Positions 1 through 33,410 of a stretch of 33,410 nt of DNA are shown piece by piece. The position numbers were made by a program, and so were the translations under genes. The stretch is from a virus: positions 1 through 33,410 of IMG/VR virus record IMGVR_UViG_3300042527_000123; one strand, 5' to 3'. Numbering within the stretch: the stretch's first letter is position 1; the number at the start of each line of letters is the position of its first letter. Below the pieces are notes generated by a model that saw only the letters and a list, made by a program, of their open reading frames with translations, made no database searches and was not told the DNA's origin.

Positions 1-287
1 AAGCACGACGCCTCCCACGGGCAGGAACCAAAGACATCGGTGACGTTGCCATCGAACTCCGCAACGGTCACGTCGTAGTGGTTGAGGCCAAGAATGTGCG
101 AGCCAACAAGGTACCAGAGTGGCTTGCTGAAGCAGACGTGGAAGCAGACAACTATCAAGACAAGTACGACACACCCTGCTACGGGGTTGTGGTTCGCAAG
201 TCACCTGGTAAGAATGCTTCTGGTGGTGTTGTGATGATGACGCAAGAAACCCTACTGAACCTGCTACGGTGGAATGGACTAGCATGA
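1..287 (+). CDS. PD-(D/E)XK nuclease, resolvase-like (5' end cut off)
   Basis: This frame is open from base 3 and the gene begins before the window. The visible 94 residues contain GTKDIGDVAIEL followed by VVVVEAKN. That is the D ... (D/E)xK arrangement of PD-(D/E)XK nucleases such as VRR-NUC or Holliday-junction resolvase-like phage enzymes. The rest is a short charged tail. Such enzymes cut branched or linear DNA during phage recombination and replication, and the primase genes that follow fit that role. The stop overlaps the next start as ATGA. The internal GTG at 78 lies inside the active-site strand and is not a start. The exact family is uncertain. Confidence 0.6.
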   Translation, partial: ARRLPRAGTKDIGDVAIELRNGHVVVVEAKNVRANKVPEWLAEADVEADNYQDKYDTPCYGVVVRKSPGKNASGGVVMMTQETLLNLLRWNGLA

Positions 288-448
288 TCGGACACTTTTG
301 GTTCCAGTTCAGGTACTGGATCGCTGGCAAAATCGTCGGCCTAGATATCCTTGACGAAGTAAACTCCGCCTACGAATCCGGCAGGGAATGGGGCAGGACA
401 GAACGTTGGGGATTCAACAAAACCCAAGATGATGTCCCAACAGTTTGA
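284..448 (+). CDS. Small hypothetical protein (54 aa)
   Basis: It starts with ATG overlapping the previous stop (ATGA) and ends inside the first codons of the primase zinc-finger gene, so it is translationally coupled on both sides. The N-terminus is aromatic (MIGHFWFQFRYWIAG); the rest is charged, with ESGREWGRTERWGF. No family was recognised. The tight ATGA coupling and the lack of any other good frame support it as a real gene. Confidence 0.55.
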   Translation: MIGHFWFQFRYWIAGKIVGLDILDEVNSAYESGREWGRTERWGFNKTQDDVPTV

Positions 449-809
449 CATTTGGCCCGTGCTAGAACACTACGGGTGGGTACTCCCCGCCCCCCGTGGA
501 GTGTGGCAGTCAGTACGGTGCCATGTGCACGAAGACCAGCACGCATCCTGCCGCGTCAGCCAAGACGCAGGCGTCATCAAATGCCTAGGGTGCGAGTTCA
601 AAGGCAGCGCAATAGACGTGGTTCGGCACTACGAAGGGATCGGTTACAAGGATGCTGTCAGTCGATGCGAGGAAATTACTGGCGGAAGCGGAGTGGGCGT
701 ACTACAGTCAAGTAGGGGATATAGCCGACTATCTTCTAGGTCGCGGGATCGACGGGGAAGCCGCACGTATACACCACCTCGGCTACGTAAAAGAACCAAT
801 GATCGGTGA
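429..809 (+). CDS. DNA primase zinc-binding domain (CHC2-like), frame 1 of a split primase
   Basis: The 126-residue frame carries C31-x2-H34 and C52-x2-C55, the zinc site of CHC2-type primases. It is followed by the typical helix SAIDVVRHYEGIGYKDAV. Such domains help primases bind the single-stranded template. From about residue 90 onward the sequence is Arg/Ser-rich and looks non-coding, while a TOPRIM frame opens at 652 in another phase. The zinc finger is therefore either a separate polypeptide or the front half of a +1 frameshift product joined to the TOPRIM part. It starts at ATG 429 or 432, overlapping the upstream stop by 20 bases. Confidence 0.75.
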   Translation: MMSQQFDIWPVLEHYGWVLPAPRGVWQSVRCHVHEDQHASCRVSQDAGVIKCLGCEFKGSAIDVVRHYEGIGYKDAVSRCEEITGGSGVGVLQSSRGYSRLSSRSRDRRGSRTYTPPRLRKRTNDR

Positions 810-1269
810 TGACGAGATGCGTGGCCGTCTGGCAATCCCCTATCTCACGCCTTCAGGTCCAGTCGATATACGTTTTCGATCCATCCACCCCGACGACTCC
901 CCCAAGTATTTGTCCCGTGCCGGGTCACAGCAACACATCTACAATGTGCTTGCCTTCCAAGATGACTCCGATATCATGTGTGTTTGTGAAGGTGAGATTG
1001 ACACGATCATCGTTAACACAATGGTTGGCGTACCTGCCGTGGGTATGCCTGGTGCTAACGGTTGGAAGAACTGGTATGCGCGTGCGTTCGCGGACTACCG
1101 GAAAGTATTCGTCCTAACAGACGGGGACCAGGCAGGTAGGGACATGGGTAAGAAGATTATGCAAGCGATTGACGTGGCCGTTGTGGTTCCTATGCCTGAC
1201 GGTATGGATGCTAATGAAGTCTATCTCCAAGAGGGAGCGGACGGTATCAGGAAGAGGTTGGGGTTGTGA
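652..1269 (+). CDS. DNA primase TOPRIM domain, frame 2 of a split primase
   Basis: A 205-residue frame that overlaps the zinc-finger frame by 158 bases. The N-terminal helix (IADYLLGRGID) is the usual primase lead-in. The TOPRIM signature is CEGEID at 112-117 (catalytic E113/E115) and VLTDGDQAG at 154-162 (acidic pair D157/D159), preceded by the PKYLSRAGSQ segment seen in phage primases. It should make RNA primers for phage DNA synthesis. The ATG at 652 has no well-spaced ribosome site, since AAGG touches the start, so a fused product made by frameshifting remains possible. No helicase domain is attached. Confidence 0.8.
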   Translation: MLSVDARKLLAEAEWAYYSQVGDIADYLLGRGIDGEAARIHHLGYVKEPMIGDDEMRGRLAIPYLTPSGPVDIRFRSIHPDDSPKYLSRAGSQQHIYNVLAFQDDSDIMCVCEGEIDTIIVNTMVGVPAVGMPGANGWKNWYARAFADYRKVFVLTDGDQAGRDMGKKIMQAIDVAVVVPMPDGMDANEVYLQEGADGIRKRLGL

Positions 1270-1427
1270 GCGAAGACGTGGCACTACTTGGTGTCATCAT
1301 CCTTGGTTCCATGATCGGTGGCTGGATTCTTGCCGCAGTGGTCATGTACATCACCGCGCAGATTGATGAACGTAAGTGGCGCAAGAGGGCAGTCGGTATC
1401 TTGGCTGAGAGGCGTGATCATGGATGA
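1266..1427 (+). CDS. Small single-pass membrane protein (53 aa)
   Basis: GTG start overlapping the primase stop (GTGA). Residues about 6-30 are a continuous hydrophobic helix (VALLGVIILGSMIGGWILAA). A basic cytoplasmic-type tail follows (DERKWRKRAVG), giving a predicted N-out/C-in one-helix topology. The ATGA-type overlap with the next gene at 1420 keeps it in the operon. No family was recognised. It might be a membrane anchor or a small lysis or exclusion protein, but nothing here decides that. Confidence 0.55.
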   Translation: MSEDVALLGVIILGSMIGGWILAAVVMYITAQIDERKWRKRAVGILAERRDHG

Positions 1428-1800
1428 TGCCTCCGCAGGATTGGGAGAGTCTTTTGCAAACTCTGAGAGGAATTGGCTTGGTTATCGAAAGCCAGAACCG
1501 GCAGACCGGCAAGATAACCCTACGGGTATACCCATTGCCCCGCCAAAACATCCAGGGTACGGTGTAACCACAGACGAACTCGCTGAGGCGCAACGCCGCT
1601 TCACGAACTATGCCCGGCTGCGTATCATGGGCACCGGGAACCGTGAGTATTCCCGTGGCGGGAAGCAAGCGTTTGAGGACATGTCTCTGCACCGCCTGAT
1701 TGAAGAGTTGCGGGATGAGATCGCTGACTCCGTGAACTATCTGACGTTCATGGATATTCAACTGTCACGCTGGAAGCGGACACTGGAGGAAAAAATATGA
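1420..1800 (+). CDS. Hypothetical protein, helical acidic C-terminus (126 aa)
   Basis: The start is ATG 1420 (MDDASAGLGES). The upstream extension of this frame lies inside the preceding membrane-protein gene and was excluded. The C-terminal half (RGGKQAFEDMSLHRLIEELRDEI, given as positions about 84-106, then ADSVNYLTFMD) has the E-x2-D-E-x2-D spacing found in small helical phage proteins related to MazG-like or dNTP-handling families. That similarity is weak. The stop overlaps the phosphoesterase start (ATGA at 1797). Confidence 0.55.
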   Translation: MDDASAGLGESFANSERNWLGYRKPEPADRQDNPTGIPIAPPKHPGYGVTTDELAEAQRRFTNYARLRIMGTGNREYSRGGKQAFEDMSLHRLIEELRDEIADSVNYLTFMDIQLSRWKRTLEEKI

Positions 1801-2537
1801 AACGAGTATGGGTTGTTTCCGACCTGCAGGTTCCGTTCCATGACAAGCGTGCCGTTGATGCGCTTGCTCAGTGTATCGCCGACTTGAAATCCAAGGACGA
1901 TATAGTAGTTACTATCGGTGACGAGATGGACTTCCAAACCATCAGCCGGTGGTCTGCCGGTACGCCGCTAGAATACGAGCGTTCTATCGGCAAGGATCGT
2001 GACGCCACGGTGCAAGTGTTGAAGGATCTGCAGGTGCAGCACATGATCCGGTCTAACCACACTGACAGGTTATATAACCAGGTGATGCGGCGGTTGCCTG
2101 GTCTGCTTGGACTGCCTGAGGTGGAGTTGCAGAACTTCCTGCGACTGCCTGAGTTGGGTATCACGTTCCATGAGGAAGCATTCCCTGTCGCACCCGGCTG
2201 GGTTGCTATGCACGGTGACGAGGCAGGCGTCAGTCAGATCGCTGGTCAGACCGCTGCCGGTCTAGTGAAGAAGGTTGGGCTGTCTGTGGTGTGCGGTCAC
2301 ACCCACCGCCTAGGGTTGCAGCCATTCACCACGTCCGTCAACGGGCATGTCACCCGCACCCTGTGGGGTTTCGAGGTTGGGAACCTGATGGACATGCGCC
2401 GTGCCAAGTATGCGAAGACACACAACTGGCAGCAAGGCTTCGGCATCCTCTACGTGGATGGCAACAAGGTACACCCGCAACCTGTTCCCGTGGAGAAGAA
2501 GTCCTTCGTCGTGGAAGGGGTGTCCTACTCGTGGTAG
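1797..2537 (+). CDS. Calcineurin-like metallophosphoesterase
   Basis: 246 residues with all the blocks of the metallophosphoesterase fold in order: SDLQVPFHD (residues 8-16, a D-x-H variant with Q), IGDEMD (about 40-45), RSNHTD (a GNHE variant), AMHGDE, and VVCGHTHRLGL. The His and Asp residues coordinate two metal ions for hydrolysis of phosphoester bonds. Phage members of this family sit in replication modules, and their substrates are mostly unknown. It starts at ATG 1797 within an ATGA overlap. It ends where the next gene's GTG begins. Confidence 0.85.
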   Translation: MKRVWVVSDLQVPFHDKRAVDALAQCIADLKSKDDIVVTIGDEMDFQTISRWSAGTPLEYERSIGKDRDATVQVLKDLQVQHMIRSNHTDRLYNQVMRRLPGLLGLPEVELQNFLRLPELGITFHEEAFPVAPGWVAMHGDEAGVSQIAGQTAAGLVKKVGLSVVCGHTHRLGLQPFTTSVNGHVTRTLWGFEVGNLMDMRRAKYAKTHNWQQGFGILYVDGNKVHPQPVPVEKKSFVVEGVSYSW

Positions 2538-3151
2538 ACGAAGGTGACAGCATCACCACTAACGATCTGAAGATCGCCAAGCAGGGTGCCATGTCAGCAA
2601 ACAGGTCCGGTCGTGGACTCGTCGCACCCGATGACCTCATTGCCGAAGCGAACATGTGGATGGTGCAGCATGTGGACAAGGTGGTGCTGTGGCACGGGCA
2701 AGGTAGGCATGGGCAGAACAAACTACGCAACGCCTGCCGTCAACGCTGCTTGACTGTCATCGCTAAGGAGCGACGCAAGCGGTCAGGGCTGCAGCCCGGT
2801 GACGTGTTCTACTACACCCCGCAGATGATCCGTGAACTGTTGCCTGACATTTTCGATGAGGACGACTGGACTGGTGGGTCCAACTCCCCGTCTTCAGAGT
2901 TACGTGGACCGTCACGTCCCGCTGAAGGCAACAACCGTCTGGCGATGATCGCTGACATTCGATCCGCATACTTCTACCTTCCGAAACGTGACCAGCAGTT
3001 CCTGTCCGACATGTACAAGGACGGTGGCCTGCCCGTGGATGTGATGAGTGTGCAGTGGGAAGTCACTGAGCGCACTATCCGTAGACGTGACGACAGGATC
3101 ATGGAGAAGATGGTTGAACGTTTGGGTGGCGAGCCACCGTGGGCACGCTAG
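2531..3151 (+). CDS. Putative sigma-factor-like HTH DNA-binding protein
   Basis: About 206 residues from GTG 2531, which overlaps the upstream stop; ATG 2590 is an alternative start. The N-terminal half (DDLIAEANMWMVQHVDKVV, then KLRNACRQRCLTVIAKERRKRSG) resembles the helical region-2 part of phage sigma-like proteins. The C-terminus (LPKRDQQFLSDMYKDGG ... VTERTIRRRDDRIMEKM) reads as a region-4-like helix-turn-helix. A factor redirecting host RNA polymerase would suit a gene between replication functions and glycosyltransferases. The family assignment is an inference from the helical pattern; a plain HTH regulator is the alternative. Confidence 0.5.
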   Translation: MVDEGDSITTNDLKIAKQGAMSANRSGRGLVAPDDLIAEANMWMVQHVDKVVLWHGQGRHGQNKLRNACRQRCLTVIAKERRKRSGLQPGDVFYYTPQMIRELLPDIFDEDDWTGGSNSPSSELRGPSRPAEGNNRLAMIADIRSAYFYLPKRDQQFLSDMYKDGGLPVDVMSVQWEVTERTIRRRDDRIMEKMVERLGGEPPWAR

Positions 3152-3720
3152 ATAACGTGTGGGTCACTGTCCCTGTCGGTGAGAGGGAACAGTACCTACC
3201 CAACCTACTCATGGGGTTGGTGGATTTCTATGACAGGATAGTGTTCGTCAACAACCACCGTGGATACACGACCTATCCTGGCGTGCACCACGTTGAAGAC
3301 TATGGACCCACGAACATTTACCGCTGGTGGAACACTGGCATCAACTACGCGCAACGTCACGGTGCAGAATACGTCGCCGTGTTGAACGACGACCTGGAGT
3401 TTGACACGGACTTCATCCGGCAATTCCATACCCACCTAGTAGGGAATAACCTGGCTATCGCTGACATGCACAACACCGGCAACGGTGGCGGGGCAGCATG
3501 GATCATGGACCTTAAGTACGGGCTCAGGTTGGACGAACGATACCGCTGGTACTACGGTGACACGGAACTGTTCAACCGTGCGATAGAGATGGGCAAGTTT
3601 GGGAAGTTCGTGTACGACAACTTCCGGCACCTAAACCCCAACGGCCACCTGGTATCGGACCCAGAGTTGGGTGCACTGGTCGCTGAAGATGAGGCACTGT
3701 ATTGGAGCAGACATGTTTAA
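3139..3720 (+). CDS. Glycosyltransferase, GT-A fold (family 2-like)
   Basis: 193 residues from GTG 3139. The Rossmann-like start (DNVWVTVPVGEREQYLPNLL) and the acidic metal-binding motif AVLNDDLEFD (about 76-85) fit a GT-A transferase that binds a nucleotide sugar through a divalent ion. GGGAAWIMD and the C-terminal EDEALYW are typical acceptor-side segments. It overlaps its neighbours by 13 and 8 bases and opens a run of three rightward transferase genes. Targets could be phage DNA, a virion protein or a host surface glycan; the sequence does not say which. Confidence 0.75.
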   Translation: MGTLDNVWVTVPVGEREQYLPNLLMGLVDFYDRIVFVNNHRGYTTYPGVHHVEDYGPTNIYRWWNTGINYAQRHGAEYVAVLNDDLEFDTDFIRQFHTHLVGNNLAIADMHNTGNGGGAAWIMDLKYGLRLDERYRWYYGDTELFNRAIEMGKFGKFVYDNFRHLNPNGHLVSDPELGALVAEDEALYWSRHV

Positions 3721-4423
3721 GAAGATTGATTACGACAAGAAGTTCGTCATCGGAACCCCACTCGTGGGCTGGAAGTGTGACAAGCACGAGGACATGTCGT
3801 GGCTGGAGCAGTCGCACCGCATCCTAGAACGTTTCCCAAACGCCATGTTCATGGCGGCTTTCGAGGTTGACCGCATGTTTGACTTGGAAAAGTTTGACCG
3901 TGTTATTCGTGGGCTCGCTGACATTGGAGGCACGTACTGGACGTACATGATCAACGACAACGAGAAGACAGTGAACGGGGGGAACCGGCTAATACGGATA
4001 GAGACGGGCAGGAACCTGGTGCGTGAGTACGCGCAGCGGCAGGAAGGAGTTGAAGCGGTCCTGTACGTGGACTCTGACACGCTGCTGACGCCAGAGATCA
4101 TTGAGGCCATGATGGAAGTGGACCGTGCACTTGTCGGTGTGCATGTGCCACAGTACAACTTGAACGGGCCATTCGTGAACGGTGACCGACGCCTGCAGGA
4201 GCATTGGACGACAGCGGGGATGCTGCTCGTCAACGCACCCGCATGTTGGGACATACCGTGGGGTCACATCAACGTGCGTGGCATGAGTGACGACCCAGCA
4301 TTCCAGTACCTCGCATCCCAGTTACCGTATGGCATGACGTGGGTTCGCAAGGACGTGCACGCCCAACACAAGGGCCATTTAATAGCGGTTGAGCAGCGTG
4401 GGATACCGGAGCGTAATGTCTAA
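3713..4423 (+). CDS. Glycosyltransferase, GT-A fold
   Basis: 236 residues from ATG 3713 (MFKKIDYDKKF). The longer upstream frame lies in the preceding gene and lacks a good start. Motifs: FVIGTPLVGWKCD at the N-terminus, an R-NLVREYAQRQEGVEAVLYVDSDTLLTPE block whose VDSDT is the DxD metal site, then GVHVPQYNLNGPF and TTAGMLLVNA. This pattern matches phage-encoded GT-A enzymes of the anp1/family-2 type. It lies between two other transferase genes with 8-base overlaps, so the three products are probably made together and may act in one pathway. Confidence 0.75.
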   Translation: MFKKIDYDKKFVIGTPLVGWKCDKHEDMSWLEQSHRILERFPNAMFMAAFEVDRMFDLEKFDRVIRGLADIGGTYWTYMINDNEKTVNGGNRLIRIETGRNLVREYAQRQEGVEAVLYVDSDTLLTPEIIEAMMEVDRALVGVHVPQYNLNGPFVNGDRRLQEHWTTAGMLLVNAPACWDIPWGHINVRGMSDDPAFQYLASQLPYGMTWVRKDVHAQHKGHLIAVEQRGIPERNV

Positions 4424-5150
4424 ATTTGAAATCTGGATCAACAACTACTACCACATGCACGGTGGGAACCGTGCCTTGCATGTGTTGCGTGACGAACTAC
4501 TGGTGCGTGACGTGGAAGCGTGGATGGCGTACGAGCGGCATGACCCTGACGCTGTGGCCGTGTATCCTGAGATCACGGGCGACAACCCAGGCAACCACGA
4601 CAAGGTGACACGGTGGCTGTTGAACACACCGACACAACCATTGCCCAGTGACCCTGCGTGGGCGTGGGAGAAGAACATGGGTGAGGACAAACTTCTCACC
4701 GTGAACATTATTGAGTTCGACCTGTTTCGTCCTTCCAGTAACAGTCGAAGCGGCACCGCATACTGGGTGGGGAAAGGTGTGAAGGATGAGAGTGTCATAC
4801 CGACTGGTAGTATTGAGATCACTCGCGGGAACTACACGACACGCAAAGAGATAGCGGAACTACTGTCCAGCATCAACTATCTCATCTCGTTCGACCCTTT
4901 CACAGCCATGAACCTAGAGGCCGTGCTGTGTGGAACCCCAGTCCTGGTGCAGGGCCATCACCCTGTCATGTCTAGGCAGCAGATCATCGACCACGGTTGG
5001 ACACCTTTCGGTGTGGCGTGGGACATGGAAGAACTAGATGAGGCACGGGCACAAGTACACTTAGCGTGGGACCATTACCGTAGCATGATCCCAGTGTTCA
5101 ACCGTAGGGTAGATGAGTTTGTTGAGAAAACCACGAGACTGTTCGGCTAG
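4416..5150 (+). CDS. Glycosyltransferase, GT-B-like (WsaF-type pattern)
   Basis: 244 residues from ATG 4416, overlapping the previous stop by 8 bases. Useful segments are WINNYYHMHGGNRALHVL at the N-terminus, VYPEITGDNPGN and VTRWLLNTP in the middle, and ISFDPFTAMNLEAVLCGTPVL at about 168-188. The last is the donor-binding E-A-x-x-x-G-x-P feature of GT-B retaining enzymes. The YPE ... NP ... RWLLN pattern is familiar from WsaF-like rhamnosyl or glycosyl transferases. Its stop shares CTAG with the convergent transferase on the other strand. Confidence 0.7.
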   Translation: MSKFEIWINNYYHMHGGNRALHVLRDELLVRDVEAWMAYERHDPDAVAVYPEITGDNPGNHDKVTRWLLNTPTQPLPSDPAWAWEKNMGEDKLLTVNIIEFDLFRPSSNSRSGTAYWVGKGVKDESVIPTGSIEITRGNYTTRKEIAELLSSINYLISFDPFTAMNLEAVLCGTPVLVQGHHPVMSRQQIIDHGWTPFGVAWDMEELDEARAQVHLAWDHYRSMIPVFNRRVDEFVEKTTRLFG

Positions 5151-6253
5151 AATGCTGACTTGTAGATCCCTGTTACCGTCACGGCCTGTGACTTGTGGTT
5201 AGCGAACTTCCCGAAGAAGTCAGTCCACTCGTGGGCACGGGCCTGGATACTGTGGTCCTTGATCGTAAGGTTCCGTTGCACTGCGGCTTCACGTTTCCGT
5301 GTCTTGTAGTCAAGAAGTTCAGTCAAGTTGCGAACCCAGTCGTCTGCGGTACGTGCCACACGACCGACACCTTGCTGCGATAGCAGTTCATACTCAGGCA
5401 ACGCTTGCGCTACGAACGGAATGTTCGATGCGGCGTACTCTAGTCCTTTGATGGTGGACTTGGCACGGTTGAAGTCGATCTCTGACAGGAACACGCAACC
5501 AATATCGAACGTCAGCATCTCGTGATACTTGTGCAACGGCATCATCCGTGACTTGATCATCCTGCCCACGGGCACACCGACTTCCTTCTGGAACTCTGGC
5601 GCGTCAGGCATGTGACCAGCATGATAGAACATCAGGTCATGCTCAGTGAGGAAGTCAGGCAGCCAGTCCTTTAGCCCATCTAAATCGTTAGACCGCCACT
5701 TCAACGCACCCGCCCACCCAAGCACGGGCTTACGGTTCTTCACGTCATGCTTAGCGAACTGGTCAGGGTTGATACCGTTACGTATCATCACCACGTTGTC
5801 ACGGAACTGCGAATAGTATTCCAGCAGGAACGGTGTCGTCACGGTAACCCAGTCGGCAGCCATGATCACAGCCTGATAGTGGTCCCTGTTCGCAACCTTA
5901 TTCTTCTCCGGGTCGGTGATCTCGTAAGCAAAGTTGGCCTCATGCAAACCGGGGTAGAAGTCGTCCACATCCACAACCACAACCTGACCTACATCCTGTG
6001 CCTGTTTGATTTGCATGGGCACCCACCTGTGCATCAGCATTTTCATCACGATCACGTCGAAACCGAACCTGGCCTGTGACCTGTTCAACCTGACACCGAA
6101 ACCACGTTCAGTTGCGAATGCGGGTGGACCGAACACTGTATCTGCATTACGTAGCGTGTTACGTGGCAGCAGGCAACGGTAGTAGGAGCAGCCACTGGGT
6201 CGTAGTATGCCTTGGTCTAGCAGCATGTCCTCCGCAACGAAGCCAACCCTCAT
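5147..6253 (-). CDS. Glycosyltransferase, GT-B fold (GT4-like)
   Basis: 368 residues, the last gene of the leftward block. It has an N-terminal Rossmann-like part (MRVGFVAEDMLLDQG, SGCSYYRCLLP) and a linker reading VIMAADWVTVTTPFLLEYYSQF and VVMIRNGINPDQF. The C-terminal domain has PVLGWAGALKWRSNDLDGL and FNRAKSTIKGLEYAASNIPFVAQ; the conserved K-x2-x-E is K-G-L-E here. This is the classic layout of GT4-type enzymes. Its ATG overlaps the upstream membrane peptide stop (ATGA). Its stop is shared with the rightward transferase operon, so the two transcription units end face to face with no spacer. Confidence 0.8.
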   Translation of the reverse strand: MRVGFVAEDMLLDQGILRPSGCSYYRCLLPRNTLRNADTVFGPPAFATERGFGVRLNRSQARFGFDVIVMKMLMHRWVPMQIKQAQDVGQVVVVDVDDFYPGLHEANFAYEITDPEKNKVANRDHYQAVIMAADWVTVTTPFLLEYYSQFRDNVVMIRNGINPDQFAKHDVKNRKPVLGWAGALKWRSNDLDGLKDWLPDFLTEHDLMFYHAGHMPDAPEFQKEVGVPVGRMIKSRMMPLHKYHEMLTFDIGCVFLSEIDFNRAKSTIKGLEYAASNIPFVAQALPEYELLSQQGVGRVARTADDWVRNLTELLDYKTRKREAAVQRNLTIKDHSIQARAHEWTDFFGKFANHKSQAVTVTGIYKSAF

Positions 6254-6333
6254 AGCATCACCAGGTACATCATGGACAGGACCGCTGCAGTGATCCCAAG
6301 CCCAGCCAGTACGACGATAGGATCAACCTTCAT
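6250..6333 (-). CDS. Single-helix membrane micro-protein (27 aa)
   Basis: A short frame, MKVDPIVVLAGLGITAAVLS followed by MMYLVML, that is almost one transmembrane helix. It has a good upstream ribosome site (GGAAGGTGAGAAAG) and ends in an ATGA overlap with the glycosyltransferase. Those two signals make it more than a chance frame. The function is unknown; a membrane partner for the transferase encoded directly after it is one possibility. Confidence 0.5.
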   Translation of the reverse strand: MKVDPIVVLAGLGITAAVLSMMYLVML

Positions 6334-6418
6334 TCTTTCTCACCTTCCGTTTCTTCCACTTCCAAATCCAAGAGTTACGTTTCTTGCTGTACTTCCATTT
6401 GCCGTAGAACTGTTTCAC
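6323..6418 (-). CDS. Trp/Lys-rich micro-protein (31 aa)
   Basis: The GTG start overlaps the previous stop (GTGA), and the 3' end overlaps the next gene by 11 bases. The product is extremely basic and aromatic: MKQFYGKWKYSKKRNSWIWK then WKKRKVRKNEG. It has four Trp and about fourteen Lys/Arg in 31 residues. Its alternating W/K pattern resembles cationic amphipathic peptides or a nucleic-acid-binding tail. No family was recognised. Confidence 0.45.
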   Translation of the reverse strand: MKQFYGKWKYSKKRNSWIWKWKKRKVRKNEG

Positions 6419-6774
6419 TCCGGCCTGCCTGGGTCGTTGTACCTGTCACGGGTGATCCAGTCATACTTAGGCACATCAAGCGCCTCCTCAAGAGCCTCCT
6501 CGTATGTTTCCGGATGGCTTGTCTTGTGCGTGTGTGTGTTCATCAACACGTCAAACCTCTTATCGGGTGGGATGTGGTTACCACACTCAATGAACTCCGG
6601 TTCGGTGTCACCCTCGTTCGTGTCATGCAGAGTCACATACACCACCTCGCCAGCGTCCACCTCACGGTCATCCGGCACACCATGTTTGTCCAGCCATCGA
6701 ACAAACTCACGAAGGTCACCCAACGTACGCACATCCGCTATCGCCATAGCGAAACCAGTAATCCGGATCTTCAC
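6415..6774 (-). CDS. Hypothetical protein (119 aa)
   Basis: The start is GTG 6774, chosen because GGAGGT lies at the right distance just upstream. The longer frame to 6807 would run into the neighbouring zinc protein. The N-terminus (VKIRITGFAMAIADVRTLGD, then LREFVRWLDKHGVPDD) is a mixed alpha/beta segment; the C-terminus is acidic. No catalytic motif was seen and no family recognised. GTGA overlaps on both sides place it in the leftward operon. Confidence 0.6.
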   Translation of the reverse strand: MKIRITGFAMAIADVRTLGDLREFVRWLDKHGVPDDREVDAGEVVYVTLHDTNEGDTEPEFIECGNHIPPDKRFDVLMNTHTHKTSHPETYEEALEEALDVPKYDWITRDRYNDPGRPE

Positions 6775-6941
6775 TTCCCACCTCCAGTCTGGTGCCCGCA
6801 GGCACACTTACCTAAACATTCCTCGTGCATGAACTCCGCCTGCGTGAACGCAGTCTCAGCGGCACGCACCTCACCCTTACCCATGTGTGCGATGCCACGC
6901 TCGTTTATCAGTTCTGCTGTGCTACATGAACGACATATCAT
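6771..6941 (-). CDS. Small zinc-binding protein (56 aa)
   Basis: It starts at ATG 6941 with GGAGG eight bases upstream. The long upstream frame is a shadow of the next gene. Residues include CRSC near the N-terminus and H-EECLGKCACGH near the C-terminus (H45, C48, C52, C54, H56 approximately), with a helix between. The CxxC plus H-x2-C-x-G-x-C-x-C-x-H tail is a pattern often met in small actinophage proteins of unknown function. Confidence 0.6.
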   Translation of the reverse strand: MICRSCSTAELINERGIAHMGKGEVRAAETAFTQAEFMHEECLGKCACGHQTGGGK

Positions 6942-7224
6942 CGTTAGCCTCCAGCGGGTCGGGACCGTCAGCGGGGCACGGGACAGTGACCAGTGCACCA
7001 CAGTGGGTGCAGATACCGTCCAGCATATACATTCCTGGCTGTTGTGTGTCTCCGTCGAACACGGCAGCGATGAGGAACATGTCGTAACCGCACGGGCACA
7101 CGTACGTGGGGACACCACGGTAGTCTGCACGTTCAGGGTTCACGACAGACTCAACCCACGGCAGTGGGTGTGCCGAAAAACCCTTGGAAATAAAGGACTT
7201 TTTGGCCCTCCAGAATCTCAGCAT
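6922..7224 (-). CDS. Zinc-ribbon protein (100 aa)
   Basis: It starts at ATG 7224 behind GGAAGGTGGTC. The ribbon is made of VCPCGYDMFL and ICTHCGALVTVPC, two C-x(1-2)-C knuckles about 25 residues apart on either side of a beta-strand-rich core (IAAVFDGDTQQPGMYML). The N-terminus is basic (MLRFWRAKKSFISKGF). It could bind nucleic acid or a host protein; no closer family was recognised. It overlaps the Rpf-like gene by 7 bases and the next zinc gene by 20. Confidence 0.65.
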   Translation of the reverse strand: MLRFWRAKKSFISKGFSAHPLPWVESVVNPERADYRGVPTYVCPCGYDMFLIAAVFDGDTQQPGMYMLDGICTHCGALVTVPCPADGPDPLEANDDMSFM

Positions 7225-7598
7225 GACCACCTTCCGAAGTTGAAATGCTTCCTACCATACCATGTGACACCCTTATCGTGACCATCCAACACGGCAACAA
7301 ACGCAGCAGTCTGCACCTCACGAGGCCACTTGTTCATCGGCGTGTCACGCAACACGGCAGCATACTTCCTAGGTTGCGGATGCCACGTCGCCAACCAGTC
7401 CACAATGTGGTAGGTGGTGCCGTCCTTCAACGGTTCATCGAACTGGTACATGCCACGATACTTGCCACTAGGTGACACGGCCTCGGGCCTGCTGTTAGAT
7501 TCCCTCGTCGCCACGCAACGCTCATACTCACGGTACACGGCAGGGATCTCATACTTCGGTATGTCGGTGCTTGGAACCATGAATAGTGCCTCGATCAT
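7218..7598 (-). CDS. Lysozyme/Rpf-like transglycosylase domain protein
   Basis: 126 residues. The segment YERCVATRESNSRPEAVSPS, followed by GKYRGMYQFD, matches the catalytic helix and strand of the resuscitation-promoting-factor/lysozyme superfamily, with E33 as the probable acid. The C-terminal VQTAAFVAVLDGHDKGVTWY fits the last helices of that fold. Such enzymes cut peptidoglycan. C28 and C126 could form a bond. No signal peptide is seen, so export would need a holin or particle delivery. The start is ATG 7598 behind AGGAGAGCAAC. Finding it in the regulatory block and not in a lysis cassette is unusual. Confidence 0.65.
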   Translation of the reverse strand: MIEALFMVPSTDIPKYEIPAVYREYERCVATRESNSRPEAVSPSGKYRGMYQFDEPLKDGTTYHIVDWLATWHPQPRKYAAVLRDTPMNKWPREVQTAAFVAVLDGHDKGVTWYGRKHFNFGRWSC

Positions 7599-7876
7599 GT
7601 TGCTCTCCTAATCCGTCGCACAAGACCCGTAGAGGGGCTAGGTCCAGCGGAAACAATCTCTGTACCTATAGCCTTGCGTGCCTTGTTCTCTGTTTCGTAC
7701 GGGCCGAACACGAACGACCCAAGCCTAGCATCCTGCATGATCACCACCCACTGGTCCCGTTCACTGGTCATCGTGAATGCTGATTCCAGCACGGTCCTGG
7801 CTAGGTCGTCTACGTTCTCCCATTCTCTGTCTAGTAGGTCTACTATCTTTCTGATCTCTGATACTTTAGGCCGCAC
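7595..7876 (-). CDS. Hypothetical protein (93 aa)
   Basis: GTG start at 7876 with a strong ribosome site (TAGGAGGAAAC). The protein is helical at first (VSEIRKIVDLLDREWENVDD), then has a beta segment WVVIMQDARLGSFVFGPYET and ENKARKAIG. The last two are typical of small actinophage proteins that combine a strand-rich core with a GPxxTExxARKAI helix. No function is known. ATGA overlap with the lysozyme-like gene. Confidence 0.6.
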   Translation of the reverse strand: MRPKVSEIRKIVDLLDREWENVDDLARTVLESAFTMTSERDQWVVIMQDARLGSFVFGPYETENKARKAIGTEIVSAGPSPSTGLVRRIRRAT

Positions 7877-7884
7877 GTTTCCTC

Positions 7885-8181
7885 CTACGATGCGCGAGGA
7901 AACATGGAGGGCACCTCACGCACCGTCAAACCAAGACGCCTACGCTCACTCCACCTATGTTTCGGGGTTACACCACCCCAAATACCGAAAGGTTCACGCA
8001 ACCCATACGAATAGCACTCGGCCTGTATCTCACACGACCCGCAGATGCGGCGCACAGTGTGAATCACCTGCTCAGCAACCCTGTCCTCACCCACTGATGG
8101 GAAGAAAGCCTCGGGGTCAGTGCCCACGCAGGAGGCACGCTCCCACGGCACGTCCTCCCACCGCACATCCTCATACCTCAT
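7885..8181 (-). CDS. WhiB-family transcriptional regulator
   Basis: 98 residues with the full WhiB signature. C18, C47, C50 and C56 (ASC, then CGSCEIQAEC) are placed to hold a [4Fe-4S] cluster. The G-I-W-G-G turn is at 66-70, and a basic tail (RWSERRRLGL) for DNA contact follows. WhiB proteins bind region 4 of the principal sigma factor and tune transcription in Actinobacteria; phage copies such as WhiB-TM4 interfere with host WhiB function. This is the strongest marker of an actinobacterial host in the window. The start at ATG 8181 has only a weak ribosome site (GGTG) and overlaps the previous gene by 11 bases, suggesting translational coupling. Confidence 0.92.
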   Translation of the reverse strand: MRYEDVRWEDVPWERASCVGTDPEAFFPSVGEDRVAEQVIHTVRRICGSCEIQAECYSYGLREPFGIWGGVTPKHRWSERRRLGLTVREVPSMFPRAS

Positions 8182-8329
8182 TGTACGGTGGCACCTCCAT
8201 CACTGTGATCTCCTTTATCGCACCGTCAGTGTTCTGTATCAGCCACGTCATGGCCTCACTGTCCGTGTCGAAATGATACAACTCTGGTATCTGATCCGTG
8301 CCGTACACTTTGATCCTAATCAACGTCAT
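8171..8329 (-). CDS. Hypothetical protein (52 aa)
   Basis: It starts at ATG 8329 (MTLIRIKVYGTDQIPELYHF) and overlaps the preceding gene by 14 bases and WhiB by 11. A beta-alpha-beta pattern is likely: strand, DTDSEAMTWLIQNTDGAI helix, then strand EITVMEV. It resembles many small phage proteins with a single alpha/beta unit, but no family was recognised. Confidence 0.5.
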   Translation of the reverse strand: MTLIRIKVYGTDQIPELYHFDTDSEAMTWLIQNTDGAIKEITVMEVPPYNEV

Positions 8330-8534
8330 CACCAAGCCTACGCAACTCAGCCTCCAGTTCACTGATAGCGTCCTCGTCATACCCAAGCAGGCGCACCGCA
8401 ATGTTCGCGTAGTCCTGTGAACCGGCATCAACGTATGGGTATTTGCGTGGGGTGCTGTTCTTGTGGTCACACCACGAGTGGTGCATGACACGGCCAAGTA
8501 ACTGTGCCACGTATGCGTCCTGCTGTTTACTCAT
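8316..8534 (-). CDS. Hypothetical protein (72 aa)
   Basis: The start is ATG 8534, behind an excellent ribosome site (AAGGAG, seven bases away). The N-terminal extension in the same frame crosses the structured RNA region and is excluded. Helical throughout (MSKQQDAYVAQLLGRVM ... AISELEAELRRLGDDVD). It contains H-H-S-W-C-D-H, a possible metal site. It is the first gene after the structured intergenic segment and so may be controlled by it. Confidence 0.6.
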   Translation of the reverse strand: MSKQQDAYVAQLLGRVMHHSWCDHKNSTPRKYPYVDAGSQDYANIAVRLLGYDEDAISELEAELRRLGDDVD

Positions 8535-8699
8535 TCTATTTCTCCTTGTTGTTGTGTTGTTGAAGGTCACGGTGGGGGCGCAGGTACCCCTCGCCACACA
8601 TGATGCTAGAGGCTGCAACCTCTAGCGTGTGGGTCATGGGAGTCCTTACGCATCGCATGAGAACGCTTGACGCCCCCACCATCACCCGTCCAAGTGCCC
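8535..8699 (-). other. Intergenic segment with a candidate structured RNA
   Basis: This 165-base gap is unusually long for the leftward operon. Bases 8571-8580 and 8671-8680 form a perfect 10-bp GC-rich stem. Inside it are a 14-bp hairpin with a 5-base bulge (8594-8599/8627-8632 and 8605-8612/8619-8626, loop 8613-8618) and a 5-bp hairpin (8634-8638/8656-8660). Together these make a three-way junction. It is read as the 5' leader of the gene starting at 8534. Confidence 0.45.
8571..8680 (-). ncRNA. Candidate three-way-junction RNA or cis-regulatory leader
   Basis: The closing stem GGTGGGGGCG/CGCCCCCACC is perfect over 10 bp. The two internal helices described for this gap fit without overlap, leaving short joining strands of 13, 1 and 10 bases. 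It is not a tRNA: the length is 110, and no T-arm or CCA-type end is seen. It lies directly upstream of a well-spaced AAGGAG/ATG, a position usual for riboswitch-like leaders. The orientation is assumed from the surrounding leftward genes. Confidence 0.4.
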
Positions 8700-8711
8700 T
8701 CAAACTTGGAC
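8688..8711. repeat. Inverted repeat GTCCAAGT-N8-ACTTGGAC
   Basis: A perfect 8-bp inverted repeat with an 8-base centre that straddles the stop codon of the small zinc gene (stop at 8700-8702). It lies only eight bases from the three-way-junction candidate. It has no U-tract on either strand, so it is a poor intrinsic terminator. A dimeric-protein operator or an RNA processing hairpin are alternatives. Confidence 0.4.
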
Positions 8712-8837
8712 TATCGGTAAAGTCTTTTCATTTTTTTCTGTTCCGTTGAGGTGGCATGACACGCACGCTACCGTAGTTGTGTCTGTCAGTATTGTCTCGC
8801 AGTGAACACACTGCATGTTACCAAGGTACTCACCCAT
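8700..8837 (-). CDS. Small zinc-ribbon protein (45 aa)
   Basis: It starts at ATG 8837, one base after the upstream stop. It has a classic pair of knuckles, MQCVHCETIL and ACVSCHLNG (C10, C13, C25, C28), typical of a minimal zinc ribbon. The C-terminal part is polar (TEKNEKTLPIVQV). The spacing and cysteine pairs leave little doubt that it is coding, although it is very short. Probable role: nucleic-acid or protein binding. Confidence 0.65.
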   Translation of the reverse strand: MGEYLGNMQCVHCETILTDTTTVACVSCHLNGTEKNEKTLPIVQV

Positions 8838-8838
8838 G

Positions 8839-9252
8839 CTATCCACTCAGCCTCTCGTCAAGTTCGTGAAACATTTTCGTGTACTTCTGTATATCATTCC
8901 TCAGCCTCAAAGTTTCCAACACCATTTCATCACGGGTCAAAGTGAACCGATCCATCGTGGATATGTTTTCCTCCAGGCTTTTCACCTTCTGCTTCGCCTT
9001 CTCCATCTCAGCATAGCAGCGAGCCCTGTCATCAAGTATCTTTCTGCGCTGCTCCTGCTCCCAGCGAAGCCTACTGATCCTTCTTTCCCAGTCAGCATGC
9101 GCGATACCAGCAGGACTTTGCTCCCAATGTCTAGCCCTATGACTCCTGCCCTCCTTCGCTAGTTGGGCCGTGGAGTCTGTGCTAAATGTCCAGTCACACT
9201 TCTTGCATTCGACCGTGTACTTCAGTAGGCCGGGTATTGTTTTCACTATCAT
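8839..9252 (-). CDS. Zinc-finger plus coiled-coil protein (137 aa)
   Basis: ATG start at 9252 behind GGAG. Residues about 12-45 hold a possible C2H2-like site: YTVECKKCDWTFSTDS, then GRSHRARH. The C-terminal two thirds are a long charged helix (WERRISRLRWEQEQRRKILD ... EMEKAKQKVKSLEENIST ... LRLRNDIQKYTKMFHELDER), a likely coiled coil for dimerisation. A zinc finger joined to a coiled coil suggests a DNA- or RNA-binding dimer. No named family. Confidence 0.6.
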   Translation of the reverse strand: MIVKTIPGLLKYTVECKKCDWTFSTDSTAQLAKEGRSHRARHWEQSPAGIAHADWERRISRLRWEQEQRRKILDDRARCYAEMEKAKQKVKSLEENISTMDRFTLTRDEMVLETLRLRNDIQKYTKMFHELDERLSG

Positions 9253-9255
9253 CTG

Positions 9256-9408
9256 TCACCACTCCAATCGTTTCTCTATCTGACCCTGTAACTCTGCAAT
9301 ATCGTACACGGAGAACGGTGCCCCGGCACCACGAACAAGCATCCAATCTAATGCTTCTTCGATGATGCTTAGTTGCTTGTCGGTGAATACGAACGTGAAC
9401 GGCATCAT
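9256..9408 (-). CDS. Hypothetical protein (50 aa)
   Basis: Two in-frame ATGs (9408 and 9405) follow GAGGTG. The first forms an ATGA overlap with the upstream stop. Sequence MMPFTFVFTDKQLSIIEEAL, then DWMLVRGAGAPFSVYDIAEL. This is a short strand followed by two helices of the kind seen in small phage HTH-like or regulatory peptides. No family was recognised. It ends three bases before the next ATG. Confidence 0.55.
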   Translation of the reverse strand: MMPFTFVFTDKQLSIIEEALDWMLVRGAGAPFSVYDIAELQGQIEKRLEW

Positions 9409-9551
9409 CGCACCTCATATTTGTCAAGCATTTCCACCAACCCCCAGAGAATACTATCTTGGTCAGCAAATAGTTTGTCCACCAATGCTTCTCTCTGCGC
9501 GTCCAACATTTTTACATCAACGTTGTCGAACGTGATTGTTTTATTACTCAT
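9405..9551 (-). CDS. Hypothetical protein (48 aa)
   Basis: It starts at ATG 9551 with GGGAGAAACA upstream. Sequence MSNKTITFDNVDVKMLDAQR, then a helix EALVDKLFADQDSILWGLVEM. Strand-then-helix, acidic. It is coupled to the following gene, whose ATG overlaps its stop. It is of similar size and layout to that neighbour, so an ancient tandem duplication is possible, though identity is low. Confidence 0.55.
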   Translation of the reverse strand: MSNKTITFDNVDVKMLDAQREALVDKLFADQDSILWGLVEMLDKYEVR

Positions 9552-9560
9552 TGTTTCTCC

Positions 9561-9695
9561 CTATCTGTTTCTCTTATGGATGCTACCGAAAGTCTGCTCG
9601 AAAGCGTTGATGTAGTTCAGCATGGCCTGACGCACATCCACCACGCCGCAGTCCTCGCAGTACGTGTCGTCAGTCCAACAAATATGGTCAATCAT
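9561..9695 (-). CDS. Small protein with Cys pair (44 aa)
   Basis: The start is ATG 9695, preceded by the purine-rich leader CAGAGAGAGGATAGATAGA. It begins MIDHICWTDDTYCEDCGVVD and continues with the helix RQAMLNYINAFEQTFGS and a basic tail. C6 and the YCEDC knuckle could bind metal, possibly as a dimer. No family was recognised. Confidence 0.5.
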   Translation of the reverse strand: MIDHICWTDDTYCEDCGVVDVRQAMLNYINAFEQTFGSIHKRNR

Positions 9696-9714
9696 TCTAT
9701 CTATCCTCTCTCTG

Positions 9715-9810
9715 TTAGATCGTGCCGATACTCTCAATGTAGCAGATACCAATGAACACAACAAGCACAAGCATAGTCACCACGAACTTTCCACGATCAG
9801 TCAGTCTCAT
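9715..9810 (-). CDS. Single-helix membrane micro-protein (31 aa)
   Basis: MRLTDRGKFVVTMLVLVVFI then GICYIESIGTI. A short basic start is followed by a clear transmembrane helix. GGAGG lies eight bases upstream, and the ATG overlaps the preceding stop (ATGA). These two signals support translation. The function is unknown. Confidence 0.5.
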   Translation of the reverse strand: MRLTDRGKFVVTMLVLVVFIGICYIESIGTI

Positions 9811-9974
9811 GCCCATCCCCTCCATTCCTTTATCGTGTCGTACTTTTCCTCGGGTTCGTCAGCGTACACGTTCCACGCCACTACCCCGTCACCATGACAC
9901 AATGTGCAAGCGTCGTCGTACTGTCGCATGTGTCTGCATCGTGGGCAGTCCTTCGTCGGACTCTCAGGCCACAT
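9807..9974 (-). CDS. Zinc-ribbon protein, DnaJ-like knuckles (55 aa)
   Basis: ATG start at 9974 overlapping the previous stop (TGATG). It has two knuckles, DCPRCRHMRQYDDACTLCHG (C10, C13, C23, C26), with the second in the C-x2-C-x-G-x-G form of DnaJ-type zinc centres. The C-terminus is acidic/aromatic (ADEPEEKYDTIKEWRGWA). Probably a small protein- or nucleic-acid-binding module. It was identified from the reverse strand, where it is otherwise easy to miss. Confidence 0.6.
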   Translation of the reverse strand: MWPESPTKDCPRCRHMRQYDDACTLCHGDGVVAWNVYADEPEEKYDTIKEWRGWA

Positions 9975-10153
9975 CACGCACCATCCTTCCCAATATCGTA
10001 GGGTTCCACGCTCACCACGCTACGACGTGGCGCCAGTTCGATCATGCAGGCTTGCGTCACGGCGTCATCCTCCGTAGCAGCATTGACGATGATGCGGGGA
10101 TAGGTGCCACTGTCACGGTGATGCAACGTCACACGCCACCATGTGTCAGTCAT
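9974..10153 (-). CDS. Hypothetical protein (59 aa)
   Basis: It most likely starts at ATG 10153 (MTDTWWRVTLHHRDSG), five bases after GGTGA. GTG 10162 would give a GTGA overlap with the upstream gene and is a fair alternative. The pattern is strand, strand, helix (TEDDAVTQACMIEL), strand (RRSVVSVEPYD), a single alpha/beta unit common in small actinophage proteins. No function is known. Confidence 0.5.
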   Translation of the reverse strand: MTDTWWRVTLHHRDSGTYPRIIVNAATEDDAVTQACMIELAPRRSVVSVEPYDIGKDGA

Positions 10154-10158
10154 TGCCG

Positions 10159-10416
10159 TCACCACGTAACCGATGCCACGTAGCCAAGGTCAATAGCCCA
10201 GCCATGGACCCACGTATCCCGCACCACGTTACCGTTGAACGTCACCACGGCAACCGATGGGACAGTCCCATCCTTACGTCGTGCCGCGATAATCGGCGCG
10301 TCTAGTTCCACCGTAGCGTTAGCGTGGCTTTCATCCAATCGCAGCATGAGACGATTTACGTTGCCCCATCCAATGCCGTCCCAATCAACTAGGGTCACCG
10401 ATCGCTTACCGTCCAT
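10159..10416 (-). CDS. Hypothetical protein (85 aa)
   Basis: It starts at ATG 10416, six bases after AAAGGG. The GTG three bases earlier is less well placed. The protein is beta-rich (SVTLVDWDGIGWGNVNRLML, SVAVVTFNGNVVRDTWVHGW) with many valines and few charges in its C-terminal half. No motif was recognised. Its leader holds the shared element CAGACAGAG and a small hairpin. Confidence 0.5.
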   Translation of the reverse strand: MDGKRSVTLVDWDGIGWGNVNRLMLRLDESHANATVELDAPIIAARRKDGTVPSVAVVTFNGNVVRDTWVHGWAIDLGYVASVTW

Positions 10417-10508
10417 CACTTACCCTTTCACTCTGTCTGTCTCACACCTACCCTAGGTGCATGGCGGCCAGCGTACCATGACGGCACGCTAGTCACCATG
10501 AAACTAGG
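10417..10508 (-). promoter_or_regulatory. Intergenic cassette A: hairpin plus CAGACAGAG leader
   Basis: In this 92-base gap, reading leftward, an imperfect hairpin (arms near 10466-10473 and 10483-10490, AGCGT/ACGCT plus two GC pairs) follows the upstream stop. Then comes a short CACCT/AGGTG inverted repeat, then GAGACAGACAGAGTGAAAGGG just before the ATG. Three further gaps share this order. Confidence 0.4.
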
Positions 10509-10673
10509 CTAGCCGCACACGTCGGGACTAATCCCACGTACCACGTAACCTAGCGACCGGAGCGTATCGGCGTGCACTTCGGCCTCCACCCTAGTCATAT
10601 TCCTGACGGGTGGCATTTCCCGAATATTGCCGTCACGTCGTACCGAATAGCACACTTTCCACACGTCAAACAT
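10509..10673 (-). CDS. Hypothetical protein (54 aa)
   Basis: ATG 10673 is preferred because AGGG lies six bases upstream. ATG 10679 gives two more residues and an ATGA overlap with the zinc-finger gene before it. Sequence MFDVWKVCYSVRRDGNIREM, then a helix TRVEAEVHADTLRSLGYVVR. This strand-strand-helix-strand pattern is like other tiny proteins of the block. No family was recognised. Confidence 0.5.
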   Translation of the reverse strand: MFDVWKVCYSVRRDGNIREMPPVRNMTRVEAEVHADTLRSLGYVVRGISPDVCG

Positions 10674-10675
10674 AA

Positions 10676-10771
10676 TCATCCCTCGCAATCGTGACCATGC
10701 GCCCATTCCTGAGCGTCATTATCGGACAGTAGGTCGAACACTCTCCCGCACTCTACACATGTAGCATTCAT
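10676..10771 (-). CDS. Minimal zinc-finger protein (31 aa)
   Basis: MNATCVECGRVFDLLSDNDA, then QEWAHGHDCEG. C5, C8, H25 or H27 and C29 make a single CxxC-x(16-18)-H-x-H-x-C zinc finger. It starts at ATG 10771 with AAGG seven bases upstream and ends in an ATGA overlap with the next gene. The metal-ligand spacing argues strongly that this very short frame is real. Confidence 0.6.
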   Translation of the reverse strand: MNATCVECGRVFDLLSDNDAQEWAHGHDCEG

Positions 10772-10857
10772 GCCGCTACCTTCTCTCTGTCTGTTGCATC
10801 CCTACTGTAGGGACGTAGGGACACCATAGCGGACTATGGTGCCCCGACGCGCCGACA
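10772..10857 (-). promoter_or_regulatory. Intergenic cassette B: hairpin plus CAGACAGAGAG leader
   Basis: This 86-base gap contains a perfect hairpin CACCATAG-N4-CTATGGTG (10822-10841) and a second inverted repeat TCCCTAC/GTAGGGA (10799-10813). The leader CAACAGACAGAGAGAAGG comes just before the start at 10771. No U-tract follows either hairpin. Confidence 0.45.
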
Positions 10858-11100
10858 CTAGGCCACAATCACGGAATACACACTCCCCCTACCCGACTCC
10901 GTAGGGCACACATGCTCCACACTCTCGACAGTCTGCCCCCATCCCTCCATAGCCTCACGTACGGCACTCTCGTGGGCACTACGTGCCGCATAATCGTAGG
11001 ACACGATACGGGAGTCATTCCCCCACGTCACGCGGATACGGGACCCGCGCCGATCCGTCGGGCGAATGAATCGGGTCCACACTCCGTATGTCTGAGCCAT
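10858..11100 (-). CDS. Hypothetical protein (80 aa)
   Basis: ATG 11100 is preceded by CAGAGAGAGGACAGACA, which includes the ribosome site. The protein starts MAQTYGVWTRFIRPTDRRGS and has strands (RIRVTWGNDSRIVSYDY), a helix (AHESAVREAMEGWG), then SVEHVCPTESGRGSVYSVIV. It looks like a small alpha/beta fold. No catalytic motif and no known family. Confidence 0.55.
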   Translation of the reverse strand: MAQTYGVWTRFIRPTDRRGSRIRVTWGNDSRIVSYDYAARSAHESAVREAMEGWGQTVESVEHVCPTESGRGSVYSVIVA

Positions 11101-11181
11101 TGTCTGTCCTCTCTCTGTCGGTTAGGGCTAGGCACCCCGCCCCGTGCCGGGAGCATACACCCCCGGCACGAGACTAGTCAC
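11101..11181 (-). promoter_or_regulatory. Intergenic cassette C: strong GC hairpin plus CAGAGAGAG leader
   Basis: This 81-base gap has a perfect 9-bp stem CGTGCCGGG/CCCGGCACG (11143-11151 and 11162-11170, loop of 10). It lies 11 bases after the upstream stop. The purine-rich leader CGACAGAGAGAGGACAGACA follows, up to the start at 11100. This is the most stable hairpin of the series. Confidence 0.45.
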
Positions 11182-11364
11182 CTAGAGATCCCATTCACTC
11201 ACCGGAGCACTAAACCACTCCGTCCACTCCTGCACGGACATCAGTGGGATGTCGTAGCCCTCGCAAAGTTCGGGACCATCCACCCTAGTGTGGCGCATGG
11301 CTAGAGCCCCTACCCGTTGCGCTAGGTGCTTCCCACACGCTCCGCACACTCCTGACTCACTCAT
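11182..11364 (-). CDS. Small zinc-finger protein (60 aa)
   Basis: It starts at ATG 11364 behind GGGAGACAGACAG. C7-x2-C10 (VCGACGKHL) with later H24 and C33 (MRHTRVDGPELCEGYD) gives a C-C-H-C zinc site common in actinophage micro-proteins. The C-terminus is Trp-rich and acidic (SVQEWTEWFSAPVSEWDL). No function is known. The same-frame extension upstream of the ATG was rejected for lack of a ribosome site. Confidence 0.6.
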   Translation of the reverse strand: MSESGVCGACGKHLAQRVGALAMRHTRVDGPELCEGYDIPLMSVQEWTEWFSAPVSEWDL

Positions 11365-11459
11365 CTGTCTGTCTCCCATCCGTGGACAGTCTGCCCACAC
11401 GAAACCCCTAGGAACGAAACCTAGGCCCTAGGGGGATCGAATAGTCACCTGTCACCTGT
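11365..11459 (-). promoter_or_regulatory. Intergenic cassette D: CTAG-rich hairpins plus GACAGACAG leader
   Basis: This 95-base gap holds CCCCTAG/CTAGGGG arms (11405-11411 and 11428-11434) with nested CCTAGG palindromes. A second short inverted repeat is GGACAGTCTGCCC (11382-11394 approximately). The leader GGGAGACAGACAG abuts the start at 11364. Confidence 0.4.
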
Positions 11460-11690
11460 CTATCTCACACGCGCCCATGTGTAGCGTCCGTCAGTCTGGC
11501 AGTACACGTCGCACTCTCCGTGTTGCAGGTGATCGGGGACGGGCATTACACCCGCGCCAGCGCATACCCTCGCGCCGCATCTCTCCCACACACACGGAGG
11601 ACCTATCTCCGCTAGCCCCTGTTTAGATAGCACGCGCCTAGGGCGCGTGGGTGGTGGATCGGCTGGGGACCCCTTCGTGACGTGAGCCAC
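11460..11690 (-). CDS. Cys-rich small protein (76 aa), first gene of the leftward block
   Basis: It probably starts at GTG 11690 (MAHVTKGSPADPPPTRPRR); no strong ribosome site is seen. The C-terminal part has C33, C38, C43 and later GECDVYCQTDGR, which could bind zinc. The 5' half is proline/arginine-rich. A hairpin (CACGCGCC/GGCGCGTG, about 11630-11648) lies inside the gene. As the promoter-proximal leftward gene it may be the earliest made. Its coding status is less sure than that of its neighbours. Confidence 0.45.
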   Translation of the reverse strand: MAHVTKGSPADPPPTRPRRVLSKQGLAEIGPPCVWERCGARVCAGAGVMPVPDHLQHGECDVYCQTDGRYTWARVR

Positions 11691-11728
11691 GCGCGAGTGC
11701 CATGCCTAGCACCGAACTACAGACACGA

Positions 11729-11758
11729 AGATACGGCACGACGCAGGGCACCCGTCAA
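11729..11758 (-). promoter_or_regulatory. Candidate leftward promoter
   Basis: Read on the minus strand, TTGACG (11753-11758) lies 18 bases before GTATCT (11729-11734). This resembles a sigma-70/sigA -35 and a weaker -10. Transcription would begin near 11720, about 30 bases before the first leftward start. The DnaA-box cluster sits directly upstream of it. The prediction is by eye only. Confidence 0.35.
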
Positions 11759-11787
11759 TAGATATTCATGTGACGTCCACCACACCC

Positions 11788-11831
11788 ATATCCACAACAA
11801 TATCCACAACCTGTGGATAACCTGTGGACAA
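11788..11831. other. Cluster of four DnaA-box-like 9-mers (candidate origin)
   Basis: ATATCCACA at 11788 and 11800 read on the + strand. TGTGGATAA (11812) is the reverse complement of the perfect DnaA box TTATCCACA. TGTGGACAA (11823) is the reverse complement of TTGTCCACA. The start spacing is 12, 12 and 11 bases, about one helical turn, with two boxes in each orientation. AT-rich sequence follows within 200 bases. Confidence 0.55.
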
Positions 11832-12020
11832 CTCGGGTCTAGTCTGCCGACGCCTTATTCCCTCCATATCCTACTAGGTTGGTGGGGAATACGGCATACC
11901 CTGGGGGGTGTCGGGTCCTGTATTGCCTATATTCCCTAGTTGTTGGGTAGGGTATGGGATAGTTGAGCGTTCAACTACCCAATCTTGACCCCGGGTTTTT
12001 AGCAACCGGCCACCCACATG

Positions 12021-12197
12021 TATATATATAAGGGGGTTTTGGTTGTGCGTGATATTGTTGTTTTGACTGTATAGTTGTGGTTGAGGTTTGTCCTATTTTA
12101 CCCTGGTTTGGTAGTATTCTTTTGTAACGATTTGGTTAAGTTTCTGATTTTGGTGTCCGAAAAACCGGAAAAAACGAGGATATATATATAGGGGGTT
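12021..12197. repeat. Duplicated element TATATATATA-GGGGGTT
   Basis: The element occurs at 12021-12038 (with one extra A before the G run) and at 12181-12197, 160 bases apart. The second copy's G run is the left arm of a stem-loop. Alternating TA tracts melt easily, so they could serve as unwinding elements or promoter -10 regions. Confidence 0.55.
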
Positions 12198-12326
12198 CTT
12201 CGGGCGCTACGAACCCCCGTCCCAAGAGCGCCCCGGACTTTAGGGGAGGGGCGCGGCGGTGGGTGTCCACTAAGGTTACCACCCACCTTGCGCCATGATA
12301 GCCACTATCCCAGGCGCCGTGGCTAT
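12191..12326 (+). other. Four consecutive stem-loops upstream of terminase
   Basis: The stem-loops are GGGGGTTC/GAACCCCC (12191-12218), GCGCCCC/GGGGCGC (12228-12254), GGTGGGTG/CACCCACC (12258-12287) and ATAGCCAC/GTGGCTAT (12298-12326). Each has a perfect 7-8 bp stem and a 12-14 base loop, with gaps of 3-10 bases. This is far more fold than chance would give. Candidate roles are packaging (cos/pac) recognition or a structured 5' leader. Confidence 0.55.
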
Positions 12327-12385
12327 GGGGGTGGGCTCGTCGGGACTCCCCTTAAAGGTACGTCCCTCCTCCCCCACTATTACCT

Positions 12386-12414
12386 GCCAAGACTCTTCCT
12401 GTGCCTGTCTTGGC
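12386..12414 (+). other. Stem-loop enclosing the terminase start codon
   Basis: GCCAAGAC (12386-12393) pairs with GTCTTGGC (12407-12414). The GTG start (12401) lies in the 13-base loop. No Shine-Dalgarno sequence precedes the GTG, so the hairpin may either hide or present the start. Confidence 0.5.
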
Positions 12415-14314
12415 TTATACCGGAAGGTTTGAAACTTTGGCCGCTCGTGCTGGTCGGAAGACAGGCCAGACTGTTGAGGCCGCGAAGCAGGAGTTCCTGA
12501 GGAACTTCCAGCGTGGCTTGAACGTGGAGCAGTCGATTCAGGCTGTTGGCCGTAACCGTTCCACCTATGAGAGGTGGCGGCGGGACGATAAGGATTTCGT
12601 GACCGCCGTTGAGCGGATCAGGTCGCTGGAGCGTATTTCTGGGCCGCGTGAACGTGACTGGATGCCGTTCCCTGAGTTCTCCGAGAAGTACCTGGACGCC
12701 CGTGTGTTCCCTCACATGGGGAATGTGGTGGATTTGATTGAGGGCCGTGAGCCTTCTTGGGTGCACCCGTCGATGGTGTTTGAGCCTGGTGAGCGTGACC
12801 TGGTGATGGTGAACATGCCACCGGAGCACGCCAAGACGACTTCTATCACTATCAACTATGTGGTGTACCGCATTTGCATGGATCCGAACATCAGGGTGAT
12901 CGTGGTCAGTAAGACGGCTGAGATGGCGAAGAAGATGCTGTACGCCATCAAGACCCGTTTGACGCATCCCCGCTATGATGAGATGATCGCGGACTATGGC
13001 CCGTCTGGGGGGTTCGATAAGAACTCTGAGGCGTGGAACCAGTCGATGATCTACATTTCTGATGATGCCCGTGACTCTGGTGAGAAGGACCCCACGGTTC
13101 AGGCCCTGGGTATCCGGGGCCACATTTACGGTGCCCGTGCAGATTTGATCATCATGGATGACTGCGTGGATCTCACGAACGCCCACGAGTACGATAAGCA
13201 GATTGACTGGCTGCAGGCTGAGGTTATCTCCCGCGTCAGCGCCACGGGTTCTATGCTGATCGTGGGTACGAGGCTGGCGTCTAAGGATTTGTATTCGGAA
13301 CTGCGTGACCCTCACAGGTACCCGGATGAGTCTTCCCCCTGGTCGTACCTGTCTATGCCTGCCGTGCTGGACTTCTCTGACCAAGCCGACGACTGGGTTA
13401 CACTGTGGCCTAGGTCGAACCAGCCGGAACCTGGTACTCGCGGTGTCGAACCTGACGTTGATGGTTTGTTCCCGAAGTGGGATGGGCCCCGCCTGTCACA
13501 GAAGCGTAGGCGCGTGTCGCCTCGCGCGTGGGCTATGGTGTACCAGCAGCAGCAGGTCGCGGACGATTCCGTGTTCAACCCTGAGGCTGTCCGTACCGCC
13601 ATCAACGGCAACCGCATGACTGGCCCTATACCTAGGGGCATGGTGAACTGCCGCGAAAACGGCATGGACGGTTTGATCATTGTCGCAGGTCTTGACCCGG
13701 CAACGTCTGGTCACACTGCCGCAGTGGTTATCGGCCTGGACATTCAAAACCAACGCCGGTACGTCCTGGACGTGTTCAACAAGCCAGGTATAACCCCTGA
13801 GGCCATGCGGGAAATGATCCGTTCGTGGACGGAACGCTACAAGATCGTTGAGTGGCGCATTGAACGTAACGGCTTCCAGGGCTTCCTGGTGCATGATCGT
13901 GAGATTAACGAGTTCTGTGCCGCACGCGGAACCGTGATCAAACCCCACTTCACGGGCCAGAATAAGCATGACGCTGACTTCGGTGTCGCCTCCATGACCA
14001 CCCTTTTCACTGGGTGGGAGGATAAGCGGCAGTTGGTTGAGTTGCCGTCTACGCACGGTAACGAGGCGGCGAAACTGCTCGTGGAACAACTGGTCACTTG
14101 GCACCCTGACGCGCCGAAGAACCAGAAGACAGACATTGTTATGGCCCTGTGGTTCGCGGAACTTGCCTGCAGGGATCGGGTTATGCTCGCATCAAACTAC
14201 ACCAGAACACATGTGAACAACCCATTCTTGACGAAGTGGGACCGTGACCAGCAGCGCACAGTCAGCCTTCTGGAGGCTGAAGCGGCTGGTGCGTGGAATC
14301 CAATCGGAGCGTAG
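12401..14314 (+). CDS. terL: Terminase large subunit with N-terminal HTH
   Basis: 637 residues. Residues 28-70 form a helix-turn-helix-like module (FLRNFQRGLNVEQSIQAVGR, then STYERWRRDD), perhaps doing the DNA-recognition job of a small subunit, since no separate small-subunit gene is seen. ATPase motifs: VNMPPEHAKTTS (138-148, Walker A variant), ADLIIMDDCVD (247-257, Walker B) and VGTR (288-291, coupling). The nuclease has GLDPATSG with D432, RIERNGFQG near 486, and a C-terminal KTDIVMALWF. It pumps DNA into the prohead and cuts concatemers. The GTG start lacks a ribosome site and lies in a hairpin loop. Confidence 0.92.
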   Translation: MPVLAYTGRFETLAARAGRKTGQTVEAAKQEFLRNFQRGLNVEQSIQAVGRNRSTYERWRRDDKDFVTAVERIRSLERISGPRERDWMPFPEFSEKYLDARVFPHMGNVVDLIEGREPSWVHPSMVFEPGERDLVMVNMPPEHAKTTSITINYVVYRICMDPNIRVIVVSKTAEMAKKMLYAIKTRLTHPRYDEMIADYGPSGGFDKNSEAWNQSMIYISDDARDSGEKDPTVQALGIRGHIYGARADLIIMDDCVDLTNAHEYDKQIDWLQAEVISRVSATGSMLIVGTRLASKDLYSELRDPHRYPDESSPWSYLSMPAVLDFSDQADDWVTLWPRSNQPEPGTRGVEPDVDGLFPKWDGPRLSQKRRRVSPRAWAMVYQQQQVADDSVFNPEAVRTAINGNRMTGPIPRGMVNCRENGMDGLIIVAGLDPATSGHTAAVVIGLDIQNQRRYVLDVFNKPGITPEAMREMIRSWTERYKIVEWRIERNGFQGFLVHDREINEFCAARGTVIKPHFTGQNKHDADFGVASMTTLFTGWEDKRQLVELPSTHGNEAAKLLVEQLVTWHPDAPKNQKTDIVMALWFAELACRDRVMLASNYTRTHVNNPFLTKWDRDQQRTVSLLEAEAAGAWNPIGA

Positions 14315-14323
14315 GAGAAGCGT

Positions 14324-16198
14324 TTGAGTATCAGTTACGGCGACATTACCGCTATTGGTGAACCCACCAATGCGCGTATCCGCGATGTGAGCGCACACTA
14401 CAACCGTATCAAGGCACAGTTCGCTGAACGTGACGGCAAGATGCAGCAGGTTCTTGCTGTCCGCCAAGGCCGCATGAGGGACGTGTACCCTGACCTGTTC
14501 CCTGACGGCCCGTTCGATCAGGGCATCGTTGCGAACATGGTTGATGTCGCGGCCCGTGACCTCGCTGAGGTGCTTGCCCCGCTGCCTGCGTTTAACTGTG
14601 CATCATCCAAGATGATCACCGATTCCGGTCGCCGGTTCGCTGAGAAGCGCACCAGGATCGTGAACGGCTACATTGACTTCTCTGACCTGCAGCGTCAAAT
14701 GTACACCGCGACGGACAGGTATTTTACGTACGGTTTTGTCCCGGCGATGATTGAGATTGACGCCGACGACCGTATGCCCCGCATCACGTTCATGGATTCC
14801 GTGGGCGGATACCCCGTGTTTGACCGTTGGGGTTTCTGCAAGGCAGGGTTCTTCTCGTTCTACAAGAACCGTGACGAACTTGTCGCCATGTACCCGCACG
14901 CAGAGTCAATCATCCGACAGTCCTCCACTGGGCTGGAGTTGATTGAGGTTGTCCGCTATCACGACCGTGACGTGGACATGCTGTTCCTGCCGACCCGCAA
15001 CGGTATCATTCTGGAGCAGGCGAAGAACCCCATCGGGGAATGCCTGATTGAGTGGACGCAACGGCCCGGTGTCGATACACAGTCACACGGTCAGTTCGAT
15101 GACGTGCTTGCTGTGCAGGTTGCTAAGGCCCGTTTCGCTCTCCTGTCACTGGAGGCGGCAACCAAGTCGGTGCAGGCACCTATCGTGCTTCCGCCTGACG
15201 CGCAGGAACTCTCCCTGGGGCCGGATGCTGTTATCCGTACCGCTAATGGTGAGCGTGTGCGCCGCGTACCGATTGAGGTTCCGCAGGCCGCGTTCGCCCA
15301 GCAGGGCATCCTTGACCAAGAGTTGCGTCAAGGTTCACGCTACCCGAACGCTAGGACGGGTGAGGTTGAGGGCAGTATTGTCACTGGCCGTGGCGTACAG
15401 TCCCTCATGTCCGGGTTTGACACCCAGATCCGCACGGGTCAAGCAATGTTCGCTAAGACGTTGCAGAACCTGGTGCGTAAGGCTTTCCTCGTTGACGAGG
15501 CACTTTTCGGCAGCGAGACAAAGACGTTGCGTGGAAACGCAGACGGCACACCGTACGAGATCCGTTACCGCCCCGATACTGATATCAAGGGCGACCACAC
15601 GGTTGATGTCCAGTATGGCCTCATGGCCGGTTTGGACCCGAACCGTGCACTGGTGTTTGGTTTGCAGGCTCGCGGTGACCGGCTGATTTCGCGTGACTTT
15701 CTCAGGCGGCAAATGCCGTTCGCGTTGAATGCGTCCGAGGAGGAGCAGCGCGTCGATATTGAAGAGATGCGCGACGCTTTGAAGCAGGCTGTAGCCGGGT
15801 ACGCCCAGGCTATTCCCGTTCTCGCACAAGCGGGTCAAGACCCTGGCGAGATTCTGTCACGCCTGTCCGCGATTATCCTTGGCCGTCAAAAGGGCAAACC
15901 TATTGAAGAGGTTGTGTCTGAGGCGTTTATGCCTGAGGAGATGCCTGTACCACCGGGGGTTGAGTCCCTAGGTGCGGAAGCCGCAGGGATGGTCGGCACC
16001 CCTGGTGAGGCTCCCCCCGGTGGTCCAGGTGAAAACCTAGAGGGCTTGTCGTCTAGTGGTCTTCTGCGTGGTGTTGCGGCGGGTCAGGCGGGTATGGCTG
16101 CTGGTGGTCGCCCTGATTTGCAGATGCTTATGGCTTCGCTTGGTGCTGGTGGTCAACCTCAATTGTCGGCGGGTATTTCTCGTCGCCTACCTATCTAG
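14324..16198 (+). CDS. Portal protein
   Basis: 624 residues starting at TTG 14324; the ribosome site TAGGAGAAGCG is ideally placed, which decides the start. The position right after terminase and the length fit a portal. So do the strand-rich middle (YGFVPAMIEIDADDRMPRIT, MDSVGGYPVFDRWG) and the GRGVQSLMSGFDTQIRTGQ helix-loop. The last 90 residues are Gly/Ala/Pro-rich and low in complexity. It forms the dodecameric ring through which DNA enters and leaves, and it anchors the tail. Its 3' end lies in the first copy of a 34-bp direct repeat. Confidence 0.88.
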   Translation: MSISYGDITAIGEPTNARIRDVSAHYNRIKAQFAERDGKMQQVLAVRQGRMRDVYPDLFPDGPFDQGIVANMVDVAARDLAEVLAPLPAFNCASSKMITDSGRRFAEKRTRIVNGYIDFSDLQRQMYTATDRYFTYGFVPAMIEIDADDRMPRITFMDSVGGYPVFDRWGFCKAGFFSFYKNRDELVAMYPHAESIIRQSSTGLELIEVVRYHDRDVDMLFLPTRNGIILEQAKNPIGECLIEWTQRPGVDTQSHGQFDDVLAVQVAKARFALLSLEAATKSVQAPIVLPPDAQELSLGPDAVIRTANGERVRRVPIEVPQAAFAQQGILDQELRQGSRYPNARTGEVEGSIVTGRGVQSLMSGFDTQIRTGQAMFAKTLQNLVRKAFLVDEALFGSETKTLRGNADGTPYEIRYRPDTDIKGDHTVDVQYGLMAGLDPNRALVFGLQARGDRLISRDFLRRQMPFALNASEEEQRVDIEEMRDALKQAVAGYAQAIPVLAQAGQDPGEILSRLSAIILGRQKGKPIEEVVSEAFMPEEMPVPPGVESLGAEAAGMVGTPGEAPPGGPGENLEGLSSSGLLRGVAAGQAGMAAGGRPDLQMLMASLGAGGQPQLSAGISRRLPI

Positions 16199-16216
16199 GA
16201 GTAGCATGATGTACGG
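16183..16216 (+). repeat. 34-bp direct repeat, copy 1
   Basis: It covers the last codons and stop of the portal gene, the ribosome site AGGAG and the start ATGATGTACGG of a small gene. It differs from copy 2 (16614-16647) at one base only. Here the small gene stops after five codons, so this copy is a broken start. Confidence 0.85.
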
Positions 16217-16276
16217 GCCGTAGCGACCATTCTGCACAGTGATCTCCTCGCCATCGGCGGGATCCACGCCGATGAC
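16208..16276 (-). pseudogene. topA: Fragment of bacterial topoisomerase I C-terminal repeat, antisense to the operon
   Basis: The minus strand reads, in one uninterrupted frame of 23 codons, VIGVDPADGEEI then TVQNGRYGPYI. This is the consensus of the C-terminal repeat of bacterial TopA (G-x-D-P-x-x-G-x-x-I-x-x-x-x-G-R-Y/F-G-P-Y). The similarity stops sharply at both ends. Nothing here could encode a working enzyme. The rightward virion transcript would carry it as RNA complementary to host topA mRNA. Bases 16253-16273 form a 7-bp hairpin (ATCGGCG/CGCCGAT, loop GGATCCA). Confidence 0.7.
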
Positions 16277-16331
16277 ATTCTCTACCCCCACCACTACAAT
16301 ATACCTACAACAACAAACGAAAGGAAGCAAA

Positions 16332-16478
16332 ATGGCAACTCTGACTGTTGGCTCGCAGTTCACTACTCAGAAGAGTGGGGTGGAGGGAACGATTGAGGAG
16401 ATCGTTCAGAATCCGTCAGGTTCCGTTCGCATTCGTCTGGCTACCGCCAACGGTATGCGGTGGACTACCGTCAAGTAA
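16332..16478 (+). CDS. Small beta-rich hypothetical protein (48 aa)
   Basis: ATG 16332 behind AAAGGAAGCAAA. Sequence MATLTVGSQFTTQKSGVEGT, then IEEIVQNPSGSVRIRLATAN. Repeating short strands with a G-x-x-G-x-I-x-E-I turn suggest a small SH3/KOW-like barrel, a form common among tiny phage proteins. It is carried on the segment between the two 34-bp repeats and so may have arrived with that insertion. Confidence 0.6.
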   Translation: MATLTVGSQFTTQKSGVEGTIEEIVQNPSGSVRIRLATANGMRWTTVK

Positions 16479-16613
16479 AAAAATGTGATATACTCACATG
16501 ACATTTGATAACTAAATAGTGGTCTTAGTGTAGGGCACATGTAACTATGTGTCGCCAATACACTTGGGATATGCGACCCGTAGGAAAAAGTCAAAAGGAT
16601 GCGTAAAAGCAAA
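16479..16613 (+). other. AT-rich non-coding part of the inserted segment, with hairpins
   Basis: Composition changes sharply to A/T-rich. A hairpin ATGTGA/TCACAT lies near the start. A larger nested fold has outer arms AGTGT/ACACT around inner arms GGCACAT/ATGTGTC, followed by GGG/CCC. It was tested as a tRNA and failed (no D-arm or T-loop). No gene is visible. Confidence 0.4.
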
Positions 16614-16647
16614 TCGCCTACCTATCTAGGAGTAGAATGATGTACGG
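16614..16647 (+). repeat. 34-bp direct repeat, copy 2
   Basis: 33 of 34 bases are identical to copy 1 at 16183-16216. In this copy the start ATGATG continues into an open lysine-rich gene, so this is the functional version. Confidence 0.85.
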
Positions 16648-16738
16648 TAAGAAGGCTGGCAAGTCGATGAAGCCGATGATGAAGGAAATGCCGAAGAAGG
16701 CCGTCAAGAAGGCTGTCGCTAAGAAGAAGAAGAAGTAA
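16637..16738 (+). CDS. Lysine-rich micro-protein (33 aa)
   Basis: It starts at ATG 16637 or 16640 behind AGGAG. MMYGKKAGKSMKPMMKEMPK, then KAVKKAVAKKKKK. About fourteen lysines and five methionines or more, with no acidic stretch. It is the first of a run of basic proteins between portal and internal virion genes. It probably binds DNA or RNA, perhaps packaged in the head. Copy 1 of the direct repeat holds a truncated start of the same gene. Confidence 0.6.
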   Translation: MMYGKKAGKSMKPMMKEMPKKAVKKAVAKKKKK

Positions 16739-16740
16739 CT

Positions 16741-16875
16741 ATGTGCATCTCGTGTGGCTGCTGGATGGACCCCACTGGTAAGGCTGGTGGTGACGGTAAT
16801 CATCCTGAGGATTCTGCCGTAATGCCGAATGTTAAGACTACCGTGTCGCCTCTGGCGAAGCCGTCGAAGGACTAA
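16741..16875 (+). CDS. Cys-containing micro-protein (44 aa)
   Basis: ATG 16741, two bases after the previous stop. It begins MCISCGCWMDPTGKAGGDGN and ends in a lysine/proline tail (LAKPSKD). The C-x2-C-x-C cluster at residues 2-7 may bind metal, with H21 as a possible fourth ligand. Similar CISCGC starts are seen among phage head-module micro-proteins. No function is known. Confidence 0.55.
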   Translation: MCISCGCWMDPTGKAGGDGNHPEDSAVMPNVKTTVSPLAKPSKD

Positions 16876-16877
16876 CA

Positions 16878-17045
16878 ATGCCTGGTAAAATGTCGAACGG
16901 TAAGCCGAAGCCTGGTGGAAAGAAGAAGGGCGACAAGCCTTTTATGAGCACCAAGGAATACGAAAAGCACCTCGCCAAGATCATTACGAGCGGTGAGGTT
17001 GGCAAGAAGAAGCCGAAGCCGAAGGGCAATGGTCGTGGCCGCTAA
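16878..17045 (+). CDS. Basic small protein (55 aa)
   Basis: ATG 16878, two bases after the previous stop. Sequence MPGKMSNGKPKPGGKKKGDK, then PFMSTKEYEKHLAKIITSGE, then a Lys/Pro/Gly-rich tail. A short helix is flanked by disordered basic arms, an arrangement suited to nucleic-acid or capsid-inner-face binding. It overlaps the next gene by 17 bases. Confidence 0.55.
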   Translation: MPGKMSNGKPKPGGKKKGDKPFMSTKEYEKHLAKIITSGEVGKKKPKPKGNGRGR

Positions 17046-17205
17046 AAAGCAGGCGAAGGTTCGCAAGGTTATGCGGGAGTTCAAGGAAGGCACACTGCAC
17101 TCTGGCAAGAAGGGTCCGGTCGTTAAGTCTCGCAAGCAGGCTGTCGCTATCGCCATGTCTGAGGCTGGTATGGCTAAGAAGAAGGCGAAGAAACGTGGCA
17201 AGTAA
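17029..17205 (+). CDS. Basic small protein, DUF6496-like (58 aa)
   Basis: It starts at ATG 17029 (or GTG 17035). The core KVMREFKEGTLHSGKKGPVV followed by KSRKQAVAIAMSEAG closely fits the pattern I associate with DUF6496, a small domain of unknown function common in bacteria and phages. The ends are lysine-rich. It overlaps both neighbours by about ten bases or more, so it is translated with the other basic head-module proteins. Confidence 0.6.
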   Translation: MVVAAKKQAKVRKVMREFKEGTLHSGKKGPVVKSRKQAVAIAMSEAGMAKKKAKKRGK

Positions 17206-17356
17206 AAAGCCCGTGTGGGAGAAGCCGAACCCGAAGAAGAAGTCTACGCCGCTGTCCCCGGCTCAGAAGGCTAAGGCTAAGGCTGCAGCGAAGAAGGCTG
17301 GACGCAAGTACCCGAATGCTGTTGATAATATCGCCGCAGCGAGGAAAAGTAAATGA
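17195..17356 (+). CDS. Basic small protein with exchanged C-terminus (53 aa)
   Basis: GTG start at 17195. The core PLSPAQKAKAKAAAKKAGRK then YPNAVDN is a recurring small phage protein of the portal-to-head region, of unknown function. It ends AVDNIAAARKSK. The end of the following HNH gene encodes LVDNMRAARGC, which looks like the original C-terminus of this same gene. The HNH gene therefore seems to have been inserted with a substitute tail. The stop overlaps the HNH start (ATGA). Confidence 0.6.
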   Translation: MASKKPVWEKPNPKKKSTPLSPAQKAKAKAAAKKAGRKYPNAVDNIAAARKSK

Positions 17357-17808
17357 GAAATTGCCCAAGTTGCGGTGAAGAAAAGCCAGTAGATAATTTT
17401 TGGAAAGGTCAATCATACTGCATTGACTGCTCCAAAGAAAAGCAAAAGAATTACTGGCAAAGTAGAACCCCGCAAAAGAGACTTGAACAACACCTGAAAT
17501 ACAAGTATGGTGTTAGTCCAGAAAAGTTTCTTGAAACTTGGGCTAACCAAAATGGTCAGTGTGCAATTTGTGAAGAAAAATTGCCAGACTTAACCACGTA
17601 CGAAAGTAGACGACGTGGTTACGCGATAGACCATAATCACGATACTGGAGAGTTTCGCGGAATACTGTGTACTCAATGCAATACCCTCCTTGGTATGGCT
17701 GGAGATAATCCAGAAATTCTTATTAAAGCCATTGAGTATCTTGAAACAAGAGGGGCGTATTTTAAAAAGTCTCTGGTGGATAACATGAGGGCTGCTCGTG
17801 GCTGTTAG
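17353..17808 (+). CDS. HNH endonuclease, endonuclease VII-like (mobile)
   Basis: 151 residues. An N-terminal zinc ribbon (C4, C7, C23, C26) is followed by the recombination-endonuclease-VII core: C70-x2-C73, D93-H-N-H96 in AIDHNHDTGEFRG, C106-x2-C109-N, then LGMAGDNPEILIKAIEYLE. Family members resolve branched DNA, or act as free-standing homing enzymes. Its A/T-rich codons differ from those of the neighbours. The last eleven residues (LVDNMRAARGC) appear to be the former C-terminus of the gene it interrupts. A homing role is therefore more likely than a phage-essential one. Confidence 0.85.
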   Translation: MRNCPSCGEEKPVDNFWKGQSYCIDCSKEKQKNYWQSRTPQKRLEQHLKYKYGVSPEKFLETWANQNGQCAICEEKLPDLTTYESRRRGYAIDHNHDTGEFRGILCTQCNTLLGMAGDNPEILIKAIEYLETRGAYFKKSLVDNMRAARGC

Positions 17809-17989
17809 AAAAATCACCGGCGTTAAGCACACGTTCAAGAAGAACAAGTCCGGTGACTACGTTGTGGAGCATCCTAAAGGTAAGGGTGGCCGTATCAACG
17901 TGACTAAGCAGTCTGGTGCGAAGTCGAAGCAAGAGGCTATTAAGGCTAGTAAGGCGTATCACAAGAAGAGGCCGCATAATGGCAAGTAA
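17798..17989 (+). CDS. Basic small protein (63 aa)
   Basis: GTG start at 17798, inside the 3' end of the HNH frame, with GAGGG upstream. Sequence MAVRKITGVKHTFKKNKSGD, YVVEHPKGKGGRINVTKQSG, then AKSKQEAIKASKAYHKK. A strand-rich middle plus a lysine-rich helix suggests a nucleic-acid-binding virion protein. Its start must have overlapped the original end of the interrupted gene. Confidence 0.6.
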   Translation: MAVRKITGVKHTFKKNKSGDYVVEHPKGKGGRINVTKQSGAKSKQEAIKASKAYHKKRPHNGK

Positions 17990-18245
17990 GCCTGACCCGC
18001 GTTTGAAGCGTGCCGGTGTGTCTGGTTACAACAAGCCAAAGCGCACCCCAGATCACCCGAAGAAGTCACATGTTGTTGTGGCTAAGGAGGGTTCGCAGGT
18101 TAAGACTATCCGTTTCGGGCAGCAAGGTGTCACTGGTGACAGGCAGCCGACGAAGCGGCAGGCATCATTTAAGGCACGTCACGCTAAGAACATTCAAAAA
18201 GGTAAAATGTCAGCCGCATATTGGGCTGATAAAGTCAAATGGTAG
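17979..18245 (+). CDS. Basic small protein, KARHxKNIxKGKMSAAYWADKVKW type (88 aa)
   Basis: It starts at ATG 17979 (MASKPDPRLKRAGVSGYNKP). The second half (KTIRFGQQGVTGDRQPTKRQ, then SFKARHAKNIQKGKMSAAYW and ADKVKW) is a well-conserved small domain of unknown function found in phages and large DNA viruses near structural genes. It is very basic. It overlaps the gene before it by 11 bases and is followed after 10 bases by another basic gene. Confidence 0.65.
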   Translation: MASKPDPRLKRAGVSGYNKPKRTPDHPKKSHVVVAKEGSQVKTIRFGQQGVTGDRQPTKRQASFKARHAKNIQKGKMSAAYWADKVKW

Positions 18246-18255
18246 AGGAGCAGTA

Positions 18256-18399
18256 ATGCCACAGCCCAATAAGGGAACGCACGGTAAGCCGCATGTCTCC
18301 GCCCCGATTAAGGGTGCAGCAGGCAGCAAGGCGTCCAACGCTGATCTGATCAAGCAGGGCGTGCACGTCAAGGGAACCAAGGGTAGCGGAACGAAGTAG
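18256..18399 (+). CDS. Basic Gly/Lys-rich small protein (47 aa)
   Basis: ATG 18256 with a textbook ribosome site GAGGAG five bases upstream. MPQPNKGTHGKPHVSAPIKG, then AAGSKASNADLIKQGVHVKG. Probably disordered with one short helix. This is the last of the run of basic proteins before the acidic head protein. No family was recognised. Confidence 0.55.
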   Translation: MPQPNKGTHGKPHVSAPIKGAAGSKASNADLIKQGVHVKGTKGSGTK

Positions 18400-18420
18400 T
18401 TTAAGGGAAAGGGCAACGTG

Positions 18421-18690
18421 ATGAAGATTCCAGCGAGGGATATGAGTGTGCATGTTGCCTACCTTGACCTGCATTTGGCGATTGTCGCCCAAGGTGTCGC
18501 TTGGTCACCTGATGTTGCTGATGACATGATCACTCGCATGAACAGACTGCTGGACCAGTCGATGATGACTTTGGCCCAGTACGGTGTTCTTGTGGAAGAT
18601 GACGAAGAGGAAGACGAGTTCGGTCCTACTCCCGATAGGGAACTTGTGGACCCGCGTATCGTTTTCGTGGAGGATGAGGATAATGGCTAA
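18421..18690 (+). CDS. Acidic helical protein, head-module (89 aa)
   Basis: ATG 18421 (GTG 18418 also possible) after AAAGGG. Helical N-terminal part (RDMSVHVAYLDLHLAIVAQG, DVADDMITRMNRLLDQSMMT), then a strongly acidic tail (VEDDEEEDEFGP). Small acidic proteins of this place in the order are common in phages of this type, but the role is unknown; chaperone-like or virion functions are possible. It overlaps the next gene by 8 bases. Confidence 0.6.
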   Translation: MKIPARDMSVHVAYLDLHLAIVAQGVAWSPDVADDMITRMNRLLDQSMMTLAQYGVLVEDDEEEDEFGPTPDRELVDPRIVFVEDEDNG

Positions 18691-19162
18691 CGGTCAGGGT
18701 GGTAAGCGTACTCCCCGTAACCCGGCTCCTGTTTCTGGTCCTGGTCAGTTGTCGCAGCGCACGGATGGTGGTCCCCAGCAGACTCAGGCAACTATGACTG
18801 GTATGCCGTATGGGGAGAATGCTGAGTTTAACACGATGCAGGCTGCTGCACCGATGTCGGCTGCTGGTCAGACGACTGCCCGTGCACCGCGTCCGCGTCA
18901 GGCTCGTGGTGGTCAGGCCGCTATGGTGCCGTTGTTTTCTCCTACGCAGCGACCGGATGAGCCGGTTACGGCTGGTGCGCCGTTTGGCCCTGGAGATGGT
19001 CCACCCCCAACTACTGCAACCCCAACAATGCGGCAGATGGGAATTGAGGAAGCAAGATCACTTGTTGAATCAATTCCAGCACTGGAGCAGGCGGCAAATT
19101 CAGAGTACGGGACTGATTCATTTAGGCGTTTTGTGGAATACGTTAAATCGGTGGCGATGTAA
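18683..19162 (+). CDS. Virion-associated low-complexity protein (159 aa)
   Basis: ATG 18683 behind GGAGG. The first 110 residues are Gly/Pro/Gln/Thr-rich and probably disordered (MANGQGGKRTPRNPAPVSGP, GQLSQRTDGGPQQTQATM). The last 45 form helices (MRQMGIEEARSLVESIPALE, SFRRFVEYVKSVA). The pattern GKRTP-x-PAPVSGPG-x-LSQRTDGG is one I associate with head-module proteins of environmental actinophages. Codon use changes to A/T-ending near base 19010, within the gene. Confidence 0.6.
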   Translation: MANGQGGKRTPRNPAPVSGPGQLSQRTDGGPQQTQATMTGMPYGENAEFNTMQAAAPMSAAGQTTARAPRPRQARGGQAAMVPLFSPTQRPDEPVTAGAPFGPGDGPPPTTATPTMRQMGIEEARSLVESIPALEQAANSEYGTDSFRRFVEYVKSVAM

Positions 19163-19314
19163 TGCCATCATTTATTGAAAATGTTTCTGCGGCAGTCGAT
19201 TACTTTGGCGTGGAACCAGTAGGAATAGTTTTCGGTATAGGTCAAACCAACTGGGATAGTTCCGAACAAAGGGATGCTTTTCTGTACGCAATTACCAGGA
19301 ATACTGCTGAGTGA
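19162..19314 (+). CDS. Hypothetical protein (50 aa)
   Basis: ATG overlapping the previous stop (TAATG). MPSFIENVSAAVDYFGVEPV, then GIVFGIGQTNWDSSEQRDAF. Hydrophobic and acidic with no clear motif. The stop overlaps the GTG of the large virion gene (GTGA). Its A/T-rich codons match that gene. Coupling on both sides supports it. Confidence 0.55.
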   Translation: MPSFIENVSAAVDYFGVEPVGIVFGIGQTNWDSSEQRDAFLYAITRNTAE

Positions 19315-22300
19315 GTCTTTGGAATAATTTCCGTGACATAGTTGACGGAACAGAAGACGTTGCTACTAGGGCGTTTGAAATTGCCGGTAGCGCATTGGCG
19401 GGTGCATTGGAGAATGTACCCGGTGGTCGTCAATTCTTTGAGGCATATGGCGCTGCAACCGATAGGATTGCAGAGACAGCATCCATGGGAATTTCTGCGC
19501 TTCCTGGAGGTATTCAAACTTTCACCCCGGAGCAGGCAAAAAGAATAAGTCCCGGTCAGGCTGCTGCAGCAAATGTATCCGCAAATATTGGTGGAATTGT
19601 CCGCGCGGGTGGCGAAGAAGCAACCTCAGTAGTTGGGGATATCGTTGGTGGCCTTACCGGGCGCAAATTTAACGAAAACCGTGCTAGAAAAATTTTTCGC
19701 CAGCAATTAAAGGATAAGTTTCCTTTTCTTGCAGAGGGATTTGATGTAACCGACGAAGAGCAAAAGAAGAAAGCATTTTCCGAATCACCTTCTGGAAAAG
19801 TTATTTCTGGTGTTGGCGATGCAATTTTTTCGTGGTACGGCGACCCCGGCGTTATTGCAGGTAAAACTGTTAAGGTTGCTAGGTCTGGGGGTAAGTTCGG
19901 TCCAATTAGGACTATGGGACTTACGGATAGAACGATTAGAACCGCTCAGGATTCCGCAAAAATCAGCAAAGAAATTGATGACCATCTCTTGTTTCGTGCA
20001 TCCAGTGGTGTATCCGGAAAGGAAACTGCTGCTGGTTTAGCGGTCGAAAGAACCTTAACAAAAGATTCTGCCGAGATGGTTTGGGACCCGCTGGCTCGCC
20101 GGTCCAATAACAAAGGTCTCATCGCTTCGCTTCTTGGCGAATCCAACGACTTGGAGATATCTTCTCTCATTGTAAAGGCTGGAATTGGAAATGTTGACGC
20201 CATGGTTGAACTTCAAACCAAGGCGGCATCAATCGCTGATGCACTAGAAAGAGCAACGAAGTTAAGCGAGTCTGCCCAGGCTTCTTTGGTGAAACCCATT
20301 GGTCAACTTGACGAGACAGATATTTGGGTTCGTCGTCCTCAGGATATCGAGCGCCTTAACATGATCGTTGACGATTTAACTAGGCGAGACGTTTTTTTGC
20401 AAAAGGCACTTGATCTTGAGTACAATGTTGGAACCATAACCAAGGTTGGTTCCGCTTCCCGCGCATTGGAAAAAGCAAGAACTTCATTTTTGTCGGAACG
20501 TGCCACAACAAAAATTGATCCCGATAGATTTATTACCGATGATGCTATCAGGACTCCGCTTTTTGTTGAGCGAGTTTTTCAAAGAAACGATTACGTTCGA
20601 CCAATTCGCGTTATTGCCAAGGCAGCAAACTGGATTGAGGGCAAACGTCCTGCTGGATGGATTGGCTTAAAGGGTGGCTTGGCTAACGATTCTATCGACG
20701 AGTTGTATGCAGCGTTAATGAACTCACCAACTCTTGCGAGAACAATCAACAATGTTGAGTATCGCAGGAATGTGATGAATGATTACCTTCGCGCAAACTC
20801 TCCCACAGAACGCCTTCAGGTTATTACAAGACTTGAGCGCGATGCGTCAAGAATGATTGCGAACCGCTACGGTGTTACGCAAGATGTTGCCGATGAACTT
20901 TACAATTCATACTACCGGGCAAGGAGCACGGCGTCAGATTACCTATCGCAACGCGGGTACCTTGTTGATACCGATGGTTCAATCGTAAAATCTCCAGTTT
21001 TGTCAAGTCAGTTGGCCGACGGCGTTCCAATGATGGACTTTAGGGTTTATGAGGACTTGATTCGCCGTCACCAAAATCCCCTTCGGCTTGCCGCTGGAAC
21101 TGGTCTTGACGCCATTAGGTCTGTTCTTGAACCTCTGTACACTGCGTGGAAAGCGTCGGTTCTTTTCCGACTTGGTTACACGATAAGAAACGTTTCAGAA
21201 GGCAACCTTCGTGCGGCTGCGTCATATAGTTTTCTTCCAGCGTTTGCCGACCCGTGGGGTTCAATGCGTCGCTTCGCGCAAAATGATTCACGACGCGAGG
21301 CTTTGTTAAGAAATTATACATATGAACTTCTTACCGGAAGAAGTCCAAAGGTTCTTAGCGCAAAAATTAAAAACCTTCGGGATCTTCAGGATGCGGCAGA
21401 GCGTGAACTTGATTCTTTGCAGGTTCAGGCTGATTATATTAGGCTTGGAGAGATGCCAGCGGTAACTGGTGTTGATACAATGCGTTACGCAGAGTATATT
21501 AACGCGGCAGACCAACATGGCATTAGGTTTGATATAGGTGATATTGAACTCGCTATTGGATCTCCATCGGCTTCATTGCTTCCCACTAGGCAGCGTAAGC
21601 GTTTTCTTGAACTAAATCAGATGGAACAGTCTGGTCAGATTTTGACTGGTGAACTGATCAAAGAGTATCGTCATCTTCGGGCTAAGGCTTCCCGCACAAG
21701 GCTTCGCGAGGTGCAGGCTTCCGGAAAAGAAATTGTTGTTAAGCGTAACGGCCAAACAACTGTTATTAAAAATATTCGTGAATTGACCGATGAAGATCTT
21801 GTTCCGATCATTGAGTCACGCCGTGGTGTTCCCGGTAGGGCCATTGAGGAAGAAAACGTAGTAATTGAGGGAAAGAACGTTAAGAGGGTTGGTCCTCGCG
21901 AGGTTCCCCAAGTCTATGTTGTTGACCGATGGAAGACGAACATTGCCACGGCAGTTCGAATGGGAGAGACTGTTCCGGGTCGCGTTGCTCGTGAAGCGCG
22001 TGTTCGCAACCCTCGACCAATCGGCAAGTACGAGTATTATCTTGACGAGGTTGATACTGAAATTGCACTTAGCAAGGTTGCTGACATTGCAAAAATTGAG
22101 GAACAATTAAGCGATCTCTACACTCTTCTTGACCAGGCAGCGAAGCGCAGAACCGTAATTGGTTCACGTAAGCGCCTTGGCGATGAAGATGTTTTTGCTG
22201 GAACATATGGCAATATTGCTAGGGCAAATGCTTCAGCCGATGCGACGTTTGAAAATGTTATTCAGGACATGATGAGTCAGTACGAGATTAAGCGTTCTAA

Positions 22301-24524
22301 CTCTAGTGGGTCCTGGGGTGTTGTAAATCCAGGCGACAAGCAATACTATGACGAACTTGCAAGAGTAACCAATTTCCAGTTTAAGAACGATCCCATTGCC
22401 CTTATGGTTTTGAAGGGTGAGCGTCGTTCTGATATCATAAAGTGGATAAAGTCAGATGAGGCTCGTCGCTATAGGTACGACATGGAACTGTCCGATGTGG
22501 ACATTCCGGCTCACATTGACCGTATTGATGATATGGTCACGTCGTACATTCCAGATCCCGCTGTTCGCTTAAGGGCTTCTACGGAAGATTTAACCCCTGT
22601 TGATTTTGAAGCAGGTCTTTCTTCTTACGCACTTGGTCCGATTCATGGTCGCCTCGTCGAACAGGTAACTGCTTCTGGCATTTTGGGAAGAAATTTGTAT
22701 CGTGATGGAATACGGGCAATGTATCGTATTCTTGGTAGCGCACCAGAAGACCTTGCTGTTCGGCACCCTTACTACCGTCAAGTTAATCGACTTGAACAAA
22801 TGCGTCTTCAACAGATGCTTCTTGACCAAGGTAAAGAAATAACTCTTGAGGTTAAGGAAAAAATTGGTCGGGCTGCTCACGCCAGAGCCCTTAACGAAAC
22901 ACGCAGAAATTTGTACACCATTGAAAGATACAGTAACGCTGCGATGGTTTTGCGCTGGCTTATTCCGTTCTTTCCCGCCTACGAAAACACGATGCTAACT
23001 TGGTTGAGGTTTGCATATGACGATCCATCAATCGTGGCTAGGGCCAATCTTATTTGGAATGCCCCGAATGAAATGGGTCTTGTTGTTGACGAAGATGGCA
23101 AAGAAGTTGCACCCGGCGCTACGTTTGAAAAAGACACGTACGTTACGATGCCCAAAATGTTTGCCGACGCTCTTGCCGAAAAGGTTCCCGGTGGGCAGAT
23201 ACCAGATATTCCACGTCAGTCGTTAAACTTAGTCCTACCGGGTGCAAATCCATTTGCTCCTGGTTTTGGTCCGAGCGTTGCCGCCCCAGTTAGTTGGTTC
23301 ATCGCCCAAGACCCTGGCAGGGAACAGGGCTTCAAGAAAATAATGAGTCGATTTATTGGCAAAGAGGGATCTGAAATTGTTTACCAGCAACTTGTTCCAT
23401 TCGGAACAGCGTCTGGTGATGTAGGGGACTCAACCCTATCTGGGTCGTTACGCCAAATTGGAATTCTCGTTGGTAGAGAAAACAACGCAGACTTCATGAT
23501 GCGTGCTCTTGGCATATTCCGCGACAGTTTGCAAAAGTGGCACGATGGTGGAATGAAGGGACCGAAGCCAACTCCGCAGCAGGCGATTACCAAAGCCGAA
23601 GATTTCAGCGAGTTGCGTCTTGCGAGCGCCGTTCTTGCTCCGACGGCCTTGAGGTGGCGTTCCCCATATGCACAGTACATTCAGGAATACCGGGATCTTA
23701 CTACGCAGTACGGGTACGAAGAAGGTGAGCGCAGGTTTGATGAAAAGTATCCAGAGTATTCTACTTTAAAGTTATCACTTACAAAGAATCCCACTGGTAT
23801 GTCGTCTTCAATGGAGGCGTACAATACGTATAAGAATAACAAGAGTCTTTGGGGTGAAGTTACAAAAATCGACCCGTATCTTGGGCAGTTGGTTGTTAAC
23901 CCTGTATATCGCGGCGAGTTTAATTCTACCATTTACGAGTGGATGAAGGGTCGTCCAGTTCGTCCCGGCTCTCAAGTTAAACTTCGTGACATTCAGTCCC
24001 TTGAGGATTTTGAGAAGCAAGACGAGATTTCTCGTGGATGGCGTGCATACAACGAGGCCAAGGTTTTGCGGGATGCCTGGCTCAAGAAAAGCGGATACGA
24101 AACTTATTTAGAAGCACCCCAAAATATTAAGGATATTTGGGGTGAAAAGATGCGTCAGTTGGAGCAAGAATTTCCCGTTTGGTTTACTGAACGAGAAAAA
24201 TACTCCAACGATGCTGCTGTCAGAAACACCATTACAGCATTAACAAAAATTTCTAATGATGAAAAATTTGTAAAAAATTCTCCAGATAAAGATATGTGGA
24301 TTCTTGTTCAGGATTATCTTGAGAAGCGCGAAGTTGTGGTAAATCTTCTTGAGCAAAGAAATGCTGCCGGTGGAAGTAGGGAAATAACAGCAAAGTCGAA
24401 CGCTCCGATTCTTGAAATGTGGTCCGCGTACGTGGATAAGGTTTCAAAGTCTAACACCAAGTTTTTTGATTTGTATAATCGTTGGCTTGAAAACGATTCT
24501 TTGGCGAGAGTGACGGTTGAGTAG
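19311..24524 (+). CDS. Very large virion protein (1737 aa), probable internal/ejection protein
   Basis: It starts at GTG 19311. No enzyme motif was found. The N-terminus has amphipathic helices (EIAGSALAGALENVPGGRQF, AAANVSANIGGIVRAGGEEA). The middle is long helical charged sequence, and a segment near 1200 reads MVLRWLIPFFPAYENTMLTW. The C-terminus is rich in EYRDLTTQYGYEEGERRFDE-type helices. The size, the place between portal and scaffold, and the helix content match the giant inner-core or ejection proteins of short-tailed phages, which form a channel across the cell envelope. Codon use is clearly more A/T-ending than in terminase or portal. Confidence 0.6.
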   Translation: MSLWNNFRDIVDGTEDVATRAFEIAGSALAGALENVPGGRQFFEAYGAATDRIAETASMGISALPGGIQTFTPEQAKRISPGQAAAANVSANIGGIVRAGGEEATSVVGDIVGGLTGRKFNENRARKIFRQQLKDKFPFLAEGFDVTDEEQKKKAFSESPSGKVISGVGDAIFSWYGDPGVIAGKTVKVARSGGKFGPIRTMGLTDRTIRTAQDSAKISKEIDDHLLFRASSGVSGKETAAGLAVERTLTKDSAEMVWDPLARRSNNKGLIASLLGESNDLEISSLIVKAGIGNVDAMVELQTKAASIADALERATKLSESAQASLVKPIGQLDETDIWVRRPQDIERLNMIVDDLTRRDVFLQKALDLEYNVGTITKVGSASRALEKARTSFLSERATTKIDPDRFITDDAIRTPLFVERVFQRNDYVRPIRVIAKAANWIEGKRPAGWIGLKGGLANDSIDELYAALMNSPTLARTINNVEYRRNVMNDYLRANSPTERLQVITRLERDASRMIANRYGVTQDVADELYNSYYRARSTASDYLSQRGYLVDTDGSIVKSPVLSSQLADGVPMMDFRVYEDLIRRHQNPLRLAAGTGLDAIRSVLEPLYTAWKASVLFRLGYTIRNVSEGNLRAAASYSFLPAFADPWGSMRRFAQNDSRREALLRNYTYELLTGRSPKVLSAKIKNLRDLQDAAERELDSLQVQADYIRLGEMPAVTGVDTMRYAEYINAADQHGIRFDIGDIELAIGSPSASLLPTRQRKRFLELNQMEQSGQILTGELIKEYRHLRAKASRTRLREVQASGKEIVVKRNGQTTVIKNIRELTDEDLVPIIESRRGVPGRAIEEENVVIEGKNVKRVGPREVPQVYVVDRWKTNIATAVRMGETVPGRVAREARVRNPRPIGKYEYYLDEVDTEIALSKVADIAKIEEQLSDLYTLLDQAAKRRTVIGSRKRLGDEDVFAGTYGNIARANASADATFENVIQDMMSQYEIKRSNSSGSWGVVNPGDKQYYDELARVTNFQFKNDPIALMVLKGERRSDIIKWIKSDEARRYRYDMELSDVDIPAHIDRIDDMVTSYIPDPAVRLRASTEDLTPVDFEAGLSSYALGPIHGRLVEQVTASGILGRNLYRDGIRAMYRILGSAPEDLAVRHPYYRQVNRLEQMRLQQMLLDQGKEITLEVKEKIGRAAHARALNETRRNLYTIERYSNAAMVLRWLIPFFPAYENTMLTWLRFAYDDPSIVARANLIWNAPNEMGLVVDEDGKEVAPGATFEKDTYVTMPKMFADALAEKVPGGQIPDIPRQSLNLVLPGANPFAPGFGPSVAAPVSWFIAQDPGREQGFKKIMSRFIGKEGSEIVYQQLVPFGTASGDVGDSTLSGSLRQIGILVGRENNADFMMRALGIFRDSLQKWHDGGMKGPKPTPQQAITKAEDFSELRLASAVLAPTALRWRSPYAQYIQEYRDLTTQYGYEEGERRFDEKYPEYSTLKLSLTKNPTGMSSSMEAYNTYKNNKSLWGEVTKIDPYLGQLVVNPVYRGEFNSTIYEWMKGRPVRPGSQVKLRDIQSLEDFEKQDEISRGWRAYNEAKVLRDAWLKKSGYETYLEAPQNIKDIWGEKMRQLEQEFPVWFTEREKYSNDAAVRNTITALTKISNDEKFVKNSPDKDMWILVQDYLEKREVVVNLLEQRNAAGGSREITAKSNAPILEMWSAYVDKVSKSNTKFFDLYNRWLENDSLARVTVE

Positions 24525-25294
24525 TGGCTGACGAAAACAAAAACGGTATTCCAGACGAAACAGAGCAACTACGAGAACTTGCCAACTCCCTTGGTGTTTC
24601 AATCACTGTTGACTCTAGTGAAAAAGAAAAGCAGGAAGATTTTGTTCCCGTCTTTGCCGGTGAAAAAATAATCCCGACATACGATTCAACAATTGGGGTG
24701 CGGGGCCAGGGACGCATTCCGGTAGAGGTTTCTAAAAGTAAAGTTCTTGGAGACTTCGCGGCACTTCCGGAAAAAGATATTCGCCGCTTGCGCGGAATCG
24801 CAAAGTCCATTGGGATGGATACCAATTACACGTCCCTAAAGTGGCTTTGGGGTCAGGCCACTAATGATGTGGCAGAGGCGTACAGCAGGGGCAGACGGGT
24901 TTCCATCTGGGACTACCTTGAATCAATGCCGGGAGAGGACGTTGGTACTGGTAGTGGCGTTGGTGGTGTTTCAAGATCCATAACAATGGCAAACGCGCGT
25001 GATCTTCGATCCACCGCTGACGCTATTGGCGCTGAAGTGCTGGGCCGAGCCATCACCGATGAGGAGTTTCAGAAGGTTCTTCGTCGTGTTCGCACGGTGG
25101 AGCAGGCGGAGCCGACAGTTACACGCAGGACTGGTGCTGGAACCGTAACAGAATCTGGTTTGACGGCAGAGGGCAGAAAGGATCTTATCACTGAAATGTT
25201 GATGAAAGGTCCAGAGGCCAAAGAGTTTACCCAGGCCACCACGATGATGGATGCTTTTTACCAGGCTTTGAGTGAGGGTCCAAGTGGCTCCTGA
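24524..25294 (+). CDS. Virion-associated protein with Ca-binding-type loop (256 aa)
   Basis: GTG start overlapping the previous stop by one base. Residues 3-14, DENKNGIPDETE, match the calcium-binding loop form D-x-N-x-N-G-x-x-D-x-x-E found in thrombospondin-3 and dockerin-like repeats. Helical segments follow (LPEKDIRRLRGIAKSIG, ARDLRSTADAIGAEVLGR, DEEFQKVLRRVRTVEQ). It belongs to the internal virion module by position. The last ten bases overlap the next gene. No enzyme motif was found. Confidence 0.55.
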   Translation: MADENKNGIPDETEQLRELANSLGVSITVDSSEKEKQEDFVPVFAGEKIIPTYDSTIGVRGQGRIPVEVSKSKVLGDFAALPEKDIRRLRGIAKSIGMDTNYTSLKWLWGQATNDVAEAYSRGRRVSIWDYLESMPGEDVGTGSGVGGVSRSITMANARDLRSTADAIGAEVLGRAITDEEFQKVLRRVRTVEQAEPTVTRRTGAGTVTESGLTAEGRKDLITEMLMKGPEAKEFTQATTMMDAFYQALSEGPSGS

Positions 25295-26270
25295 ACTTAC
25301 CGCTAACGAGAAGTTGATGGACACCAATAAAGATAATAGGGTGTCCGATAAGGAGCGCAGGGCGTTTAATCGCGGTGCCGCTGGTTCTGTTGCTGGCAAG
25401 TGGGGTATCGGTTATGCCCTAATCACTTCACTTCGCAACTCTGATGATCCAGACGCTCAGGCATTCGCGCAATGGTTTGATAGTCAAGTTGAAAAGTACC
25501 GCGCTAACCCAACTGGGTGGAGCCTGGATGCCTTCAAGTTAGACATGAACTCGCAGCCTTGGAGACAGAAATATAACTCTAAGGCCATTGAGGATATGGA
25601 CCTGGAGGCACGATTTCCTCAGTTGTATGCGGATCAACTTGACGCAGACGTTGAGGCTTTGCGTGATGAGGCTGTCCAGTTTGGTGCGGATATTGCCGAG
25701 GATGAACTTCGTGAACTGGCGAAGCAGAAACGTCGTTTTGGTCTTACTGAAGCGCAGATGCGGAATACTCTCACGGATTTGGCTACCGCCAAAACTGGTA
25801 ACTTTCGTGGCGCGACTGGTCAGTTGCAAAGTAACTTGCGTGAGTGGTCGCGTCGTAACGGTTTGAGCCTGACGGATAATCTTGTGAATGACTATGTGCG
25901 TCGTGTTCAGCGTGGTGACATGACTGAGGCTGACGTGTTGCAGGATCTTCGCCGCACGTACATGGCTGGCGCTTACCCGGCTTGGTCTGACCGTATTGAT
26001 GCTGGTTACGATATTGCTGATATTGCGGCACCGTACAGGGAGCGAATGGCCCGATTGTTAGAGGTTGACGATAACGCTATCGACTTTAATGATCCTCTTT
26101 TGCAGCGTGGCTTGCAGGGTGTTGGTGCTGACGGTAAGCCTAGCGTGGTTCCGTTGTACGAGTTTGAGCGTATTGTCCGCAGTGATCCTCGCTGGCAGAA
26201 GACGGATAACGCCTACAATACGTATTCCGAGGTTGCTGATTCTGTCCTTGACATGTTTGGATTCCGCTGA
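25284..26270 (+). CDS. Virion-associated protein with EF-hand-like loop (328 aa)
   Basis: GTG 25284 is preferred over 25272 because GAGGG lies at the right distance. Residues 13-24, DTNKDNRVSDKE, give a full EF-hand loop (D1, N3, D5, R7, S9, E12). The body is helical. The C-terminus (GAYPAWSDRIDAGYDIADIA, APYRERMARLL, ERIVRSDPRWQKTDNAYNTY) is a recurring pattern in internal virion proteins of environmental phages. It probably works with the neighbouring large protein. Confidence 0.6.
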   Translation: MAPELTANEKLMDTNKDNRVSDKERRAFNRGAAGSVAGKWGIGYALITSLRNSDDPDAQAFAQWFDSQVEKYRANPTGWSLDAFKLDMNSQPWRQKYNSKAIEDMDLEARFPQLYADQLDADVEALRDEAVQFGADIAEDELRELAKQKRRFGLTEAQMRNTLTDLATAKTGNFRGATGQLQSNLREWSRRNGLSLTDNLVNDYVRRVQRGDMTEADVLQDLRRTYMAGAYPAWSDRIDAGYDIADIAAPYRERMARLLEVDDNAIDFNDPLLQRGLQGVGADGKPSVVPLYEFERIVRSDPRWQKTDNAYNTYSEVADSVLDMFGFR

Positions 26271-27370
26271 TGAGTTACAGTACCATGCAATACTATGGCG
26301 GGTACAGTGAACCGACGCCACCAAACTATTCGACTATGCAGTTTTACGAAGGATATGGTGCACCAACACCGGTAACGCCAGAAGAACCAAAAACTGAACC
26401 CGTTACCACTCCCGCTGGCACGGCAACAGATCCTCGCGTAACAGAACTAGAGGCTCAACTTGCGGCACTTCGCGGATCTATCGCACAAATGCAGCAGGAG
26501 ACTCAGGCGCGTCGTGATGCTGAACGCCGTGACGCTAGGGCATTTCTGGAAGATACGTTGAGAATGTATGGCATGGAAGATCTTGCCAATGACATTGATC
26601 GTATCGTGCAAGAGTCCGGTAACCAAAAGTCTGTTATTCAAAATACTATTCGCCAGACCCAATCGTACAAGGACCGCTTCAAGGGGTTGTTGAATCTTCA
26701 ACAAAAAGGTATCACGGATATAGCAAACGAAGCGGACTATATTAACTTGGAGACACAGTACCGTACCACTTTCCGTGAGGCTGGACTCCGTGACTACCTT
26801 GGTGGTGCCGGTACTAAGGCGGAACGTGACGCCATTGCAAGAATCGTGGGCGACTTCTCCCTATCCGTGAACGAAGTCCGTGACCGCATCACAGACGCAC
26901 AGCGTGTAGTGGCTGAGACACCGCAAGAAGTCCGCGACTCTTTGCAACGCTTCTACAACGTGGACCCCTCCACCCTCACAGCGTACGTGCTTGACCCACA
27001 ACGCACCACTGGCGAGATCCAGCGTCGCGCCAACGCAGCCATCGTCGGTGGCTACGCGCAGCGTGCAGGACTGGAGTTCGGTGCCGGTGTGTCCGAACGT
27101 ATCGGTGAGTTCCTTGGTGGCGAACGGGACATCACTGGTACACAGATTGAGCCACAGTTGACACAGATCGCTGGCGTGCAACGTTCCACTGGCCGTCTGG
27201 CCCAGTTGGAGGGTGGCGTGTTGACTGCGGAAGAGACTGCCCTTGGGCAGTTGGAACTTGACGAGGCGGCACAGCGGCGTGTACGCGGCTTGCAGTCCCG
27301 TGAACGTGCCCGGTTCGGTGGCACGTCCGGTGTGACAACCGGAACCCTGAGTAGGGCACCGAGCGTATAA
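26270..27370 (+). CDS. Virion structural protein with N-terminal tandem repeat (366 aa)
   Basis: ATG overlapping the previous stop (TGATG). Residues 3-19 and 20-36 are a near-perfect tandem repeat of YSTMQ(Y/F)Y-x-GY-x-x-PTP. A coiled-coil stretch follows (VTELEAQLAALRGSIAQMQQ, ETQARRDAERRDARAFLEDT), then a mixed body. The C-terminus RGLQSRERARFGGTSGVTTG is a pattern seen in phage head-module proteins. Third positions are A/T-rich up to about 26750 and C-rich after it, suggesting a recombination joint. Confidence 0.6.
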   Translation: MSYSTMQYYGGYSEPTPPNYSTMQFYEGYGAPTPVTPEEPKTEPVTTPAGTATDPRVTELEAQLAALRGSIAQMQQETQARRDAERRDARAFLEDTLRMYGMEDLANDIDRIVQESGNQKSVIQNTIRQTQSYKDRFKGLLNLQQKGITDIANEADYINLETQYRTTFREAGLRDYLGGAGTKAERDAIARIVGDFSLSVNEVRDRITDAQRVVAETPQEVRDSLQRFYNVDPSTLTAYVLDPQRTTGEIQRRANAAIVGGYAQRAGLEFGAGVSERIGEFLGGERDITGTQIEPQLTQIAGVQRSTGRLAQLEGGVLTAEETALGQLELDEAAQRRVRGLQSRERARFGGTSGVTTGTLSRAPSV

Positions 27371-27533
27371 CTGAATACGGGCGTGACGAGCGAGAGGTAA
27401 CCTACCGTTTCCCAGTATTACTGGCCGGTGGCTCTGCCTAACCCAGGTGCAACTCCTGGCACGTCCACAAAGGTTGGGTTAGTCGTGGTGGTCTAACCCA
27501 ACCCTATACCACCACAATAGATTGGATTCCACC
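27371..27533 (+). other. Strongly structured non-coding sequence 5' of an HNH gene
   Basis: It contains GGTTGGGTTAG/CTAACCCAACC (27472-27482 and 27493-27503), a perfect 11-bp stem. Its loop sequence GTGGTGGT (27485-27492) can instead pair with ACCACCAC (27508-27515). This makes a pseudoknot-like or switching pair. Upstream, a tRNA-like 3' half is seen: CCAGG-N7-CCTGG (27443-27459) next to CACGTCC (27460-27466), which can pair with GGGCGTG (27379-27385). No anticodon arm could be fitted. Confidence 0.45.
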
Positions 27534-27935
27534 ATGTCATTAAAGGAAAAGGTTAGAGAACTCCATTCACAAGGTTTTTCTCAGCAGCAAATTGCTAATC
27601 AACTTGGTTGCTCAAAATCAACAGTGCACCACCATATTCACGTTGAAGCGAGAGTAAAGAACCTTGAAAGGCAAAGAAAAAGTAGAAAAGCACTTAGTAA
27701 ATGGATTAAGGAAATTAAAGAATCTAGTCCATGTGCGGACTGTGGAAATATTTTTCCATATTACGTCATGGATTTTGACCACGTTACTGGCGAAAAAATT
27801 CAAAGCATATCTCGTCTTTCCCGTGGTTCGGGTGGAAAAAAGAAACTTTTAGAAGAGTTAAAAAAGTGCGAACTTGTCTGTTCAAATTGCCACAGAATAA
27901 GAACGCATGAACGGAGTGCCCGTAAGAAGGCGTGA
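27534..27935 (+). CDS. HNH endonuclease with N-terminal HTH
   Basis: 133 residues from ATG 27534; the ribosome site is weak. Residues 1-35 form a resolvase-type helix-turn-helix (MSLKEKVRELHSQGFSQQQI, NQLGCSKSTVHHHI). The nuclease part has C67-x2-C70, D82-H83 in MDFDHVTG, and C116-x2-C119-H120. This is the zinc-supported HNH arrangement of free-standing and intron-borne homing endonucleases. A/T-rich codons and a position between two virion genes, with folded flanks of 163 and 137 bases, indicate a mobile gene. Confidence 0.85.
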   Translation: MSLKEKVRELHSQGFSQQQIANQLGCSKSTVHHHIHVEARVKNLERQRKSRKALSKWIKEIKESSPCADCGNIFPYYVMDFDHVTGEKIQSISRLSRGSGGKKKLLEELKKCELVCSNCHRIRTHERSARKKA

Positions 27936-28072
27936 GGGTCAAGCCTCACACTCCACTCCCAGCCAGACCGATCGGCCCTGGCGGTGTAGAAGTCCGATAG
28001 TTACAGCCACAATCCTCCCCCCAGGGGCTTGTGTGGGTAGCGATTCACCTATATGAATAGTTGGGAGTTACA
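27936..28072 (+). other. Structured non-coding sequence 3' of the HNH gene
   Basis: Hairpin GTGAGG/CCTCAC (27932-27949) spans the HNH stop. GCCAG/CTGGC (27962-27966/27978-27982) encloses a CCGATCGG palindrome. CACAA/TTGTG with inner CCCC/GGGG forms 28008-28033, and ATTCA/TGAAT lies near 28043-28058. GGAG before 28073 is the scaffold ribosome site. Together with the 5' flank this could be intron-like RNA, but no group I core could be assigned. Confidence 0.4.
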
Positions 28073-28555
28073 ATGTCCGATTTCGACTGGGAAGACGACG
28101 ACACCTTCGGGGACGCTCAGGGTAATTCGAATGTCATGAAGGAACTGCGGAAAGCCTACAAGGAGGCGCAGAAGCAGAAGAAGGAACTTCAGGAGCAACT
28201 TAACTCTATGAAGAACAGCCTTCGTGAACGCTCAGTCAAGGACGTACTAGCATCCAAGGGGCTACCGGAGAAGATCTCCAAGTTTATCCCTGAGGATGTT
28301 ACCTCCGCTGAGGAGGTTGAGGCGTGGGTCAGCGAGTACGGTGACGTGTTCGGTGTCCAGGCCCCAAGTGAGGAGTCACCTGCGGCTCCAAGTCCAGAAC
28401 TGCAGGCAATCAACCGGATCGCTGCAACCCAGCAGTCTGGTGAAACCTACTCTGGTGATCCCGGCCAGTTGGATGCGCTGATTCGTGCAGCATCCTCACC
28501 CGAAGAACTTAACCGGGTGCTGTTCGGGAACTCTATGGGTCCGCAGGCTGTATAG
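28073..28555 (+). CDS. Capsid scaffolding protein
   Basis: 160 residues from ATG 28073, five bases after GGAG. The TTG 28061 extension is not needed. The start is very acidic (MSDFDWEDDDTFGDAQ). It is followed by a lysine/glutamate coiled coil (MKELRKAYKEAQKQKKELQE, QLNSMKNSLRERSV) and a proline-rich, loosely folded C-terminus. This layout and the place just before the capsid gene are typical of scaffolds, which guide prohead assembly and then leave. Confidence 0.8.
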   Translation: MSDFDWEDDDTFGDAQGNSNVMKELRKAYKEAQKQKKELQEQLNSMKNSLRERSVKDVLASKGLPEKISKFIPEDVTSAEEVEAWVSEYGDVFGVQAPSEESPAAPSPELQAINRIAATQQSGETYSGDPGQLDALIRAASSPEELNRVLFGNSMGPQAV

Positions 28556-28607
28556 CCTCAAAACAGGTAACCAATCAATCTATTCACCAAGGAGGTGAAA
28601 CACTACT

Positions 28608-29540
28608 ATGAGCAATGCTTACACTTCTACCACCGCTATGGCTGGTTTGGTTAAGGCAGCATACGACCGCTACGTTGAGTTCGCTCTCCGTTCGCAGCCG
28701 CTGTTCCGTAACCTCGCAGACAAGCGCCCGGTGCAGCAGGCAATGCCCGGTTCGTCCGTGGTGTTCTCGCTCTACCAGGATCTCGCAGCCGCGACCAGCA
28801 CTCTCTCTGAGACTGTTGACCCGAACGCTGTGGCCCTGTCGGACGTTAACACTGTCACCGTGACGCTGAACGAGTACGGCAACACCGTCCTCAACACCCG
28901 CAAGTTGGGTGAGTTCGCGTTCAGTGACGTGGACCCGGCTATCGCCAACATCGTGGCCTACAACCTCGCTGACAGCATCGACAAGTTGGTTGTGTCCACT
29001 CTCATCACCGGCACCAACGTGATCTACGCGGGAACTGGCAACACTGCCACTTCCGGTATCACCGCGACCGACGTGATCGAGGGCGAGTACATCCGTAAGG
29101 CTGTCGCTAAGATGCGTGCAGCGAACGCTATCCCGCGTGAGGGTATGCTGTACGCCGCGTACATGCACCCCGAGGTGGCGCACGATCTCCGTTCGGAGAC
29201 CGGCTCCCTCTCGTTCGAGGATATCCGTAAGTACACGGACCCGAACGTTGGGAACATCCTCAACGCGACGACTGGTGTTTACGGTGGTGCATACGTCGTG
29301 GAGACCCCGCGTGCGTACACCGCTAATGACGGCACCACGTCCGCGAAGGTGTACCGCACGATCATCGCAGGCCAGCAGGCGCTCGCTGAGGCGACCGCTG
29401 TTGAGCCGGGTATCGTGATCGGTCCCGTGGTTGACAAGTTGATGCGTTTCCGCCCGGTGGGTTGGTACTCGCTTCAGGGTTGGGCTATCTACCGTAATGA
29501 TGCCCTTTACCGGATTGAGTCCGGTTCGTCCATCGCCTAG
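28608..29540 (+). CDS. Major capsid protein
   Basis: 310 residues. A perfect Shine-Dalgarno AAGGAGGTG (28589-28597) precedes ATG 28608, as expected for the most abundant virion protein. Features of the HK97-type coat are FRNLADKRPVQQAMPGSSVV (N-arm to E-loop region), NEYGNTVLNTRKLGEFAFSD and SIDKLVVSTLITGTNVIYAG. The P-domain-like MLYAAYMHPEVAHDLRSETG and the C-terminal RFRPVGWYSLQGWAIYRND follow. Codons are strongly biased to C/G endings, consistent with high expression. A long hairpin follows the stop. Confidence 0.88.
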   Translation: MSNAYTSTTAMAGLVKAAYDRYVEFALRSQPLFRNLADKRPVQQAMPGSSVVFSLYQDLAAATSTLSETVDPNAVALSDVNTVTVTLNEYGNTVLNTRKLGEFAFSDVDPAIANIVAYNLADSIDKLVVSTLITGTNVIYAGTGNTATSGITATDVIEGEYIRKAVAKMRAANAIPREGMLYAAYMHPEVAHDLRSETGSLSFEDIRKYTDPNVGNILNATTGVYGGAYVVETPRAYTANDGTTSAKVYRTIIAGQQALAEATAVEPGIVIGPVVDKLMRFRPVGWYSLQGWAIYRNDALYRIESGSSIA

Positions 29541-29549
29541 TTGATGGTT

Positions 29550-29585
29550 GTGGGGGCCACATCATATTGCGGGTGTGGCCTCCAC
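29550..29585 (+). terminator. Hairpin after the capsid gene
   Basis: GTGGGGGCCACA (29550-29561) pairs with TGTGGCCTCCAC (29574-29585) over 12 bp with one G-U pair. It has no U-tract. It may be a partial terminator, or it may protect the 3' end of capsid mRNA. Confidence 0.5.
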
Positions 29586-29621
29586 GCACGACGTTCATGC
29601 TTCTAAAGATAAGGATTTAGC

Positions 29622-30005
29622 GTGGCTGACAATCTGCCCGATACTATTGAGAATCAGTTGCTTGACGCGCTGGTGGGTACATCCTCGTACACTGTCACCA
29701 CGCCCGTGAAACTTGCCCTGATGACTGCTAACGGCTCCGACTCTGCCCCTGGCACTGAGGTGACTGGCGGGTCGTATGCACGCCAGACTATCGCGTTTGA
29801 CGCGGCAGCGTCTGGGTCTATCAGCAACAATGCCGCCATCTCGTTCACGGGTATGCCCGCGTGCACGGTGGTGGGGATTGAGATTTGGGACAACGCCGGT
29901 TCGCCTAAGCGTCTAGCGTATGGCCCGTTGACTGCTTCTCGTTCTGTTTCTGCTGGCGACACTGTCCAGTTTGCTTCCTCTTCGGTGACTCTTAGCCTGT
30001 CGTAA
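29622..30005 (+). CDS. Structural protein, beta-rich (127 aa)
   Basis: GTG start at 29622 with AAGGATTT upstream. MADNLPDTIENQLLDALVGT starts a short helix. Strands follow (YTVTTPVKLALMTANGSDSA, GSYARQTIAFDAAASGSISN, VVGIEIWDNAGSPKRLAYG). This phage family of unknown exact role occurs next to capsid genes and may be a head decoration or tail-spike-base protein. It ends in a TAATG overlap with the next gene. Confidence 0.65.
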   Translation: MADNLPDTIENQLLDALVGTSSYTVTTPVKLALMTANGSDSAPGTEVTGGSYARQTIAFDAAASGSISNNAAISFTGMPACTVVGIEIWDNAGSPKRLAYGPLTASRSVSAGDTVQFASSSVTLSLS

Positions 30006-30673
30006 TGTTTGACATTACCGATCCGGTAGTTTCCCTGCTGGGCTTGCCTCAGCAGTTTGAGGGTGCCGCTGCATTGTCGGCTGATTCTAGCCTGGTTGCG
30101 GCAGCAAACATTACCGTGTTCGTTGAGTCGGCGCTGACTGCAGAGTCGGCGTTGACCGCTAACGGTGTCGGTGTTCTGTTCGCTTCAGCGAGCATGTCTG
30201 CAGAGGTGACGCTCACTGTCACGGTGAAGATCGTGTACGCGGCAGCGAGCATCGTGGTTGCCTCGTCTAATTTGACGGCAACCTCGACCCGTATCCAGTT
30301 CGTTTCGGGTCAGCCGATGTCGGCTGAGTCGAACATGACGGGAACCTTGCTGCTGGTGAAGGACGTGGCGGCTAGGCCGCTAGAGTTCTCATCTGACCTG
30401 ACTGGCACAGTGTACGTCCCATCGAAGTACCTGGTGCTGCCCACGATTGAACTAACCTACACGGATAATATCCTGTTGAAGCGTTACCCAATCGACAACG
30501 GCCAGGCACTGTTGATCACTGGCACGACTGGCGTGTTGGAAACTTTCCCGGCACAAGAGTCTATCGCTGACGCGGACTACTACTTCCGTGGCGGTGCAAC
30601 GAACATTCTGGATGACGAGTCGGAGGCCGCTGTAGTGGCGGCAGGATACGGACAATACATTGTCACACAGTAA
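30005..30673 (+). CDS. Repeat-containing structural protein (222 aa)
   Basis: ATG 30005 overlapping the previous stop. Residues about 19-140 hold six imperfect units of about 20 residues with the core (L/M)SA-x-S-x-LT (ALSADSSLVAAANI, ALTAESALTANGVG, SMSAEVTLTVTV, PMSAESNMTGTL and others), a likely repeated beta structure. The C-terminal 70 residues are a separate domain (TIELTYTDNILLKRYP and later YYFRGGATN). Probably a decoration or fibre-related virion protein. Confidence 0.6.
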   Translation: MFDITDPVVSLLGLPQQFEGAAALSADSSLVAAANITVFVESALTAESALTANGVGVLFASASMSAEVTLTVTVKIVYAAASIVVASSNLTATSTRIQFVSGQPMSAESNMTGTLLLVKDVAARPLEFSSDLTGTVYVPSKYLVLPTIELTYTDNILLKRYPIDNGQALLITGTTGVLETFPAQESIADADYYFRGGATNILDDESEAAVVAAGYGQYIVTQ

Positions 30674-30983
30674 CTGCCGCACAGGGTGCAAAACTAAAGA
30701 CCACGCCTCGTACGCGCAATGCCTACAGGCAGCGAACCCGACGATCAACGCAACCGCAACATCCGGTTTAGCGTCCATGTGGTCGAAGACGAAGAATGAC
30801 CTAGCCGCGTATGAGACTGCTAGGCGTAACGGTATCCAACCGGAAGGCACTACTGTTGAGAAGGTCCGTCAGGCTGAGACTGCTTCCCGTGCTTTGGGTC
30901 GTCCGTATGATGCAAATACTATGCCCCCGGCGTCCATGATCGTGAACAAGAACACGGCCCGTTTTGTGAATGCGAGCAACTGA
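30660..30983 (+). CDS. Small virion-module protein with Cys-rich start (107 aa)
   Basis: It probably starts at TTG 30660, since the upstream region belongs to the previous gene. MSHSNCRTGCKTKDHASYAQ then CLQAANPTI. C6, C10 and C21 with H15 could bind metal; the TKDHASYAQCL pattern recurs in phage structural modules next to adaptor genes. The rest is helical (KTKNDLAAYETARRNGIQPE, VEKVRQAETASRALG). The stop overlaps the next ATG (TGATG). Confidence 0.55.
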   Translation: MSHSNCRTGCKTKDHASYAQCLQAANPTINATATSGLASMWSKTKNDLAAYETARRNGIQPEGTTVEKVRQAETASRALGRPYDANTMPPASMIVNKNTARFVNASN

Positions 30984-31876
30984 TGAGTACGTTTAGTCAA
31001 CTAGCGGACCAGATGCTTATGCAGTTGTACGGTTACACGACACTGCAGGATCAGGCAACATATTTGACCGCAACTTTGTCTTCGGGTGCAACGTCTGCCG
31101 CAGTCAATGATGTGACCGCTATTTCTCGCGGCATTGTTGAGATCGGTGACGAGATCATTTGGGTTGATGACATTGACACAACAACTGGTGGCATGACGAT
31201 CCCTCCGTACGGTCGCGGGTTCCGTGGCACCACAGCGTCAGCACACAATATCGGTGACAGGGTTGTGTCGTCCCCCATGTTCCCCCGCCAGATGGTGAAG
31301 GACGCGATCAACGACGCCATCAAGTCCGTGTACCCGGAGTTGTTCGCCGTGGGTAGCACGACGTTCACGTACCAGCCAGCCATCTCCACGTACTCTCTGC
31401 CAACTGGTGCGTTGGACGTTTTGCAGGTTGCGTGGCAGACCACTGGACCTAGTAAGGAGTGGATGCCTGTCCGTCGCATGAGGGTGGACAAGCATGCCGC
31501 TACCGGCTCGTTCGCTACTGGCGTGTCCGTCAGCATCTACGACATGATCGTGCCAGGTCGCACCATCAAGGTCGTGTACACGAAAGAACCGACAGCCTTG
31601 TCGAATGATAGTGACGAGTTCAGCACGGTGACTGGTTTGCCGTCATCGTGTGAGGATCTGATCAAGTTCGGTGCAGCATACCGTTTGACGCCGTTCTTTG
31701 ACTCTGCCCACTTGTCAGGCCAGTCGGCTGAGGCGGACTACTCCGGTCAGCCACGTAACCAAAACAATGCAGCGTCCTTGTCTAGGTTCTTGCTGCAAAT
31801 GTACCAGGTCCGTCTTGCCGAGGAGCAGGGTGGCTTGCAAAGAATATTCCCCGTCCGCAGTTACTACACCCGCTAG
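30983..31876 (+). CDS. Head-tail adaptor / tail tubular-like protein
   Basis: 297 residues. The first 110 form a beta-rich domain (EIGDEIIWVDDIDTTTGGMT, PPYGRGFRGTTASAHNIGDR) like that of fibre-anchoring or adaptor proteins. FPRQMVKDAINDAIKSVYPE and the later LIKFGAAYRLTPFFDSA resemble the helical part of phage adaptor proteins that sit below the portal. By order and content it is probably the connector on which the tail is built. Confidence 0.6.
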   Translation: MSTFSQLADQMLMQLYGYTTLQDQATYLTATLSSGATSAAVNDVTAISRGIVEIGDEIIWVDDIDTTTGGMTIPPYGRGFRGTTASAHNIGDRVVSSPMFPRQMVKDAINDAIKSVYPELFAVGSTTFTYQPAISTYSLPTGALDVLQVAWQTTGPSKEWMPVRRMRVDKHAATGSFATGVSVSIYDMIVPGRTIKVVYTKEPTALSNDSDEFSTVTGLPSSCEDLIKFGAAYRLTPFFDSAHLSGQSAEADYSGQPRNQNNAASLSRFLLQMYQVRLAEEQGGLQRIFPVRSYYTR

Positions 31877-31889
31877 TTAAGGAATAAAT

Positions 31890-32702
31890 ATGGCACGTAG
31901 ATACTATTCGTCTACAGCAGCCCGAACAACGCTTGCTTCGGGTGTGAACAACTCCACGACAACATTCAGTGTCGTGGCTGTTTCGGGTTGGCCGTCGTCG
32001 TTCCCGTACACGCTGATCGTTGATCAGGACACGGTGAACGAGGAGATCGTTGAGGTCACAAACCGTTCTGGCACTACCTTGACGGTGACTCGCGCGGTGG
32101 ATGGCACTACCGCTAAGGCGCATGATGCTGGTGCCGCCGTGAATCATGGTGTTAGTGCCCGCGATTTCGATGAACCGAACTCGTTCATTAACGGTACTGG
32201 GTTTATTGCACCGTCTATCGCCACAACAAAGGGCGATATTCTCGCTGCTTCCGGTAATGCCGCGTTGAGCCGTGTAGGTGTTGGTGCTAACGATACTGTG
32301 CTGGTTGCTGATTCGGTTCAAAACTTTGGTATCAAGTGGGCTTCGCTTACTGCTTCGCAGATTCCAGCGTTGGAGTCGTCTAAGGTTCCGGTTGGAACGT
32401 TGAACGCGCAGACTGGCACCACGTACACGTTTGTTCTTGGTGACGCCGGTGACTATGTGACGTTTGGTTCCGCGTCCGCAACTACTGCGACGGTTCCTGC
32501 AGCGTCTGCGGTGGCATACGGCACTGGCACGGTGATTAACCTTGTTCAGGTTGGCGCGGGTCAGGTTACTGTTTCTGGTGCCGCTGGCGTGACGGTGAAT
32601 GGTTTCGGTGGTGCCACGAAACTTGCGGGCCAGTGGGCTGCGGCGCAGTTGGTGAATCGTGCGTCTAACACTTGGACGCTGATTGGGAATATCACCACAT
32701 GA
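31890..32702 (+). CDS. Tail fibre or structural protein (270 aa)
   Basis: ATG 31890 after AAGGAATAAAT. The N-terminal 100 residues form a domain (TLASGVNNSTTTFSVVAVSG, VTRAVDGTTAKAHDAGAAVN, HGVSARDFDE) common in fibre and baseplate-attached proteins. Its RAVDGT-x-A-x-AH motif also occurs in a related form in the preceding adaptor (GFRGTTASAH). The C-terminal part (TGTTYTFVLGDAGDYVTFGS, GQWAAAQLVNRASNTWTLIG) is a beta-fold typical of fibre ends. ATGA overlap with the next gene. Confidence 0.65.
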   Translation: MARRYYSSTAARTTLASGVNNSTTTFSVVAVSGWPSSFPYTLIVDQDTVNEEIVEVTNRSGTTLTVTRAVDGTTAKAHDAGAAVNHGVSARDFDEPNSFINGTGFIAPSIATTKGDILAASGNAALSRVGVGANDTVLVADSVQNFGIKWASLTASQIPALESSKVPVGTLNAQTGTTYTFVLGDAGDYVTFGSASATTATVPAASAVAYGTGTVINLVQVGAGQVTVSGAAGVTVNGFGGATKLAGQWAAAQLVNRASNTWTLIGNITT

Positions 32703-33286
32703 GTCTGCTGTTTAGTTTGGGTGCTATTGCCTCTAGTGGGGTGAGTAGTAAACCCGGCATGGTGCTGCTGAAGCCGACTTCGATCGCGCATTCTGGCACG
32801 TCTGCGTCTATCGGTGCTAACGGTCAGGTGACGTTTACGGCGGTCACGTCGCTGTCGCTGAACGGCGTGTTCTCAGCAACGTATGACAACTACGTCGTGA
32901 GTTACCGGCTTACCGCTTCTACGACGCTGAGTTTGCGTTTCCGCCTGCGTGCATCTGGCACAGACAACTCAACAGCGAACTCGTACACGTTGCAGTTTAT
33001 TGACGCGGATAGCACAACGGTTGGTGCCTCACGCGCAACTGGCGATCAGTCCACGATTGCTTTCCCGACGTCCAGCCAACGATCCGGCAACATGCAGATG
33101 ATTTACGGTCCATACCTTACGCAGCCGACCGCATGGAGAACCGTAGGAGCCGAGAGTTACAACAACGCCTACATTCTTGATTACGCTGCAACGCACAATC
33201 AGTCAACCGCCTATGACGGGTTCACGATCTACCCATCTACCGGGAACATCACAGGCGCACTACAAGTCTACGGAGTGAGGTCCTAA
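32699..33286 (+). CDS. Tail/fibre protein, beta-sandwich (195 aa)
   Basis: ATG 32699 overlapping the previous stop. The core TSIAHSGTSASIGANGQVTF, TAVTSLSLNGVFSATYDNYV, VSYRLTASTTLSLRFRLRAS is a jelly-roll-like pattern found in phage receptor-binding or fibre proteins. C-terminus TAYDGFTIYPSTGNITGALQ. The next, truncated gene begins with the same motif, so the two are tandem paralogues. Confidence 0.65.
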   Translation: MSLLFSLGAIASSGVSSKPGMVLLKPTSIAHSGTSASIGANGQVTFTAVTSLSLNGVFSATYDNYVVSYRLTASTTLSLRFRLRASGTDNSTANSYTLQFIDADSTTVGASRATGDQSTIAFPTSSQRSGNMQMIYGPYLTQPTAWRTVGAESYNNAYILDYAATHNQSTAYDGFTIYPSTGNITGALQVYGVRS

Positions 33287-33410
33287 TGGCTGCTGGTGAT
33301 GGCCTCATTGTAATGACACCGACGAGCATCAACGTGACTGGCACGTCGGGTTCGATCAACGCTGATGGTGGTGTGGATTTCACGGCGGTGACTGCGCTGT
33401 CGTTGAATGG
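33286..33410 (+). CDS. Paralogue of the preceding fibre protein (3' end cut off)
   Basis: ATG overlaps the previous stop (TAATG), with GGAGTGAGG upstream. The 41 visible codons include TPTSINVTGTSGSINADGGV, then DFTAVTALSLNG. This aligns without gaps to residues about 25-57 of the preceding gene. Same strand, same role expected. It runs off the window. Confidence 0.6.
   Translation, partial: MAAGDGLIVMTPTSINVTGTSGSINADGGVDFTAVTALSLN

Follow-up and report, generated by a model that had tools for sequence, protein, structure and literature searches.

To our knowledge, work on what host DnaA does in phages has dealt mainly with lambda, P1 and T5, and the replication start of most lytic actinophages is not known. 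In the described systems, DnaA-binding DnaA boxes occur in the origin region of lambda (PMC3985674), the injection-stop signal of T5 was described as carrying DnaA boxes (PMC13250531) and an origin was predicted with Ori-Finder for a Pseudomonas phage (PMC11512268). We found a published hint of an end-related role for such boxes only for the T5 injection-stop region (PMC13250531). DnaA boxes at the ends of actinophage genomes or upstream of their terminase genes are not described in the literature that we found, which left out most subscription journals, in agreement with the statement in the original prediction that origins of this sort are rarely recognised in actinophages.

The DNA analysed here is a 33,410-base IMG/VR virus record, called the window throughout. 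Four DnaA-box-like sites had been predicted in it, one of them an exact consensus on the opposite strand, and all four are present with start spacings of 12, 12 and 11 bases, box 3 being the exact minus-strand copy (Table 1). We take the sequence of box 4 to be the exact DnaA box usually given for high-GC actinobacteria, which has a mismatch to the E. coli form. Over the whole window near-matches are about as numerous as expected (19; null 16.1 +/- 3.9), and what is exceptional about these boxes is only their clustering, not their total number: four sites within 36 bp were found in 0 of 400 simulated 33-kb sequences and three sites in 0.5% of the simulations. We counted as a cluster three or more sites close to TTRTCCACA, beyond chance, and the window array is one. 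Its boxes partly repeat each other (AACCTGTGGAT/AACCTGTGGAC) and may have originated by duplication; given this partial repetition, recurrence in relatives is stronger evidence than clustering. The inverted pair formed by boxes 2 and 3, with its 8-bp stem, also gives a terminator-like hairpin score at 11819-11801 on the minus strand. Inspection by eye of the DNA adjoining the last box revealed no DnaA-trio-like run of triplets.

Table 1. Features of the window around the DnaA-box array and in the genes discussed in the text
Feature	Position	Strand	Remarks
Split primase, Toprim part	652..1269	+	phrog_849
DnaA box 1	11788..11796	+	ATATCCACA, 1 mismatch
DnaA box 2	11800..11808	+	ATATCCACA, 1 mismatch
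DnaA box 3	11812..11820	-	exact TTATCCACA; inverted pair with box 2, kept in nearest relatives
DnaA box 4	11823..11831	-	exact TTGTCCACA
CTAGTCTGCC element	11839..11848	+	CTA|GTCTGCC, invariant in the nearest relatives covering it; boxes abut it
TTGACCCCGGGTTTTTAGCAACCGG	11985..12009	+	by eye, similar to the right-hand border of the Beephvirinae terminal repeat (..CCCGGGGTTGTTAAAC..)
AT-rich tract with two TATATATATA runs	12021..12190	+	kept in relatives; candidate unwinding region
Perfect 8-bp inverted repeat GGGGGTTC/GAACCCCC	12191..12218	+	just after the TATATATATA tract; strongly conserved among relatives
Terminase large subunit, terL	12401..14314	+	phrog_38; portal gene next

The recurrence of the array was studied in 80 terL relatives. 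Upstream of terL, at 0.4-1.3 kb, arrays are present for instance in L002-L007, L019-L024, L028, L035-L037, L060 and L063, and the box spacing peaks at 11 bp (31 cases) and 12 bp (17). Of the loci in which 700 bp or more precede terL (57 in all), 12 have three or more boxes in 40 bp, against a mean of 0.025 and a maximum of 1 for 200 permuted motifs used as a control, and 17 have two or more boxes in 13 bp (permuted motifs: mean 0.315, maximum 5). Clusters are concentrated in the same place, with 16 in the 68.5 kb upstream of terL versus 1 in 491 kb elsewhere. The boxes are kept although the flanks, the copy number (2-9) and the orientation vary; when the nearest relatives are aligned, the inverted pair ATATCCACA(N3)TGTGGAYAA is retained and the left flank replaced. 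In 61 clustered sites from 14 representative loci, positions 2, 4, 8 and 9 never vary, TCCACA forms a nearly invariant core and the variation falls mainly on positions 1 and 3, which is also typical of known DnaA boxes. To judge from these alignments the boxes are under selection, since they are kept while the flanks diverge, although not in all relatives: several with a long enough sequence upstream of terL have no array. No DnaA-box cluster was found in the Streptomyces Beephvirinae, whose ends carry several copies of CAAAWCGGACA instead, and an iteron search in the relatives without boxes returned a different motif, TATCGGACAT, in L061. A repeat unlike the DnaA boxes, ATGTCCGWTTTG (CAAAWCGGACAT), has its copies concentrated in noncoding DNA at the genome ends of Streptomyces Beephvirinae (L082, L203, L204, L207) and occurs also near the leftward promoter of some relatives (upstream of terL in L003, L004 and L060; L061); it is possibly the site of a phage factor. 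Because the arrays recur while flanks, number and orientation differ, and permuted motifs almost never do so, host DnaA very likely binds the array. The recruitment of host DnaA proposed in the original prediction is well supported as far as sequence can tell, the consensus being kept in the clustered sites where the flanks change.

The nearest named relatives of the window are the Streptomyces Beephvirinae, with a TerL about 46% identical, and by sequence comparison the window's phage group is a sister group to them, not a named genus. A WhiB gene and the kinship with Streptomyces phages point to an actinobacterium as host. The only host genome contigs matched were a Streptomyces contig at 48% and a contig from a beta-proteobacterial MAG at 46%. 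One 46% TerL relative (L221) sits on a short contig that binning assigned to an uncultured beta-proteobacterium, and is probably misbinned or from a different host. In DNA-level searches against named phages, covering 1-25 kb of the window in near mode and 11.0-12.5 kb in distant mode, no match was obtained, and Rfam and tRNA scans found nothing. Near the left part of the window, where 5147-6253 (-) and 3139-5150 (+) were noted, there is a glycosyltransferase-family gene (phrog_7162) whose neighbouring open reading frames look similar. A close relative, G002, measures 41,264 bp once a 127-bp end overlap is removed, and encodes a 259-residue DnaB-type helicase, the zinc and Toprim halves of a primase, a RusA resolvase and a RecB-like exonuclease. 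The phage-group proteins scanned, which cover part of what the relatives encode, included nothing recognisable as an initiator, a loader or a polymerase. A helicase and primase of its own but no initiator would be expected of a phage that uses host DnaA.

Our preferred reading, held tentatively, is that the array is a docking site for host DnaA at the junction between the genome end and the terminase gene, and probably an initiation site. According to this scenario, the genome ends would be joined in a circle or concatemer, with the array at their junction, where it separates the leftward small genes from the rightward terminase and structural genes; DnaA would oligomerise on the helically phased boxes and help to open the AT-rich tract at 12.02-12.19 kb, the short DnaB-like helicase and the split primase of the phage would then load, and host polymerase would copy the genome. 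The surroundings are as had been predicted: AT-rich sequence with TA tracts lies nearby, and the site separates divergent modules, the leftward small-gene block ending near 11.7 kb, followed by the array and then by the rightward terL. Only three 100-bp stretches of the window are less stable than 12051-12150, which has 33% GC; the tract, which lies 190-360 bp away with its near edge about 190 bp from box 4, does not directly adjoin the boxes. The conserved inverted repeat after it may be a terminase or terminator element. GC skew, suggested earlier as a check, was rejected as evidence for an origin: left of the array it is +0.088 for plus-strand genes and -0.169 for minus-strand genes, with no switch beyond gene direction, and as it tracks gene orientation it gives no replication signal. 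Phages often lack a switch of strand composition at the origin. The designation as a likely phage origin therefore survives in part: the helicase and split primase with no recognised initiator and the AT-rich tract speak for it, while the skew that follows the genes and the several relatives devoid of an array speak against it. A start of replication at the array, rather than a role only in end handling or promoter control, has in our estimate a little less than an even chance.

The association of the array with terminase genes and with the genome terminus is an unexpected result, which the original prediction had missed. In the Beephvirinae FlowerPower, Manuel and Immanuel3, terL starts 0.6-0.7 kb from the genome end and the terminal repeats, of 253-276 bp, begin with GTCC. 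Because terminal repeats start at ACA|GTCCC in Beephvirinae and at ATA|GTCC in Samisti12, we infer a putative left physical end of the window genome at CTA|GTC, cut before 11842; the boxes would then stand at -54, -42, -30 and -19, and the array probably abuts the physical end. Direct alignment of the window's intergenic DNA to Beephvirinae ends did not score clearly better than shuffled sequence, the TTGACCCCGGGTTTTTAGCAACCGG likeness to the repeat edge is alone not statistically significant, and the contig ends of relatives, used for mapping the terminus, fall in different places. G002 and G006 have exact 127-bp overlaps at their ends, which were considered as a terminal repeat and rejected, as they look like an assembler k-mer overlap. 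At its N-terminus, TerL matches the small-terminase family phrog_4044 over residues 23-71 (window 12401-12610), which suggests a fused DNA-recognition domain. Cultured phages with deposited ends lend independent support, and there the distances are explicit: boxes stand at -79, -68 and -57 from the right end in Arthrobacter phage BillyTP, in which the gene for the small terminase begins at left-end base 65, and at -92, -80, -69 and -57 from the right end in Arthrobacter phage Seahorse, while Streptomyces phage Samisti12 has boxes at -94, -71 and -58 before a terminal repeat of 10,666 bp and Karimac a pair at -93 and -69 before one of 12,590 bp. All four phages thus have an array within about 100 bp of the physical end, and its placement relative to the cut is almost identical in the Arthrobacter phages and in Samisti12 and Karimac.

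The same association is seen beyond the relatives of the window. A motif-only scan of IMG/VR with TGTGGATAACCTGTGGATAA, a box pair spaced by 11 bp, gave at least 120 loci, and among those listed a terL-family gene lies within 4 kb of the array in 55. Considering the terL reading frames near arrays in the IMG/VR matches listed, the array is upstream in 54/56 and within 2.5 kb in 53/56, whereas positions drawn at random in these loci gave 17.7 on average and 29 at most. The array-linked terminases among these matches form 6 clusters at 30% identity and 11 at 40%; phrog_38 was matched by 40 of the 50 scanned, and 20 of the 22 families listed are terminase or unannotated. A second gene family is present in 24 of the array loci listed, mostly 225-520 bp from the array, and its longest member weakly matches a small-terminase family. 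In named phages, a four-box array was matched in 391 records, a list to be read as illustrative and not as a count of true ends since many deposited records are rotated. They include T5-like records with arrays inside annotated terminal repeats, the SP6-like Klebsiella phage Kp7 (L222) with an array at bases 61-222 of its record, and the N4-like phage DL64 with an array near its end. SP6-like and T7-like phages also have arrays near their ends. The first 240 bp of Kp7 contain many TGTGGATAA-type repeats. Some Microbacterium phages have arrays in mid-genome, and phased DnaA-box arrays were also seen in Microviridae, including gokushoviruses, which are small single-stranded DNA phages.

These observations bear on a serious rival, to which we give a lower chance than to the preferred reading, namely that DnaA bound beside the cut would assist, as an architectural or pausing factor, when terminase assembles and cuts or when the DNA enters in stages, with replication starting elsewhere. 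The action of IHF at lambda cos is an analogue for DnaA in terminase assembly or cutting, and entry in stages has been proposed for the T5 injection-stop region. SP6-like and T7-like phages are known to encode their own replication system, and their arrays point, at least there, to a role other than initiation. An end-related role is favoured by this and by the near agreement of box-to-cut distances among unrelated phages: they lie between -94 and -57 in an Arthrobacter group of 53-56 kb and in Samisti12, whose repeat is 10.7 kb. Arrays precede terL in six or more TerL clusters, which points the same way, as do the many loci in which the array directly precedes a small-terminase-like gene, the T5-like arrays inside the terminal repeat with the boxes of the T5 injection-stop signal (PMC13250531), and the conserved CTAGTC element that the boxes abut in the nearest relatives. 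On the other hand, Annadreamy and Kenrey have their box pair about 6 kb from the terminal repeat, some Microbacterium phages have arrays in mid-genome, the terminus of the window is a putative one, and the noncoding gap at a genome end may simply be the one free space left for any cis element.

It is still less probable that the array acts in transcription, DnaA on the boxes activating or repressing a leftward early promoter as near lambda pR. Control of the leftward promoter had also been proposed in the original prediction, and the position of the array upstream of the leftward block agrees with it, while the promoter scan gave no sigma-70 match in the array region. On the minus strand, TTGACG and a weak TATCTT lie about 30 bp off (11758-11728), L003 has TTGACA-N17-TACTCT at the matching place, and the lambda origin region has DnaA-binding boxes (PMC3985674); in BillyTP, however, the annotated genes on either side of the array all run in one direction. 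Very improbable is a decoy function, in which boxes near the genome end would titrate host DnaA and stop the initiation of host replication: L036/L037 have up to 8-9 boxes and the repeats of Kp7 would suit this role, but two to four boxes per incoming genome would presumably be too few to titrate DnaA before replication. Finally, the idea that the sites bind a phage repressor or form an RNA hairpin or terminator, their likeness to DnaA boxes being incidental, starts from the stem of boxes 2 and 3 with its terminator-like site and is likewise very improbable: the same 9-mer occurs in unrelated phages of many hosts, and in the clustered sites mismatches concentrate at positions 1 and 3 while TCCACA hardly varies. 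The hairpin or terminator version was rejected because in L063, BillyTP and Seahorse every box is on a single strand, so that no such hairpin can form.

The array is placed beside genome ends and terminase genes time and again, across six or more TerL clusters and among cultured phages of Arthrobacter and Streptomyces, and this suggests that host DnaA and phage genome ends are linked in general, which is open to test in laboratory strains. A stronger proposition, for which we see a limited chance, is that docking of host DnaA at the cut site is widespread, has arisen repeatedly and serves the ends and not only replication, the window being one instance; if true, what is served would be terminase cutting, concatemer processing or staged entry. 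In either case the conserved DnaA array is a testable cis element.

Compared with known systems, the window resembles the bacterial oriC-type clusters by its several R-type boxes at helical spacing and its AT-rich tract in the same intergenic region; unlike oriC, it has no dnaA gene, its tract is about 190 bp off, a terminase gene adjoins and the relatives differ in having 2-9 boxes. With the injection-stop region of the T5-like phages, which are lytic, it has in common that noncoding DNA close to a genome end carries DnaA boxes (PMC13250531), but the T5-like arrays lie several kb inside a long repeat, whereas the window array is upstream of terL, beside the putative actinophage end. Lambda, in which host DnaA acts on the region of pR and the origin (PMC3985674), parallels our reading of an effect on replication or an early promoter region, except that lambda initiates with its own O protein and no O-like protein was recognised in the window group. 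The Beephvirinae FlowerPower, Manuel and Immanuel3 differ by having no DnaA-box cluster and by the concentration of CAAAWCGGACA copies at their ends, and have in common with the window group a metallophosphoesterase, a sigma-like factor, a split primase and a short DnaB.
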